Shown one piece after another: positions 1-64,000 of a stretch of 64,000 nucleotides of DNA (position 1 is its first letter; the number at the start of each line of letters is the position of its first letter). Where the stretch lies: NCBI GenBank assembly GCA_018242685.1, contig JAFEBM010000003.1, positions 17,295 to 81,294 of the forward strand. Direction: 5' to 3'. The notes under the pieces are model-generated. The model was not told the DNA's origin. It saw nothing but the letters and a program-made list of their open reading frames with translations, and ran no database searches. Made by a program: the position numbers and the translations under genes. Source of the stretch: Nitrospira sp. Lineage in GTDB: Bacteria > Nitrospirota > Nitrospiria > Nitrospirales > Nitrospiraceae.

Positions 1-2
1 TT

Positions 3-626
3 GACGTCTTGGACGGGAAATCGGCCAGACTGACCAACAGCACGAGTCAGTTTGGGCTGGAGTACGATTCGCTGTCCGATGTGGTGTCATTCGGAGTCGC
101 GCCAGGTTTGTTGATTTACTCCTGGGCATTGAGCGGACAGGGTACGTTCGGCGTGGCCGTGATGTTTGCCTATGTGGCCATGGGAGCCGTGCGGCTGGCG
201 CGATTCAACTCGACCGTGGCGCTGTCGGACGGAAAGTACTTTACCGGCCTGGCTATACCAGCCGCTGCCGGAGTCGTCGCGTCGCTGGTGGTCTTTGATC
301 ATTACCTCCTCAAAATGGGAGGGGATGTCAGACCGATCGTGGTCTTGCTCATGACGTTGGCGCTCTCGTTTTTGATGGTCAGCACGATCAAGTACCGGAG
401 CTTTAAAGAACTGAAATTCAAGGGCCACCGGCAGATCACCTACCTAGTCTGGGGTATTCTTACGCTGATGATGGTGGCAGCCTGGCCGGCGGTTATGTTA
501 TTTGTCATTTTTGCTGGCTATGCCTTGATGGGGCCGGTCGAAAAGGTCTTTTGGTTGGTTGCTCCGGCAGCCGGGAAAAAAAGCCTTGGAAAAGTCGAGT
601 CTCCGCCGATCGAATCCAATTCATAA
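3..626 (+). CDS. pssA: CDP-diacylglycerol-serine O-phosphatidyltransferase, 3' part
   Basis: The reading frame is already open at the window edge, so the 5' end of the gene lies outside. The first visible residues carry the CDP-alcohol phosphotransferase signature DG-x2-AR-x8-G-x3-D-x3-D (DGKSARL...GLEYDSLSD), the catalytic motif of enzymes that transfer a CDP-activated diacylglycerol to an alcohol. The run 'YDSLSDVVSFG' is typical of the serine-using PssA branch, which makes phosphatidylserine, the precursor of phosphatidylethanolamine. Several hydrophobic segments follow, consistent with an inner-membrane protein, and the C-terminal tail is short and polar. The gene ends about 440 bases before leuA; the T-box leader between them suggests leuA is controlled separately. 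About 205 residues are visible and 40-60 N-terminal residues are probably missing. Confidence 0.9.
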   Translation, partial: DVLDGKSARLTNSTSQFGLEYDSLSDVVSFGVAPGLLIYSWALSGQGTFGVAVMFAYVAMGAVRLARFNSTVALSDGKYFTGLAIPAAAGVVASLVVFDHYLLKMGGDVRPIVVLLMTLALSFLMVSTIKYRSFKELKFKGHRQITYLVWGILTLMMVAAWPAVMLFVIFAGYALMGPVEKVFWLVAPAAGKKSLGKVESPPIESNS

Positions 627-660
627 CGGTGAACACAGCGGGAGGAGCTGAAAAGGTTGT

Positions 661-1045
661 GAACGGCTAAGACGAGGAATAGTACGCGAGTAGTTTAGAA
701 AACAGAATGTTCAAAGCGGTTATCCAGCAAGGCCGCAGCGAGCGAAAAGGCGAGGCGTACGTTTTGTTGTACGTTGAGCCTTTGAACGATGCGAGAACGA
801 AGCTGGGAACCGGTTTCAACATTCTGTAGAGAGCTGGTGGGTGGTGCAAACCAGCCTAGATGCCGCCGAACTCGCCTCCGAGCCGAATCTCCGAACATGA
901 AGTAGGAGATTCCGCCTTGCCTCCGTAAGGGGCAGAATGAAGGGTCTGACGACCGGTCGGTCTTCAGACCAAATCAGGGTGGTACCACGGAGTGCGTGAA
1001 GCCTTCGTCCCTGGGTAAGTGAGGGGGTCGAAGGCTTTTGTGTTT
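661..1045 (+). promoter_or_regulatory. T-box leader (leucine-specific) of leuA, interrupted by a palindromic repeat
   Basis: The conserved T-box core AGGGTGGTACCACGG is at 976-990. It is followed by a terminator-like hairpin: AAGCCTTCG at about 999-1007 pairs with CGAAGGCTT at 1029-1037, then comes a T-rich run. The Stem I landmarks are also present. The lower stem can pair CGGCT (664-668) with AGCCG (881-885). The loop-E AGTA box is at 681-684, and the distal AGAGAG...GGTGG...CCAGC region at about 828-855. The specifier loop reads GAA-CTC-GCC with CTC at 871-873, a leucine codon. In T-box RNAs an uncharged tRNA pairs with the specifier and T-box and stabilises an antiterminator. Here low leucyl-tRNA charging would therefore induce leuA, which fits the pathway. 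Stem I is split by an inserted palindrome at 702-827. Confidence 0.85.
702..827. repeat. 126-bp palindromic repeat (REP/MITE-like) inside the T-box leader
   Basis: The element is bounded by a perfect 10-bp inverted repeat, ACAGAATGTT at 702-711 and AACATTCTGT at 818-827. A second inverted pair around GCGTAC/GTACGT (about 755-774) lies at its centre, so the whole element can fold into a long imperfect hairpin. It has no coding capacity. It falls between the AGTA box and the AGAGAG box of the leader, where T-box RNAs normally have only a short connection, so it reads as an insertion. A much shorter hairpin with similar ends occurs at 6408-6440. I recall elements of this kind as abundant in Nitrospira genomes, but that was not checked. 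Confidence 0.65.
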
Positions 1046-1070
1046 CTAGAGGGGGAAAGGTGGTGCAACC

Positions 1071-2618
1071 ATGACACGCATGATCAGAATTTTTGACACA
1101 ACCTTGAGAGATGGCGAGCAATCGCCCGGCGCCAGCATGAATGTGGAAGAGAAGGTCATGGTGGCCAAACAACTGGCCAGGCTCGGCGTCGATATTATTG
1201 AAGCGGGATTTGCCTATAGCTCGCCCGGAGACTTTGACGCGGTGCGGCGTATTGCGCAGGAGGTCGAAGGACCGACGATCTGTAGTCTGGCGCGAGCTCG
1301 ACCAGAGGATATCGATCGAGCGTGGGAAGCCTTGAAAGGGGCTCCAAAGGTCCGCATCCATACATTTCTTTCTACGTCCGATATTCACCTGAAGCACCAG
1401 TTCCGGATGACGCGGGAACAGGCCAAGCAGCGAGCCGCGGAGATGGTCCAGCGGGCGCGGACTTATGTCGATGATGTCGAATTCTCTCCGATGGATGCGA
1501 GCCGATCAGATCCCTCATTCCTCTACGAGGTCATTGAGGCGGTCATCGCTGCCGGGGCCGGTACCGTGAATATACCCGACACGGTGGGATATGCTGTCCC
1601 GCAAGAATTCGGCGCACTGATCAGGGGTATTTGCGACAAGGTTCCCAATGCCGAACAAGCCGTGATTTCCGTCCATTGCCACAACGATCTGGGTGTCGCG
1701 GTGGCGAACAGCTTGGCGGCGATTATGAATGGGGCGGGCCAGGTGGAGTGTACGATCAACGGAATCGGAGAGCGTGCGGGGAATACGTCCTTGGAAGAGA
1801 TCGTGATGGGCCTCCGCACCAGAACGGATTTTTACCAAGCGGACACTCGTATCCGAACCGAGGAAATTGCGAAGACCAGCCGTTTGGTCAGCAAGATCAC
1901 GGGGATGGTGGTGCAACCCAATAAGGCGATCGTGGGGGCGAACGCCTTCGCCCATACGTCGGGCATTCATCAGGACGGCTTGCTCAAAGAGAAGACGACC
2001 TATGAAATTATGCGCCCGGAATCGATCGGATTGGTCGAAAGTCAGATGGTGATGGGCAAGTTGTCCGGGCGTCATGCCTTCCGGCAGCGTTTGGAAGAGT
2101 TGGGTTACAAGCTTGGCGAGGCAGAGGTCAATCACGCCTTCGAGCGGTTCAAAAAGCTTGCTGATCAGAAAAAAGAGATCTTCGAAGAAGATCTCGAAGT
2201 CATTGTCTCAGAAGAGTTGTCAAAGATGGCCGAGCGCATTGCCTTAAAAGCGCTTCAGGTCTCGAGCGGAACGGATCGGGTCCCCACAGCTACAGTCGAA
2301 TTGGCAATCGACGGCACATCCATCGTTCAAACCGGGATCGGCGATGGGCCGGTGGATGCCGTGTACCGCACCATTGCCGCTATGACACAGACGAGGAGCA
2401 ACTTGCTGATGTATGTTGTAAAAGCCATCACCGGTGGGACGGATGCACAGGGCGAAGTGTCGGTGCGTGTGCAAGAAGATGGTCGAACGGTCACAGGACA
2501 CGGCGCCGATACCGATATCATCACGGCGTCCGCTCGGGCCTATATCAGCGCTCTGAATAAGCTGGCCTACCTGGCGACGAAACAGGCGCAAGGCGAGCAG
2601 AAGGTGAACTTGATTTGA
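1071..2618 (+). CDS. leuA: 2-isopropylmalate synthase
   Basis: LeuA condenses acetyl-CoA with 2-oxoisovalerate to give 2-isopropylmalate, the committed step of leucine synthesis, in the cytoplasm. The N-terminal TIM barrel begins with the [15 protein letters not shown] motif (catalytic Arg and metal-binding Asp). The metal-binding HCHND motif is at residues 202-206, followed by a GIGERAGN segment. The last ~130 residues look like the LeuA allosteric dimer domain that senses leucine. The length of 515 residues is normal. The ATG start has a purine-rich GGGGGAAAGG about ten bases upstream and sits just downstream of the T-box terminator. It is followed by a cupin gene and leuB, so leuA and leuB probably share regulation. 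leuCD are not in this window. Confidence 0.96.
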
Positions 2619-2676
2619 CGCGGTCTCCACGGTACAGTTTCACTCTCCGTGGTGAGGTCTGGTGGATTGAGAGGGC

Positions 2677-3045
2677 TTGTCCTTGTTCAAGGTGAAGCTG
2701 GCGGATCGTCCCGAGTTTCTGGCCGGGGATGAGACTCGCTTGCGGGAGATTTTTCACCCTGGCAAGCATCAGCTCAAACTGAATTACAGTCTGGCCCACG
2801 GGACATTGCCGCCCGGTCAACGCTCGAAGCGCCACGTCTTGGCCTCATCGGAAGTCTATTACTTCATTTCAGGGCGGGGCCGCTTCACGATCGACGATCA
2901 AATCACGCCGATCGAAGCAGGCACGACTATCTATGTGCCGCCGGGAGGAAGACAGTTCGTCGAAAATACCGGGGAGACCGATGTCGAGTTTTTGTGTCTT
3001 GTTGATCCGGCTTGGCGGATTGAAGATGAAACGATACTGGAATAG
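2677..3045 (+). CDS. Small cupin-domain protein
   Basis: This 122-residue protein is essentially one cupin_2 barrel. It has a conserved His followed by an [18 protein letters not shown] strand pair (first cupin motif) and a [16 protein letters not shown] segment (second motif, ending near residue 90). These motifs usually hold one metal ion, but the substrate cannot be predicted. The start is uncertain: a TTG at 2677 gives the whole domain, and a second TTG two codons later (2683) is also possible. It lies 58 bases after leuA and 35 before leuB, so it is probably co-transcribed with them. The location suggests a housekeeping role near branched-chain amino-acid synthesis, but nothing in the sequence links it to leucine directly. 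Confidence 0.75.
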
Positions 3046-3080
3046 GCCATAAGCCGATTGAGTCATCGAAAGGAGCGACT

Positions 3081-4154
3081 GTGAAGGCCAAGATTGCAGT
3101 GCTGGCCGGTGACGGGGTTGGGCGCGAGATTGTTCCCGAAGCCGTGAAGGTCCTGAAGGCCATTGCCGAGAAGTATGGGCACTCATTCGAATTTGTTGCA
3201 GCCGATATCGGCGGACAGGCGATCGAGAAACTGGGTGTGCCGCTGCCGAAGGACACATTGGCGCTTGCCAAGCAAAGCGATGCCGTCTTGCTGGGCGCCG
3301 TCGGGGGGCCTCGATGGGAGAACTTGGAATACAGCCTGCGACCGGAGCGCGCATTGCTCGGAATCCGGGAAGCTTTAGGGCTCTACGCCAATTTGAGGCC
3401 GGCCAAGCTCTATTCGAATTTAGTGGATGCGTCCACATTGAAACGCGAGGTTGTCGAAGGGATCGACATCCTTGTGATCCGCGAGCTCACCGGCGGTATC
3501 TATTTCGGCAAACCGAAGGGGATCGAGAAATTGCCGAACGGCGAAGAGCGAGGGGTCAATACGGAAGTCTATTCGACGGAAGAAGTTCGGCGGATCGCCA
3601 AGGTGGCGTTCGAGGCGGCACGGAAACGGCGGAAGAAGGTCACCTCGGTCGATAAAGCGAATGTGTTGGAATCGTCCGAGCTGTGGCGCAAGGTGGTTAT
3701 CGACGTCCATGCGTCCTATCCGGACGTCGAACTGAGCCATATCTACGTGGATAATGCTGCGATGCAGCTGGTGCGGAATCCGCGACAATTCGACGTGCTC
3801 CTCTGCAACAACATGTTCGGCGACATTCTGAGCGATGAAGCGGCGATGCTGACCGGTTCGATCGGGATGTTGCCGTCGGCGAGTATCGGGGCTAAGGTCG
3901 GCCTCTTTGAACCGATTCATGGAAGCGCTCCGGACATTGCAGGGAAAAATATCGCCAATCCCATTGCCACGATCTCATCGGGGGCCATGATGCTGTCGTA
4001 CGCCTTTCAACTCGATAAAGAAGCCGAAGCGATCGAACAGGCCATCGTAAAAACGCTCGACCTGGGATATCGGACCAAAGATATTCAGAGTCCCGGCGCG
4101 AAGATCGTCGGCACGGTGGAGATGGGCGAGACCATCGTCCGAAACTTGAATTAG
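3081..4154 (+). CDS. leuB: 3-isopropylmalate dehydrogenase
   Basis: LeuB oxidatively decarboxylates 3-isopropylmalate to 2-oxoisocaproate with NAD+, the third leucine-pathway step. The family hallmarks are present: the N-terminal [16 protein letters not shown] segment, the [11 protein letters not shown] loop, [10 protein letters not shown], the substrate-binding [14 protein letters not shown], the catalytic VDKANVLE with its Lys, and the NAD-binding [13 protein letters not shown] motif near residue 275. The length of 357 residues is typical. The GTG start at 3081 follows an AAGGAG ribosome-binding site. It sits 35 bases after the cupin gene and 16 before the NHL-repeat gene, in the same orientation as leuA. 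Confidence 0.96.
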
Positions 4155-4170
4155 TCAGCAGGTCTGAACT

Positions 4171-5379
4171 GTGGCAGCCATTCTTTCCACATGGATAATC
4201 AGAACACGTGCAGGCAACGGCGAGTCTGGTTGTACGGGAGACGGTGGACCGTCACTACAGGCCCGTTTGAACGAGCCGAAAGGCGTGGCGATCGATTGCT
4301 ACGGCAATGTGTATGTGGCCGATTCAGAAAATCATGTCGTTCGCAAAATCGATCATGCGACCGGTGTCATCTCGACGGTAGCGGGCATGTCCGGTGAGGA
4401 CCCTCTACCCTCGGCTGTGACCGGGGGTGCACTCGCCCAGCCTACGGATGAAGACCCGTTGGCCGATGGTGCAGGAGAGACCGATTCGGCGAAATTTACG
4501 CAGCATGCCGATTTGAGCGGAACGGTTCGGTATTGGACGAATCAAGCAACCACAGCGGCCAAGCGGTATGGCGGGGACGGCAAGACCGCGGTGCATGCGC
4601 AACTGAACTTCCCTACGGCAGTCGCCGTGGACCGGGAGGGGAATGTATATATCGCCGATACCATGAACCATCGCGTACGGGTGGTCGATTTAGAAACCGG
4701 CATCATTTCAACGCTGGCCGGAACTGGTCATGCCCGATTCTCCGGTGATGGCGGTCCCGCCGATCAGGCTGCGCTCAATGAACCGGCATCGCTGGCCGTT
4801 GACGACGCGGGCCGACTCTATATCGCCGATCAAAGCAATCATCGTGTGCGGGTGGTAGATCTCAAGACCGGTGTGATTCGGACAGTGGCTGGAACCGGGA
4901 TCGCGACGTACGACGGAGATGGGAAGCCTGCTGTTGACTCGGCTCTTGCCGGTCCCAGTGGATTGGCTCTCACGGACGACCGTCTCTATATTGCTGATAC
5001 CTTCAATGGCCGAATCCGATGCGTCGAGCTTTCGTCAGGGTTGATGACCACGGTGGCAGGTGACGGTGGAGTCTATCGGTACGAGTCCCCGTCGGATGCC
5101 CCCTCGCCCAGCCTTTCGCGTCCGACAGGAATTGCATTGGACCAGGAGGGACGTCTTTTTCTGACCGATTCAGACAATCACCTCATCCGGCAGTGGGATT
5201 GGTCATCCGGAAAGGCGTTCTGTGTGGCGGGTCGAGGAGTGCCGTCCTATTCCGGCGATGGCGGCGTCGCACGAGAAGCAAGTTTGTGTTACCCATTCGG
5301 TATCGTTGCCGATCGCGACGGCATGCTGTTGGTGGCCGACACCTTCAATCATCGCATTCGCGTGTTGGCAGTGGAGTGA
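4171..5379 (+). CDS. NHL-repeat beta-propeller protein
   Basis: The protein has about six NHL-type repeats, each with a pattern like 'aLnePsglAvDdaGrLYIADqsNHRVRvVdl.tG.I.TvAGtG'. The repeats run nearly the whole length of 402 residues and should form a six-bladed propeller. No catalytic domain and no convincing signal peptide are visible; the GTG start at 4171 leads directly into the first blade. One inter-blade loop near residues 75-120 is unusually long and acidic. The gene lies between leuB and asd with short spacers (16 and 7 bases), so it is probably in the same transcript. NHL propellers commonly bind proteins, RNA or ligands; no specific partner is evident. Confidence 0.8.
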   Translation: MAAILSTWIIRTRAGNGESGCTGDGGPSLQARLNEPKGVAIDCYGNVYVADSENHVVRKIDHATGVISTVAGMSGEDPLPSAVTGGALAQPTDEDPLADGAGETDSAKFTQHADLSGTVRYWTNQATTAAKRYGGDGKTAVHAQLNFPTAVAVDREGNVYIADTMNHRVRVVDLETGIISTLAGTGHARFSGDGGPADQAALNEPASLAVDDAGRLYIADQSNHRVRVVDLKTGVIRTVAGTGIATYDGDGKPAVDSALAGPSGLALTDDRLYIADTFNGRIRCVELSSGLMTTVAGDGGVYRYESPSDAPSPSLSRPTGIALDQEGRLFLTDSDNHLIRQWDWSSGKAFCVAGRGVPSYSGDGGVAREASLCYPFGIVADRDGMLLVADTFNHRIRVLAVE

Positions 5380-5386
5380 ACGGCTC

Positions 5387-6409
5387 ATGATCAAGAAAAA
5401 ACCAGGATACACGGTGGCGATCCTTGGCGCGACCGGCGCGGTCGGCAGGGAAACGCTGGAGATCTTGGAGGAGCGGAAATTTCCGCTGACAAGCCTCAGG
5501 CTCTTTGCGTCCAAACGATCGGCCGGTGAGGTGATGACGTGTCAGGGCAAGGAGTGGACAGTTGAAGAGCTGACTGAACCTTCGTCGTTTGAGGGCGTGG
5601 ACCTGGCGTTTATCTCGGCCACAGATGCCATCAGCAAAGACTACGGTCAACGTCTGGGCGCCACCGGCGTTGCAGTGATTGATGATAGTGCGGTGTTCCG
5701 CATGGATGATCAGGTTCCCTTGGTGGTTCCGGAGGTCAATGCCGCGGCCTTGCGCGCCATGCCTCGTGGAATAGTCTCCATTCCCAACTGTACGACCACG
5801 CCCTTGGTCATGGCGCTCAAGCCGCTTCACGATGCGGTGGGGGTGAAACGTGTGGTGGTGACGACCTTTCAATCGGTGTCGGGGACCGGTGTGGCGGCCA
5901 TGGATGAGCTGATGGATCAAACGAAGGATTTGCTGGCGTTTCGCGACGTCACGACCAAGGTCTATCCCTACCAGATTGCCTTCAATCTGTTGCCCCACAT
6001 CGGCTCCTTCAATGAGGGCGGCGACTGTTCGGAAGAAGTGAAGATCGCAAAAGAGACCCGAAAAATACTCGGTGCGCCGAGGCTCAAGGTGACGGCCACG
6101 ACGGTTCGTGTTCCTGTGTTGCGGTGCCATTCAGAAGCGATCAATGTTGAATTGGAACGTCCGCTGAACGCGAACGAGGCGCGTGCTGCGCTGGCAGCCA
6201 TGCCCGGCGTGATTGTCTATGACGATCCGGTGAAGAAGCTGTACCCGATGCCGCTTGATGCGACAGGAAAAGACGAGGTCTACATCGGCCGTGTGCGGGA
6301 AGATGAATCGATCGCGAACGGTCTCAATCTTTGGGTGGTCTCCGATAATCTTCGCAAGGGAGCGGCGCTGAACGCCATTCAGATCGCAGAATGTCTCATC
6401 ACGAATTAG
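5387..6409 (+). CDS. asd: Aspartate-semialdehyde dehydrogenase
   Basis: Asd reduces aspartyl phosphate to aspartate semialdehyde with NADPH, the branch point to lysine/diaminopimelate, threonine and methionine. The N-terminal Rossmann motif GATGAVGRETLEIL is followed by the catalytic-Cys motif SIPNCTTTPLV (Cys135) and a VSGTG loop. A later R-x3-H-type substrate region (VPVLRCHSEAIN) is also present. The frame extends upstream into the NHL gene, but the ATG at 5387 gives the usual 340-residue length with the Rossmann strand close to the N terminus. It lies eight bases after the NHL stop codon. A short hairpin follows the stop codon at 6408-6440. Confidence 0.95.
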   Translation: MIKKKPGYTVAILGATGAVGRETLEILEERKFPLTSLRLFASKRSAGEVMTCQGKEWTVEELTEPSSFEGVDLAFISATDAISKDYGQRLGATGVAVIDDSAVFRMDDQVPLVVPEVNAAALRAMPRGIVSIPNCTTTPLVMALKPLHDAVGVKRVVVTTFQSVSGTGVAAMDELMDQTKDLLAFRDVTTKVYPYQIAFNLLPHIGSFNEGGDCSEEVKIAKETRKILGAPRLKVTATTVRVPVLRCHSEAINVELERPLNANEARAALAAMPGVIVYDDPVKKLYPMPLDATGKDEVYIGRVREDESIANGLNLWVVSDNLRKGAALNAIQIAECLITN

Positions 6410-6440
6410 CAGAACGCTCAAACTGTTTCAGTGTTCTGCT
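6408..6440. repeat. Short hairpin resembling the ends of the 702-827 repeat
   Basis: AGCAGAAC at 6408-6415 pairs with GTTCTGCT at 6433-6440 around a 17-base loop. The sequence (GCAGAA..CTCAAA ... TTCAG..TTCTGC) resembles the two outer ends of the 126-bp palindrome in the leuA leader joined with the middle missing. It overlaps the asd stop codon and lies just before the DUF2905 gene. It could act as a weak terminator or mRNA-stabilising hairpin, but there is no T-run. Confidence 0.45.
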
Positions 6441-6446
6441 ATTGGG

Positions 6447-6710
6447 ATGAAAGTGATGCCGGAATGGACGACGTTTGGCAAGATTCTGATTGGAATAGGT
6501 CTCGGTATTGCCGCGCTCGGGGTTCTATTGGTCGTCGTGGACAGGATACCCGGATTAGGGAACGCCTTCAGTTGGCTCGGCAAGCTTCCGGGTGACATCT
6601 CCATCAAACGTGATAACTTCAGTTTCTATTTCCCCATAGGGACAAGTATTGTCCTCAGCGTCTTTCTGAGTCTGCTATTCTATCTCGTAGGATGGTTTTT
6701 TCGCCGATGA
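6447..6710 (+). CDS. DUF2905 small membrane protein
   Basis: This 87-residue protein has two hydrophobic segments (about residues 11-30 and 60-83) separated by a short soluble loop containing RIPGLGNAFSWLGKLPGDI. The 'LGKLPGDI.I.r.n..fyfPi.tSi..S' layout is the signature of the DUF2905 family, small inner-membrane proteins of unknown function. The ATG at 6447 is immediately upstream of the family-conserved start. Its last 19 bases overlap the proposed start of the SpoIID-domain gene, which indicates translational coupling. No function can be assigned. Confidence 0.8.
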   Translation: MKVMPEWTTFGKILIGIGLGIAALGVLLVVVDRIPGLGNAFSWLGKLPGDISIKRDNFSFYFPIGTSIVLSVFLSLLFYLVGWFFRR

Positions 6711-7929
6711 TAGCAGCAGGGCTTTTGGCGGGAGCTGCCGGACTGGGCCTCTCTCTCGGCTCGGTCATGATTGCGGAGGCCCATGCCGCGCAATCGATTC
6801 GCGTGCTGTTGGCGCCGGATGTCCAGCAGCTGGAAGTGCATACCGATCAGACCATCTGGGTAACGGATGAACATGATCAGTCATGGTCCTATCGACCTGT
6901 CCTGCGAATCAAGGTGCGTGGCCATGCGTTGATCCTCAACGGTAAACCGGTGGTGAGTGCTCAACTGACGTTGCGGGCGGGAAATCACGACCTCAAGCTC
7001 TGGCTGAATGGGTACGACACAAGAACAGCGCTTCATGCAAGCGATGACAAAGGCGCATTGCAAATCAGTGGGTTGATCCAGCTCGTTCGGCGAGGAAAGG
7101 GACTGCTCCTCGTCAATCACGTCGATTTAGAAGAGTACGTCAAGGGTGTTGTGCCGGCAGAAGTGAATTCAGCCTGGCCCCCTGAAATGCTGAAGGTTCA
7201 GGCAGTCGCTACTCGAACCTATGCGCTGTATCAGCACATGCTCAGCTCCACTCGGGACTATGATGTGGTCTCGGGGATTCAGGATCAGGTGTATCGCGGC
7301 CGTCAAGGCATCGACGCACGGGTGGTGGAGGCGGTGGAATCTACGAGAGGACTCGTTGTGACCTACCAAGGCGCTCCGATCTATGCCGCGTTCTCTTCGA
7401 CCGCTGCTGGGATTACGGAAGATGCCATGGTTGTGTGGTCGAAGGATCTCCCTTATTTGAAGGGTGTGGAATGCCCATTCGACATCGAGTCTCCGTATTA
7501 TCAGTGGAAGGCATCCTTGAAGATCGGCACCTTGGAGACAAATTTGCGGCAACAAGGGTTTTCGTTGGGAACAATCTCGGCGATCACACCGCTCGCCTAT
7601 AGCCGTGCCGGACGAGTGGCGACAATACGGATTGTGCACTCGATGGGGGAGTTGACGCTACGGGGCGAAGACCTGCGTAAAGCGGTGGGGTATACGGTGG
7701 TGCCCAGTACGCAATTTACGATTGAGTCGGTCGGGCAAGACGTCATCATCACTGGTTACGGCGCCGGTCATGCCGTAGGTCTTTGCCAGTGGGGGGCGAA
7801 AGAGTTGGCGGAGTTGGGCTATTCCTTTTCGAGCATTCTTCGTTACTACTATCCGGGAACGGAACTTCAGGATGCTTCGTTAACCCAGGCACCGCCTGTG
7901 CCTCCGATCACTGCGGCCCCTCCTTCCTG

Positions 7930-7930
<1 letters not shown>
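6692..7930 (+). CDS. SpoIID/LytB-domain protein (putative cell-wall amidase or glycosidase accessory)
   Basis: An N-terminal hydrophobic segment ending in AEAHAA (about residue 30) looks like a signal peptide, so the protein is probably exported. The central and C-terminal part has the SpoIID/LytB hallmarks: LEEYVKGVVPAEVNSAWPPEMLKVQAVATRTYAL near residues 145-175, a YRG motif, 'AAFSSTAAGITED' and the C-terminal GYGAGHAVGLCQWGAKELA. In Bacillus SpoIID cleaves glycan strands; in non-sporulating bacteria the domain is associated with peptidoglycan remodelling. The gene overlaps DUF2905 upstream. Its stop codon overlaps the queA start (TGATG), so all three are probably one transcript. The short proline-rich tail is probably disordered. 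Confidence 0.85.
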
Positions 7931-8949
<1,019 letters not shown>

Positions 8950-8992
8950 CTGCTGCTTGCTGATCTTGGGTGGCTCACCAAGACGAGATTGA

Positions 8993-9691
8993 CTACAGTA
9001 ATTCTCGGCGGATCGTGATCGGCAGCTTGGCTTTCATGGACTGCTGGAATGACACCAAGGCGCGTTGCTGCTTCTGTAAGAGAATGTCATCCAACACCCG
9101 CTGTTTGGCTTCTGCTGCCTTAGCAGGATCTGAGTCTTGCGGCCTGGTCATGAGAGACTGTCCTTCTGCAATCTCCACCGGGGTCAGGGCAACGGAGTCT
9201 CGTACGATCATGCGAGCCTTATTGGCCAAGACTTCCTGGTACTGGATCGATTCAAACGACGCAGGGGTGAGATGATTGGCCGCTAGAATGCGGCGGTAGA
9301 GCTCCGGGTCGAAGGCGCCGTTTTTCTGAAAGACCGGCGTTTGCATAATGAGTTCGCGCAAATCGGCGTCGGAAACCCGCACGCCCATTTCTTCGGCCGC
9401 GATGATCCACACACGACTGTCGACGAGTTGTCCAACGACGAATTCCTTAAATTCTTCCTCTTTGAAGTCGGTCTTGACGTTGTCTTTGTAGATACGGCGC
9501 ATGTTTTCATAGGTGCGTTTGAATTCGTCGAGCGAAACCGCCTGATCGCCGACCTTGGCGACGGGTCCACCGGTTTGTTCTCCGAAGCCCCACCAACCCA
9601 TCGTTATCACGAAGGCCACAGCTAAGATCCCCATGATGGATTTGAGCAACCACGGGTAGTTGTGTGACGCGTCACGCATTGTCTTGATCAT
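8993..9691 (-). CDS. SurA N-terminal-domain membrane-anchored protein
   Basis: Residues 14-35 form a single membrane helix (LLKSIMGILAVAFVITMGWWGF). Next comes a periplasmic domain that begins 'VAKVGDQAVSLDEFKRTYENMRRIYKD' and continues 'QLVDSRVWIIAAEEMGVRVSDADLRELI...FQKNGAFDPELYRRIL'. This is the SurA-N/PpiD-N fold used to chaperone outer-membrane proteins. PpiD and SurA carry one or more parvulin isomerase domains after it, but this protein ends at 232 residues without one, so it is at most a chaperone-only relative. It faces queA convergently and is divergent from the RDD gene. Confidence 0.7.
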   Translation of the reverse strand: MIKTMRDASHNYPWLLKSIMGILAVAFVITMGWWGFGEQTGGPVAKVGDQAVSLDEFKRTYENMRRIYKDNVKTDFKEEEFKEFVVGQLVDSRVWIIAAEEMGVRVSDADLRELIMQTPVFQKNGAFDPELYRRILAANHLTPASFESIQYQEVLANKARMIVRDSVALTPVEIAEGQSLMTRPQDSDPAKAAEAKQRVLDDILLQKQQRALVSFQQSMKAKLPITIRRELL

Positions 9692-9887
9692 ATCAATCCT
9701 CTTCTTCTATGAACCAGCAGTGTACTTGTGGGCCGAACGGAAGGCAAGGGCCGGTAAGTTCAGCATTATGTGGAATGTCTGCAAGCGTCAGTCTCTGGGA
9801 GATCGGCTCTTTCGCACTGCTCACGGAGGACGAGGGACGGTTCAAGCTTCAGAAAAGAAAACCAGAAAAAAGAGCGGTCTTTGTTTG

Positions 9888-9913
9888 TGCAAGTTGATGC
9901 GATTTGTTATACT
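9888..9913 (+). promoter_or_regulatory. Possible sigma-70-type promoter for the RDD gene
   Basis: A TATACT -10 box lies at 9908-9913 in an AT-rich stretch. A weak TTGTGC -35-like hexamer lies about 17 bases upstream. A start near 9920 would leave a short leader containing the AGAAGGAG ribosome-binding site of the TTG start codon at 9939. The -10 box is good and the -35 box is poor. Confidence 0.4.
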
Positions 9914-9938
9914 TTGCCACTAATTAGAAGGAGTACCC

Positions 9939-10397
9939 TTGGCAGGGGAGGGGCCAACCTCGACGGCGCTGGAAACAAGAGTCTATCCGAAGGCCCATGT
10001 CCTGAATCGGTTCATCGCGAAATTAATTGATCTGTTCATTGTCGTCGCTGCCGGCGAAATCGCTCCTCCGGTCGGCTTTCTTTCCGGCTTGGCCTACATC
10101 TTGATCGCCGATGGGTTTGCGGGTGGAAAAAGTATCGGCAAACGATTGGTCGGTCTGCAAACCATGCGATTGGATGGCCGGGATACGGCTGGCTTCCGAG
10201 AATCAATTATCCGGAATCTTCCGCTGGGTGGTGCGCAGATCGCCTATGCAGTTCCATACATTGGGTGGCTTGTATCTCTTGCCATCTTAGCGTTTGAGAG
10301 TTTTTTGATCATAGGGAATGAACAGGGTCGTCGGCTGGGCGATGAAGTAGCAAGGACGCACGTATTAGACGCCGGTCAACTGGCGGTCCCGGATTAG
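9939..10397 (+). CDS. RDD-family membrane protein
   Basis: This 152-residue protein has the RDD family layout. An Arg sits in the first helix (LNRFIAKLIDLFIVV) with the conserved Asp just after it. A 'DGFAGGKSIGKRLVGLQTMRLDGRDTAGFRESIIRNLPL' loop follows, and an 'NEQGRRLGDEVARTHVL' motif sits near the C terminus, where RLGD is the second family signature. Three hydrophobic helices are visible. RDD proteins are small inner-membrane proteins, some linked to ion exchange; the role here is unknown. The TTG start at 9939 has a strong AGAAGGAG site six bases upstream. It lies 66 bases before mreB. Confidence 0.8.
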   Translation: MAGEGPTSTALETRVYPKAHVLNRFIAKLIDLFIVVAAGEIAPPVGFLSGLAYILIADGFAGGKSIGKRLVGLQTMRLDGRDTAGFRESIIRNLPLGGAQIAYAVPYIGWLVSLAILAFESFLIIGNEQGRRLGDEVARTHVLDAGQLAVPD

Positions 10398-11513
<1,116 letters not shown>

Positions 11514-11527
11514 GGTTCCATCCCCTC

Positions 11528-12400
11528 ATGCGGATGGTCAATTTACGCGCACCGTACAGCGTTAGGCGTGTTGCCCTCGTTCTTGCCGTCATTCTCGTGC
11601 TCGGCTTCCTGCTTCTACCCGGCCAACTCCAAAGCGTATTTCAACAAATAGGCAGTCCCTTAGGATGGATTATCAGTTGGCCTCTTCAGGTCGTGGCCGG
11701 GGTCCATGATCGGATCGCCGGTATCTGGGGACGGTATGTGGCCCTCCAAGGAGTTGAAGAAGAAAATCAACAGTTGAAGAGAGAGCTGGATCTTCTCAAA
11801 GAACAAAACGGGCAGTTGCGAGAAGCTTCGGTGGCGACGGAGCGGCTCTCAGCGTTGCTGGAGTTCAAGAAGCAAGTCCTTCCCACATCCGTGGCCGCCC
11901 AGGTGATCGGGCGCGATACCGGCAATTGGTATAAGACGATCATTCTGAACAAAGGTGCGTCCGACGGGCTTCAATCGGACCAGGGAGTGATTACTCCGGC
12001 AGGTGTGGTCGGTCGCGTCGTCAAGACCACGGCCTCCACTGCCGTCGTCCTGCTCGTGACGGATCCCAATAATGCGATTGCCGGATTAATCCAGCGTACG
12101 AGAGATGAGGGAATCGTCGAAGGGACGACGCAGGGACAGGCGAGACTCAAGTACATTCCGCTGTTGTCCAACGCGCGGCCAGGCGATCACGTCGTCACGT
12201 CAGGATTGGTGGGGGGGTTCCCCCGTGGTATACCGATCGGCACGATCATAAGAATCGATAAGGAAGAGGAAGCGTTGTTCCAATCTGCGGAACTTTCTCC
12301 GGAGGTCGATCCAAATCGGGTTGAGGAAGTGTTGGTTATTCAGTCTCCCTCTATTCCGACCGAAGGGGGGCGTCTTGGCGTGCCGAAACCCAAGCCATGA
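11528..12400 (+). CDS. mreC: Rod-shape determining protein MreC
   Basis: MreC links the cytoplasmic MreB filament to the periplasmic wall-synthesis enzymes PBP2 and RodA. The protein has a short cytoplasmic N terminus, one membrane helix at about residues 13-34, and a coiled coil at about residues 75-110 (GVEEENQQLKRELDLLKEQNGQL). A beta-rich periplasmic domain with the family segments 'QVIGRDTGNWYKTIILNKGASDGLQSDQGVITPAGVVGRV' and 'GDHVVTSGLVGGFPRGIPIGTI' follows. The length of 290 residues is normal. The ATG at 11528 lies 14 bases after mreB and the 3' end overlaps mreD by four bases. Confidence 0.95.
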   Translation: MRMVNLRAPYSVRRVALVLAVILVLGFLLLPGQLQSVFQQIGSPLGWIISWPLQVVAGVHDRIAGIWGRYVALQGVEEENQQLKRELDLLKEQNGQLREASVATERLSALLEFKKQVLPTSVAAQVIGRDTGNWYKTIILNKGASDGLQSDQGVITPAGVVGRVVKTTASTAVVLLVTDPNNAIAGLIQRTRDEGIVEGTTQGQARLKYIPLLSNARPGDHVVTSGLVGGFPRGIPIGTIIRIDKEEEALFQSAELSPEVDPNRVEEVLVIQSPSIPTEGGRLGVPKPKP

Positions 12401-12897
12401 AAGCCCTTATCTATTTCACCGTGATCGTCGGCCTTGTGCCGATTCAATCCGTTCTCCTGCCGCATATCAGCGTGTGGGGCGTGAAGCCGGATCTCGGTTT
12501 TGTGGCAGTGTGCTTGGTCGGCCTGATAGCAGGAGAGCTGGATGGCTTGTTGGTCGGCATCGCGCTTGGATGGGCGATGAGTCTGTTCTCTGCGCAAGAC
12601 TTGATTTCCGGCGTAGTCTTAAAGGGAACCGTGGGATTTGTAGCAGGCCTCGCTGGCCGGCAGGTGGTGTATCTGAGCCCTATCGTCCTGGTGGCGGGAT
12701 TGCTGGTCGTCTCCTGCTTGGCTGGGCTGATCACTCCGTTCGCCCTCAAGCTCAGCCTGCAACAGGATTGGTGGTGGGCCGTCTGGACCGTGGTGCTGCC
12801 ACAAGCCTGCCTTGATGCGGTGAGTGGAGGACTGATCTACTGGCTTATGTGGAGTCGTTTGAATATCGAGCAGTTGATGTCCGAGTCCCGAATGTAG
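12397..12897 (+). CDS. mreD: Rod-shape determining membrane protein MreD
   Basis: This 166-residue protein consists of about five hydrophobic helices, as expected for MreD. MreD is the small integral membrane partner of MreC and the weakest conserved member of the complex, so the call rests mostly on position between mreC and mrdA and on topology. A family-like 'LIAGELDGLLVGIALGWAMSLFSAQDLISG' segment, with its conserved Gly and acidic residues, supports it. The ATG overlaps the mreC stop (ATGA) and the stop is six bases before mrdA, implying tight coupling. Confidence 0.88.
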   Translation: MKALIYFTVIVGLVPIQSVLLPHISVWGVKPDLGFVAVCLVGLIAGELDGLLVGIALGWAMSLFSAQDLISGVVLKGTVGFVAGLAGRQVVYLSPIVLVAGLLVVSCLAGLITPFALKLSLQQDWWWAVWTVVLPQACLDAVSGGLIYWLMWSRLNIEQLMSESRM

Positions 12898-12903
12898 GCG
12901 TTC

Positions 12904-14778
12904 ATGATGATGACGGCGCATTCTTCAGAATCAGAATTCGGCGACCTTCATCGACGGCTCTTCATTCTCCGTGTAGGACTGTTGCTGGTGGTGGTGCTGC
13001 TTGGTCTGCGTCTCTGGCATCTACAAATTCGCGAGGGCCCGTATTATCGAGACTTGTCGGAAAACAATCGTACCAGATTGGTGTTGCTCGAACCGGCACG
13101 TGGCCTGATCTATGACCGGCATGGTGTCCTTCTGGCGAATAACGTACCGAGTTTCAGCCTCTATGTCACGCTGGAAGATGTGAAGGATCGCGAAGTCTTG
13201 ATTCAGCAACTGACTGATTTGCTCGGCTTCGATCCGGCCCTTGTTCGGAAAAAAATGACGGCGAAAGGCAGCAAGCTGCTGCCGCGCAAGATCAAAGATC
13301 GCATGACTCTGCGTGATGCCACGCTGATCGAATCCCATCGTCTCGACATGCCTGGCGTCATGATTCAGGTCGAATCGCAGCGCAACTATCCTGGCGGTGT
13401 GACAGCGGCCCATCTCCTTGGCTATGTCGGAGAAATTTCAGCGGATCAACTGGAGAAACCGGAGTTTATCGATCTCCACCAAGGCAGCATCGTGGGACAG
13501 TATGGTGTGGAAAAGTCCTATGATCGTCACATGCGGGGAATGGCCGGTCAAAAGAGTGTGGAAGTCGACGCGCTTGGCCACGAGAAGAAAGCCTCGGTTG
13601 TCGAGAGGCCGCAAGCGGGGAACGACCTCTATCTGACCATTGATGTGCGGCTCCAAAAGGTTGCCGAAGATCTGCTGGGTGAAGAACAAGGCGCCATCGT
13701 GGCGCTCGATCCGAACAGCGGGGATATTCTGGCCATGGCCAGCCGTCCCGGCTTCGACCCAAACGTGCTCTCCCGAGAACTGACCGCGAAGCAATGGGTG
13801 GAAATCGTCCAGGACGAAGGGCGTCCGTTGAACAATCGCGCTTCACAGGGGCAGTATCCCCCCGGTTCCACCTTCAAGATCCCAATGGCCGTCGCCGCGC
13901 TGGAAACAAAAACCATGTCGCCTGCCAGTACCGTGTTCTGTAATGGAGGGTATCAGTTCGGCAAGCGGCTGTATCATGACTGGAAAGTCAGCGGTCATGG
14001 GTACGTCGATCTTCACAATGCGCTGGTCCATTCTTGTGACGTGTACTTTTATACGATCGGTCAACGAATGGGGATCGATGTGATGGCTGAGTTCGGGAAG
14101 GACTTCGGGCTTGGGAAGGCGACTGGAGTGGAGCTACCGTCGGAACGATCCGGTATCATGCCCTCAACCGCATGGAAGCAAAAAGCCAAGAACGAGCAGT
14201 GGTTGCCCGGAGAGACCATTTCGGCCGCCATCGGACAGGGGTATGTGACCGTGACGCCGTTACAAATGGCGAGTCTCGTCGGCACAGTCGCCAACGACGG
14301 AGTCAGCTACCGCCCTCGTCTGGTGCAGGCGGTCATGGATCGAACGTCGGGAAACCTTCAAGAATTGCCTGCCGTTCCGCGCGGAAAAATCAATGCGAAA
14401 CCGGAAACCTTCCGCATCATCAAGGACGCGCTCGCCGACGTCGTCACAAAGGGAACGGCGACAAAGGCGAAATCCTCCATGGTGACGATCGGTGGGAAAA
14501 CGGGCACGGCTCAAGTGGCGGCGCTCCGAACCGGACCAGAAGAAAACATTCCCAAAAAGTTTCGGGACCATGCATGGTTCGTCGCCTTCGCGCCTGTGGA
14601 ATCGCCGAAGATCGCGGTTGCTGTACTCGCTGAACATATGGGGCACGGTGGGGCTGCCGCGGCTCCTCTTGCGAAAGAAGTCATTGAAACGTATATGAAA
14701 CTCACCCCTCAGGTACCGGCCGTCACCTCGGATCTTTCCGGTGGGAATGGGCCGGCGCATTCGTCGAAAGACTCATGA
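12904..14778 (+). CDS. mrdA: Penicillin-binding protein 2 (elongation transpeptidase)
   Basis: PBP2 cross-links peptidoglycan during cell elongation in the periplasm and works with RodA. A short cytoplasmic tail is followed by one membrane helix at about residues 22-42. The PBP dimerisation domain begins 'ARGLIYDRHGVLLANNVPSFSLYV'. The transpeptidase domain has the nucleophile motif STFK at residues 322-325, an HSCDVYFYTIG (SxD-like) motif, and KTGTAQ at 532-537. The length of 624 residues is typical. The stop codon overlaps the rodA start by four bases. Substrate is lipid-II-derived glycan polymerised by the adjacent RodA. Confidence 0.96.
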   Translation: MMMTAHSSESEFGDLHRRLFILRVGLLLVVVLLGLRLWHLQIREGPYYRDLSENNRTRLVLLEPARGLIYDRHGVLLANNVPSFSLYVTLEDVKDREVLIQQLTDLLGFDPALVRKKMTAKGSKLLPRKIKDRMTLRDATLIESHRLDMPGVMIQVESQRNYPGGVTAAHLLGYVGEISADQLEKPEFIDLHQGSIVGQYGVEKSYDRHMRGMAGQKSVEVDALGHEKKASVVERPQAGNDLYLTIDVRLQKVAEDLLGEEQGAIVALDPNSGDILAMASRPGFDPNVLSRELTAKQWVEIVQDEGRPLNNRASQGQYPPGSTFKIPMAVAALETKTMSPASTVFCNGGYQFGKRLYHDWKVSGHGYVDLHNALVHSCDVYFYTIGQRMGIDVMAEFGKDFGLGKATGVELPSERSGIMPSTAWKQKAKNEQWLPGETISAAIGQGYVTVTPLQMASLVGTVANDGVSYRPRLVQAVMDRTSGNLQELPAVPRGKINAKPETFRIIKDALADVVTKGTATKAKSSMVTIGGKTGTAQVAALRTGPEENIPKKFRDHAWFVAFAPVESPKIAVAVLAEHMGHGGAAAAPLAKEVIETYMKLTPQVPAVTSDLSGGNGPAHSSKDS

Positions 14779-15893
14779 TCGATCGGTTGACCGAGCATCG
14801 GGGCCTCGATAGTTTCGATATCCGCTATGTCGCCTTGATCCTTGCCATCTTGGCGATCGGCGTGATGTCTATTTATAGCGTCGCGCATGGGCAGGGGGGG
14901 ACGGCGCCCTATTATCTCAAGCAGTTGATATGGATCGGCCTCGGCGCAGCGGCCTTCCTCGTCATGTGGGCATCGGACTACCATCATCTTGCGCGGTTTG
15001 CCTATCCAGCCTACGCCTTTATCTTGCTGATGCTGGTCTTTGTGTTATTTGAAGGGCGAACGAGCAAAGGGGCTCAGCGGTGGATCGCGTTAGGCCCACT
15101 CACCTTCCAGCCGTCCGAATTCGCCAAGCTCATCCTCGTCTTGGTATTGGCACACTACTACTCGAAAGCCCCACGTGTGGGCTGGCTGCAACGTGTCATC
15201 GTTCCCGGTCTCTTGGTGCTGCCCGGCCTCCTCCTCATCTTGAAGCAACCCGATTTAGGGAGCGGGCTCAGCTTTGTCGCGGTGTATGCCGCCATGCTCC
15301 TCATGGTGGGCGTTCGTTCGCAAGCCTTAGGATTCATTCTCTTGTTCTCGATCATGTTGTTTCCGTTTGCCTGGGAGGGGATGTGGGGGTCCTTGCATGA
15401 TTACCAGCGACAGCGCATTATGGCGTTCGTCGACCCCGATTACGATCCGGCAGGAAAGGGTTATCATGCCCTGCAATCGAAAATCGCGATCGGGTCGGGG
15501 GAATTGTTAGGTAAGGGGCTCTACGGCGGCACTCAAAGTCAGTTGAAGTTTTTGCCGGAAGGTCATACCGATTTTGTGTTCGCCGTTTTTGCGGAAGAAT
15601 GGGGATTTCTCGGCGTGCTGGTGCTGTTGACGTTGTTTGTGGCGTTGATTTGGTTGTCGCTGGAAATCGCGTCCAAGGCGAAGGATCAGCTTGGAGCGCT
15701 GCTCGCCGTGGGGATCGTGGCGATGTTGTGTTTTTGCGTCGTGGTCAATATCGGCATGACGGCGGGGATGTTTCCGATCGTCGGCATTCCCTTGCCGCTG
15801 GTGAGTTATGGCGGAAGCGCCACCATTATGACCATGGCGTCGTTGGGCTTGCTGTTGAACGTCAAGCGGAAGCGGCTGAGCTTGTTTTACTGA
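14775..15893 (+). CDS. rodA: Rod-shape peptidoglycan polymerase RodA
   Basis: RodA is the SEDS-family glycosyltransferase that polymerises lipid II for side-wall growth and pairs with PBP2. About ten membrane helices are visible. The SEDS signatures are present: 'RWIALGPLTFQPSEFAKL' near residue 100, 'KQPDLGSGLSF' near 157, 'YQRQRIMAFVDPDYDPAGKGYHALQSKIAIGSGELLGKG' with the conserved periplasmic loop, and 'LPEGHTDFVFAVFAEEWGF'. The C terminus has 'GIPLPLVSYGGSATIMTMASLGLLLNV'. The length of 372 residues is normal. The ATG at 14775 overlaps mrdA by four bases. A 160-base gap separates it from the RNase gene, where the operon may end. Confidence 0.96.
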   Translation: MIDRLTEHRGLDSFDIRYVALILAILAIGVMSIYSVAHGQGGTAPYYLKQLIWIGLGAAAFLVMWASDYHHLARFAYPAYAFILLMLVFVLFEGRTSKGAQRWIALGPLTFQPSEFAKLILVLVLAHYYSKAPRVGWLQRVIVPGLLVLPGLLLILKQPDLGSGLSFVAVYAAMLLMVGVRSQALGFILLFSIMLFPFAWEGMWGSLHDYQRQRIMAFVDPDYDPAGKGYHALQSKIAIGSGELLGKGLYGGTQSQLKFLPEGHTDFVFAVFAEEWGFLGVLVLLTLFVALIWLSLEIASKAKDQLGALLAVGIVAMLCFCVVVNIGMTAGMFPIVGIPLPLVSYGGSATIMTMASLGLLLNVKRKRLSLFY

Positions 15894-16053
15894 ACGGTGA
15901 CCGAGCAAACGGGACACTCGGGTTCCATCGCTCTGAGAAGATAGTGTGGAAAGCCGGGGGAGCCGGCGTGCGGAGTGAGTGACGGACCTGGGTGTGGGCC
16001 CGCGTCCATCGCTCTCAGTCGGCTCACATGGCTTGCAGACCAAAGGAGTCAAT

Positions 16054-17562
16054 ATGGGAAGTGAGATTGCGATAACCGTTTCGCGGGAGGAAACCCGTGT
16101 GGCCGTGCTCGACGGGGGAGTCGTCACCGATTTGTTCGGCGACCGCACGAAACATAAGGATTTTGTCGGCAATATCTATAAAGGAAAGGTGGCCAAGGTG
16201 TTGCCGGGCATGCAAGCCGCGTTTGTGGACATCGGCTTGGAAAAAGCGGCGTTTATGCACGTCTCCGATCTGCTGGTGGATGCAGAGCCGGGAGACATGT
16301 TGGTGGAGGCTGAGGAAGACGAAAAAGATTCGGAGATGCTCCGGCCAAAGCATCAGAGCGCGAAACCGATCGAGCAGTTGCTGAGTGAGGGCCAGGAACT
16401 GATGGTCCAAATTTCGAAGGGTCCGATCGGCACCAAGGGGTCCAGAGTGACGACGTACGTCTCGCTCCCGGGGCGATATCTCGTCTTTATGCCCAACGTC
16501 GATCATATCGGTGTGTCTCGACGGATTCCGCGGGATGAAGAACGGGCTAGACTCAAAGAGATTATGCGCCGGGTCAGACGCTCCGGCTTCGGCTATATCG
16601 TGCGGACGGTCAGTGAAGGGGTCAAGGAAGATGAATTGAAATCCGACGTCGACTTTCTGCACGTCCTCTGGCAGGACATTTTGACGAAACGGGAACAAAT
16701 GCCCGCTCCCGCATTGCTGCATTCTGACTTGAGCTTGAGCTTCCGTGTCGTGAGAGACCTGTTCGGCAAAAAGGTGGATCGACTGTGGATCGATTCGCGG
16801 GGAGAATACGAAGCCATTCGGGACTTCGTGCAACGATTTTCACCTGAACAGACCTCACGGATTCATTTCTATGAGAAAGATGAGCCCTTGTTCGATCATC
16901 TGGGAGTGGAGCAGGAAATTGCACGCGCAATGAGCCGGAAAGTCTGGCTCAAGTCGGGGGGCTATCTCGTGATCGATCACACCGAAGCGATGACCGTGAT
17001 CGACGTCAACACGGGACGTTTTGTGGGGAAACGAGATCAAGAAGAAACCATCTTGCGCAACAACCTCGAGGCGGCCAAAGAGGTCGCCTATCAGCTGAAA
17101 CTGCGTGGAATCGGCGGCATCATCATTGTCGACTTCATCGACATGGAGCGGGAGAAAAATCGAGATAAGGTCTATCATGCGTTGGTGGACGCCATGGCGT
17201 CGGACAAGGCGAGAACGAGGATATCCAGGATTTCGGATCTCGGCTTGATCGAAATTTCACGCGAACGGGTGCGGGAAGATCTGTTACGTTCGCTGTCGGA
17301 GCCGTGCCGCTACTGTGATGGCCGCGGATATACGAAGTCTCCCACGACCGTGGTATACGAAATTTTTCGCGAGATCCGACGGATTGAACCGTCTGCCGAT
17401 CAGCAACGAATTATTGTGGGAGCCCATCCAACGGTGGCTGAGTTGCTGCAAGACGAAGAGCGCCATGGAGTGGAAGTATTGGAACGAGGCTGTTCGGCGA
17501 AAATCATCGTCACACCGGACAGTCAGTTGCATCTGGAGCAGTACGATCTGGTCGTGCTCTAG
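16054..17562 (+). CDS. rng: RNase G/RNase E family endoribonuclease
   Basis: The N-terminal part holds an S1 RNA-binding domain (about residues 35-120, 'GNIYKGKVAKVLPGMQAAFVDIGLEKAAFMHVSDL'). It is followed by the RNase H-like and DNase I-like catalytic regions of the E/G family. The magnesium-binding aspartates fall in 'VIDHTEAMTVIDVNTGRFVGK' and 'GIIIVDFIDMEREKNR'. The zinc-link motif is CRYCDGRGY near residue 415. At 502 residues it has no long C-terminal degradosome scaffold, so it matches RNase G better than RNase E. The frame extends upstream to 15979, but the ATG at 16054 with AAAGGAG eight bases before gives the conserved N terminus. Likely roles are 16S rRNA 5' maturation and mRNA decay. 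Confidence 0.92.
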   Translation: MGSEIAITVSREETRVAVLDGGVVTDLFGDRTKHKDFVGNIYKGKVAKVLPGMQAAFVDIGLEKAAFMHVSDLLVDAEPGDMLVEAEEDEKDSEMLRPKHQSAKPIEQLLSEGQELMVQISKGPIGTKGSRVTTYVSLPGRYLVFMPNVDHIGVSRRIPRDEERARLKEIMRRVRRSGFGYIVRTVSEGVKEDELKSDVDFLHVLWQDILTKREQMPAPALLHSDLSLSFRVVRDLFGKKVDRLWIDSRGEYEAIRDFVQRFSPEQTSRIHFYEKDEPLFDHLGVEQEIARAMSRKVWLKSGGYLVIDHTEAMTVIDVNTGRFVGKRDQEETILRNNLEAAKEVAYQLKLRGIGGIIIVDFIDMEREKNRDKVYHALVDAMASDKARTRISRISDLGLIEISRERVREDLLRSLSEPCRYCDGRGYTKSPTTVVYEIFREIRRIEPSADQQRIIVGAHPTVAELLQDEERHGVEVLERGCSAKIIVTPDSQLHLEQYDLVVL

Positions 17563-17647
17563 CCGCCGCTCGTTGTCGAGGAGATGTTCTGCCTAGCGGA
17601 CCCTCCTGCTGTTGAAGCGAATTCCCTGCCGATGATCGAGACTGATC

Positions 17648-18766
17648 ATGGATGAAGCCGCCTTGACCTGCTGGCTTACGCTCCAAGCGATTGACGGTGT
17701 CGGCGATCGTACCCTTCTCAAGTTGATTCACGCGTTCGGATCTCCCGATGCGGTGCTCGGCGCAACGATGGATGACTTGATCAGTGCCGGTTGCAGTCCT
17801 GAACTGGCCGAATCCGTCAGACGGGGGCCTGAGTCGAGTATCCGGCGGCAGATCGATCGCCAGGTGAAGATTGTAGAACGATTCAAGATCCAAACAGTCA
17901 CGTTGTTTGATCGATCCTATCCAGCCCGCCTCAAAACCATTCCCGATCCGCCGCCGTTGTTGTATGTGAGCGGGAGCGTATCGCCGAAGGATGAGGTTGC
18001 CGTGGCGATTGTGGGTGGACGACGGGCGACTCCATCAGGAAGACTCATCACGGAAGAGATTGCGAAAGACCTGGCCGGATGTGGGGTGACGATCGTGAGC
18101 GGTCTGGCTCGCGGGATCGATGCAGCGGCGCACCGAGGAGCGCTGACGGGTGAGGGGCGAACGATTGCGGTTCTCGGTTGCGGCATCGATCGGACTTACC
18201 CCTCGGAACATCACACGCTCCGTCGGGACATCGAATCGCACGGCGCCGTGATCTCGGAGCTGCCGATCGGCGCTGCTCCTCAAAGCCATCACTTCCCGCG
18301 AAGGAATCGGATCATCAGCGGGCTTTCGTTGGGTGTGCTGGTCGGCGAAGCCGCGACCGACAGCGGCTCGTTGATCACAGCCAAACTGGCGTTGGAGCAA
18401 GGTCGCGAGGTGTTTGCCGTACCCGGTTCCGTCAAGGAAGAAGCCTGTCGCGGATCGAATCGCCTGATCAAAGAGGGAGCAAAACTGATCGAAGGAGCCC
18501 AGGACATTCTCGATGAGATTCTTCCGCAAGTCGATGCCCGGCAACGGGCGACGCTGCATCTCGACCGCGCGTTGATGGAAGCGCCTGTACCGCTAGGGAG
18601 GGAAGAGACATCGGTGTACGAAGCGCTGTCCTATGAAGCCCGATCCATTGATACGGTGATCGAGCGCACCGGGCTGAGCGCTGCGGAAGTGTCGGCGGCG
18701 TTGCTTTCATTGGAACTGAACGGGCGGATTCGCCAATTGCCTGGCCAACAATACATCCGCCTCTAG
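17648..18766 (+). CDS. dprA: DNA-processing protein DprA (Smf)
   Basis: DprA binds incoming single-stranded DNA and loads RecA during natural transformation. A helix-hairpin-helix-like N-terminal region (about residues 1-70) precedes the Rossmann-type DprA domain. That domain carries 'VAIVGGRRATPSG', 'IVSGLARGIDAAAHRGAL', 'IAVLGCGIDRTYPSEH' and 'FPRRNRIISGLSLGVLVGEA...SGSLITA'. The last ~60 residues look like the winged-helix C-terminal domain. The length of 372 residues is standard. The ATG at 17648 follows the RNase gene by 85 bases. The gene is common in bacteria without known competence, so natural transformation is not implied. Confidence 0.95.
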   Translation: MDEAALTCWLTLQAIDGVGDRTLLKLIHAFGSPDAVLGATMDDLISAGCSPELAESVRRGPESSIRRQIDRQVKIVERFKIQTVTLFDRSYPARLKTIPDPPPLLYVSGSVSPKDEVAVAIVGGRRATPSGRLITEEIAKDLAGCGVTIVSGLARGIDAAAHRGALTGEGRTIAVLGCGIDRTYPSEHHTLRRDIESHGAVISELPIGAAPQSHHFPRRNRIISGLSLGVLVGEAATDSGSLITAKLALEQGREVFAVPGSVKEEACRGSNRLIKEGAKLIEGAQDILDEILPQVDARQRATLHLDRALMEAPVPLGREETSVYEALSYEARSIDTVIERTGLSAAEVSAALLSLELNGRIRQLPGQQYIRL

Positions 18767-18819
18767 CACCAGCAAGACATCAAGTCCTGCGTCAACCGTC
18801 AATCGAATGATCATCGACG

Positions 18820-18858
18820 ATTCGTCAGCGTGAAGCACGTCCTTCACGTGCGACGAAT
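18820..18858. repeat. Imperfect inverted repeat between dprA and topA
   Basis: The arms ATTCGTC-AG-CGTGAAG and CTTCACG-TGC-GACGAAT can form a stem of about 14 pairs with small internal bulges around a six-base loop. It lies about 55 bases after the dprA stop codon and is not followed by a T-run. It may be a REP-type hairpin or a factor-dependent terminator rather than a classical intrinsic terminator. The rest of the 255-base gap up to topA holds nothing I recognise. Confidence 0.5.
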
Positions 18859-19022
18859 GATATGTGACGAACATAGCCAATAGCCTTGTCGCACCGGCAC
18901 TTTCTTCTCACTCTCTATGGTTCCTAATATCCTGCTGATAGTTGCCGACTGCCATTCTAGTTGCACGAATCTCCGATATTTGGTACGGATGATACAATTC
19001 CTGAGAGGTAGACGGAGTTGTC

Positions 19023-21362
19023 ATGGGAAAAAACTTGATTATCGTTGAGTCGCCGACGAAGGCGAGGACGATTACGAAATATCTGGGGCGGGGCTATACC
19101 GTCATGGCATCGGTGGGGCATGTCAAGGATCTTCCGACCAGCAAATTGGGTGTGGATCTCGAGAACGATTTCGAACCACAGTACGTCACCATCAAAGGCA
19201 AGTCCAAGGTGTTGGCCGAGATCAAGAAGAAGGCCGAGGAAGCCGACAAGGTCTTTCTGGCGCCGGACCCCGATCGTGAGGGGGAGGCGATCGCCTGGCA
19301 CATCGAGCAAGAGCTGCTCGGAAAATCGAAGAAGAAAAAGAAAGATGGGAAGATCTTCCGGGTCCTCTTCAACGAAATCACGGAATCAGCCATCAAGCGC
19401 GCGCTTCAGTCGCCGGGCGAGATCGATATGAAACTGGTGAATGCCCAGCAGGCTCGCCGCGTGCTGGATCGTATCGTCGGGTATCAAGGCAGTCAGTTGC
19501 TCTGGAATAAGGTCCGGCGCGGGCTCAGCATGGGGCGGGTGCAGTCGGTGGCCATGCGGTTGATTTGCGAGCGTGAGGCGGAGCGGGACGCATTCCGAAC
19601 CGAAGAGTACTGGTCGATCACCGCGCTGCTGACGGGAACCAATCCTCCGGCATTCGAGGCGAAACTCCACAGTATTAATGGCGAAGAGGCCTCGATTGAA
19701 AACGACGAGCAGGCCGGCCGCATCGTCGGTGAAATTCAAGGGAAGACCTTTGTCGTACAATCGATCGAGCGCCGAGAAAAGAAGCGCAACCCCGTCGCCC
19801 CGTTCATTACGAGTCGGTTGCAACAGGACGCTTCACGAAAGCTGCACTTCTCGCCGAAGAAAACGATGACGCTGGCACAGCAGTTGTATGAAGGGATCGA
19901 GATCGGCGCCGAAGGAGCAACCGGTTTGATCACCTATATGAGAACCGACTCGCCGCGCATTTCCAACGAAGCGATGGCCGACGTGCGCGAGGTGATCCAG
20001 TCGCGATTTGGGGCGGACTATCTTCCTGCCGTGTCGAATGTCTACAAGACCTCGAAGGCGGCCCAGGAAGCGCACGAAGCGATCAGGCCGACCTCAGCGG
20101 GACGCGACCCTGAATCGATCCGTCAGTACTTAGATCACGATCAGTACAATCTCTACAAGTTGATCTGGAACCGGTTTATCGCGTCGCAGATGGTGCCGGC
20201 CATTTTGGACGTCACGCGCATCGACTCAGCACCGGTCGACACGAATGAGCGGTATCTCTTCCGCTCGACCGGCACGGTCGTGAAATTCCCGGGCCACACG
20301 ATTGTCTATATGGAAGGGGTTGACAAAGAATTACTCTCACAGAAGCCGAAGGCCGATCAGGAAACGGACGACGATGAACGTCAGCTGCCGGTCCTATCCG
20401 AAGGAGAGCGGCTGCGACTGGTCGAACAAGACGGACAGACGATACCTGGAATGGTATCAAAACAACATTTCACGCAGCCTCCGCCTCGGTATAACGAAGC
20501 GCTCTTGATTAAGGAGCTGGAGGAAAAAGGCATCGGACGACCGTCGACCTACGCCGCCATTATCTCCACGATCCAGGATCGCAAGTACGTGGAAAAAACC
20601 GAAGGCCGCTTGGTTCCGACGGAGACCGGGAAGACGGTGAACGATTTCCTGCTGAAGGGATTCCCCGAACTTATCAACGTCGACTTCACCTCACAGCTCG
20701 AAGAACAACTGGATGAGGTTGAGGAGGGGAACAAGCAGTGGGTCGCGGCGGTGCGGGATTTTTACATGCCGTTCACGCGGGAAATGGAGCGAGCCAAGAC
20801 GATTCCTGGTCCCAAAGATATTGTTGAACCGCCGACCGATATTCCGTGCGGGAAGTGCGGACGGATGATGGAGATCAAGTGGGGCAGGAATGGCAAATTT
20901 CTTGCCTGTCCGGCATACAAGGACGATCCGCCCTGCAAGAACACGCAAAACTTTGAAAAGCTGCCGGACGGGACCATCAAAATTGTACCCAAGCAGGAAC
21001 TGACCACCGATCAGGTTTGTGACAAATGCGGAAGTCCCATGGTGGTGAAGACCGGACGTTTCGGCAAGTTCATCGCCTGTTCAGGCTATCCGCAGTGTAA
21101 GACGACCAAGCCGCTGGCGCTCGGCGTCAAATGTCCGCAGCCCGATTGCGGTGGTGACCTCGTGCAGAAGCGGACGCGCAAAGGCCGCTCATTTTTTGCG
21201 TGCAGCAATTATCCCAAGTGTGAATTTGCCCTCTGGGATCGCCCCGTGCCCAAAGCTTGCCCGACGTGCCAGGCTCCGTTCTTGGTGGAAAAAGTCAGCA
21301 AACAAGACGGCCGAAGCGTCCAATGCCGCAACCAAGATTGCGGGTACCGCGAGGCCGGGTGA
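19023..21362 (+). CDS. topA: DNA topoisomerase I (type IA)
   Basis: TopA relaxes negative supercoils through a transient phosphotyrosine link. The N-terminal Toprim domain shows 'LIIVESPTKARTI' and 'LAPDPDREGEAIAWH'. The catalytic tyrosine is Tyr305 in 'GLITYMRTDSPRIS'. The 'RPSTYAAIISTIQDR' segment is typical of the active-site gate. The C terminus has zinc-ribbon repeats: CGKCGRMM...CPAYKDDPPC, CDKCGSPM...CSGYPQC, CPQPDCGG...CSNYPKC, and a final CPTC...C...C. These contribute to single-strand DNA binding. The length of 779 residues is normal. The ATG at 19023 lies in the usual context after the hairpin at 18820-18858. Confidence 0.97.
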   Translation: MGKNLIIVESPTKARTITKYLGRGYTVMASVGHVKDLPTSKLGVDLENDFEPQYVTIKGKSKVLAEIKKKAEEADKVFLAPDPDREGEAIAWHIEQELLGKSKKKKKDGKIFRVLFNEITESAIKRALQSPGEIDMKLVNAQQARRVLDRIVGYQGSQLLWNKVRRGLSMGRVQSVAMRLICEREAERDAFRTEEYWSITALLTGTNPPAFEAKLHSINGEEASIENDEQAGRIVGEIQGKTFVVQSIERREKKRNPVAPFITSRLQQDASRKLHFSPKKTMTLAQQLYEGIEIGAEGATGLITYMRTDSPRISNEAMADVREVIQSRFGADYLPAVSNVYKTSKAAQEAHEAIRPTSAGRDPESIRQYLDHDQYNLYKLIWNRFIASQMVPAILDVTRIDSAPVDTNERYLFRSTGTVVKFPGHTIVYMEGVDKELLSQKPKADQETDDDERQLPVLSEGERLRLVEQDGQTIPGMVSKQHFTQPPPRYNEALLIKELEEKGIGRPSTYAAIISTIQDRKYVEKTEGRLVPTETGKTVNDFLLKGFPELINVDFTSQLEEQLDEVEEGNKQWVAAVRDFYMPFTREMERAKTIPGPKDIVEPPTDIPCGKCGRMMEIKWGRNGKFLACPAYKDDPPCKNTQNFEKLPDGTIKIVPKQELTTDQVCDKCGSPMVVKTGRFGKFIACSGYPQCKTTKPLALGVKCPQPDCGGDLVQKRTRKGRSFFACSNYPKCEFALWDRPVPKACPTCQAPFLVEKVSKQDGRSVQCRNQDCGYREAG

Positions 21363-21491
21363 CCATTCATGGTTGTTCCCGTTCAGTTCCGTAAAGTCCG
21401 CCGATTGTCCCTGCCATCCCTTGTATAAATCCCGACTGGTTTGGCGGTATCATACCCTCATCTACTGTTGCAACGCCTAATGTGACTGTCT

Positions 21492-21570
21492 AGCTGGACA
21501 AAATTCCTTTTTGAACCGAATATTTGTCCGAACCCATCTAGGGATATTCCGAGCCTTTCTTTCTCATCGC
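21492..21570 (+). promoter_or_regulatory. Conserved upstream element, copy A
   Basis: About 78 bases here align along their length with a second copy at 26776-26851. The best-matched parts are a TGGACAAAA block, a stretch of T/A-rich bases, and a GGGATATTCC block at 21541-21550. The second copy has the perfect palindrome GGGATATCCC in the equivalent place. Copy A lies just before the first MFS gene and copy B before the multicopper oxidase gene. A shared regulator site or a dispersed repeat would both fit. Confidence 0.45.
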
Positions 21571-21605
21571 AACATCTTAATGTGTTAAATAAAGGTATGC
21601 GATGA

Positions 21606-22898
21606 ATGAACACTTTATCCAGGAGCAAAGACGTGGAAGACAGCAGTGAACGTGATAGTCGGGGCTGGTATTTGATCCGTACCAGGGATTTTGGGTTGCT
21701 CTGGTGGGGACAGATGATCTCTCAAATCGGAGAAGGTCTCAATAAAGTCGCTCTACTCTGGTTCGTGTATACCCTCACCGGTTCGGCCCTCAAAATGACG
21801 GTCGTCGGATTGCTCCAAACCGTTCCCCCTTTGCTGTTCGGTCCCATGATCGGGGTGTTTCTTGATCGCCTGCCGAAGAAGAGCGTGATGGTGTGGGTGG
21901 ACTTGATCCGTACCGTCATGATCTTTCTCATCCCGGCTTTATTTGCTCTCGATCTCCTCTCCCTTGAAGGCCTCTATGTCCTGATCTTCTTGACATCGAT
22001 CGTCTCGACCATCTTTGGACCGGCTTTGGTGTCGGCTGTCCCGCGCTTGGTCCGTCCGACTGAATTGGTGACGGCGAATGCCTTGATCCAAGGCACGAAT
22101 AACATTGGGTTATTGCTCGGTCCGGCAATCGGCGGCGTACTCATCGCGATGATGGGCGCCGAGAATGTCCTGTATGTGAATTCGGCCACCTTCCTCGTAT
22201 CGGCCTTGTGTCTCATTCCCATGCGGTTTCATGAAACGCTCAAGATCGGTAAAGAGGCCGGAAACATGTCCGCCTCTATGCTTGATGATTTGAAGGTAGG
22301 ATTTCGATTTGTCTTCGGCACACACTCGACGGTTTTTCTTCTCGTCGTTATCTCGGCCTTGTACAATTTGGGTGCGAGCGCCTTTGTGTTCATTCTGCCG
22401 GTGTATGCGAAAGAGTTTCTCCAAGTCGGTCCGGTTCAATTGGGCTGGCTCTGGTCCGGCCTCGGGGTCGGCATGCTGGCGGTATCTACCTGGCTTGCCT
22501 GGAGGCACCAGGGAGATCTGCATAGCCGCTTGCGCCTCATCGTCCGCGGGATGATGGTGGGTGGACTGGCGGTCTGCAGTCTCAGCCTGCTCGAAACACC
22601 GCTGGTCGCTGCTGCAGTGATCGTTGTTGTCGGTGGTAGCACGGCGGTCATGAATCCCGTCGTCTGGGCGTTGCTGCAGGAGGCCACTCCGGAACACCTC
22701 ATGGGACGCGTGCTCACAACGTTCAGCACGGGGTCAATGGCCGCCGCCATGGCCGGCATGACCGGTTTTGGGTGGATTGCAGACGCCATCGGCCCGGCGC
22801 AAAGCTTTATCGGACTTGGTCTGGTTCTGTTACTGACGGCAGCCGTCGCGATCCGGTTTATGCGTCAAGCGGTCATGGTTCAACGGGTTTCGGCCTAG
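21606..22898 (+). CDS. MFS transporter (paralogue 1)
   Basis: This 430-residue protein has about twelve hydrophobic helices and an MFS loop 'GVFLDRLPKKSVMVWVDLIRT' after helix 2. It begins with 'TRDFGLLWWGQMISQIGEGLNKVALLWFVYTLTGSALKMTVVGL', the N terminus of the enterobactin-exporter (EntS)/DHA3-like MFS branch. It is probably an exporter, but the substrate cannot be read from sequence. The ATG at 21606 is the earliest start and gives a polar N-terminal tail of about 20 residues. A second, clearly paralogous transporter follows about 185 bases downstream on the same strand. Confidence 0.85.
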   Translation: MNTLSRSKDVEDSSERDSRGWYLIRTRDFGLLWWGQMISQIGEGLNKVALLWFVYTLTGSALKMTVVGLLQTVPPLLFGPMIGVFLDRLPKKSVMVWVDLIRTVMIFLIPALFALDLLSLEGLYVLIFLTSIVSTIFGPALVSAVPRLVRPTELVTANALIQGTNNIGLLLGPAIGGVLIAMMGAENVLYVNSATFLVSALCLIPMRFHETLKIGKEAGNMSASMLDDLKVGFRFVFGTHSTVFLLVVISALYNLGASAFVFILPVYAKEFLQVGPVQLGWLWSGLGVGMLAVSTWLAWRHQGDLHSRLRLIVRGMMVGGLAVCSLSLLETPLVAAAVIVVVGGSTAVMNPVVWALLQEATPEHLMGRVLTTFSTGSMAAAMAGMTGFGWIADAIGPAQSFIGLGLVLLLTAAVAIRFMRQAVMVQRVSA

Positions 22899-23082
22899 AC
22901 TTCGCGTCAGATTGCCAGCTGTCCCATCATTCTGCCTGTCGTTACGCTTTTCTTGTCGGCCCCATTCCGATATCCTGGTAAGCTGAGGTCACGTATGCGG
23001 GAAACAATCGGCATACGCATCCTGGCAGGGTGGTTCCTCACGATGGATCAGCGCGATGAATCAAGAGGAGGAGAGGTCTCGC

Positions 23083-24339
23083 ATGGCGGAACGCCCAATC
23101 CTCCGTCGAAAACAATGGCTCCTCACGCGCGATTTTCGCCTGGTGTGGTGGAGCCAGGTGCTGTCGCAGGTGGCCGACGGTGTCAGCAAGCTGGCTCTCT
23201 TGTGGTTTGTCTATTCCATCACCGGTTCGGCGCTGAAGACCACGGTCATCGGCCTTCTGCAAACATTGCCCCCGATTGTCCTTGGACCCGTGATCGGCGT
23301 GGTGGTCGATCGATTGCCGAAGAAGGCTATCCTGATCTGCAGCGACCTGACCAGGGCCCTATTGATCGGCTTGATCCCCTGCTGGGTCTCCGTAGAGTCG
23401 TTTACCGTCCAATCGCTCTACGTGCTGACATTTCTCTACGGGATTGCAACCGCCATGTTCGTCCCGACGTTGTCATCGTCGGTGCCGCTCATGGTGAAGA
23501 AGGAACAGTTGACCGCCGCCAATGCTCTCCTCCAAGGCACCACGAGCCTCGGCATCATCATCGGCCCGGTCATCAGCGGGCTGGGGATTGCCTTTTCCGG
23601 CTCTCAGGACGTGCTCTGTATTAATGCGGTGACCTACCTGGCGTCCGCAGCCCTTTTGTTTCCCCTCCGTCTATCAGCCGGGATGATGACGTCTCCGCCG
23701 GAAAGCCGCCGGACAACGGCGATTGAGGATCTGTTCGACGGGATTCGCTATACGTTGATCGCTCGGCGCACAATTCTGATGTTGATCATGTTGGCCTCGG
23801 TCTATACGTTCGGCAGCGGAGCCTTTACCACCCTGTTTCCCGTGTTCGGAAAGAGACTCCTCTCACTCGGTCCGGTAGAGGTGGGATACCTCTGGTCTTG
23901 GCTCGGCGTGGGCCTGCTCCTTGTATCGCTCTGCCTTGTGCGGCTCACCGAATGGAATCTTCGGCGTCGGGTATCGATCATCACGTGGTCGAGCGCCGTC
24001 GGCGGGGTGGCGTTGTGCGGGTTGGTCTGGGCTTCAAACATCACGGTGGCGACCCTGCTCGTGATGTTGATCGGGATGGGGTTGGGGACCTGGACACCGA
24101 TCGCCTGGGGGATCATACAGGAAATCTCGCCCACCCACATGGTGGGGCGGGTCATGGCGCTCTACACGGCTATTGCCACGGCGACTTCAATGGCCGGCAT
24201 GACCTTCTTCGGGTGGCTCATCGAAGTATCCAGCGAGTCCGTGAGTCTGATCGGCATCGGTACAGTCCTGATCGCTCTTTCAATATCCAGCGTGTGGTTC
24301 CGGCGACGCGTCGTGGGAGAGCGCGTTTCGATCGAATAG
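23083..24339 (+). CDS. MFS transporter (paralogue 2)
   Basis: The protein matches its upstream neighbour closely at the N terminus ('LTRDFRLVWWSQVLSQVADGVSKLALLWFVYSITGSALKTTVIGL') and in the loop 'GVVVDRLPKKAILICSDLTRA'. The two probably arose by tandem duplication. About twelve membrane helices are visible. The ATG at 23083 has a strong GAGGAGGAG site about ten bases upstream, and I prefer it to the ATG at 23056 that lies within that site region. Like paralogue 1 it belongs to the DHA3-like exporters and its substrate is unknown. The pair may form a heteromeric or sequential system, but nothing shows that. Confidence 0.84.
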   Translation: MAERPILRRKQWLLTRDFRLVWWSQVLSQVADGVSKLALLWFVYSITGSALKTTVIGLLQTLPPIVLGPVIGVVVDRLPKKAILICSDLTRALLIGLIPCWVSVESFTVQSLYVLTFLYGIATAMFVPTLSSSVPLMVKKEQLTAANALLQGTTSLGIIIGPVISGLGIAFSGSQDVLCINAVTYLASAALLFPLRLSAGMMTSPPESRRTTAIEDLFDGIRYTLIARRTILMLIMLASVYTFGSGAFTTLFPVFGKRLLSLGPVEVGYLWSWLGVGLLLVSLCLVRLTEWNLRRRVSIITWSSAVGGVALCGLVWASNITVATLLVMLIGMGLGTWTPIAWGIIQEISPTHMVGRVMALYTAIATATSMAGMTFFGWLIEVSSESVSLIGIGTVLIALSISSVWFRRRVVGERVSIE

Positions 24340-24474
24340 AGAATCCTTCCTCCAACCCATTCTTCCAACCCGAATTCCACTCTCCGTCCAGCTTCGCGTG
24401 AATCCTGTCTCCAATAATGTCACCCTTTTCCCCGTTAACATATGTATACTGCGCACCATGCCTATGCCTGTCTT

Positions 24475-25080
24475 ATGAAGCATCTGAGTCGGGTGTGGAC
24501 AGTGCTGCTGTTTTTGGCAGGACTGGTCTGGGCGTCTCCAGTTGTGGCGGATGAGCCAGCCTCTACTTTGATTGGGAAACAAACTGTCGGCGTAGTGGTC
24601 GGCGGAATGCTGCCGGTTCGACTGGCGGATGGGCAGTCGTCCAAGTTAAACGGTGTGGCCGTCCATCCCTCGTGGCAGATCGTATTGACTGATCCGATAG
24701 GTGACGGGTGGTGGAGTGGCTCAGTCGCCTTTGGGGTTGAAGCGGCGCTCTTAGGGATTACGGAACCGACCAGTGCGTATGGCGTGGGAGTCACACCGAA
24801 GGCAGTCTATACGCTTGCTTCGTTCGGTCGGCTGAAGCCCTATGTCGAAGGCGGCGGCGGTCCGATCTGGACGAATTTCGATGGCCGCATTCCCGAGCAG
24901 GGGTCGAATTTCAATTTTTTGGTCTGGGGCGGCGCGGGCGCGACCTATGATCTGACGGCGCGATGGGCGCTGAACGCTGGAGTCCGTTTCAGCCACATCT
25001 CCAACGCCGACACCGATAGCCCGAACCGAGGGCTGAATTACCTGCTGCCGTTTGTAGGGGTCTCCTCGAAGCTCTTCTAG
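24475..25080 (+). CDS. PagL-like lipid A 3-O-deacylase (acyloxyacyl hydrolase)
   Basis: A signal peptide is visible (MKHLSRVWTVLLFLAGLVWA...VVA). It is followed by a beta-rich domain of alternating hydrophobic strands that ends in Phe, as outer-membrane barrels do. The C-terminal motif FSHISNADTDSPNRGLN matches the PagL signature, with the catalytic His-x-Ser in 'H-I-S-N-A' and the conserved Asn-rGxN. PagL removes the 3-O acyl chain from lipid A in the outer membrane. A longer frame starts at 24442, but the ATG at 24475 fits the signal peptide better. The 3' end of this gene recurs as a degraded copy at about 32171-32273. Confidence 0.8.
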   Translation: MKHLSRVWTVLLFLAGLVWASPVVADEPASTLIGKQTVGVVVGGMLPVRLADGQSSKLNGVAVHPSWQIVLTDPIGDGWWSGSVAFGVEAALLGITEPTSAYGVGVTPKAVYTLASFGRLKPYVEGGGGPIWTNFDGRIPEQGSNFNFLVWGGAGATYDLTARWALNAGVRFSHISNADTDSPNRGLNYLLPFVGVSSKLF

Positions 25081-25332
25081 CAGGCTGCGGAAGAACTGGC
25101 TTGATACCAACAATACCCGCCCATCCCTAGCCACGCCGAAGCCTGCCGGATGGACAGTTCGAATCGCTGGAAAGACTTGCCTCCGAATCCACAAATCTTT
25201 GAGCTGACGTAGCGATAGGACATCGTCTTGTTGGATCGAGATCAATCGGATTCGAAACCGGTAGACAGGAAGCGGACGGGTGCGCCATGCGAAAAACGTT
25301 ATGGGAGACAAGTCTGATAGGATGCGCCGGCG

Positions 25333-26577
25333 ATGAGCCATCCCCCGGCCACGACTGCACCGCGCCAAGCCGCGGGTATCTTCATTCTCATCACCGTCCT
25401 CCTTGACATGTTGTCGTTCGGCATCATCATTCCGGTGCTGCCGAAACTCGTCGAGGAATTTTTCTTTGGTAATACGGCGCAGGCGGCCGTGCTTTATGGG
25501 TTGATGGGAACGGCCTGAGCGTTCATGCAGTTTTTCTGTTCGCCGATCCAGGGTGCGCTGTCGGATCGGTTCGGTCGGCGTCCGGTCGTGCTGTTGTCCA
25601 ATCTGGGCTTGGGCCTCGACTACATCGTGATGGCGCTCGCGCCGAACGTGGCCTGGCTTGTGGCAGGCCGCGTCATCTCCGGGATGGCCTCATCCAGCTT
25701 CAGCACTGCCGGAGCCTACATCGCCGACGTGACGCCGCCGGAGCAGCGGGCGGCGGCCTTCGGTAAGATCGGCATGGTCTTCGGGCTCGGCTTCATCTTC
25801 GGTCCCGCCTTGGGTGGCTGGCTCGGCGCCATCGATCCTCGGCTGCCGTTCTGGGGCGCGGCGGCACTCAGTCTCATGAACGCCTGTTACGGATTTTTCG
25901 TGCTCCCCGAATCTCTGCCGCCTGACAAACGGATGCCTTTCACCTGGGCTCGAGCCAACCCAACCGGTTCGCTCAGGCTGTTGCGCTCACACCGTGAACT
26001 CTTCGGCCTCGCGACGGTCTCGTTCCTCGGCTATCTAGCCCATGCCGTGCTTCCAGGCGTGTCAGTCCTGTACATGGGCTATCGCTATGGCTGGGGAACG
26101 GCCAGTGTGGGACTGATGCTGGCGAGCGTGGGCGTGGCCGCGACGATCGTGCAGGGTGGGCTCATCCGTCCCATCACCAGCCAGTTCGGCGAACGTAGAA
26201 CGGTCCTAATCGGGTTACTTTGCGGGGCGGTCGGTTTTTCCGTCTATGGCTCCGCCTGGGAGGGCTGGATCTTCTGCCTCGGCATTCCCGTGATGGCCTT
26301 CTGGGGACTTGCCGGTCCGGCAACGCAATCGCTCATGACGCGCCGGGTCAGCAGTGCGGAACAGGGCCAGCTTCAGGGCGCCATCGCCGGCATCAATGGA
26401 ATGACCGGCATGATCGGACCGACCCTTTTCACACAGACCTTCGCCTATTTCATCCGACCTAATTCAGCCTCCAGCACATCCCTCGAACTGCCGGGCGCAC
26501 CGTTTATCCTCGCCTCGCTCATGCTCCTCGGCGCCGCCATGATTGCATGGCGAACGACGAAAGCCGGCGGACCATAA
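25333..26577 (+). pseudogene. Tet(A)-type MFS transporter with one in-frame stop codon
   Basis: The frame is continuous in homology from 25333 to 26577 but has a TGA at 25516-25518 (codon 62). The context GTA-stop-AFMQFF corresponds to the Trp normally found in TetA-like proteins just before 'QFFxSPI.GALSDRFGRRPV', so a single TGG to TGA change explains it. Downstream the protein keeps the MFS loop, the 'NVAWLVAGRVISGMASSSFSTAGAYIADVTPPEQRAAAFGKIG' motif C region and all remaining helices. Reinitiation at the ATG 25525 would give a 350-residue protein lacking helices 1-2. Sequencing error or a recent mutation are both possible. Degraded pieces recur at 31799-31943 and 37027-37139. Confidence 0.8.
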
Positions 26578-26775
26578 GCAAGCTGTGTCCGTTGCCCCGT
26601 CATGAGGTATAACTGATGTGCGCAACAGTCATAGCGCATGACGATTCCGTGCCGGTCCTTGATACAGCTGAACTGGTAGTGGGTCAGGTAGAACACTTCA
26701 CTCATGGCGACACCGCCGCCTTTGAATGAACTACACTTCAAGCGTCCTGTGAATCCGGAAATTAATGGGTCCTGA

Positions 26776-26851
26776 GCCTGGACAAAAATCATTTTTGATC
26801 TGGAAATTTGGTTGAGCCAGACTAGGGATATCCCGAGTATTCCTTTCTCCT
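26776..26851 (+). promoter_or_regulatory. Conserved upstream element, copy B
   Basis: This copy aligns with 21492-21570. It contains TGGACAAAA, then the perfect 10-bp palindrome GGGATATCCC at 26825-26834 within CTAGGGATATCCCGAG. It lies about 240 bases upstream of the multicopper oxidase start. A palindrome of this length could be a dimeric regulator site. The remainder of the 26578-27094 gap also holds, at about 26910-26945, a block that recurs after the mosaic pseudogene at 32274. Confidence 0.5.
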
Positions 26852-27094
26852 CCAAACGCTTTATAGACTGCCGTCTATACTCAATAGTCAAAAATATAAG
26901 CAATACTCAGTAACATATCTGAAAACAACGTGCACGACGTACGAGCGGACCCCTAGTGATGTGTCCAAGACCTCGTGGGCCATTGGCAGGGCTGCGTTTC
27001 AAGCGACCGGCGGATGAAAAATAGATCCATGGAGAAGACTGGTGTGGTTCGAGAGAATTTCCCCATTAACCAAAAGGCAAGTGAGGAGACCGCT

Positions 27095-28888
27095 ATGAGC
27101 ACACGCACACCCATAATAATAGTACTCTGGCTCCTTGCCATATCTACCGGCTGTGCCACTCCGGTACTCCTTGCCCAAACTCCTGGACCGTCTCGTCCAT
27201 GTGCTTTTCAAGAGATCGATCCGGCCAAGTGGGGGAACCAGCCATTCCGCAATCCGCCGGTAGAACAAGCCACCCACGGCCGCCTGCAAGCGACGTTGAC
27301 TGTGCAATACACCGATCCGCATACCACGTCGCTCGGTGGTTGTCCTGTGACACTGCGCACCTACAATGGGGAACTCGTCGGGCCGACACTGCGCGTGAAG
27401 CGGGGAGAGACCCTGAACATCCTGCTCAATAACGTCTTGCCACACGAGTCTCCGAACCAGATCGCGGATCAGATCAAGCAAGAGGCGGATAGCGCCTTTA
27501 TTGAAACTCGGCCGCATTCGTTCAACACCACCAATCTCCACACACACGGTCTGCATGTCTCACCGGTCGGTAATAGCGACAACGTGCTCCTCGCCATTCC
27601 ACCACAGACGCAGCTCCTCTTTGAGATCAAGGTGCCGGCAAACCATCCTGCCGGCACGTACTGGTACCACGCCCATGCTCACGGCTCGACCGCTATCCAA
27701 GTGGGGAGCGGTATGGCCGGTGCTCTGATCATCGAGGACGATGAGGCCATGCTGCCATCCGCCCTGCGTGAAGCGACTCGCCGAGAAAAGATTCTGGTCC
27801 TGCAGACCATCTTGTACGACGCCCAGGGGCGAGCCGAAGATATCAGCGCCTTCTTCCCAGATCCGCCCTCACCCAAGGATGCCTGCACGAAAGGGCTGCC
27901 AACCTGTACCTGGCAGACATCCAAGCGACGCACCACGATTAACGGGCAGATCGTGCCGATCATCGCCATGCGTCCCGGTGAGGTGCAGCGCTGGCGCATG
28001 ATCGATGCCGCCTTTCGCGAGTCGATCTGTGTCCGTCTGCGCAAACAGGGAAACAACAAGGAAGGCATCCCGCTGCATGAGATCGCGCTTGATGGTATCT
28101 ACCTCGGCAAGATCGATACTTGGTCTTCCAGTCAACTGCTCGACCTCGAACCAGGTTACCGCAGTGACGTCCTTGTCCAGGCTCCTAATACACCTGGACG
28201 CTACGAATTAATCGATGCAGAAAGCGGCGCCGGTTGTCCAGCCCAGGCCGCGTCCGGCAGCGCCGTGAGTAGCCTCGGCGTCGGCCTGCGGGGTGTTCCC
28301 GAGCCGGAACGTTTGCTCGCCTATGTCGACATTGCGGGTGAGCCGCTGCCCATGGCCCTACCCACAAACGCTGAGATGGCAGCGCTCACCTATCGCCCGG
28401 GCGTGAACTTGCAGACGCAGGCAGACGGCGTGCAGGAGGCGATCTTCAAGCTGGGCAGCGCCGTGCATACCGAGAAAGACGCACGGAACTACTTCCAGAT
28501 CAACTACCATGCTTTCAATCCCACCCGCATCCGTCCTGTCGGCCTGGGCCACACTGATATGTGGTTCCTCACCACGGTGGGCGATCCCCCCGGTGTGCTG
28601 CCGCTGCAGGAAGCCATTCCACCCTTGCCGCACGTCTTCCACATCCACGTCAACCCGTTCCAGACCATCCGCCAGGATCCGCAAGGCAAGAATGAGCTGG
28701 TGTGGAAGGACACGTTACTCGTCTTGCCCGCCGCCAAAGTGCAAATCTATACACAATACCTCGACTACATCGGACAATTCGTGATGCATTGCCACATCCT
28801 CGACCATGAAGATCTCGGCATGATGGAGATCGTCGACGTAGTAGGTGAACAGCCAACGACCATGCTGCCGATGCACGAGGGGCAGTAG
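27095..28888 (+). CDS. Multicopper oxidase (laccase-like)
   Basis: The protein is exported: the N terminus MSTRTPIIIVLWLLAISTGCATPVLLAQ is a signal peptide, possibly a lipoprotein signal with Cys at position 15-16. The four copper-binding His clusters are present: HTHG ('TNLHTHGLHVSP'), WYHAHAHG, HIHVNPFQ and HCHILDHEDLGMM (the last includes the type-1 Cys-His pattern). Three cupredoxin domains fit the 597-residue length. Multicopper oxidases oxidise phenols, aromatic amines or metal ions and reduce O2 to water. The ATG at 27095 has GTGAGGAG upstream; the frame is open further 5'. The decarboxylase-like and tyrosinase genes follow on the same strand, suggesting one pathway for aromatic compounds. 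Confidence 0.9.
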   Translation: MSTRTPIIIVLWLLAISTGCATPVLLAQTPGPSRPCAFQEIDPAKWGNQPFRNPPVEQATHGRLQATLTVQYTDPHTTSLGGCPVTLRTYNGELVGPTLRVKRGETLNILLNNVLPHESPNQIADQIKQEADSAFIETRPHSFNTTNLHTHGLHVSPVGNSDNVLLAIPPQTQLLFEIKVPANHPAGTYWYHAHAHGSTAIQVGSGMAGALIIEDDEAMLPSALREATRREKILVLQTILYDAQGRAEDISAFFPDPPSPKDACTKGLPTCTWQTSKRRTTINGQIVPIIAMRPGEVQRWRMIDAAFRESICVRLRKQGNNKEGIPLHEIALDGIYLGKIDTWSSSQLLDLEPGYRSDVLVQAPNTPGRYELIDAESGAGCPAQAASGSAVSSLGVGLRGVPEPERLLAYVDIAGEPLPMALPTNAEMAALTYRPGVNLQTQADGVQEAIFKLGSAVHTEKDARNYFQINYHAFNPTRIRPVGLGHTDMWFLTTVGDPPGVLPLQEAIPPLPHVFHIHVNPFQTIRQDPQGKNELVWKDTLLVLPAAKVQIYTQYLDYIGQFVMHCHILDHEDLGMMEIVDVVGEQPTTMLPMHEGQ

Positions 28889-28949
28889 CCTCCAAGTCAA
28901 CCTGACCAGGACACCGTAGGAGGAGCCACCATAAAAAAGGAGGAACTCC

Positions 28950-30140
28950 GTGAGTTCTACTGATCTACAGCCGTTGCAAAGACCCCTGACTCCGGCGATG
29001 AAAGAACTGATGCGCGAACTCGAAGCGATCGTCGGCAATCCGGTCGTCGAGGCGGCCTACAACGACGCTATCGCACGAGTGACACCGTTCATCGAAGATG
29101 GATCGCCCAATCCCTGGGTCGGACAGCCCATGAATTATTTTGTGAATTACTTCCGGGACTGGTTTACGTTCCTTCCCGAACCGGCCGGTGGTCTCGGCAA
29201 GATTGTTCCGTTGACGTGGTTTTACTTGAATAATCCGACTGCCGCTGCGTTTCTCAACACGTTCAAGAGCAAGCGCAATGGCGCGGCGGCCTATACGACG
29301 GAGATCTTCAACTGGACGGTCAAGTTCATTGTGGAGCGCGGACGCTTCATGGATTCGCCCGAATCGCTCATCTTCATCAAGGAATGGACAAGCGACCCGA
29401 CGACTCACATCGAAGATTTCATCGTTCCCAAAGGCGGGTTCAAATCATTCAATGAGTTCTTCACCCGCGAATTGAATCTGTCCCGCAATCCGCGGCCAAT
29501 CGCCGCCCCTGACGACGACAGCGTGGTGACCGCGACGGCCGACTCGGAGATCAATTTCATCCTTTCCGATCTCACCCTCACCCAGGAACTTGACGTAAAA
29601 TCGCGCCAGCTCAATGTGCTGCAGCTTCTGAACAACTCCAAGTATGCGAAGTTCTTCGAGGGCGGCACAGCCGTTTCCTGCGTGCTGATGCCTCAAAACT
29701 ACCATCACTTTCATGCGCCGGTTACGGGAAAGATCGTCGAGTCCATGGAAGTCGCGGGCATGTACAACGGGATCACTGACGGTGAACATTGGTTCAATAC
29801 CATCTTTAATGTCGGTGAAAGCACCACCGCCTTCAGCATCTTCGAGTATTTCCACCGCGCCTACTACATCATTGAAACCAAGAACAACGGCTACGTGGCG
29901 GTCGTACCAGTCGGTCTCAACACGATCAGCCGGATCAGACCCTCGCTCATCAATTCCCACTCTTCCTTCGTCCACCCCGGCGATCCTCCTGTGCCAGTGA
30001 AGAAAGGAGATCCGCTCGGCAACTTTGCTTATGGTGGATCGCTGAACATTCTGTTGTTTGAAAAAGGCGTGTTGACATCTGTTTCCGTACTGATGGGCAG
30101 CCGTCTGGGGACCATGTCTCCTCCGGCACGATCCAAGTAA
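28950..30140 (+). CDS. Phosphatidylserine decarboxylase-family (PsiD-like) pyruvoyl enzyme
   Basis: The proenzyme-type cleavage site GGS is in 'AYGGSLNILLFEKG', with the pyruvoyl-forming Ser at residue 364. The 'NYHHFHAPVTGKIVE' and 'FKSFNEFFTRELN' motifs are those of the PSD family. The ~175-residue N-terminal region before FFTREL is longer than in bacterial Psd and resembles the PSDC-type architecture of fungal tryptophan decarboxylase PsiD. The substrate could therefore be an aromatic amino acid instead of phosphatidylserine. This comparison is from memory and should be tested. The GTG start at 28950 follows AAAGGAGGA. The gene sits between multicopper oxidase and tyrosinase, away from pssA at the left edge. 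Confidence 0.8.
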   Translation: MSSTDLQPLQRPLTPAMKELMRELEAIVGNPVVEAAYNDAIARVTPFIEDGSPNPWVGQPMNYFVNYFRDWFTFLPEPAGGLGKIVPLTWFYLNNPTAAAFLNTFKSKRNGAAAYTTEIFNWTVKFIVERGRFMDSPESLIFIKEWTSDPTTHIEDFIVPKGGFKSFNEFFTRELNLSRNPRPIAAPDDDSVVTATADSEINFILSDLTLTQELDVKSRQLNVLQLLNNSKYAKFFEGGTAVSCVLMPQNYHHFHAPVTGKIVESMEVAGMYNGITDGEHWFNTIFNVGESTTAFSIFEYFHRAYYIIETKNNGYVAVVPVGLNTISRIRPSLINSHSSFVHPGDPPVPVKKGDPLGNFAYGGSLNILLFEKGVLTSVSVLMGSRLGTMSPPARSK

Positions 30141-30156
30141 AAAGAGAGGAGCGATC

Positions 30157-31791
30157 ATGAGCCAACCACAACTGCGCCTCCGCGTTTCCCTTACGGAATT
30201 ACAGACCCAGTACGAAAACGGCAACAAAAAGCCGCTTGAGACGTTGATGCGAGCCTGGAAAGGCATCAAGGAACTGCGGTGGGACGATCCGAATTCATTT
30301 TTCGCCATCGGAGGACTGCATGGCGAGCCGTTTCGCGGCGCGGGTTGGAGCAATCCGACCTACTGGGGCGGGTATTGCAACCACGGCAATGTGCTGTTTC
30401 CGGTCTGGCACCGCGCCTACCTCATTGCGCTGGAACATGCGCTCCGCAGCATTCCCGGATGCGAGGACGTGGCGCTTCCGTTCTGGGATGAGACCGCCCC
30501 GCTCCCGGGCGGCAACCCGACTGCGCCGGTGATTCCCTGGGCGCTGACGAACCAGACCTTCGAACTCGATGGAAAATCCATTCTCAATCCACTGGCATCG
30601 TTCAAGTTCACGCAACAGGTAACCGACAACACGGCGAACCCCAACGGCTTCAATTACAGCAAGCCTCTGCACTATGAGACGGTGCGGTATCCATTGTCCG
30701 GACTCGTGGGGACGCCCCAAGATCAAAAAGCGACCGACAACCACAACAAGCAGTTCCCCGACTGGAACACGAACGCCCAGCTACTGAATCAGAACGTGCT
30801 GAACTGGCTGGGACCGTCCATCATCGTCGACAAGAAGCCCGCGCCGGCCAACGTCTACGAGAAATTCCATCGGTGTCTGGATGCGCCGAACTATACCTTG
30901 TTTTCGAATACAACGTCGGAGACCGAATGGAACAACAACTACCCGAGTAATCAAGTCGTCGCACTTGAGGACCCACACAACGATATTCATCTGGCAGTCG
31001 GGGGCTTCGAGTGGCCCGGTAACCCGGTCGTCCCAGGGCAGAATGTCTCTCCCATAGACGGAGCGAACGGCGACATGGGTGAAAACGACACCGCGTCGAT
31101 GGACCCGATTTTCTTTTTTCACCACTGTTTCATCGATTACGTGTTCTGGCGATGGCAGAAGAAAAATGGGTTCACCGACAGGTTCGACATCATCCCGCAG
31201 TATCCGGGAACGAACTCTGTCGACAGCCAGGGTCCGACGCCGGGCGTGCCTGCAAACTCCTGGCTCACGATGGATTCGAAGCTTGATCCATGGAGTTACA
31301 CGGCCAGAGACATGATCAACATCGAATCGCAGCTCGGGTACACTTACGGCTCCGGCTCACTCGATGACGTTTCGAAGACACCGGCGGTCACGTTCCGATC
31401 CAACGCTGCCGAGTCTCCGTCTTCGACTGCGGTCGAAAACGCCGAGCCCACCAAGACCGTCGTGGTCTCGGGAGTCGACCGGGGCGCCATCAGCGGCTCA
31501 TTCGTCATCGCTGCCTTTGCGAACGTGAACGGCAAGCGCGAACTGATCGGTACGAAATCCATTCTCAGCCGCTGGAAAGTGCAGGGCTGCGCAAACTGCC
31601 TGACGCATCTCGAAGCGCGGGCGCACTTCCCGGTGAAGCGTTCAGTCGTGGCAGAGTTACCGCCTGAGAAGGTGCAGGTCGAAATCCGCACACGCAATCG
31701 TGAACCTATATCGGAAACGGCCTCGTTGCCGACGACACCTTTCACCATGTTCACCGAGGCGAAGAAGCGGTTCCGTGTGCAAGTGATCTGA
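30157..31791 (+). CDS. Tyrosinase-family copper oxidase
   Basis: The CuA region has 'LHGEPF', 'CNHGNVLFPVWHRAYLIALEHAL' (His ligands and the conserved WHRxYL...EHAL). The CuB region has 'NDIHLAVGG' and 'DPIFFFHHCFIDYVFWRWQ'. Together these give the six His of a type-3 copper site. A C-terminal ~180-residue extension after residue ~370 may be a beta domain that shields the site, as in other tyrosinases. The length of 544 residues is long for a bacterial enzyme. Tyrosinases hydroxylate monophenols and oxidise diphenols to quinones. No signal peptide is seen. The start at 30157 has AGAGAGGAG upstream. The three-gene cassette is unusual in an ammonia oxidiser. Confidence 0.9.
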   Translation: MSQPQLRLRVSLTELQTQYENGNKKPLETLMRAWKGIKELRWDDPNSFFAIGGLHGEPFRGAGWSNPTYWGGYCNHGNVLFPVWHRAYLIALEHALRSIPGCEDVALPFWDETAPLPGGNPTAPVIPWALTNQTFELDGKSILNPLASFKFTQQVTDNTANPNGFNYSKPLHYETVRYPLSGLVGTPQDQKATDNHNKQFPDWNTNAQLLNQNVLNWLGPSIIVDKKPAPANVYEKFHRCLDAPNYTLFSNTTSETEWNNNYPSNQVVALEDPHNDIHLAVGGFEWPGNPVVPGQNVSPIDGANGDMGENDTASMDPIFFFHHCFIDYVFWRWQKKNGFTDRFDIIPQYPGTNSVDSQGPTPGVPANSWLTMDSKLDPWSYTARDMINIESQLGYTYGSGSLDDVSKTPAVTFRSNAAESPSSTAVENAEPTKTVVVSGVDRGAISGSFVIAAFANVNGKRELIGTKSILSRWKVQGCANCLTHLEARAHFPVKRSVVAELPPEKVQVEIRTRNREPISETASLPTTPFTMFTEAKKRFRVQVI

Positions 31792-31798
31792 GAGGTCA

Positions 31799-31943
31799 TG
31801 CCGAACGCTACGTGGCCTGGCTTGTGGCGGGTCATGTCATTTCCTGGACGGCTTTCTGAGGACTCGCCGGTCCGGCGACGCAATCCCTCATGACGCGCCG
31901 GGTCAGCAGTGCGGAACAGGGTCAGCTTCAGGGCGCCATCGCC
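31799..31943 (+). pseudogene. Fragments of the Tet-like MFS gene, joined by a deletion
   Basis: Positions 31799-31846 match 25640-25680 of the MFS gene. From about 31847 the match moves to 26292 and continues to 'GCCATCGCC' at 31935-31943, so about 600 bases of the original are missing in between. Several base changes and a stop codon (TGA at 31857-31859) show decay. It is the left end of a mosaic of degraded gene pieces reaching to about 32330. Confidence 0.7.
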
Positions 31944-32171
31944 AACGTGAAAGAAGCCATCGAAGGGTGGCTTGAGGTGAGGGAGGCCAAGCGTGTGGTC
32001 GACGCAGAATGGACGGTTGAGGTTGTGGTCTGATGAGTTGGGGCCTGGACTTCTGCGTAAGCTGATCCGCCAAGCTGGTCTCACCGTAGAAACATTCAAC
32101 AGTCTGGAGAGCTCGTCAGTAGCAGGTTTGTCTCATCTATCGCGACGCCAATGGGTGCGTCGAGTCTCAGC
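31935..32171 (+). pseudogene. hicB-hicA remnant with internal deletion
   Basis: From the shared nine-base GCCATCGCC this segment follows the intact hicB (33422 onward) to its stop codon. It then jumps to the 3' part of hicA (from the TGATGAGTTGGGGCC block, 33664 onward) and continues past the hicA stop to about 33804. The ~135 bases lost lie between two TGATG copies. No toxin start codon remains, so it is not functional. Junctions at short direct repeats point to recombination or replication slippage. Confidence 0.7.
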
Positions 32172-32273
32172 CTCCGCTTCAGTCGCATCCACGAGGTCGA
32201 CACTGAGAGCTCGAAACGTGGGCTCAATGACCTCCTGCCGTTTGACGGAGTGACCGTAAAGCGCTTCCTTCGG
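32171..32273 (+). pseudogene. Remnant of the 3' end of the PagL-like gene
   Basis: The translated remnant RFSRIHEVDTESSKRGLNDLLPF parallels RFSHISNADTDSPNRGLNYLLPF of the intact PagL-like protein, then ends at a stop codon at about the same place. The catalytic His and Asn are changed (HIS to RIH, N to E), so even the fragment cannot be active. It is followed by a copy of the 26910 intergenic block. Confidence 0.6.
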
Positions 32274-32375
32274 TAACATACCTGAAAACAGCATGCACAG
32301 TACAAGATCCGACCCTACTTACGACTCACTGATGTCCCCACCGCACTCCTCACCGCTTTCAGACTACCGCAGGGC

Positions 32376-33035
32376 TCACTTCTCCGGACTCGTCCCACTC
32401 GCCTCGTAGGCGTGAAGCGGTCTGAATTGCTTCTGCATTTCCTCGACGAGCCGGAGGCGGTCCTTGAGCACCGCCTCCTCCAGTTTATAATTTCCCTTCA
32501 GCGTCTCCGTGAGCGACCGCACCTCCGTCCCCAGTGCCGTGACCCGGGAAGGGACATTCTCGATCTTACCGCTTAAGTCGGACAATGCCTGCTGGGCGGT
32601 CTGGAGTTGTTTCGTGGCCTCCCCTGTCATCATCTCAATCCTGCGGAACCGTTCTTGGTCCCTTATGTCGGAACCCTCCACCGTCTGCTTCGTGTTGGTG
32701 GTGATGGTGCTGATCTCACGCAAAATTTTCGTATTCGTCACCTCCTGCGCTTTCAACGATTCCAGCGCCGATTGGAAGCCGCCGACCTGGTCCAGCGCCG
32801 ATTGGAAGGTGCGGATCTGAGCACGGAGGTTTTCCAACTCAGTCTTAGAGGATTTGACCTGCTCACGCAGGCCGCCGGTCTCCACCCTTATGGTGCTGGT
32901 CTGGGCGTCCAGTTTCTTGGTCAGGTTCAGATTCATCGTCTCCAAATCCCCGGACGTGGCACAGCCTGTCACCAGCCACGCCATCACAACGCCCGTTCCC
33001 ACTTGCAGGAAAACACTCCGAGAGAGTTGTTTCAT
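32376..33035 (-). CDS. Putative coiled-coil lipoprotein
   Basis: The N terminus MKQLSRSVFLQVGTGVVMAWLVTGCATSG has a lipobox (L-V-T-G-C) at about residue 25, so it is probably lipid-anchored. The rest is highly helical and polar with repeated heptad-like patterns ('VKSSKTELENLRAQIRTFQSALDQV', 'SALESLKAQEVTNTKILREISTITTNTK'), a long coiled coil. An internal 13-residue duplication (FQSALDQVGGFQSALESLK) is visible. A longer frame begins at 33062, but the ATG encoding MKQL has a GGGGAGG site nine bases before it. No family is recognised. It has no partner genes on either side. Confidence 0.75.
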   Translation of the reverse strand: MKQLSRSVFLQVGTGVVMAWLVTGCATSGDLETMNLNLTKKLDAQTSTIRVETGGLREQVKSSKTELENLRAQIRTFQSALDQVGGFQSALESLKAQEVTNTKILREISTITTNTKQTVEGSDIRDQERFRRIEMMTGEATKQLQTAQQALSDLSGKIENVPSRVTALGTEVRSLTETLKGNYKLEEAVLKDRLRLVEEMQKQFRPLHAYEASGTSPEK

Positions 33036-33255
33036 AACCCACCTCCCCTGGTGAAGTGACATAGATCATTCTACTCACCGTTTGAGCGGAGGCGCCAATC
33101 GGTAAAACCCCTGGGAGAAGATTGGGACAACCCAGCGGCTTCAGCCGATCGAGTGCGGATTCGAGTCGCCATAGGAAGCAGCCTGGAAGGCCGCAAGAGC
33201 CGACAGAGCATGAACCTGACCCTGATTTTGGTGTTCAATGCACCAAGCGGTTTAC

Positions 33256-33284
33256 TTGACCATAGTGAGGGTCTTCACGATAAT
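33256..33284 (+). promoter_or_regulatory. Sigma-70-type promoter for hicBA
   Basis: TTGACC at 33256-33261 and GATAAT at 33279-33284 are separated by 17 bases. Both are close to consensus. The hicB start codon is 36 bases downstream of the -10 box with AAGAAGGAGA as ribosome-binding site. HicB usually represses its own promoter; no operator is resolved here. The rest of the 33063-33255 gap shows no recognised feature. Confidence 0.65.
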
Positions 33285-33319
33285 AGCTCAAGCGTTATTC
33301 TGAAGAAGGAGATGAAGGC

Positions 33320-33520
33320 ATGAGATTGCATGTTATTGTGGAACAGGATGAGGCAGGTTACTTTGTCGCCGAGGTGCCTGCGTTGCCTGGGTGTCTGTCG
33401 CAAGGGAAAACGCACGATGAGGCCATCGCCAACGTGAAAGAAGCCATCGAAGGGTGGCTTGAGGTGATGGAGGCGAAGCGTGTGGTCGATGCAAAACGGA
33501 CGATTGAGGTTGTGGGCTGA
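33320..33520 (+). CDS. hicB: HicB-like antitoxin
   Basis: This 66-residue protein carries the HicB partial RNase H-like fold: 'MRLHVIVEQDEAGYFVAEVPALPGCLSQGKT' followed by 'DEAIANVKEAIEGWLE'. The motif 'GyfvAevPaLPGC.sqG.T.deAi.nikeai' is the HicB signature. It binds and blocks the HicA RNase, normally with a DNA-binding tail, which is short or absent here. The stop codon overlaps the hicA start (TGATG), a typical toxin-antitoxin arrangement. A degraded copy of both genes is at 31935-32171. Confidence 0.9.
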   Translation: MRLHVIVEQDEAGYFVAEVPALPGCLSQGKTHDEAIANVKEAIEGWLEVMEAKRVVDAKRTIEVVG

Positions 33521-33741
33521 TGGCGGAACGCCTCCGGTTGTGTTCAGGGTCTGACGCCATACGGAAGTTCCAACGGGCAGGGTGGAGCATCATGCGACAA
33601 CGAGGCTCTCATGTGATGCTGGTGAAATCCGGTTATGAGTATACCCGCTCCGTTCCCCAACATGATGAGTTGGGGCCTAGGCTTCTTCGTAAGTTGATCC
33701 GTCAAGCTGGTCTCACCGTAGAAACATTCAACGGTCTGTAG
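33520..33741 (+). CDS. hicA: HicA-like mRNA interferase toxin
   Basis: This 73-residue protein has the HicA double-stranded-RNA-binding-like fold. The catalytic His lies in 'IMRQRGSHVMLVKSG', and the C-terminal 'LGPRLLRKLIRQAGLTVETF' helix is conserved in the family. HicA cleaves mRNA independently of ribosomes when HicB is degraded. It begins one base inside the hicB stop codon. No mutations that would inactivate it are visible in the core motif. Confidence 0.88.
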   Translation: MAERLRLCSGSDAIRKFQRAGWSIMRQRGSHVMLVKSGYEYTRSVPQHDELGPRLLRKLIRQAGLTVETFNGL

Positions 33742-34124
33742 AGTTCATCAGTGGTACATTCGACTTATCTATAACGGCGCAAATGGGTGCGTCGAGTCTC
33801 AACCTGGCCGCAGAGGCCAACCACACGACACATTCCAAACGACGGAAGGAGCTGGATCGCCTCTTCGTCAAGCTTCAGATGTTCCTGGACATTTATGCTG
33901 ACCAGAGCGAGTCAGCTACCCGGTGGGGTGAACGGAATGGAAATTGGTGGAGCAAAAATCTGTTCAAGCTATACCGAACTCCTGAGCTGGGAAAGGGGGA
34001 AGAAAACCAGCCTTGTCCCCTTAAGTCCTTCTCGGTTCGTTTGACCGTCAAGGTTGGTCGGGCAGCATGAGTCATTACTTGCAAGAGAGAACTCACTGCT
34101 TGTTTCAACTTTAGAAGAGAGCCC

Positions 34125-34454
34125 TTACAGCCCGAGCCAAAGCCGCAAGGCTCCGTCGAGCCTTTCCTGATCAGCAGCAGTGCGGTGACCAAAACACCGA
34201 TTGATCCGAGCCCTGTCCAGTGTAAACAATCCGCGCTTGACGGCGCTCGGAAACAGCAGTCCCGCTGCTTTCCAATCAGCCAAGGCAAATTCGCCAGGTT
34301 GTAGATGCTTAAGCTGGGAAGTCATCGGAAGGAGCAAGAGGTCAACTGACGGATGAGGGGCACTCACGACAACAGCTGGACGTTGTTTAATTCCCGTGAG
34401 GTCCGAAAACGGCAAGGTAGCCAGGACGACATCGCCCCGGTCATAACTTGTCAT
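34125..34454 (-). CDS. MazF/PemK-family mRNA interferase toxin
   Basis: The 109-residue protein starts 'MTSYDRGDVVLATLPFSDLTGIKQRPAVVVS', the conserved N terminus of PemK/MazF toxins (GDvV...PFsD..g.k.RPavVls). It continues 'LLLLPMTSQLKHLQPGEFALADW...AVKRGLFTLDRARI'. These toxins cleave single-stranded mRNA at short specific sequences. The ATG at 34454 lies inside the 3' end of the antitoxin frame (overlap of 14 bases), a coupled antitoxin-first operon. A frame that extends further upstream gives a longer N terminus unlike the family. Confidence 0.85.
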   Translation of the reverse strand: MTSYDRGDVVLATLPFSDLTGIKQRPAVVVSAPHPSVDLLLLPMTSQLKHLQPGEFALADWKAAGLLFPSAVKRGLFTLDRARINRCFGHRTAADQERLDGALRLWLGL

Positions 34455-34647
34455 ATTCGGCATCGCGAGAATTGTTCCAGATTCGTGCGAGGCTGGGTAG
34501 TGAGGCGTGGGAGACATCGGTCTTGAGAGCCATCAGGTCCTCTTGAGAATCCGGGATGACGACCTCAACCGGCGTATTAGCCGAGAGCGATACCGGCTCA
34601 TCCAGAACCACTTTCTCTCCATCATAGTGTGCCGAGATGTGCCTCAT
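34441..34647 (-). CDS. Antitoxin partner of the MazF-type toxin
   Basis: This 68-residue protein begins 'MRHISAHYDGEKVVLDEPVSLSANTPVEVVI'. That resembles the N-terminal beta domain of DUF104/AF2212-like small antitoxins. A charged C-terminal tail, which would wrap the toxin, follows. It is immediately upstream of and overlaps the MazF-type toxin gene. The assignment rests mainly on size, this motif and gene order. Confidence 0.7.
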   Translation of the reverse strand: MRHISAHYDGEKVVLDEPVSLSANTPVEVVIPDSQEDLMALKTDVSHASLPSLARIWNNSRDAEYDKL

Positions 34648-34892
34648 GATCTCTCCTGTTCCTCCACGTGGGCGGCCTGTGTTGAACAGATTCTATTGGC
34701 GCTCGTGAAACCTGTCAACTCAGCTCGACTTATCAGTCCGGATCGCTCCACCTAACGATCTTAGTTGGTTCTTGATCGTGAGCCGAATTCTCCTCGTTCG
34801 CGCTGTGGAGACTGATTCCTTGCCGGATGACTAGCACCTCTTCGGTTCCACCAACTCTAACTTGGAATAAGAGGCCGATGTGAGTACCATCG

Positions 34893-36878
34893 GTGGCAAT
34901 GAGAAAGGAAAACTCACGGCACAAAGCCCAGAGCAAGAATTCACTGGCGAAGCGTTTCAAGGCTCTCACGTGGGATGAGCTCCAGGAATGGGCCGGGGGC
35001 ATTATTGTATCGCGAGGCCAGCGGTACCAGCGCAGCGGCCAAGTCCATGGATTGGCCAGAACCTCGAACGGAGGCCTGGTTGCGTGGGTGCTGGGCTCGC
35101 ACCGATACGCCACTAGGGTCGAAATGGAAGATGGCGAACTGGTGGCTGTCTGTACCTGCCCGTATGAGGGCGTCTGCAAACACGCGGTTGCCGTGGTGAT
35201 TGAATGTCTGGAGCAGGTGAAGCGCAATCGTATGATCCCTACCGTATCCGAGCAGGACCAGCGGTTTCAGTTGTTGGAGCATGATGGAGACGAAGAGGAA
35301 TGGGGTGAGGACGGCGCCACGGACGAAGATTTGGTACCTGTCCCTGAGCGATCAATGCGGAAGGGCGGAAAGGCTGCTCCAGACGCATGGCTGTCTTTCC
35401 TAGAACAGCAGACGCACTCACAACTTCTCGAGTTTTTAGAAGACCTTGCTCAACGCCATCCCGATATCCGTAAGTTTTTGGAGGATCGACACAATCTGTC
35501 GGCAGGCGCCGTGCCTAAGTTGGTCAAGTCCTTGCGGGCTGAGATTGCTGGCCTTAGCCAAGAATCGGGTTGGCGCAACCACTGGAGCGGCGAGGGAGCG
35601 ATCCCAGACTACTCACGGGTGCGGAATCGCCTGGAAGTGCTGCTGGCACAAGGGCATGCGGATGTAGTGGTGGAGGTGGGAGCGCAACTGCTGGAGGCTG
35701 GCACGAAGCAAGTAGAGACGAGCGACGACGAAGGGGAGACGGCAGAGGAAATTGCCTCCTGTATGGATATCGTCTTCCAGGCGTTGCGTCGATCGTCTCG
35801 CACTTCCACCGAGCAGATGTGTTGGGCGGTGGAAGCTGACTTAGCGGACGGGTACGAGCTTTGTCGCGGAGCCAAACCGTTCTTGGATCGAATCCATCCG
35901 ATAGAGGCGTGGAATGGGCTTGCGGAACAGCTGGCTCGGCGCCTCACGAAGGACCGGCGGAACAGGGATCAGGACACCTTCTCAGAGAATTTTCAGCGCG
36001 ATCGCCTGAGTAACTGGCTGATCCTGGCGCTGGAACGAGCCGGTCGGCATGCAGAGATCATCCCGTTATGCAGGCAAGAAGCTGTGAAGACCGGCAGTTA
36101 CCCTCGCCTCGTTGAACACCTTACGAAAGCCAAGCAGTGGAAAGAGGTGGAAGTCTGGATCCGCAAGGGGATCGTGGCGACCGAGAAGCAGTGGCCTGGC
36201 ATTGCTGCCCAATTGCGGACGGTCTTCCGCGAGATGCGTGAGCGACAACAGGATTGGCCTGCCGTGGCTGCATTGCGGGCCGCCGAATTCTTTGTGGAGC
36301 CGAGTGTGCAGACCTTTCAGGCGTTGGAGAAGGCCTCGCAGCGAGCCGAGGTTGGGGCGGAGGTGCGGGCCGCCGCCTTACAATATCTGGAGACCGGGAC
36401 TCGTCCTCAACCGTCGACTCAGCTCTGGCCATTGCCGGAGAGTGGACTGAAGCCGATGACCGGGCGTTTTCCGATCCGGCCACCCCTGAGCGATGTCCTT
36501 ATCGACATCGCGATTGCAGAAGAACGGTCGGACGAGGTGCTTCGCTGGTATGATCGGCGCAAGCCACGGTCGCGAAGCTGGGACTCTGGATGGTTTGCGG
36601 AGGACCGCATTGCCGAGGCGGTGGTGGCCAAGTATCCTGAGCGGGCCGTTGCTATCTGGAAGCAACTCGCTGAAGCGCAGATTGCCCTCACGAAACCAAA
36701 AGCCTATGACGCGGCCGCTGGCTACCTGCGGAAAGTGGGTCGTGTAATGAAGCAGCAGGGGAAAGGGCAGGACTGGCAGAGCTATCTTGTGGCCCTTCGT
36801 CAGGCAAATGAGCGCAAGCGTCGATTCGTCGATGTGCTCGATATCCTGGCCGGCCGCCGGATTCTCGATATGAAGTGA
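34893..36878 (+). CDS. SWIM zinc-finger protein
   Basis: The N-terminal ~120 residues hold a SWIM zinc finger, CTCPYEGVCKHAVAVVIE (CxC...CxH), preceded by a typical 'GxRYxrsGqV' sequence. SWIM domains bind DNA or proteins and occur in MuDR transposases, SWI/SNF-like helicases and bacterial proteins of unknown role. The remaining ~500 residues are rich in Trp/Arg/Glu helices and look like helical repeats; no helicase motifs are visible. The protein is 661 residues long with no signal peptide. The start is uncertain: GTG at 34893 or the ATG two codons later. No gene partner is evident on this strand. Confidence 0.75.
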   Translation: MAMRKENSRHKAQSKNSLAKRFKALTWDELQEWAGGIIVSRGQRYQRSGQVHGLARTSNGGLVAWVLGSHRYATRVEMEDGELVAVCTCPYEGVCKHAVAVVIECLEQVKRNRMIPTVSEQDQRFQLLEHDGDEEEWGEDGATDEDLVPVPERSMRKGGKAAPDAWLSFLEQQTHSQLLEFLEDLAQRHPDIRKFLEDRHNLSAGAVPKLVKSLRAEIAGLSQESGWRNHWSGEGAIPDYSRVRNRLEVLLAQGHADVVVEVGAQLLEAGTKQVETSDDEGETAEEIASCMDIVFQALRRSSRTSTEQMCWAVEADLADGYELCRGAKPFLDRIHPIEAWNGLAEQLARRLTKDRRNRDQDTFSENFQRDRLSNWLILALERAGRHAEIIPLCRQEAVKTGSYPRLVEHLTKAKQWKEVEVWIRKGIVATEKQWPGIAAQLRTVFREMRERQQDWPAVAALRAAEFFVEPSVQTFQALEKASQRAEVGAEVRAAALQYLETGTRPQPSTQLWPLPESGLKPMTGRFPIRPPLSDVLIDIAIAEERSDEVLRWYDRRKPRSRSWDSGWFAEDRIAEAVVAKYPERAVAIWKQLAEAQIALTKPKAYDAAAGYLRKVGRVMKQQGKGQDWQSYLVALRQANERKRRFVDVLDILAGRRILDMK

Positions 36879-37026
36879 AGGGGGGACTGGCCCGAGCAGG
36901 GTGTACGTACCTCTCTGAAGATCTTCGGCCGCATCTCTGGAATCGACAGGCGCGAGACGAGGTCTGACCTTGCTAGCCGCAGATGTTTGTTTTAAAGGGG
37001 TACAAAGTCAAGAACCGACCCCAACA

Positions 37027-37139
37027 ACTCATGCTCCTCGGCGCCGCCGTGATTGCATGGCGAACGACGAAAGCGGGCGGGCCATAGGCAAGTTACCTCC
37101 GTTGATCCTCGGTGAGTTGCGTGTGAGATGCGCGACGAT
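37027..37139 (+). pseudogene. 3'-end fragment of the Tet-like MFS gene (second remnant)
   Basis: The bases from CTCATGCTCCTCGGCGCCGCC to GGGCCATAGG match 26517-26577 of the MFS gene almost exactly. The similarity continues weaker through the sequence after its stop codon (to about 26630). It has no coding context. The flanking 36879-37026 and 37140-37179 hold nothing recognised, except a short GTACAAAGTC...CCGACCCC block that also resembles the end of the mosaic near 32300. Confidence 0.65.
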
Positions 37140-37179
37140 TTGAAAAGATACTCGCCCCCTTCACATCCGTCCCAGGTCA

Positions 37180-37938
37180 TTAGGCGCTGCGGCTTCCAAG
37201 GAATGTTACGACGTGACCTTGCAGGGCGGCTACGAAGCGTTGGAAGGTTAAATCTGGCGCGGGTTGTATGATCTTGGTTTTGGGTGAATTGGTCGCCATC
37301 AGAAAACAAGCTGAGGTATAGAGCCGCTCCAGCACTAGGCGACGGCAGAGCAGTTCATATCTTCTGCTATATGACACCCCTTTATACCGTGGCCGTTCTT
37401 TGCTCTTGATGGTCTCACCGCGAAACTCCGGATCAACTTGGAAGTAGGGCTCTTTATTGACGACGGGGGTTTTCACATTGTCGCGATCTTCGAGGAGAAA
37501 CAGATAGCCCAAGAACGGAGGCGGAAATTGTCCGAAACGGCCTTCTCGAAATGCGGTCCAAATATCTTTCGCGCTGCCCACAGGTTCTTCTGAGCGATTG
37601 TTGACGTTGTTACCGATTGACTTGCCTGCTTGCGACTTGAATTCCATGGCTAAGACCAATGCGCCTTCAGACACCACGATGAGGTCCCATTTTTTCGTCG
37701 CTCTGAAATATCCCGGCAACTCAAGTGCGGTTTTTGTCCGGACATCGACCTTCTTGAGCCCTGCCTCACAGAGGATATCCGAGACCAGGACTTCCAGCGC
37801 GCCCATTTGCGTACCGCCCGTGACCTCTCCACGCGTACCGGCATCGATCTTTCCCGACTGAGCTTGTTTTTCTTTATTTTTTCTCCGAGCGTCCCAGTAA
37901 CTTTGAACGGCGGCACGCAGCTTCTTTTCAACGTCCAA
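37180..37938 (-). CDS. PaeR7I/XhoI-like type II restriction endonuclease
   Basis: The protein (252 residues) matches the layout of the PaeR7I/XhoI family. The PD-(D/E)xK-like core is 'KKWDLIVVSEGALVLAMEFKSQAGKSIGNNVNNRSEE' with Asp, Glu and Lys spaced as in catalytic sites. A well conserved 'YLFLLEDRDNVKTPV' segment follows. Such enzymes cut CTCGAG. CTCGAG sites are present in the window, for example near 17065, 19152 and 55050. The gene lies directly downstream of, and overlaps by 11 bases, the methyltransferase gene on the same strand. Specificity is inferred, not shown. Confidence 0.8.
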   Translation of the reverse strand: MDVEKKLRAAVQSYWDARRKNKEKQAQSGKIDAGTRGEVTGGTQMGALEVLVSDILCEAGLKKVDVRTKTALELPGYFRATKKWDLIVVSEGALVLAMEFKSQAGKSIGNNVNNRSEEPVGSAKDIWTAFREGRFGQFPPPFLGYLFLLEDRDNVKTPVVNKEPYFQVDPEFRGETIKSKERPRYKGVSYSRRYELLCRRLVLERLYTSACFLMATNSPKTKIIQPAPDLTFQRFVAALQGHVVTFLGSRSA

Positions 37939-39706
37939 GAGCTGTCTCCATCAGTGAGGAGTCGATACCATAAATATTCAATGCTACAGTTGTGGCTTGT
38001 TGTCTGTTTCGATGGCGAAACGCTTCTTTGAGTTCCTTCGCATGAGACTTCGAGAGGGTGACAGGAGGGGGGACCCTGATTCGGCGCAGGTATTGTGCTT
38101 GGAAGCGTAAGTAGCCACCCCGCATTCTGATGCCATATGATTCGACAACGAATTGGCCGATTGCAGATAAAAGCAGACCTCCAAGGACTTCCAGATCCCA
38201 ATCGTCTGACTGAATGAAATACAGGTTGTGATGGGGATAGGTTCCCTCGCGATCAAGGACAGGTTCGAGGCTACTTTTGATATCCGGGATATAGAGCTTG
38301 GGGGTCTCAATCAAGGCATGATTGACACGATCAATGGTCCTATACCAACCAGCTGCTTTGTTCTCTGCGGTGTGCCGGTTTTTCAGTGCCTTTGCATGAT
38401 GCTCGAAATAGGCCTTCAACTTCGGATAGGCGCTCAGCTGGACAAGCCCTGTCTTATTCCAGGGATTCACCAGATAGTGGCCAGACCAATCGAATGTTCC
38501 GCTGGCGGTGTCTTTAGCGACTGCGAGCTTTAAAAGACGTGACGATTCAACTAAGTATGGGTCAGTCGTGATGTATACGCTGTCGTTTCCGGTGGCGACG
38601 CCTATTCCTACCTTGGCATTCATTTCGAGCGGTGGAAAAGTGTCCTCCAATCGGCGAAGGAGGGACAGTTGTTTGGGCGAATGACAAGGCCATGGATCCG
38701 ATCCTTTGAACCAGTTACTGACGACTGCGGCATGGATTGAAGGGGAATCCTTCGACGACTTGCGGCGGAAATCGGGTTGAAGCGTTGCCGCCAACAGTTT
38801 GGGTTGAATGGTTTCAGTTTGAGGGGTGGCGCTGGCCACGACCGTTGCACTCTGTCGGCGGTATCGGATAATTGTGATCGCAGGATATGCATCAACCTCG
38901 TTATCAAACGCATTGACGTCATGCATGCCCAGAATCAGTTCAACGCTGTAAGCGGACGTGATTAGATGTCGAAGTTCCGCTCCATATTGATTTCTCATCC
39001 ATCTGTCCGCACAAATGAACGCGCAAACCCCACCGGGCGTTAGTTGACGAAGCGCTGCCTCGAAGAATGCCACATAGAGATCGGCTCTGCCCCGCATGGT
39101 GGGATAAGCGTTACGATAGATCATCGCACTCTCTGCTGGAATATCCTCAAGGCGTATGTAGGGTGGGTTTCCTACGACAAAGTCGGCCTTCTTGTTGGTG
39201 GTATCGAAAAGATAGTCCCTCGTCACGATCCACGATTCAGCGAGTTGTGTGACAAGCGGCTGCTGCACACCTAAGTCTACGAGGATACTTTGAGCAACGT
39301 ATTTTGCACGGGCCGCACTCGTTTCATCCAATTCATAGGCAAGTAGGGAGTTGCTGCAATCGGACAAAGACCGGCCTTGCTTCCGACAAGACTCAATAAG
39401 GCGCGTGATCATGGGGCCAAGAAACGCGCCATCACCCGCAGCTGGTTCTACGGCCAGAGCATCCACCAAGTTCTTCTCCGGCGAATAGCCGCTTAATTCT
39501 AATAGCAGTTCTACTACCCAACGCTTTGTGTACACGACGCCTTTGGGTTCGGTCGGTACGAGAAGGGGAGAGAGTTGAGACGGTGTGAGGAGTTGAAGCT
39601 GAATGCCTTGTGTCGAAATGGTGGAGGTAGGACTGTCTGTCACGGAAGTCCTCAGTGCGTAAGCGCAAGAGAAGCGGGCTGATACTAGCTTGTCCGCGCT
39701 ATTCAT
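37928..39706 (-). CDS. N6-adenine DNA methyltransferase of the restriction-modification pair
   Basis: The catalytic motif NPPY is in 'ADFVVGNPPYIRLEDIP' near residue 185. The SAM-binding part 'AVEPAAGDGAFLGPMITRLIE' lies upstream, an order seen in gamma-class m6A enzymes such as M.PaeR7I and Eco57I-like proteins. A ~250-residue target-recognition part follows the catalytic domain, ending in 'YGIRMRGGYLRFQAQYLRRIRVP'. At 592 residues it is in the range of M.XhoI-like proteins. The first ~40 residues are weakly conserved, and the start could be further in. It overlaps the endonuclease gene and should protect the same site. Confidence 0.85.
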   Translation of the reverse strand: MNSADKLVSARFSCAYALRTSVTDSPTSTISTQGIQLQLLTPSQLSPLLVPTEPKGVVYTKRWVVELLLELSGYSPEKNLVDALAVEPAAGDGAFLGPMITRLIESCRKQGRSLSDCSNSLLAYELDETSAARAKYVAQSILVDLGVQQPLVTQLAESWIVTRDYLFDTTNKKADFVVGNPPYIRLEDIPAESAMIYRNAYPTMRGRADLYVAFFEAALRQLTPGGVCAFICADRWMRNQYGAELRHLITSAYSVELILGMHDVNAFDNEVDAYPAITIIRYRRQSATVVASATPQTETIQPKLLAATLQPDFRRKSSKDSPSIHAAVVSNWFKGSDPWPCHSPKQLSLLRRLEDTFPPLEMNAKVGIGVATGNDSVYITTDPYLVESSRLLKLAVAKDTASGTFDWSGHYLVNPWNKTGLVQLSAYPKLKAYFEHHAKALKNRHTAENKAAGWYRTIDRVNHALIETPKLYIPDIKSSLEPVLDREGTYPHHNLYFIQSDDWDLEVLGGLLLSAIGQFVVESYGIRMRGGYLRFQAQYLRRIRVPPPVTLSKSHAKELKEAFRHRNRQQATTVALNIYGIDSSLMETALGR

Positions 39707-39790
39707 TCAAGACGGCGAATATGATGACAGACGCAGAACTTAGAGTGACATTATTAGTCAGGGACACGAAACGGAGGCTGTTGTATTTAT

Positions 39791-39888
39791 GGAAGGTCTG
39801 ATTAATTCAAAGTTTCGGCAAATAATCTGCTCAATTCCCCGTGTTTTGAGTGTCAACTGATTAAAATCAGGAATTAATCAGACCTTCC
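39791..39888. mobile_element. 98-bp MITE-like element with perfect 18-bp terminal inverted repeats
   Basis: GGAAGGTCTGATTAATTC at 39791-39808 is the exact reverse complement of GAATTAATCAGACCTTCC at 39871-39888. The flanks are TTAT at 39787-39790 and TTAT at 39889-39892, so a 4-bp target-site duplication fits. The 62-base core has no ORF. It is a non-autonomous element or the remnant of an insertion sequence; no related transposase is in the window. The surrounding 39707-40854 gap (about 1.1 kb) otherwise contains no ORF I can defend. Confidence 0.75.
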
Positions 39889-40854
39889 TTATTTTATTGG
39901 AAGAAGTAGGGGGCGGACCTTGAACTGTGTACTCAACTCTACGACGGGATTCTATATTCAAGACGGCATCGGCTGGTCCGGCAATACATATGGCCGTCGA
40001 ATGCATGCAAAAGTGACTCATTCCTCGTTGGGCATCCGGTTCCATGATCCGAAATAAGCCGCCTCTGTAGATTGGCACAGGTCGATCGGGGTGGGGCCTA
40101 GAGTAGGTATTGATCGATTCCGAGCTCTTGATCACGAACTCGATGGCTCTGGTCAAGTATGCAAGTGGTCTTCTTTCGCACCTTGCTTGCTGATGCGGTG
40201 GTGCGTGTGAGCGTCTTGGCCCACACTCACTCGGCTGGTTGACTCAGGCGCATCCCGGTCCTCATTGCTCGTGGTGTCGACTCAGGACATTGAGTCGCAC
40301 CCGTTGCCCATCAGGATCGAGGCTGGGACAGATCGCCTGTGCGTTTGCCCGCCCCACAGTCTCGCACAATGATGTGCCCCAGGAGATTCTATGAATAGCA
40401 AGGAAGAAAAGACCCCGTTGAGTCCCTCACGTTTGACAGACACAAAGACGAGGCCGGCTTGGATCCGCTCAGGGTTCGACAACCTTCCTTGACGTCGTGC
40501 TCAACAGGAGGTTAGGCTAACAACCAGCGAAGAGGCGCGTGATGAGACTTGTAGTTGCCGGTCTCCTCATCCCTTTCATCGTTCACGCCAGGTATCGTGG
40601 CGCTCTCCGCACCAACCAATTTGATCTCAATTCCCTCAAGAATCCATTCGGGACGGGTAGTTTCTTCTCATTGAAGAGCCTTGGGAACGAGCAAGGCCTT
40701 CACAGAAGCTCGGCCCATAATCAGTCTGCCGCTATCGCTCGCTGTGCCACGGATGATCCCGTATTCTGCGATCGGCAAGGTCGCTCAAGGACCACCCTGG
40801 GCATACATCAGCGTGATCCCAAGTCGATGAACGATCCAATAAGGAGGGAATGTT

Positions 40855-41439
40855 ATGTCTGGAAAACATTTCATACACTACGCGCCTGCCTGCTTAGCGT
40901 TCCTGCTGCTAGGGTCACCGGCTGTTGCCCACGATGCGGATCTCGGCGGGCCGTATAGCCACAGGAATGTACCAGCTACGATTACGAAGATCGAATCGGG
41001 GCTGATGTACCTTGAGATGCAAGGGGCTTCAGGCAAGAAAGTGTCACCGCGGTGGGTCAGCGTAAAGAAGGCGGAACGCATGGGACTGCACCAAGCCAAG
41101 GTGGGAGATGAGGTGATCGCGACAGTGGATGAATCGAATGTTCTGCTGGACATTCACGATCCAAGCCGTCCTATCCACCGTCATCGCGTTGTGGTTGGGA
41201 CCCTCGCCTATGCGGATCCGTTCTGGGAGGTCGCCGAGGTCTTTACCAGTGAAGGGTTGGAGTCGTTTTCGGTTGACGCCTTAGCGGGCAGTAAACTTGG
41301 TCCGCTTAAAGAAGGAGCCTTAGTAAGAGCAGAGTTAGACGAGGCGAATGTAATGATTGACATCCATCCCTACCACCGGCAACGCGAGCAGTCAGGCATT
41401 TCGCGCAACATGCGACCGAGGGCGCACGCGTCCAGATGA
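40855..41439 (+). CDS. Periplasmic protein of unknown function
   Basis: A signal peptide ending in AVA is visible (HYAPACLAFLLLGSPAVA), then a mature protein of ~165 residues. It contains two similar beta segments, 'VGDEVIATVDESNVLLDIHDP' and 'EGALVRAELDEANVMIDIHPY', which suggests an internal duplication. No known family is recognised. The ATG at 40855 has AAGGAGG eight bases before it, a strong start. The gene is the first of three forward genes (with the cytochrome c and DUF5666-like genes) before cydB. Confidence 0.7.
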   Translation: MSGKHFIHYAPACLAFLLLGSPAVAHDADLGGPYSHRNVPATITKIESGLMYLEMQGASGKKVSPRWVSVKKAERMGLHQAKVGDEVIATVDESNVLLDIHDPSRPIHRHRVVVGTLAYADPFWEVAEVFTSEGLESFSVDALAGSKLGPLKEGALVRAELDEANVMIDIHPYHRQREQSGISRNMRPRAHASR

Positions 41440-41613
41440 TTCCGGCACGATCACGAGATCAACAAAGTATGGCATCCCGTGTGTGTTTCTTTGTCCTCAT
41501 CTGTTTGAGATAGCCTATGGTGAGGCTTGGGTGTCGAGTCTCAAGTCCTCTCCGAACGTGAGGGATCGTGACGGTCCGTTCTCGCAGCAAGGACCAACAA
41601 GGGAGTGCCGATA

Positions 41614-42225
41614 ATGACCAAAGCTGTCTGGGTGTTGCTCGTGATGGCAATGCTTGTCGTGACAGGAAATGTTGCCATGGTGTGGTACGTCCTGCAATCA
41701 GGTTTTAGTGCGACGGAACAGCCAATGAAGCTCGAGGTCCTGTTCGCGCGTCAGCTCAGGCGTATGGCAATGCCCGAAGCCCAGAAGCAGATGAGAAACC
41801 CCGTTCTCGCCACAGACGCGGTGCTTGCAGAAGCGCGGGTTCACTTTGCGGACCACTGTGCGAACTGTCACGGGAACGACGGTAGCGGCTCTACCGTGAT
41901 CGGACAGAACTTTTATCCAAGAACACCCGACCTGACTAAAATAGAGACGCAGTCCTTCTCGGATGGAGAACTGTTTTATATCATCCATCATGGCGTTCGA
42001 TTTACCGGAATGCCCGCATGGGGGAAAGGCCGTCCCGAACCAGATCTCGATAGTTGGAAACTGGTGCATTTTATTCGTCATCTCCCAACCATTACGAAAG
42101 AGGAACTGGAAGAAATGGAGCGGTATAACCCCGTGAGTCAAGTGGCGCGGGAAGAGCAGGAGCAGATCGACCGTTTTCTCCAAGGTGAACCGCTTGATCC
42201 GCAGTCTCCTGCGCACCATCATTAA
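41614..42225 (+). CDS. Membrane-anchored monohaem cytochrome c
   Basis: An uncleaved N-terminal helix (about residues 3-25) is followed by a class I cytochrome c domain with one haem motif, HCANCHGNDGSG. The likely axial Met is in 'FTGMPAWGKG' about 55 residues later, and the end of the fold is 'LVHFIRHLPTI'. The protein would face the periplasm. The ATG at 41614 has GGGAG upstream; a GTG three codons earlier is also possible. It is followed by a DUF5666-like gene and is convergent with cydAB. It may carry electrons to or from another complex; a link to the bd oxidase is not supported, since that oxidase uses quinol. Confidence 0.85.
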   Translation: MTKAVWVLLVMAMLVVTGNVAMVWYVLQSGFSATEQPMKLEVLFARQLRRMAMPEAQKQMRNPVLATDAVLAEARVHFADHCANCHGNDGSGSTVIGQNFYPRTPDLTKIETQSFSDGELFYIIHHGVRFTGMPAWGKGRPEPDLDSWKLVHFIRHLPTITKEELEEMERYNPVSQVAREEQEQIDRFLQGEPLDPQSPAHHH

Positions 42226-42235
42226 CTGAGGCAGT

Positions 42236-42568
42236 ATGCTGACCAACATGGTGAAACAAGTAGGGATACTGATCCTGCTGATGACCGCAATCTTACCCGG
42301 GATAGCCGCCGCGCACGGGGAAGGACGGCACGTCTTTGGCACAATCACCGCCCTCGGCACTGCTGAGATTCAAGTTCTGACGGTAGACGGAAAAACAGTT
42401 TCAATCCACACAGTCGCCGAGACAAAGTATCGGAATAAAGGAAGGGGGGGTGGAGGGAACGTTCCTAAGGTAGGCGACCGCGTTGCTATAGATGTCAGAG
42501 AGAAGGATGGCAAATTGATGGCCACTGAAGTCCAATTCTCCTCCTTGGCGAAGCAACGGAAGCCGTGA
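42236..42568 (+). CDS. Small periplasmic DUF5666-like protein
   Basis: A signal peptide (up to IAAAHG) precedes a mature protein of ~85 residues with one beta-rich segment, 'HVFGTITALGTAEIQVLTVDGKTVSIHTVAETKYRNKG', and 'VGDRVAIDVREKDGKLMATEVQF'. The pattern 'G.i..l....i.v.t.dGktv.i.v...T.y...g...v.vGd.V.v...' is that of DUF5666 OB-like domains. No function is known. It begins ten bases after the cytochrome c gene and is probably co-transcribed with it. A His-rich motif at the mature N terminus (HGEGRH) could bind metal. Confidence 0.65.
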   Translation: MLTNMVKQVGILILLMTAILPGIAAAHGEGRHVFGTITALGTAEIQVLTVDGKTVSIHTVAETKYRNKGRGGGGNVPKVGDRVAIDVREKDGKLMATEVQFSSLAKQRKP

Positions 42569-42649
42569 AGGGATGATGTTCATCGACAGGTGAGCTGACC
42601 CACCATCCTTCAACTGGTCCAGCTCCTCTGTGAGTGCTGGTGGAGTGTC

Positions 42650-43690
42650 TCAGTGCGCGTCATCTGACCGCGTTTTACCCCAGAACAAGGAATAGACATA
42701 AATCTGGTAGGCCAGAACAAGCATGAAGCCGATTCCGAACCAGGTAAACCCGGTTGTCAATCCATAAGAATCGGTGGCGGCATTGAACACCGTGAGGCTG
42801 AGCGCCGGATCGGTTGTTGAAACTAAGATGTAGGGATACATGCCGAACATGACGCTGGCGAGCATCAGCAAAATAAATACACTGGAGATCAGAAAGGCAG
42901 CGGTGTCACGCTGTCGCTGCCGAAGGTACAGACTGGATCCGAGTGCGAATAGGCCGCTCAATGGGACCAGATATTCCATCGGATGGCCGGCGAAGTTGAG
43001 CCGCAAACTTGGCTGGACGAAAGGGACGGCAGTGACAGTAAGCACCGTGCATCCAGCCGAAGCCCATCCCATGACCCAGGCGGTTGAGACGGCCCGCTTA
43101 TACAGCGCGCCTTCTGTTTTCATGACGAGATAATTCGCTCCGTGGAAGGCCAGGATCGATACAGTCGTCAGCCCCAGCAGCACCGTGAACCAGTCCAGGA
43201 TGCCTGGTTCCGGCCCAGGCTGAAAGTCTGTCCAAAACGGGACGAAGAAATACCCGTCACGATTTAACGGCACACCACGAATCAGATTGCCCAGCGCAGC
43301 GCCGAAGACAAAAGCCAAAAGCAAACTGGCTGTCGTAAAGGCCGTATCCCAGGCCTGTTTCCACAGCACATGATCCACGTGCGATCGCAATTCCAGCGCG
43401 AGACCGCGAAAGATCAGCAACCACAGCACCAGGATCAACGCCAGATAGAACCCGCTGAATCCGGCGGCGTAGGCCTTCGGATAGGCAAAGAAAAGGACAG
43501 CGCCGGCGGCGATCAACCAGACTTCGTTCGCGTTCCACAGCGGTCCGATGGAGGCGAGCACCGTTCGGCGTTCCATTTCGGTCCGAACGACGAACGGATA
43601 GACCATGCCGACACCAAAGTCGAAGCCATCCAGGATAATGAAGATGGCCAGCATCAGTGTGACGACGATAAACCACAGGGTTTCCATCAA
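42650..43690 (-). CDS. cydB: Cytochrome bd quinol oxidase subunit II
   Basis: CydB forms the second membrane subunit of the bd-type oxidase, which reduces O2 to water with quinol. About nine helices are visible. The family-typical N terminus 'FIILDGFDFGVGMVYPFV' is followed by 'MERRTVLASIGPLWNANEVWLIAAGAVLFFAYPKAYA' with conserved Trp and Glu. The length of 346 residues is usual. Its start is about 12 bases after the cydA stop codon, so both are in one operon on this strand. Confidence 0.95.
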   Translation of the reverse strand: MMETLWFIVVTLMLAIFIILDGFDFGVGMVYPFVVRTEMERRTVLASIGPLWNANEVWLIAAGAVLFFAYPKAYAAGFSGFYLALILVLWLLIFRGLALELRSHVDHVLWKQAWDTAFTTASLLLAFVFGAALGNLIRGVPLNRDGYFFVPFWTDFQPGPEPGILDWFTVLLGLTTVSILAFHGANYLVMKTEGALYKRAVSTAWVMGWASAGCTVLTVTAVPFVQPSLRLNFAGHPMEYLVPLSGLFALGSSLYLRQRQRDTAAFLISSVFILLMLASVMFGMYPYILVSTTDPALSLTVFNAATDSYGLTTGFTWFGIGFMLVLAYQIYVYSLFWGKTRSDDAH

Positions 43691-43702
43691 CAGCCCCTTC
43701 GT

Positions 43703-45046
43703 TCAGGCGGGATATGTCGTTTGTGAGTCGATCGAACCAGGTCCGCGTCCAATCGTTTTGCCGAGAAGAAACACGAACAACAGGCCGAGCAGCAGATACA
43801 ATCCCAGGAATCCAATCAAGGTGAATAAGGCATTCCCTGAATGAACCAGCGGAGAGGTGCCATGGGCGGTGCGCAACAACCCGTATACGAGCCAGGGCTG
43901 CCGTCCTAGTTCGGCGGTCATCCAGCCGGCCGACGTGGCGATGTAGGGGAATGGCGCTGAGAGCATCAGCAACCACAATAGCCACTTCATGTTGAACAGC
44001 CGGTCACGCCAAAGCGAGAGCAGGGCCAGGCCGAAGATGGCGGCGAAGATGGTCCCCAATCCGGCCATGACGTGATACGCATAATAGAGGAGTGGAAGAT
44101 TATCCGGCCACTCGTCGCGAGGAAACGCGTCGAGACCCTTGACCTTGGCGTAGAGGTCTTTATACACGAGAAAGCTGAGCGCATTAGGAATCTCAATCGG
44201 GTTGTCGATGGTCATCGTTTCAAGATTGGGTTGCCCCACCAGATAGAGACCGGCTCCTCTCTCCGTCGTGAAGAGCCCTTCAAATGCCGCCCCCTTGACC
44301 GGTTGATGTTCGAAGACTTGTTTGGCGTTGCCGTGTCCGGTGGGGAAAATCATCAGTGCAGAAGCGATTGCGCCGGCGACAACGCCGGTCTGTAGGAAAG
44401 TCTTCGCATGGGGTAGATGTTGTCCGGATAACAGATAGTACGCACCCACCGCTGCGATCACACAGGACGCCGTGACGACGGCCGCCGTCATATTATGCGC
44501 GAATTGCCAGAATAACCAGGGATTCGTGAGCAGCCCGGTGAGACTGTTGACGAACACCCGGCCATCGTCTCCCACGTGGTACGCGACAGGATGCTGCATC
44601 CAGGCATTCGTCGCCAGGATGAAGTAGCCGGAGAGCCACGAACCGACAAAGAGCATCAGAGCGGCAAACCATTGCAGCCGACGACTGAATCGTTTCCTGA
44701 ACAGCAGGATACCGAGAAACGATGATTCCAAGAAAAATGCGAAGACTCCTTCCATGGCGAGGGTTTGGCCGATCACGCCACCCGCGAAGGTAGAAAACCT
44801 CGCCCAGTTGGTTCCAAACTGAAATTCGAGCGGGATACCGGTCACGACGCCGAAGCCGAAATTTAAGGCAAAGATGCTCGTCCAAAAGTCCGAGACTTGC
44901 TGATAATGGTCGTCATCGGTGGCAAGCGCCCGGCTGCGCAGGTAGAACAGCAGCAACGCCAGGCCCATCGTCAACTGCGGAAAGAGGTAATGGAAGGTGG
45001 CGGTGAATGCAAATTGGAGACGGTCGTACAGGAGTGCGCTTGTCAT
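43703..45046 (-). CDS. cydA: Cytochrome bd quinol oxidase subunit I
   Basis: CydA carries the quinol site and the haems b558, b595 and d. The N terminus 'LLYDRLQFAFTATFHYLFPQLTMGLALLLFY' includes the His ligand region, and the ligand/proton region 'GVVTGIPLEFQFGTNW' and 'EGVFAFFLESSFLGILLF' are present. The 'GRQPWLVYGLLRT' motif after the Q-loop is conserved. At 447 residues, and with a short Q-loop, it belongs to the short-loop (CioA-like) group. The bd oxidase gives high O2 affinity and is common in comammox Nitrospira by family knowledge. The 311-base gap to the symporter gene holds its divergent promoter region; I see no clear promoter boxes there. Confidence 0.95.
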   Translation of the reverse strand: MTSALLYDRLQFAFTATFHYLFPQLTMGLALLLFYLRSRALATDDDHYQQVSDFWTSIFALNFGFGVVTGIPLEFQFGTNWARFSTFAGGVIGQTLAMEGVFAFFLESSFLGILLFRKRFSRRLQWFAALMLFVGSWLSGYFILATNAWMQHPVAYHVGDDGRVFVNSLTGLLTNPWLFWQFAHNMTAAVVTASCVIAAVGAYYLLSGQHLPHAKTFLQTGVVAGAIASALMIFPTGHGNAKQVFEHQPVKGAAFEGLFTTERGAGLYLVGQPNLETMTIDNPIEIPNALSFLVYKDLYAKVKGLDAFPRDEWPDNLPLLYYAYHVMAGLGTIFAAIFGLALLSLWRDRLFNMKWLLWLLMLSAPFPYIATSAGWMTAELGRQPWLVYGLLRTAHGTSPLVHSGNALFTLIGFLGLYLLLGLLFVFLLGKTIGRGPGSIDSQTTYPA

Positions 45047-45358
45047 GATATTTTCTCAAGTCCTATGGACAAGAAAGAACGGGTCTCGTGCCATCCGGCA
45101 CTTTAACAATAGAATCCAGATATCCCAACACGAAAAAGGCACCGCGAGCCTTTTGCGTGACCGATTCGGTACCATACAGGATGCCTGACACGAGAACCAG
45201 TGATCCTCGCATATGTCATCCACGGGCGCGCCGATTGAGTCGCACAAGACAGCCATCTCCTCACCCATTCCTCTGACTCATCAGTAGCCTCTTCGTGATA
45301 CATTCGGCGATCTCTTCTCACCCGGCGACAATGAGTGGAGGAATGAGAATTCCAGTAA

Positions 45359-46663
45359 GTGGATAACCAGGTTTTGGAAGAAGCGACGACCACCACATCG
45401 AGAACCGGCCTGATCGCGCGGTGGCAGAACATTCCACTCTATGCGCGCATCGTGATTGCCTTGGTGCTCGGCGTCGGGGTGGGGTTGATGCTGGGACGCG
45501 ACGCGGCTGTGTTGGCGCTGCCGGGCAAGCTTGTGTTGCGCCTCCTCGGCGCGCTTGCGCCGCCGCTGATCCTTGCGGCGATTGTGCACACGTTCATGAC
45601 GACACACCTCGGTGGGCCGCTTGCGATGCGGCTGCCTCGATTGTTGTTACTGAATACGTTCGTCGCGATCCTCGTCGGCCTGACCGTTGCCAATGTGATT
45701 CAACCGGGACGCGGAGCGGGACTCAAGCCGCCGGCTCCGCACGAGGAAGCGACGAAGGCGGCCAATCCTCTTGTCACTTTTCTTGAGAATGTGCCCAAGA
45801 GTCTACTGGGGCCGCTCAGTGACGATGGGAAGGTGATCGGCGTGATTTTCATTGCTGTAGCCTTTGGGATGGCCTTGCGCAAAGAGCGTGAACGGCCTCT
45901 TGGAACGGTAGGACATCTCGTCGAACTCTTCTTGGAATCGCTGATCACGATTTTGCATTGGATCATCGCGCTCGTGCCGTTTGCCGTCTTCGGCATTGTC
46001 GCGAGCATTGTGGGAACGGAAGGGTTCGCTCCATTCAAGGCGCTTGGGATCTTTGTGCTGAGTGTGTTGCTCGCGCTCGCGATCCAAGCAGCCTATTACC
46101 TCATCCGCATCCGCTTCGGTTCCTGGGTGCGTCCCGGTGAACTTTTGCGCGGGGGACGCGACGCGTTGGTGATGGCCTTCTCAACGGCCAGCTCGACGGC
46201 GACGATGCCGGTGACCTACGCCGCGCTCAAAGATCGTGTGGGGTTGCGCGAACAGTCCGCCGGTATGGGGGCGCTGGTCGGCGCGAATTTCAACAACGAC
46301 GGTACTGCGCTGTACGAGGCGATGGCGGCCCTTTTCATCGCCCAAATGATCGGGATGGATCTGACTGTTCAGCAGCAAGTGCTGGTTGTGCTGACGAGCA
46401 TCATCGCCTCCGTCGGCGCCGCCGGTATCCCTGAAGCGGGTCTCGTGACGATGACCATGGTCTTTACTGCCGTCGGCTTGCCGGTGCAATACATTCCTGT
46501 CTTGCTGACCGTCGATTGGTTTCTCGATCGCTGCCGCACTGCGATCAACGTCATGGGCGACATGAACGTGAGTTGTCTCTTGGATGGAAAACAGAACGGT
46601 GGAACCAGGCACTCATTCGACGACGCTGAATTCATAACGCGAGCTCGTCAGCGCGGCCAATAG
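45359..46663 (+). CDS. Dicarboxylate/amino acid:cation symporter (DAACS family)
   Basis: About eight helices and two re-entrant hairpins are expected. The family motifs are 'AFSTASSTATMPVTYAAL' (the serine-rich HP1 loop) and 'GANFNNDGTALYEAMAALFIAQ' (helix 7, normally NMDGT). A glycine/proline-rich 'SVGAAGIPEAGLV' HP2 loop and a C-terminal 'DWFLDRCRTAINVMGD' helix 8 follow. The variant NFNNDG in place of NMDG may alter cation binding. It probably imports C4-dicarboxylates or acidic amino acids. The GTG at 45359 gives a family-like N terminus. The 3' end overlaps, in the opposite direction, the end of the threonine ammonia-lyase gene by 51 bases. Confidence 0.85.
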   Translation: MDNQVLEEATTTTSRTGLIARWQNIPLYARIVIALVLGVGVGLMLGRDAAVLALPGKLVLRLLGALAPPLILAAIVHTFMTTHLGGPLAMRLPRLLLLNTFVAILVGLTVANVIQPGRGAGLKPPAPHEEATKAANPLVTFLENVPKSLLGPLSDDGKVIGVIFIAVAFGMALRKERERPLGTVGHLVELFLESLITILHWIIALVPFAVFGIVASIVGTEGFAPFKALGIFVLSVLLALAIQAAYYLIRIRFGSWVRPGELLRGGRDALVMAFSTASSTATMPVTYAALKDRVGLREQSAGMGALVGANFNNDGTALYEAMAALFIAQMIGMDLTVQQQVLVVLTSIIASVGAAGIPEAGLVTMTMVFTAVGLPVQYIPVLLTVDWFLDRCRTAINVMGDMNVSCLLDGKQNGGTRHSFDDAEFITRARQRGQ

Positions 46664-47821
46664 ATCCGACGCGTGATCGCGCCCACGAGTTTCCATCGTG
46701 ATGTCGATCGTGGCTTCGTTCAGGCTCACCCCGTAGTGGGCACGGTTATACGACGTCTCCACGATGTTGGCCTGGGCCTTGGCGATCACCGATGCCAGTC
46801 CTTCCAATGCGCCGGGATAGTCCGGAAGACGCACCCGCAGGCGCAGCCGTCTCCCGTCGCGAACCATGCCCTGCTCGATGATTCTCGCCAGCAACGTGAC
46901 ATCAAGGTTGCCTCCGGACACCAGCACCGCGATGTTTTTCCCCCGATGGCCCGTTTTTGCTTGCAGAACGGCGGCAAGCGCAACGGCGCCGGCCCCCTCC
47001 GCCACCGTCTTCTCACCCTCCAGCAGCATCAGAATCGCCTCCGCAATCTCGTCTTCCTCGACCGTGACGAGCCGATCGACATATTTGCAGGCCAACGGCA
47101 GCGTGCGCGCGCCCGCTTTTCGAACGGCGATCCCGTCGGCCAATGTGGACTTCGCCGGAAGATCGACGAGTTGCTGTTGCTGCAGAGCCGCTTGCATCGA
47201 CGGCAAGCGACCTGTTTGAACGCCGATCACTTGTACCGCAGGGTTTCGTTCCTTGACCGCACAGCCGACTCCGCCGATCAATCCGCCGCCTCCTACGGGC
47301 ACAACGATCACATCCAGCGCGGGATTCTGTTTCAGGAGTTCCAACCCGATGGTCCCCTGTCCGGCGATGACGGCGTCGTCGTCGAAGGGATGAATAAACG
47401 CGGCCTTCCTCTGCACGCTCCGTTCCATGGCTGACTCGCAGGCCTCGTCGTAATTGTCCCCGTGCAACACGATATCCGCGCCGTAGGCGCGGGTCGCCGT
47501 CAGCTTGATGAGCGGCGTCGAACGCGGCATCCAGATTTGCACGGGGATGCCCCGCTGGGTCGCGTGATAGGCCACGCCCTGCCCATGGTTTCCTGCCGAT
47601 GCCGCGATGACTCCCTGTCGCCGTTCGTCGTCCGTCATCGTCAGGATGCGGTTCAACGCGCCGCGTTCCTTGAACGATCCGGTCATCTGCAGATTTTCAA
47701 GTTTCAGGAAAATCGCGTTTCCGCTCAGCCGGGATAGTGTTTTGGAGTGGACCAGCGGTGATTCATAGATGGACGGACCGATGCGGGTTGCGGCTGCTTC
47801 GATCGATTCAAGGTTGACCAT
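46613..47821 (-). CDS. ilvA: Threonine ammonia-lyase
   Basis: This PLP enzyme deaminates threonine to 2-oxobutyrate, the first isoleucine-specific step. The PLP lysine motif is 'LQMTGSFKERGALNRI' near residue 50, and the phosphate-binding loop is 'VIVVPVGGGGLIGGVG' near residue 175. After about residue 315 an ACT-like regulatory domain ('RLRVRLPDYPGALEGLASVIAKAQANIVETSYNRA') closes the 402-residue protein. This single-ACT architecture is the shorter IlvA/TdcB-like form. The ATG at 47821 has AAGGGAG about eight bases upstream. A short leader peptide and terminator precede it, so attenuation is likely. Confidence 0.92.
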   Translation of the reverse strand: MVNLESIEAAATRIGPSIYESPLVHSKTLSRLSGNAIFLKLENLQMTGSFKERGALNRILTMTDDERRQGVIAASAGNHGQGVAYHATQRGIPVQIWMPRSTPLIKLTATRAYGADIVLHGDNYDEACESAMERSVQRKAAFIHPFDDDAVIAGQGTIGLELLKQNPALDVIVVPVGGGGLIGGVGCAVKERNPAVQVIGVQTGRLPSMQAALQQQQLVDLPAKSTLADGIAVRKAGARTLPLACKYVDRLVTVEEDEIAEAILMLLEGEKTVAEGAGAVALAAVLQAKTGHRGKNIAVLVSGGNLDVTLLARIIEQGMVRDGRRLRLRVRLPDYPGALEGLASVIAKAQANIVETSYNRAHYGVSLNEATIDITMETRGRDHASDLLAALTSSRYEFSVVE

Positions 47822-47863
47822 GCTCCGTGCTCCCTTCTCGTGATTCCTCCGCCCTAGACAATA

Positions 47864-47903
47864 AAAAACAAAAAACCCCTGGTGGAACCGAATCCGCCAG
47901 GGG
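47864..47903 (-). terminator. Intrinsic terminator in the ilvA leader (possible attenuator)
   Basis: On the reverse strand an 11-pair stem, CCCCTGGCGGA with TCCACCAGGGG (one mismatch), closes a six-base loop and is followed by a run of T residues (TTTTTTGTTTTTT). The forward strand shows it as A-tract then hairpin at 47876-47903. It lies between the short leader peptide and the ilvA start on the same strand. Confidence 0.8.
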
Positions 47904-47938
47904 CCGTTGCTCGCGTACGTTTCCAGTCGCAGGCAGGC

Positions 47939-48007
47939 TTAGGCGGAGTCGGCGATCACCATCGCCGCCGCCATGCTAATCCCGATGCTCTGCCGAACGA
48001 TCTTCAT
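47939..48007 (-). CDS. Putative 22-residue leader peptide of ilvA
   Basis: The frame runs ATG (48007) to TAA (47939) and encodes 22 residues, of which four are Ile, two are Val and four are Ala, with Ile at positions 3, 8, 10 and 18. It is followed by 35 bases, the terminator hairpin and the ilvA ribosome-binding site. The composition and order match ilv-type attenuator leaders, in which ribosome stalling at Ile/Val codons would favour antitermination. No strong ribosome-binding site is visible before its ATG, and no antiterminator pairing was worked out, so the call is tentative. Confidence 0.5.
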   Translation of the reverse strand: MKIVRQSIGISMAAAMVIADSA

Positions 48008-48116
48008 TGTTGAGTGGATATCGAGTGTGCTTCTCGCACGTGCAGCTTATACCATCAGGCCGTAGGCAGATCAAGAATTGATGAAGGCGACCTCCGCCCG
48101 CTCTCCCGATCCGCGG

Positions 48117-48668
48117 CTACCGTGCACCGGCCTTTGGGTTACGTTGATGGGTAAGGGCGGTCCGCAGCGTCTCTTCATGCTCCTTGCTGAGTGACGTCTT
48201 AAGAATCGTTCCTTCGTACCGTGCAATCCTGGGTAACACCTTGTCTTCGTCAACACTGCGAATCAACAGGAAGATGGCGGATGTGCCTCGCTTGATCGTA
48301 CTTCCTAATTCTTTGATGAAGTTGTCGGGGATCCCATAGTCGCTCAACAGCCCATACTCGCTGGCGGCGGTGGTCATGGCTCCACCCCCGGCCCCTCCGG
48401 CGATGCTGCCCAGCAGTCCAGCCAGGGGATTCATGAAGAGCAGCCCCATCAGTCCTCCCCATAACATGCCCAGCGCGACACCATGCTTGGTGGCGCCTCC
48501 GAACACATCGACGCATTGCTTCAGATGCACTTTGCCATCCTGATCGCGGACGACGATCACCGCATCTTCGAGGTCCAAAACGTATTCCGTTTCCATGGCC
48601 CGCAGTTCGTTCAACACCCGATCGGCCGTGCTGGAATCCTTAAACGCGATGCAGACAAGATCACTCAT
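48117..48668 (-). CDS. DUF1269-family membrane-associated protein
   Basis: This 183-residue protein starts 'SDLVCIAFKDSSTADRVLNELRAME', the DUF1269 N terminus. It has a Gly-rich hydrophobic stretch 'LGMLWGGLMGLLFMNPLAGLLGSIAGGAGGGA' at about residues 85-115, likely a membrane hairpin, and a C-terminal 'SAIFLLIRSVDEDKVLPRIARYEGTILKTSLS' domain typical of the family. The function is unknown; members are thought to be stress or membrane-linked. It lies on the reverse strand, upstream of ilvA and divergent from ccmA. Confidence 0.78.
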   Translation of the reverse strand: MSDLVCIAFKDSSTADRVLNELRAMETEYVLDLEDAVIVVRDQDGKVHLKQCVDVFGGATKHGVALGMLWGGLMGLLFMNPLAGLLGSIAGGAGGGAMTTAASEYGLLSDYGIPDNFIKELGSTIKRGTSAIFLLIRSVDEDKVLPRIARYEGTILKTSLSKEHEETLRTALTHQRNPKAGAR

Positions 48669-48883
48669 GATCCCTCTCCTTTGATTCTACGTGAGTAGAC
48701 ACTATTCGCTGAGGCAGATGGCCAACTTTGTAGCGCATGCACTAATTAACAGTAGGATCATCCTCAGAGCAAGCCGGTCTTCATGAGACTGGCCGACCGG
48801 ATAGACGTTCTCCATTCTCTCGCCCCTTGTTTTTCAACGCCTCGTTCCCTTACTCTCGTCCCTCGCTGTGTGAGGAGTCCCTT

Positions 48884-49504
48884 ATGTTGCAAGCTGTTGC
48901 GCTCCATTGCAGTCGCGGCGAACGGCGATTATTCTCCGATCTCAGCGTCAAGGTTGAGCGGGGGTCGCTGCTGGCTGTGGTAGGTGAAAACGGGAGCGGA
49001 AAGACCAGTTTGCTCCGTATCTTTTCCAGTTTATTGCCGCCTGAACAAGGCTCGGTTTTGTGGGAGGGGCAAGATATCCATCAACTCAAGGAACTCTATT
49101 CGGAACAACTGACGTATATCGGGCACCTCAACGGGATCAAGGAGGATCTGACACCGCTCGAAAATCTGATGAGCGCCATGTCGCTCGCCGGAGAACCCTG
49201 TTCCAACAATGGAGCGAAGGAGGCGTTGGAGGCGATTGGGTTGAAGCGGCCCATTCATCAACTGCCGTCCAAAGTGCTCTCGCAGGGACAGAAACGTCGT
49301 GTGGCGTTGGCAAGGTTGTGGCTTTCCACTCGTCCTTTATGGCTCCTTGATGAGCCATTCACGTCTCTCGACCAGGCTGCAACCGCGGTCGTGACACAGC
49401 GACTGCATACCCATCTGCAGCGTGCGGGGCTGGCGGTCGTCGTGACACATCAGGAGGTTGCGCTTCCCACGGAGATTGTCCAACGCCTGAGGCTGACGGG
49501 ATGA
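48884..49504 (+). CDS. ccmA: Haem exporter ATP-binding protein CcmA
   Basis: CcmA is the ATPase of the CcmABCD complex that releases holo-CcmE during cytochrome c maturation. Walker A is 'VVGENGSGKTSLL' near residue 35, the signature motif 'LSQGQKRRVALARLWL' near 135, and Walker B 'LWLLDEPFTSLD'. At 206 residues it is a minimal ABC domain. The ATG at 48884 has TGAGGAG eight bases upstream, and I prefer it to the longer frame from 48827. It overlaps ccmB by four bases. The whole ccm block is adjacent to hao, the main consumer of c-type haem here. Confidence 0.93.
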   Translation: MLQAVALHCSRGERRLFSDLSVKVERGSLLAVVGENGSGKTSLLRIFSSLLPPEQGSVLWEGQDIHQLKELYSEQLTYIGHLNGIKEDLTPLENLMSAMSLAGEPCSNNGAKEALEAIGLKRPIHQLPSKVLSQGQKRRVALARLWLSTRPLWLLDEPFTSLDQAATAVVTQRLHTHLQRAGLAVVVTHQEVALPTEIVQRLRLTG

Positions 49505-50184
49505 ACGGCTCCAGCATGTGGGAGGCCGTGAGCGGAATCATCCGGCGTGATCTGTTGCTGGCGATGCGGCGCCGTTCGGATGCGGCGATGTCGGTCTTTT
49601 TCCTTGTGATCGTGGTCAGCCTCTTCCCCTTGGGGGTTGGGCCTGACCCGGCGGTGCTGCGGACCATCGGTCCTGGGGTGCTGTGGGTAGCGGCGTTATT
49701 GGCATGTTTGCTGTCGCTCTCACGCGTGTTTACGGCGGATTATGTAGACGGAGCCCTTGAGCAGATGGTCTTGGTTCCTCAGCCGCTGGCGGTGCTGGTG
49801 GTCGGGAAGGTCCTCGCCCATTGGCTGATCTCCGGGTTACCGGTGGTGCTCCTCTCACCTCTGCTCGGGCTCCAATTTGGTTTAAGCGGAGAATCATTGG
49901 GAGTGCTGGTGATGTCGCTCTTGCTTGGGACGCCGACGTTGAGTATGATTGGTGCGATCGGCGCCGCTTTAGTCCTTGGCGTGCGCGGGAGTGGTCTACT
50001 GGTCGCCCTCCTGGTGCTTCCACTTTACGTTCCAGTATTGATTTTTGGAGCCGGCGCCGTCACCAGCAGTATGGCCGGAATCGGCGGTGAAGCAAATCTG
50101 TCGCTACTCGGGGCCTGTCTGGTGCTCTCTCTCTTTTTGGCGCCCTGGGCCACAGCAGCGGCGTTGCGAATCGCGTTGGAGTGA
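49501..50184 (+). CDS. ccmB: Haem exporter membrane protein CcmB
   Basis: CcmB is a six-helix permease partner of CcmA. The protein begins 'MWEAVSGIIRRDLLLAMRRRSDAAMSVFFLVIVVSLFPLGVGPD' and continues 'GVLWVAALLACLLSLSRVFTADYVDGALEQM', both of which are typical of CcmB. The hydrophobic pattern fits six helices in 227 residues. It overlaps ccmA by four bases and is separated from ccmC by nine. The exact role of CcmB in handling apo/holo-CcmE is still debated in the literature. Confidence 0.93.
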   Translation: MNGSSMWEAVSGIIRRDLLLAMRRRSDAAMSVFFLVIVVSLFPLGVGPDPAVLRTIGPGVLWVAALLACLLSLSRVFTADYVDGALEQMVLVPQPLAVLVVGKVLAHWLISGLPVVLLSPLLGLQFGLSGESLGVLVMSLLLGTPTLSMIGAIGAALVLGVRGSGLLVALLVLPLYVPVLIFGAGAVTSSMAGIGGEANLSLLGACLVLSLFLAPWATAAALRIALE

Positions 50185-50193
50185 CATCGGTTC

Positions 50194-50955
50194 ATGAGCA
50201 TGGATATCAACTGGCTCAAGTATTCGTCTCCCCAAGCCTTTTATCCCCTGGCGGGGCGCCTCATTCCATGGTTCGCTTGCGTGGCGGTCGTGTTGATGGG
50301 GGTAGGTCTCTACATGGGGTTCTTCGTCGCGCCGACCGATTTTCAGCAAGGCGAGGCGTACCGGATTATCTTTGTCCATGTTCCCGCGGCCTGGATGTCG
50401 ATGTTCCTCTACGTGGTTATGGCTGTCTGGGCGGGCATCGGCATGGGACTCAATGCGCGCCTTTCCTTTATGATGGCGCAGGCGATCGCTCCCACCGGGG
50501 CGATGTTCACGTTCTTGGCGTTGTTGACCGGAGCCATGTGGGGGAAACCCACGTGGGGCGCCTGGTGGGTGTGGGATGCCAGGCTGACATCGGAACTCAT
50601 CTTATTGTTCCAATACGCGGGGGTCATGCTGTTGCGGACCTCGATCGACGATGTGCGCCGCGCGGACCGGGCGAGCGCCGTCTTTGCCCTCGTTGGGGTA
50701 GTCAACGTCCCGATCATCTACTTTTCGGTGCAGTGGTGGAATACGTTACATCAAGGGGCGTCCGTCAGCATGGCGACAGGATCAAAAATGGCGTCAACCA
50801 TGCTCACGGCCATGTTGCTGATGACGTTGGCTTTCTGGCTCTATAGCATCGCCGTCATTCTCGCCAGGGTACGCTGTGTCATGATTGAACGGGAATCGCT
50901 GCCGGTATGGAATGAGAAGCCGATCGTCATCCAGGAAACGGTGGAGGCTCGCTGA
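50194..50955 (+). CDS. ccmC: Haem-handling protein CcmC
   Basis: CcmC stabilises periplasmic haem and passes it to CcmE. The tryptophan-rich haem-handling motif is 'WGKPTWGAWWVWDARLTSELILL' around residues 110-135, flanked by the conserved His residues ('IIFVHVPAAWMSMF' and the later 'WWNTLHQGAS'). Six helices fit the 253 residues. It shares its last base with the first base of the following short CcmD-like gene. Confidence 0.95.
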   Translation: MSMDINWLKYSSPQAFYPLAGRLIPWFACVAVVLMGVGLYMGFFVAPTDFQQGEAYRIIFVHVPAAWMSMFLYVVMAVWAGIGMGLNARLSFMMAQAIAPTGAMFTFLALLTGAMWGKPTWGAWWVWDARLTSELILLFQYAGVMLLRTSIDDVRRADRASAVFALVGVVNVPIIYFSVQWWNTLHQGASVSMATGSKMASTMLTAMLLMTLAFWLYSIAVILARVRCVMIERESLPVWNEKPIVIQETVEAR

Positions 50956-51140
50956 TGCAGTGGGGAAGCGCATCGGAATTCTTTGCGATGGGAGGGTACG
51001 GGCTCTATGTGTGGACTTCATTTGTGGCCACGGCTCTGTGCATGGGATGGGAAGTGTTGGCCTTGTGGCGTCGGCGGGCTGCGGCGCGCGCCGAACAGCA
51101 CGCTGCATTATTAGGAGGCACCGATGAAACCACGGCATAA
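50955..51140 (+). CDS. ccmD: CcmD-like small membrane protein
   Basis: At 61 residues with one helix preceded by '[26 protein letters not shown]' and followed by basic residues '[12 protein letters not shown]', it fits CcmD. CcmD is the poorly conserved single-span partner that binds holo-CcmE to CcmC. Its position between ccmC and ccmE supports the call. It overlaps ccmC by one base and ccmE by 17. The family is short, so sequence alone is not decisive. Confidence 0.8.
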
Positions 51141-51615
51141 ACGCTTTGCTTTTATCGGCCTGGGGCTGCTCGTTTTAGGTGTCGCGACGGTGCTGATCCT
51201 GAACGCCTTTCAGAGTAATCTCGTGTTCTTCTTTACGCCCACTCAGGTGGCGAGCGGCGAGGTGCCGCAAGGACGCAGTTTCCGTATCGGCGGCATGGTT
51301 GAGGACGGGAGTCTCGTCCGCGAAAACGACGGACTGACGGTCCGTTTCATCGTGACCGATACCGCGAAGCGCGTGCCGGTGACTTATAAGGGGATTTTGC
51401 CCGACCTCTTTAAAGAAGGGAAGGGCGCCGTGGCGCAGGGGAAACTCAACGCCGAAGGTACGTTTGTCGCCAGCGAAGTCTTGGCGAAGCACGATGAAAA
51501 TTACATGCCGCCTGAAGCGGCCGAGGCCTTAGCAAAAGCCAAGGCGTCCGGTGCTCAACAAAGTAAATCGCTCGTTGTCCCTCAAGGTAGGCAAGGTAGG
51601 GAAGGCTCACTATGA
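51124..51615 (+). CDS. ccmE: Haem chaperone CcmE
   Basis: CcmE binds haem covalently through a His in the periplasm and hands it to the ligase. One N-terminal helix (about residues 8-28) precedes the OB-fold domain '[32 protein letters not shown]' and '[25 protein letters not shown]'. The haem-binding '[11 protein letters not shown]' contains H-x3-Y. The length of 163 residues is usual. It overlaps the ccmD-like gene and, by four bases, ccmF. Confidence 0.95.
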
Positions 51616-53603
51616 TTCCGGAGATCGGTCATTTTGCGTTGATTCTTGCCCTGTGCGTCGCCGTGGTGCAGGGCATTCTCCCCATCTACGGTGCCGCCGT
51701 CGGGAACTCGGCGCTGATGGCCGTTGCCAAACCGGCGGCGCGCGGGCAATTTCTCTTGGTCCTCACGGCGTTTTGCTGCCTTGGCTACGCATTTGCCGAG
51801 AAGGATTTCTCTGTGCTGTATGTCGCGGCCACGTCGAACTCCCAGCTTCCCCTGCATTATCGGTTGGCAGCGATTTGGGGGGCGCATGAAGGGTCGTTGC
51901 TCTTGTGGACCTTTATTTTGAGTCTGTGGATGTTCGCCGTCACGCTTTTCTCCGCTCATCTCCCTGACGCCACACGTTCCCGGATTCTCGGCGTGATGGG
52001 TCTTGTGAGCGTCGGATTTCTTCTGTTCATGCTGACCGTGTCGAATCCGTTCGAACGGCTGATTCCTGCCGCGCTTGACGGGCGCGATCTCAATCCGCTC
52101 TTGCAAGACCCGGGTATGGTGATCCATCCGCCGATGCTCTATATGGGCTACGTCGGTTTCTCGGTGGCTTTTGCGTTTGCCATCGCCGCGTTATTGGGAG
52201 GGAATCTTGATGCCGCGTGGGCCCGCTGGTCTCGCCCATGGACCACCGTCGCCTGGTGCTTTTTGACCGTCGGCATTGCGATGGGAAGCGGCTGGGCCTA
52301 CTACGAATTGGGATGGGGTGGGTGGTGGTTCTGGGACCCGGTTGAGAACGCCTCATTCATGCCATGGTTGGCCGGAACGGCGTTGGTTCATTCATTGGCC
52401 GTGACCGACAAGCGGGGAGGGTTCAAAGTGTGGACTGTCCTGCTTGCCATCATGGCGTTTTCGCTGAGCCTCCTTGGGACGTTTCTTGTCCGTTCCGGTG
52501 TGTTGACTTCCGTGCATGCCTTTGCCACCGATCCAAAGCGCGGTCTGTTCATTCTGGCCTTCTTGGCGGTCGTCATCGGAGGGTCGCTCGCCTTGTATGC
52601 CTGGCGGGCGCCGCGCGTCGGGTTGGGCGGCAGTTTCGCCATGGTTTCGCGCGAAGGGATGTTGCTGGCGAACAACGTGTTGCTGGTTGCCGCGATGGGC
52701 TCGGTGTTGCTGGGTACGTTGTACCCCTTATTCTTGGATGCGCTGGATCTTGGGAAAATTTCTGTTGGGCCTCCCTATTTCGACTCGGTCTTCGTTCCAT
52801 TAATGGTGCCGGCGATCTTTTTAATGGGAATCGGTCCGTTGGCCCAATGGAAGAAGGCGAGCTTGCCCGATTTGGCGAAGCGATTGCAGTGGGCGTTCGG
52901 AGTCAGTGTTGTAACAGCCTTGGCGTTGCCGGTTGTCATGAGAAATTGGACACCTCTCCTGAGTCTTGGCCTTCTTCTGGCCATTTGGATTGTGACGACC
53001 GCGGTGGTGACGCTGCGTGAACGGTTGACTCATGTGAACGGGAACACGCTCGTCGAACGTCTGGCTTCGGTGCCCAAATCCTACTGGGGGATGCTCGTGG
53101 CGCATTGCGGCATTGCGGTCTTTATCGTCGGCGTGACGATGGTCAAGGGTTTTGAAACTGAAAAAGATGTGCGGATGAACGTGGGGGAGACGGCGACGAT
53201 CGGTGACTATACGTTCCGATTCGACGGCGCTCAGGACGTCGTTGGGCCGAACTATACGGCTGCCCGTGGGACCTTCTCCGTGAGTCGCGACGGTCGGGAG
53301 ACGACGGTGTTGTATCCTGAGAAGCGGCGCTATACCGTTCAGAATCAGGTCATGACGGAAGCAGCGATTGATCCTGGGTTGTTACGGGACCTCTATGTGT
53401 CTTTGGGGGAACCGCTGAACGAGGGAGCGTGGAGTGTGCGGCTCTATCATAAGCCGTTTGTGGATTGGATTTGGGGCGGCTGTTTTATCATGGCGCTAGG
53501 CGGCGTATTGGCCATCAGCGATCGCCGGTATCGAATTGCATGGCGTCGGCAAGAGCCGGCCGTACCTGCTTCGACACGAACGGCTAGGCGAAAAGTGGCA
53601 TGA
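51612..53603 (+). CDS. ccmF: Cytochrome c haem lyase subunit CcmF
   Basis: CcmF is the large membrane part of the haem ligase CcmFGHI. Around 15 helices are visible. The tryptophan-rich motif '[30 protein letters not shown]' near residue 240 and '[12 protein letters not shown]' near residue 95 are both diagnostic. The length of 663 residues matches the family. The 3' end overlaps the redoxin gene ccmG by four bases, and the ccmE stop codon lies inside its start. Confidence 0.95.
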
Positions 53604-54127
53604 ATCGGTTTCTCCTGCCGTTATCGATTTTTATCGTAGTCGTCATCTTTCTGGGGGTGGGGCTCAAGCTCAACCCACGGGAAATCCCGTCTCCTTTGGT
53701 CGGAAAGGTCGCCCCTGATTTTTCCCAACCGCAGCTCTATGATCCGGCAAAAGTGTTTTCACCGGCTGACCTCAAGGGAAAAGTGTGGTTGCTCAATTTT
53801 TGGGCGTCCTGGTGTAGTGGATGTCGGACTGAACATCCGGTGTTGATGGAGTTGGCCAAATCCGGTGAGGTGCCGATTTATGGAATGGATTACAAGGATC
53901 AACATGACGAAGCCATGACCTGGTTGAAGCGATGGGGCAATCCCTATCCCGTGGTCGGGGTGGATGATGCCGGCCGGGTCGGCATCAATTATGGGGTCTA
54001 TGGGGTTCCTGAAACCTACGTCATCGACAAGCAGGGTGTGATCCGTTATAAACAGATCGGACCGTTGGATCCCGACACCGTCGCCAAGAAGATTCTTCCC
54101 CTTGTGAAGCAGCTCGAATCACAATGA
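53600..54127 (+). CDS. ccmG: Thiol:disulfide oxidoreductase CcmG (DsbE)
   Basis: This thioredoxin-fold protein reduces apocytochrome c cysteines in the periplasm. A membrane anchor (about residues 3-22) is followed by the CcmG family sequence 'PSPLVGKVAPDFSQPQLYD' and the active-site 'FWASWCSGCRTEHPVLMELAKSG' (CSGC). The acidic/YGVYGVPETYVIDKQG segment, with the cis-Pro before Glu, is typical. Length 175. It overlaps ccmF and ccmH by four bases each, so the operon is coupled. Confidence 0.95.
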   Translation: MNRFLLPLSIFIVVVIFLGVGLKLNPREIPSPLVGKVAPDFSQPQLYDPAKVFSPADLKGKVWLLNFWASWCSGCRTEHPVLMELAKSGEVPIYGMDYKDQHDEAMTWLKRWGNPYPVVGVDDAGRVGINYGVYGVPETYVIDKQGVIRYKQIGPLDPDTVAKKILPLVKQLESQ

Positions 54128-54585
54128 AACGGCTGATCCTCATTGCATTGCTTCTATCCGGACCAGCTTGGGCAGGGGAAGCCAGGCCGTTGGCCGATGA
54201 TCCTGCCGCCGAGGCGCGACTCAAACACCTCGCCGTCGAGCTGCGATGTCTGGTCTGTCAGAATCAAACATTAGCCGATTCCAACGCCCCACTGGCAGAG
54301 GACTTGCGCCGAGAAGTTCGGGAAATGATTGCGAAGGACATGAGCGACAAAGAAATCATCGATTTTCTTGTCGCGCGGTATGGGGATTTTGTGCTGTATC
54401 GTCCGCCGCTCAAGGCGACGACCACGCTACTGTGGGTGGGCCCATTCGTCCTATTGATGATCGGGGCGACGGCGCTGATCATGACGTTGCGGCGCCGCGC
54501 ACACCAAGTCGTCGATGTGCCGGTGACGGACGAAGAGCATCGACGAGTTGAACAACTATTGGCAGAAGGAGGCAAGCGCTCATGA
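54124..54585 (+). CDS. ccmH: Haem lyase subunit CcmH
   Basis: The 153-residue protein has a signal peptide, then the redox motif 'LRCLVCQNQTLADSNAPLAEDLRREVREMI' with LRCxxC, then one C-terminal helix. CcmH keeps the apocytochrome CxxCH reduced together with CcmG. The 'DKEIIDFLVARYGDFVLYRPP' segment is highly conserved in the family. It corresponds to the N-terminal part of E. coli CcmH; the C-terminal TPR part is encoded by the next gene. Confidence 0.95.
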   Translation: MKRLILIALLLSGPAWAGEARPLADDPAAEARLKHLAVELRCLVCQNQTLADSNAPLAEDLRREVREMIAKDMSDKEIIDFLVARYGDFVLYRPPLKATTTLLWVGPFVLLMIGATALIMTLRRRAHQVVDVPVTDEEHRRVEQLLAEGGKRS

Positions 54586-55874
54586 CCGCTACATTTTGGT
54601 TGATCGTTTCGGCCATGACGCTGTGTGTCTTGGGCCTTCTGCTGAGGCCTCTGGTGAAGCGTCCGTCTGCCGCCACGAGCGAACAGGAAAAAACGCTGCC
54701 GGTCTATCGACAGCAGTTTTCTGAACTGGAGCAAGATCGCGCCAATGGCTTGCTGACGGACGAACAGTACCGAACCGCGCGGAGCGAGTTGGAACGACGT
54801 GTGTTGGAGGAGGCGGGTACTGTCGAAACATCGACCGCCGCTGCGGGAGGGCTCGTAAATCTTCGGGGCGTTGCGCTCTCCTTGGCCATGATCATTCCGG
54901 CCGTCAGTGGGACGCTCTACTGGACATTGGGAAATCCTGCCGCGATGACGCACCCGGCGGTATCAGCATCGCCCGCTCAAGGCGGCCCTGGTGATGATTC
55001 GCAGATGGCCGACAGCCTGAACACCTTGATCGAACAGTTGAGGACGAAGCTCGAGCAGAATCCCAGCGATGCAGTCGGATGGGGACTCTTGGCTCGATCC
55101 TATATGGCCATGGAACGGTACGCCGATGCGGTACCGATTTTCGAGAAGGCCACCAAACTCAATCCAAACAATGCGAGCCTCCTTGCCGACTATGCGGATG
55201 CCCTCGGCGTCCATCAAGGGCGCAAGCTGGATGGAAAGCCGGAGACGCTGATTCAAAAAGCCCTAACACTCGACCCGCACAACGTGAAGGCGCTCATGTT
55301 ATCAGGGACGATCGCGTACAACCGAAAAGATTTTGCTCGTGCCGCCAAGGAGTGGGAAGATGCGCACACCTATCTTCCTTCCGACGACCAGGAGTCATCC
55401 GACCAGTTAAAAGCCAGCATCGCCGAAGCCAAACGGCACCTCGGCGGCGGTCCTAGTATGAACATGTTGGTGGCGAATCCTCCGATGGAACAGAGCAAAC
55501 CAGCCAAGCCGGCAGCACGATCCGGACAGTCTCGGGCGATAACGGGCAAGGTAGTATTGGGATCGAATCTGGCAAGCAAAGCTTCTCTCCCGGAGACCTT
55601 ATTTGTGTTTGCGAAAGATGTGGCTGGTCCACCGATGCCGGTGTCGATCGTGCGGGCGTCGAAAAAGGATTTGCCCTTCACATTTCGTCTTGATGACTCA
55701 ACAAGTCCCATGCCCTCAAGAAAGCTCTCGGACATCGACACGGTGGTCATCGTGGCGCGTTTGTCGAAATCTGGGAAAGCCATGCCGGAAAGTGGTGATC
55801 TGGAAGGTATGAGTCAGCCGATTAAACCAGGAACCGAAAATATCACCGTCGTCATTGATCGGGAACGACCGTAG
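54582..55874 (+). CDS. ccmI: Haem lyase TPR subunit CcmI
   Basis: The protein has two N-terminal helices (about residues 3-22 and 100-118) and a periplasmic TPR domain ('VGWGLLARSYMAMERYADAVPIFEKATKLNPNNASLLADYADAL', 'NVKALMLSGTIAYNRKDFARAAKEWEDA'). CcmI binds the C terminus of apocytochromes and presents them to CcmF/CcmH. The last ~120 residues form a beta domain seen in CcmI/CycH proteins. At 430 residues it is typical. It overlaps ccmH by four bases and ends about 220 bases before hao. Confidence 0.92.
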   Translation: MTATFWLIVSAMTLCVLGLLLRPLVKRPSAATSEQEKTLPVYRQQFSELEQDRANGLLTDEQYRTARSELERRVLEEAGTVETSTAAAGGLVNLRGVALSLAMIIPAVSGTLYWTLGNPAAMTHPAVSASPAQGGPGDDSQMADSLNTLIEQLRTKLEQNPSDAVGWGLLARSYMAMERYADAVPIFEKATKLNPNNASLLADYADALGVHQGRKLDGKPETLIQKALTLDPHNVKALMLSGTIAYNRKDFARAAKEWEDAHTYLPSDDQESSDQLKASIAEAKRHLGGGPSMNMLVANPPMEQSKPAKPAARSGQSRAITGKVVLGSNLASKASLPETLFVFAKDVAGPPMPVSIVRASKKDLPFTFRLDDSTSPMPSRKLSDIDTVVIVARLSKSGKAMPESGDLEGMSQPIKPGTENITVVIDRERP

Positions 55875-55946
55875 CGATCATCATGTCGATGTATGTTTCG
55901 TGAGATGTATGAGCTGCTTCGTTGATCATCATCCACAGAAAATATC

Positions 55947-55975
55947 TTGACAGTCTAGGAGGGCTAAGCTATATT
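55947..55975 (+). promoter_or_regulatory. Near-consensus sigma-70 promoter upstream of hao
   Basis: TTGACA at 55947-55952 is a perfect -35 box. TATATT at 55970-55975 follows after a 17-base spacer. The predicted start near 55983 leaves a leader of about 110 bases before the hao ATG, with AAGGAG about ten bases upstream of it. The strength of the boxes suggests high constitutive transcription of hao-haoB, separable from the ccm operon upstream. Confidence 0.75.
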
Positions 55976-56096
55976 TCGCCGCCATTCTTTTTTGAGAACT
56001 TGCGCAATGAACACATATAGAAACAGAAGTGCATCAGGTAAATATTTTTTGAAGGACAGTGAGCACTGTCCATCGAACGGAAGGAGTAGAACCGTG

Positions 56097-57806
56097 ATGG
56101 TTAAGAGCATGGTGAAGTATGCCCTGGTTGTCTGTGGCGTGTTAGTCGCCGCGCAGGCCCAGGCGAATTTCCCCACCGTTCCGAAGGAAACCTATGAGGC
56201 GCTGAAGGTTGATCGATCTGCCTCGCCTAAGGAACTGTACGAGGCGTTGCTCAAACGATATATGGATCCCGCTCAGAACGGGCAAGGGAAGGGTAAGTAC
56301 GGAGACTATTGGCAGCCTGTCTCGTTCAGTAAGTATTTCGATCCCCACACTTTCTATAAGCCACCGCAGGCGGTGAAAGAGGTGGCAAGCCGTGAGCAAT
56401 GCGTCAAGTGCCACACCGATGAATCGCCGGGGTGGGTAGCTGCGTGGAAGAAGAGCACGCACGCGAACTTAGACAAGATCCGTAAGCTGACCCCGAAGGA
56501 CGAAACATACTACAAGAAAGCAAAACTGGAAGCTGTCGAAGACAATCTTCGCTCAATCGGCAAGTTGGGCAAGGGCGAACACCTCAAGGAAGTCGGCTGT
56601 ATCGATTGTCACTTTGACATCAATGCCAAGAACAAGGCCGATCACCGCAAGGATATCAGGTTGGCCACAGCCGACACTTGCGGCACCTGCCACTTGCAGG
56701 AGTTTGCAGAGAGAGAATCAGAACGGGATACGATCACGTGGCCGAAGGATCAGTGGCCAAAGGGTCGTCCGTCACATGCCTTAGACTACAGGGCCAATGT
56801 GGAAGTAGAAGTCTATGCCGGTATGCCACAGCGGGAAATTGCTGATGGTTGCACCGGTTGCCATGTCAATCAGAACAAATGCGATACCTGCCACGCTCGG
56901 CACGAATTCTCCGTGGCTGAATCACGTAAGCCGGAAGTCTGCGCTCAATGTCACAGCGGTGCGGACCATAACAATTGGGAAGCATACAATTTTTCCAAGC
57001 ATGGCTTGAAGTATCAGAGAGACAAGGCTCATTGGAACTTCAATATTCCAATTAAAGAGGCAATGGCAAAAGGCGCCGAGACGGCACCAACTTGCCAGTA
57101 CTGCCATATGGAGTATCAAGGTAAAATCGCACACAACGTTGTGCGCAAGGTTCGTTGGGCCAACTATCCATTCGTGCCCGGGATTCGTGAGAACATCAAA
57201 ACGGACTGGGCTGAAAAGCGAAACGATGCTTGGGTGAAGACGTGCACCAATTGCCACTCGGAAACCTATGCCAGAGCCTGGATGGAATTCATGGATAATG
57301 GAACCTTCTCAGGTTTGGATAAGTATGACGAAGCTCATCATGTGGTTGAAGAGCAGTACAAGTCTGGTCTATTGACAGGGCAGAAGACAAATCGCCCAGC
57401 ACCTCCTGCCCCTGAGACGGATGGATTTGAAAAGTTTTTCCAAATCTATTGGTCAAAGGGGAATAACCCGGCTGCCAATGAGTTGCGGCTGTTTGAAATG
57501 GCAGAAGATCATCTGGTGCAGTTACATGTCAGCTTGGCGCACCAGTACTGGGGTTACACCTATACGGTAGGCTGGGCGGCTATGAATCGTGCCTATGTTG
57601 AAATCATGGACGATGACACTCGTCTCAAGGAAAAGCTTGATCTCCAAGCACGGGTTGCAAAACTCGAGGGTCAGGTGAAGCATGGTATGCTGGATCTGGA
57701 TAGTGAGACAGGGAAGCTTTCCCTTGGCGGCATTGGTGGTGGAATGATGCTCGCTGGGACAATTGCAATTGCGGGTTGGCGGAGGAGCGGAAGGAAGGAT
57801 CGTTGA
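56097..57806 (+). CDS. hao: Hydroxylamine dehydrogenase (octahaem HAO)
   Basis: HAO oxidises hydroxylamine in the periplasm and releases electrons to cytochrome c554. After a signal peptide ending AQA there are eight CxxCH motifs: CVKCH, CIDCH, CGTCH, CTGCH, CDTCH, CAQCH, CQYCH and CTNCH. By family knowledge the fourth (CTGCH) should hold the catalytic haem P460, and the cross-linking Tyr should lie in the conserved '[17 protein letters not shown]' segment near residue 490. Trimerisation through that cross-link is expected. The C terminus has a hydrophobic stretch ([18 protein letters not shown]), likely a membrane anchor. Length 569 from the ATG at 56097; the frame extends upstream, but AAGGAG supports this start. 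It overlaps haoB. Confidence 0.96.
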
Positions 57807-58831
57807 TCTCTGCTCCGTCCCTGAACGAGCCGGTGTCAAATCAGTCTTGGTCTAAATTCCTCCCGTCACTAGGTATTCTCCTGGTGACGGGAGGTCTTTT
57901 TCTGACCGGATGGTGTGTTTATTTGTGGTTAAAACCGCTTCCTGCCCCATACAGCTATCAGCTTGTTGACGAAGGGAGTATCGCTAAGTTCAAGAACCTT
58001 CCGTTGCAGCCATGGCCTGATTTGACGATCAGCAAATACGAACTTCGTGTCGACTCAGTGGAGAAGCCGATCGCTATTGCCTATCGAGCTCACAAAAAGG
58101 AAGGGCAATCAGTTCTCATAAGTTGGGAAAATCTTGTGTCCGAACCAATCGGTGAGATGGGCGGCGATCTCTCAGAATTGTCCACGATTGCTACCGATAT
58201 TACGAAATATGTTCCAAAGGATGCTGTCCTGTTGGCTTGGTGGGATACATCGCGTCAACTTGGATTGCTATCGGACCGAAACACGGTCTTTACGTCTCAT
58301 CTGGGGCAACCTCTCATCGCTCCTTCTTATTGGAAAGAGCGAACGGATGTAATCAGGATGTACGAGCGACAGTTCTGGGGAGCCGACGGATCTCCCGAGG
58401 AGCTGAAGCGTTTTCAGCAATTTGTTGATGCATTGGCCTCTGAAGCCGGCAAGGGGGTAACCGCTCTTCGGGAATTGGTCGGCTCTCAGGAGGCCTACAT
58501 TGTTGTTCATCCAGCCGACCTGTATAAGCTTGGTCTCATGCGCCCTGATCGGTTTGATGTAGCCTTCAAGGATTTCCCACTGACCGGTAACGTCCATGGA
58601 CTTGCCGGACAAGTGAAGGCATGGATGAAAGAGAACGGCTACGATACCTATACCCTACAGTCTCTCTCGGAAAAGGTCGTGCGCGCCTATTTTTTGAACG
58701 AAAGTAAGAATGGTAAAATATTGCTGGCGCAAATGCTGCCGCTTATGAATTCAACACCCGTCGATTTTCAGGCATTACAATTGGTCCACAAGCACGGAGG
58801 CTACTGGGTGTACAAGGTTCCGGCTGCTTGA
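57803..58831 (+). CDS. haoB: HaoB-like protein
   Basis: HaoB proteins always accompany hao in ammonia oxidisers but have no proven function. One N-terminal helix ('[21 protein letters not shown]') is followed by a periplasmic-facing domain with no haem motif. A '[26 protein letters not shown]' segment and later '[28 protein letters not shown]' are the best-conserved parts to my knowledge. The start could be TTG 57803, overlapping the hao stop, or TTG 57776. The gene is translationally coupled to hao. It may help in HAO assembly or membrane anchoring, which is inference. Confidence 0.85.
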
Positions 58832-59006
58832 GAGCGATTCGGAATACATAGTCACTGAATATCTGGGTAGCAGTCAAAAATCGGTCATGGTAAACTGGCC
58901 CCGCTGGAAATATTAATAAAAAAAGGCTCGGTGTAATTTTTCACTACGACGTAATCACGACAATTATTATGACTCTTACCTCATATATCTATGGAAAGGA
59001 GATGCC

Positions 59007-59732
59007 GTGAATCACCGCATAGTTTACGCGTTCGCCGCTGCGGCGGTATTTCTGGCCGTGGCAGGGACGGCTTGGGCGGAAGGGACATTTGAAGGGAGAA
59101 AGAAGTGTTACAACTGCCATAAAGGAGAGGGCGAGTCATGGGAGAAGACTCTCCATGCTAAGGCAATGGACTCGCTCAAGCCCACCAGAGGCAAGAAGAA
59201 GGACGAGGCGATGGTCAAGGCCAAGCTGGACCCCAAGAAGGACTATACAAAAGACAAGGATTGCGTTGGATGCCACGTCGATGGGTTCGGTAAGGAAGGC
59301 GGGTACGTTATCGAGGAGCCGGAGAAATTCTTAACCGGCGTTGGGTGCGAATCCTGCCACGGGGCGGGTAGCGATTATCGCAAAATACATCGCAAGGCAG
59401 GTGAAGCGTTTGAAAAGTCTCAGAAGACCATGGAGCGAGCCAATCTCGCCGAAGCAGGTCAGGATTTTGAGTTTGAAGAAAAGTGCAATGCCTGTCATCT
59501 CAATTACGAAGGATCGCCGTGGAAAGGCGCGAAAAAGCCTTATACTCCGTTTACTCCTAAAGTAGACAAGAAATACGCATTTGACTTCGAAAAGTATGTG
59601 AGGAACGACAAGGCGATGCATGAGCACTTCAAGCTTGCCGGCACGTTTACAGGTCCGCCCATGCCGAAGTTCCACGAAGAGTTCCAGAAGAACGCTAAAC
59701 CTCCGGTGAAATCCGATAAGGCGGAAGACTAA
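59007..59732 (+). CDS. cycA: Tetrahaem cytochrome c554
   Basis: The 241-residue protein has a signal peptide ending AWA and four CxxCH motifs: CYNCH, CVGCH, CESCH and CNACH. Their spacing, with 'GAGSDYRKIHRKAGEAF' after the third, matches cytochrome c554, the direct electron acceptor of HAO. A Lys/Glu-rich C-terminal tail follows. The GTG start at 59007 has AAAGGAG seven bases upstream. It lies about 175 bases after haoB, a gap that could hold its own promoter, and two bases before cycB. Confidence 0.93.
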   Translation: MNHRIVYAFAAAAVFLAVAGTAWAEGTFEGRKKCYNCHKGEGESWEKTLHAKAMDSLKPTRGKKKDEAMVKAKLDPKKDYTKDKDCVGCHVDGFGKEGGYVIEEPEKFLTGVGCESCHGAGSDYRKIHRKAGEAFEKSQKTMERANLAEAGQDFEFEEKCNACHLNYEGSPWKGAKKPYTPFTPKVDKKYAFDFEKYVRNDKAMHEHFKLAGTFTGPPMPKFHEEFQKNAKPPVKSDKAED

Positions 59733-59734
59733 CA

Positions 59735-60331
59735 ATGGCAAAGATAGGGACACTAGCGGCTGGCGCGGTTCTTGGGATTGGAGTGATCGCTGTCGTCTTT
59801 GGTGGTGAAGCTGCGGTTTCCAGGACCGAGTTCTGCATAAGTTGCCACTCGGAAATTTACCCTTATGAGGAACTGAAAAAATCGTCACACTGGGGTGCGC
59901 TTGGTATGGATCCAGGCTGTAAGGATTGCCATGTGCCTCAAGGTTTATCAAACTTCCACAAGGCGATCTATACACACGTGGTAGATGGTGTGCCCTTCCT
60001 GATCAAGGAATTCACCACAGACTACTCCACTGTGGAAAAATTCAATGAGCATCGTCCAGAGGCTGCCTATCGTGCTCGAATGAAACTTAAGGAATGGGAT
60101 AGTCTCACGTGCAGAGCATGTCACAAGAATACGAAGCCTCCAGGAGCCTCAGCTAAAGCGGCACATGCCAAAATGCAAAGCGAAGGGGCAACGTGTATCG
60201 ATTGTCATCAAAACCTCGTGCATAAGAAGGTTCCGGAGCACGATCTCAACGCGAGTCTTGCCCAGGGACACGTCGTGCTCAAGGAAGTCAAGAAGAAGAA
60301 GGACGACGATGATGAAGACGAAAAAGATTAG
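59735..60331 (+). CDS. cycB: NapC/NirT-type tetrahaem cytochrome cM552
   Basis: This 198-residue protein has one N-terminal helix (about residues 7-26) and four CxxCH motifs: CISCH, CKDCH, CRACH and CIDCH. The arrangement is that of the NapC/NirT family, with the 'SELYPYEELKKSSHWGAL..DPGCKDCHVPQG' block near the first two haems. It passes electrons between cytochrome c554 and the quinone pool. The start is two bases after the cycA stop codon. The C terminus is a Lys/Asp/Glu-rich tail of ~20 residues. A hairpin at 60361-60404 follows. Confidence 0.92.
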   Translation: MAKIGTLAAGAVLGIGVIAVVFGGEAAVSRTEFCISCHSEIYPYEELKKSSHWGALGMDPGCKDCHVPQGLSNFHKAIYTHVVDGVPFLIKEFTTDYSTVEKFNEHRPEAAYRARMKLKEWDSLTCRACHKNTKPPGASAKAAHAKMQSEGATCIDCHQNLVHKKVPEHDLNASLAQGHVVLKEVKKKKDDDDEDEKD

Positions 60332-60360
60332 TATTTAACAGGGTCGTTTCAGCTCAGTTC

Positions 60361-60404
60361 AGCATCAGGGCCGTATTCATTCGATGTGGTACGGTCCTGG
60401 TGCT
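60361..60404. terminator. Hairpin between cycB and the MOSC gene (possible bidirectional terminator)
   Basis: AGCATCAGGGCCGTA at 60361-60375 pairs with TACGGTCCTGGTGCT at 60390-60404, with two G-U pairs, around a 14-base loop. It lies 29 bases after cycB and before the convergent MOSC gene. There is no T-run on either strand next to it, so it is a weaker intrinsic terminator or needs Rho. Confidence 0.55.
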
Positions 60405-60428
60405 CAACAAAAGGAAAAGAAACAGTCG

Positions 60429-61157
60429 CTAGTCGTCCACCTTCACGGGTCCATCCAGCCGTGGAGAAGTGTTCTCGGATCTCCCATTCAGTGCACGCCG
60501 TTTAAGTTTTTCACGCCATCTTGGTGAGAGGTGGATGCAGTCGGCAAGCTTCTGAGCAGTCTTCCGGTCGCCTATCCAATGGTGCATCACTTCGTTTGCT
60601 GCAGATACCGTCCAGTTCGGATGATGGCGCTGAACGAGAACTAGTCGAGTCCCAGCTTGGACGTGACCTTCTCTGAGAACTCGGAAATACCACCCGGTGC
60701 GGCCGGTTTCCTGAACACGAAGAGCCAGATCTTTTACCCGCCAACGGCGTGCCAGCTTCCAACAGGGTTGCCTGGGCTGTGATATCTGGACGAGTGATTC
60801 CCCGATTTCGAAAATATCACCGATACAAACATCGCTTTCCAGCAAGCCTTCAATCGTAAAGTTTTCTCCAAAACCTCCCGGGTGAAGATTTGTCAATCCT
60901 ATTGTCTGTGCCCAATAGGGATAGTGCTCGGCTGGATAGACATTGACGGCTTTTTCTGGACCACCGTGGTTCTCAAGGTCTGCTTGCCCGTCACCGTCGA
61001 GATTGGTCCGACCCAGCCAAACGAATCCAGACATCGGTTCCTTAAAAAATCCGGTCGTCCAGACCTGACCCACTGAATCGGTTTCTTCGCTCAATCCAAC
61101 AGTGCGAGGGTGCCCCACTTGTAGTGAGACCACCGTTGCGCTCACATCAGATTTCAA
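60429..61157 (-). CDS. MOSC-domain protein
   Basis: The 242-residue protein has the MOSC layout: 'GRTNLDGDGQADLENHGGPEKAVNVYPAEHYPYW' with the conserved HGGPDKAV-like segment near residue 65. 'LHPGGFGENFTIEGLLESDVCIGDIFEIGE' and then 'ISQPRQPCWKLARRW' with the possible catalytic Cys near residue 130 follow. MOSC domains handle molybdenum cofactor or sulfur transfer. It is close to YiiM-like proteins. The gene is convergent with cycB and has no molybdenum-cofactor genes next to it, so its role here is unclear. Confidence 0.8.
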   Translation of the reverse strand: MKSDVSATVVSLQVGHPRTVGLSEETDSVGQVWTTGFFKEPMSGFVWLGRTNLDGDGQADLENHGGPEKAVNVYPAEHYPYWAQTIGLTNLHPGGFGENFTIEGLLESDVCIGDIFEIGESLVQISQPRQPCWKLARRWRVKDLALRVQETGRTGWYFRVLREGHVQAGTRLVLVQRHHPNWTVSAANEVMHHWIGDRKTAQKLADCIHLSPRWREKLKRRALNGRSENTSPRLDGPVKVDD

Positions 61158-61285
61158 GACCTACTCTCTGGTTTCAGGAACATGGATGAGATCAAGAGCT
61201 ATCTACTGCGCATGGGGCTAAGTTGTCTGACCATTACATTGATTATTGATACAACGTAGGCAGTGAAATCTTCAAGCATTCCCAT

Positions 61286-62104
61286 TTATTTGAACGCGAC
61301 CAAGGATCTTGACCAATCACGGAGGCGTTTCATCCCATAAAGTGTAGGTCCTGCTCCTCCGATAGCAACTGCATCGACTAGGCAGTACCAGGCGCCCACC
61401 CCACTGGGAGGGTTCCCCTGTGGCCATCCGAGGAGAGGGTCGATGGCAGCCCATGTCCATGCCCCAACCGCAGTGCCGATCAGTTCCAGCCATGTCGTAA
61501 TAAAAAAAGCAGCCAAATAGACCATCGGAGAACGGCCGATTATCAGCCAGGCCAAAAATATGGAAAACAACAATGCACCGACCCAATCCCCTCGATCCGG
61601 GTAACCGCTGATTCCCCAAAGAGACCAGGTACCCCATACTCCTACGACGAAAAGCGCTATTTTCCCTGGATGACGGATAAACAACCCGGATCGTGCAAGC
61701 GCAACGGCCGTCAGATACACCATCCCATGACCGGGAGGAACGTAGGCAGGAACATTTTCAAACCGGTATGTGTATCCCCCCATGTAAATAGACGCAAAAT
61801 GTTCACCAATGGTCGCAAATAGGACAGCGATGACGACCTGAGCCTTCGTTTCCCGATTCTCGCCAAGCAACAAGCCCCCGAGAAACATCCATGCGAACGC
61901 ACCAAGTAATTGTTGCCGCTCGACGCTTGCACTGATCTCCAAGAAAGAACTAACTGCGACGCACAAGAATGTGAAAGCGGCAATTCCGTAGTCACGCATT
62001 CGATGAGCGTTGAATGTACTCGACTGAGGGAAATGTCGGAACGCGATACGCCCGATGGTGTCGAATAACGGTGAAGGGGGAGAAATGTTTGAAGGGGTAT
62101 CCAT
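61286..62104 (-). CDS. Polytopic inner-membrane protein of unknown function
   Basis: About seven hydrophobic helices fill the last ~230 residues. A notable block is 'GGYTYRFENVPAYVPPGHGMVYLTAVALARS', and the C-terminal part has 'WTWAAIDPLLGWPQGNPPSGVGAWYCLVDAVAIGGAG'. No known family is recognised. The frame is open to 62269, but the ATG at 62104 gives a more natural start before the first helix; no clear ribosome-binding site supports either. It lies between MOSC and amoB on the same strand as amoB, so it may be a late gene of the amo transcript or an independent one. Confidence 0.6.
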   Translation of the reverse strand: MDTPSNISPPSPLFDTIGRIAFRHFPQSSTFNAHRMRDYGIAAFTFLCVAVSSFLEISASVERQQLLGAFAWMFLGGLLLGENRETKAQVVIAVLFATIGEHFASIYMGGYTYRFENVPAYVPPGHGMVYLTAVALARSGLFIRHPGKIALFVVGVWGTWSLWGISGYPDRGDWVGALLFSIFLAWLIIGRSPMVYLAAFFITTWLELIGTAVGAWTWAAIDPLLGWPQGNPPSGVGAWYCLVDAVAIGGAGPTLYGMKRLRDWSRSLVAFK

Positions 62105-62679
62105 GGATTGAGCAGAAGGTATGACGCAGGATCCTGTGTGTTGAAACCTCCGTAGAAACAACAGGATTTTCGAAGCCTCAAGCCATGTAAGAGCGGCCAT
62201 ATCATACAGGACCATTGTTGGACGGGCAAGTTGTGGCAAGATGACGAGCCTATTCATGAGAATTTGCAAAGATAAGATCAGCTGATGGTCATGGCATCTG
62301 CTGCAACGAGCGCCGTGAGTTGAGGGGTGTGAGAAGAAGGAGGATCAGTGCTGTCGATCTTGGTGAGATCATCATCAACTGCGCTGCAATCGGAAGACAT
62401 GTTGAGCCGGTCTACAGATGGTAAAAAATGTTGCGCCTTTTCCTTGAGTTGACCGACGGACCGGAAATCATTGAATGTTTTGGATTCGGTTCTGACTACG
62501 AGCATTAGATCTTGCACAACTCGAAGACCGCTGGTGACGAAGACGTCGTACGCATGGTTAGAACGGGTCGAACGGTCACCGGCCAATAGCGCTAGGCTGT
62601 TCCATGAGCGATAGCATGGGATGAGAAAGGGTATGTGAGGGTGAGAGAGCAGTCGAATCGAAGGAAAGAAAAACAAAAA

Positions 62680-62719
62680 CGCCGACCCGTCACGCCATTT
62701 TCATGGGGGCGGGTCGGCG
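62680..62719 (-). terminator. Strong intrinsic terminator after amoB
   Basis: CGCCGACCCG at 62680-62689 and CGGGTCGGCG at 62710-62719 form a perfect 10-bp GC-rich stem around a 20-base loop. On the reverse strand it is followed by TTTTTGTTTTTC. It lies 21 bases after the amoB stop codon, so amoB is probably the last gene of the transcript. Confidence 0.9.
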
Positions 62720-62740
62720 TCTTGTCAGAGACAGGTTGTT

Positions 62741-64000
62741 CTAGGCACCCAGTCTTGTGAAGACCGGGAGAACCGGAGCCCAGATCGGATTAATAAGCCG
62801 CTCACCCTTGTCTGTCCAAGACATCAATAATCCTGCGAAGCGCTGATCCGGATCGTGGAGAATGTCCACCAACCGCTGCACTTCCCACAGAACGTCCTTG
62901 GACTCGATCTTGATGTCCACGGTTTGACCAGGCAGGATTGGGGCTTCATTGTCCATTGTCAAGCCAGCTTGTGCAACCAGCTCGGCTGGATAGTTTTGGT
63001 CAAGTTTGGCTGCCCCCATCTTGTTGGTAAACCGGATGCCTGCAGTCGTGAATTCACCGATGGTCACAGGCTCGGTACCGTTATTGATCGCATGAAGAGT
63101 CATACGCAAGGCCCGGCCTGGAACGTCATATTCAGCATGGGTGACTTCAACCACGAACGGGTTTGGCTTGATCGGCAGCGGCTTGACCTTGGTTTCGCCG
63201 GCCTGAAGCGGTACGCTTACCGGATGGCGTGCATCTGCCGCCAGATACCCGACGGTCACGACGACCAAGACGAAGATCAAGACCGCAGCTCCGACCTTGC
63301 GATCGATGGGGTCAAGCAAAATCTCATCCCCATACGCTGCCAGCACCCGAGCGCGGACCAAGTACATCGGTCGGATCATGAAGAAGCCGACCCAGAAGAT
63401 GGCCACGGCCGCCCAGAACAGGTGCCACATAATACCGGTGGCAGTACCCATAGTTTCTGAGTCGAACGTCTCACCGGTCAGTGTCTTGATCGGATTGGTG
63501 AAGTCCTCATACCGACCTGTGATGTCCATCCATCCGCCGGGTCCCGCGATCGGACCTGCATCCTTAACCGCGAACATCGGATGGATATGATGGTGGCCGG
63601 GGAGTCGAGCCTTCAATTGAACCACGTACTCGTAATCCCGTCCGATTTCCATCGGACCAGCGACAAACATTGGCGTTCCATTTATCTTCGAGCTGAGACG
63701 CACAAAGACGGAACTGGGAGAACCGATATTGAGGAACGTCCGGACCGGTTTGACAACCGCACGAGGCCAATCCTCGCACAAATGGAACTTTCCCCGCAGC
63801 TCTGTCACATCGTTGACTTTGGTCGACTTTCCAACCCATTCAGTGTCGTACCAATTCACGGTACGCATCCGCAGGAACGGCTCCTGCGAACGCTCTCCGT
63901 GAGCGAATGCAGGGGTGATATCGAGAACCGGCGTGAGCGCCAGCGTCGCTACCCCACAGAGGCCCATTACCCAGAGTTTAAAGACGTGTGTGGCGTTCAT
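62741..64000 (-). CDS. amoB: Ammonia monooxygenase subunit B
   Basis: AmoB is the periplasmic copper-binding subunit of the ammonia/methane monooxygenase family. The protein begins with a signal peptide ending AFA, so the mature chain starts with His34 in '[22 protein letters not shown]', the usual first copper ligand. The HHHIHP motif at residues 136-141 supplies the second and third ligands (His138 and His140). Two membrane helices at about residues 195-215 and 238-255 separate two cupredoxin-like domains. Length 419 is that of Amo/PmoB. The ATG is exactly at the window edge, so the upstream amoC-amoA genes, if in the usual order, lie beyond it. Methane monooxygenase cannot be excluded by this subunit alone, but hao and cycAB support ammonia oxidation. 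Confidence 0.95.

Follow-up and report, generated by a model that had tools for sequence, protein, structure and literature searches.

The window, by which we mean the whole 64,000-nucleotide stretch of Nitrospira DNA analysed here (C33:17295-81294 of a 4.2-Mb assembly that is 94% complete), carries three intact plus-strand genes in tandem, free of internal stops: i) a multicopper oxidase (MCO) of 597 aa at 27095..28888 (Pfam PF07732/PF07731); ii) a phosphatidylserine decarboxylase-like (PSD-like) protein, the predicted proenzyme of a pyruvoyl-type decarboxylase, of 396 aa with a GTG start at 28950..30140 (PF02666); and iii) a tyrosinase (TYR) of 544 aa at 30157..31791 (PF00264, 149.5 bits). 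The gaps between them are 61 and 16 bases respectively, and catalytic or copper motifs were found in all three proteins. These coordinates and gene kinds had been proposed in an earlier sequence-only reading, and were borne out by the open frames and Pfam.

A second Nitrospira genome (G011) holds the whole block, collinear over 4.7 kb (27101..31806, plus strand) at 91.7% nucleotide identity. Judged from the dN/dS ratios between the two copies (~0.14, ~0.11 and ~0.15 for MCO, PSD-like protein and TYR respectively), the block is under purifying selection. Upstream lies a plus-strand gene for a Tet-like MFS exporter (25525..26577; 350 aa, against 414 aa in G011; Pfam MFS_1), whose best NCBIfam match is the Tet(A/B/C) family, below cut-off. 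Downstream of the tyrosinase gene, a remnant of a second MFS copy (31810..31943, plus strand) was recognized from direct repeats and window-G011 blastn, the direct repeats of the MFS gene around the cassette being 106 nt at 91% and 43 nt at 84%. The cassette in G011 is flanked by two Tet-like MFS copies (L032 6756-7997 and 14138-15379); of their counterparts in the window, the upstream one is shortened and the downstream one survives as the remnant only. Further along, a PemK/MazF-like toxin-domain protein (PF02452) is encoded on the minus strand at 34125-34517.

The host is most sensibly read as a comammox-type Nitrospira. The window encodes an HAO-type multihaem cytochrome (PF13447) at 55992-57806 and a c554-type cytochrome at 59007-59732, and it ends with the contig inside amoB (62741-64000; PF04744, 507 bits), so that the cassette lies some 25-30 kb from the hao and amo genes. 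The label of ammonia oxidiser, given from the letters alone, is thus upheld by amoB and the HAO-type cytochrome, though a search of the assembly found no AmoA, likely because the contig breaks off inside amoB. Among 77 genomes of the genus searched, 48 encode AmoA, including G011; a relative 97% identical to the tyrosinase carries the name 'Nitrospira sp.'.

The window starts inside pssA (C33:17198-17689; its end part occupies 1..395, plus strand), consistent with the earlier statement that the phospholipid pathway has its own pssA elsewhere. The possibility, also raised there, of a second canonical psd next to pssA turned out to be real: a further PF02666 gene (219 aa, C33:16599-17102) adjoins pssA immediately before the window begins. 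The PSD-like protein was thereby ruled out as the housekeeping psd, the canonical-type psd being a separate gene beside pssA. When PF02666 was searched in 25 genomes (G011 and 24 with named relatives; L015 was left out), 20 had at least two matches and five had one. In a single genome, that of Candidatus Anammoxibacter (G115; L020/L063/L075), there were eight matches, and L063 carries a PSDC domain.

In the PSD-like protein, PF02666 covers residues 167-386 (114 bits against a cut-off of 22) and follows a helical N-terminal domain (about residues 1-160). D198, H252 and H255 are predicted as active residues, and GGSL at 362-365, invariant across 22 aligned clade members, contains the predicted self-cleavage site, with Gly363-Ser364 as the likely bond. 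The long N-terminal domain and the GGS motif noticed earlier are therefore both there (~160 residues before PF02666; GGS at 362-364). The curated PSD equivalog models were not reached (97/371, 61/307, 59/111.75 and 54/285 bits, score/cut-off). PF12588 (PSDC), a domain in the N-terminal part of the fungal decarboxylase PsiD, was matched by 0 of 22 clade members at E<=1, and in a profile-profile comparison with one relative that bears PSDC, the alignment covered the catalytic domain alone. Confidence in the structure model is intermediate (pLDDT 77.5, with residues 273-299 below 50); the predicted fold was matched over more residues by PsiD and a fungal arginine decarboxylase than by E. coli PSD. 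The sequence has no transmembrane-like stretch (maximum 19-residue KD 1.41).

The tyrosinase has PF00264 with its six copper histidines: H55, H76 (in a C74-x-H76 thioether pattern) and H85 at CuA, and H274, H278 and either H322 or H323 at CuB, all roles being assigned by eye. N275 stands at HisB1+1, a position at which tyrosinases are expected to have a polar, acidic or small residue, and E271, also assigned by eye, is the likely water keeper; according to an excerpt of PMC11608171, both positions matter in tyrosinases, and Asn alone does not define them. No signal peptide was seen by eye, and the tyrosinase and the PSD-like protein are both predicted to be soluble. The MCO has the type 1/2/3 copper-ligand motifs HTHGLH, YHAHAH, HVFHIH and HCHILDHEDLGMM, and a predicted lipoprotein signal (LAISTGC, Cys20; lipobox read by eye). 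Its best solved relatives are laccases, including that of Thermus (about 106 bits), and it scores below the NCBIfam cut-offs of the CueO, CopA-type and laccase models.

Close relatives of the PSD-like protein (clade A, 61-71% identical) are sparse and cross phyla. A tyrosinase lies within one gene of the decarboxylase at 9 of 16 full-length clade-A loci, against 0 of 14 loci of the sister clade (B); it is not nearby at the other 7. Fragments (L020 and L028 in clade A, L029 and L031 in clade B), none with a tyrosinase match, were left out of these counts, and L035 and L036, at about 24% identity, fall outside both clades. The tyrosinases concerned are of three diverged types, and the adjacency is found in five groups beyond Nitrospira. 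Assuming 5 tyrosinases per 4000 genes, the chance of 9 pairings in 16 is ~2e-17. Thus, as to whether the gene order is conserved, the pairing of PSD-like protein and tyrosinase recurs across phyla, while only the two Nitrospira show the full order MCO-PSD-TYR; in Adonisia it is TYR-PSD-MCO, and at the remaining pairings the MCO is absent, so that an MCO lies near the decarboxylase at 3 of 16 clade-A loci. Several positions of the loop 273-299, which may border the substrate pocket, differ between clades A and B (13 of 14 clade-B sequences compared). Two side observations concern this family: P0123, a protein filed under the red alga Gracilaria domingensis, shares 60% identity with the decarboxylase of the window, through either transfer or contamination, and in a myxobacterium a thiamine-diphosphate enzyme adjoins the clade-A decarboxylase fragment (L028:2-2074).

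In the second of two trees, which took 38 of 49 rows (11 omitted), the PSD-like protein groups with PsiD and arginine decarboxylase at 98/96, with long branches present. The phylogeny, named earlier as a way to judge the PsiD likeness, gives the protein no firm position among canonical PSDs, and joining clades A and B to E. coli-type PSD was not rejected by the AU test (p 0.105).

At five Bacteroidota loci (L007, L008, L012, L013 and L014), the partner of the decarboxylase is not a tyrosinase but an unrelated 585-aa protein, fused to it at one of the five (L014:8201-11161). This protein has no Pfam domain and a weak match to the YiiX / permuted papain-like fold; H141 and C251 are invariant in 43 aligned sequences, and some members have LysM domains. 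Further natural fusions of the two are P0126, P0135 and P0152. Upstream of the pair, at about 6000-8100, a protein with a 7TM sensor and a nucleotide cyclase is conserved (Pfam seen in L007). Because the Bacteroidota decarboxylase pairs with this weakly YiiX-like protein, its general role would be to make a specialised amine, with tyrosinase as one of two uses.

We propose, at a probability of roughly 0.45, that the PSD-like protein is a self-cleaving pyruvoyl decarboxylase that works with the tyrosinase and takes free aromatic amino acids as substrate. The proenzyme would be cut at G363-S364, into chains calculated at about 40.5 and 3.5 kDa, to give the pyruvoyl enzyme; its cytoplasmic substrate would be a free amino acid, tyrosine or DOPA fitting best. 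The tyrosinase would then convert the phenolic amine, by hydroxylation and oxidation, to an o-quinone, the predicted lipoprotein MCO could act on the exported product outside the cytoplasm, and the quinone might form a melanin-like polymer, bring about cross-linking or serve in defence. What we infer is the amino acid used, which of the two reactions comes first and what becomes of the quinone; an aromatic substrate is proposed because the pairing with tyrosinase repeats, which is its sole basis. Counted against it are that PsiD, according to an excerpt of PMC6121855, did not accept Tyr or Phe, that the other near fold match acts on arginine, that 7 of the 16 clade-A loci have no tyrosinase close by, and that five Bacteroidota loci pair the decarboxylase with an unrelated partner. 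Extending the proposal, a PLP-free pyruvoyl tyrosine/DOPA decarboxylase clade may move between phyla, join varied tyrosinases to give catecholamine quinones, and have been acquired by comammox Nitrospira, a wider picture that we put forward only tentatively.

Two observations, the fold match to an arginine decarboxylase and the YiiX-like partner, would also suit a non-aromatic substrate. The protein would then be a pyruvoyl decarboxylase whose substrate is arginine, some other amino acid or a conjugate of one; the tyrosinase would act either on a phenol of separate origin or on proteins or conjugates to which the resulting amine is attached. We consider this rather unlikely, since the pairing with three tyrosinase types reads most simply as a shared phenolic intermediate.

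Improbable in our judgement is an accessory phosphatidylserine decarboxylase that supplies phosphatidylethanolamine or another aminolipid for a dedicated pool. PF02666 with the Asp/His/Ser set of PSD is kept (D198, H252/H255, S364), the AU test allows the E. coli-type join, and the YiiX-like partner could perhaps act on lipid amides. On the other hand, a tyrosinase adjoins the decarboxylase, the protein lacks a transmembrane-like stretch (peripheral membrane binding would still be possible), and another PF02666 gene is present in 13 of the 14 tested genomes with a full-length clade-A gene (our own and 13 others). Only the cyanobacterium Adonisia turfae departs from this: there the PSD-like protein is the sole PF02666 protein and the pssA search gave one weak match and nothing over the cut-off. 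Cyanobacteria are not known to contain phosphatidylethanolamine, in agreement with this result. The pssA argument is soft because Fulvivirga (G107), with a psd of canonical type, was also below the cut-off (25 bits); pssA was over it in 5 of 10 genomes.

That the three genes are chance neighbours in a recombination-prone stretch, with separate roles (copper/phenol detoxification plus a stray decarboxylase), would suit the bracketing MFS copies, the presence of the block in just 2 of 35 Nitrospira genomes searched with the decarboxylase (our own counted) and the seldom-shared MCO, but is very improbable for the cassette as a whole because of the purifying selection and the PSD-tyrosinase adjacency recurring in other phyla. 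For the MCO alone a chance neighbourhood is plausible.

No description of the decarboxylase-tyrosinase pairing was found in the open-access literature searched. The enzyme families are each known; what appears new to us is that they are combined, how far this combination has spread, and that the decarboxylase is likely misnamed. Among the 120 of 647 relatives listed, those with a source name are called 'phosphatidylserine decarboxylase' or, once, 'hypothetical protein'. If the aromatic reading is true, the 'phosphatidylserine decarboxylase' names of those relatives are wrong, phenolic amines are made in bacteria by a pyruvoyl route as well, apart from PLP enzymes and coupled to tyrosinase, and a chemolithoautotrophic nitrifier gains quinone or melanin-like chemistry that bears on copper, oxidative and competitor stress.

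Among known systems, PsiD (Psilocybe cubensis L-tryptophan decarboxylase; 8x4q, 8zia) shares with the PSD-like protein the two-domain fold with a helical N-terminal domain, and to this extent the PsiD-like layout claimed from sequence stood. The rest of the likeness did not: PsiD has GGSS at the cleavage site where the PSD-like protein has GGSL, and its aligned region reads ACES at the position of D198. These family marks, together with the lack of a PSDC domain in 22 members, argue against the PSD-like protein being a PsiD. In excerpts of the respective papers, GGSS is described as unique to PsiD (PMC6121855), and PsiD is called unspecific toward ring substitutions (PMC12603985). The Aspergillus oryzae arginine decarboxylase (9jer, 9jf5), of the same superfamily, is 19% identical to the PSD-like protein and has Asn in place of the second His of YHHFHAP. 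Canonical PSD (the E. coli type and the short type of 215-240 aa) has in common PF02666 and the Asp/His/Ser set, residues with a role in E. coli PSD according to an excerpt of PMC7952604, but it lacks the extra N-terminal domain and forms a separate branch in the trees; its E. coli-type relative L049 reads LGST instead of GGSL. The tyrosinase of the window resembles BtTYR of Burkholderia thailandensis (5zrd; 507.5 bits over residues 7-513), the similarity extending into the C-terminal domain, and we know of no decarboxylase partner for BtTYR. The MCO shares its copper-ligand motifs and Cu-oxidase domains with Thermus laccase and CueO of the bacterial MCO/laccase family.
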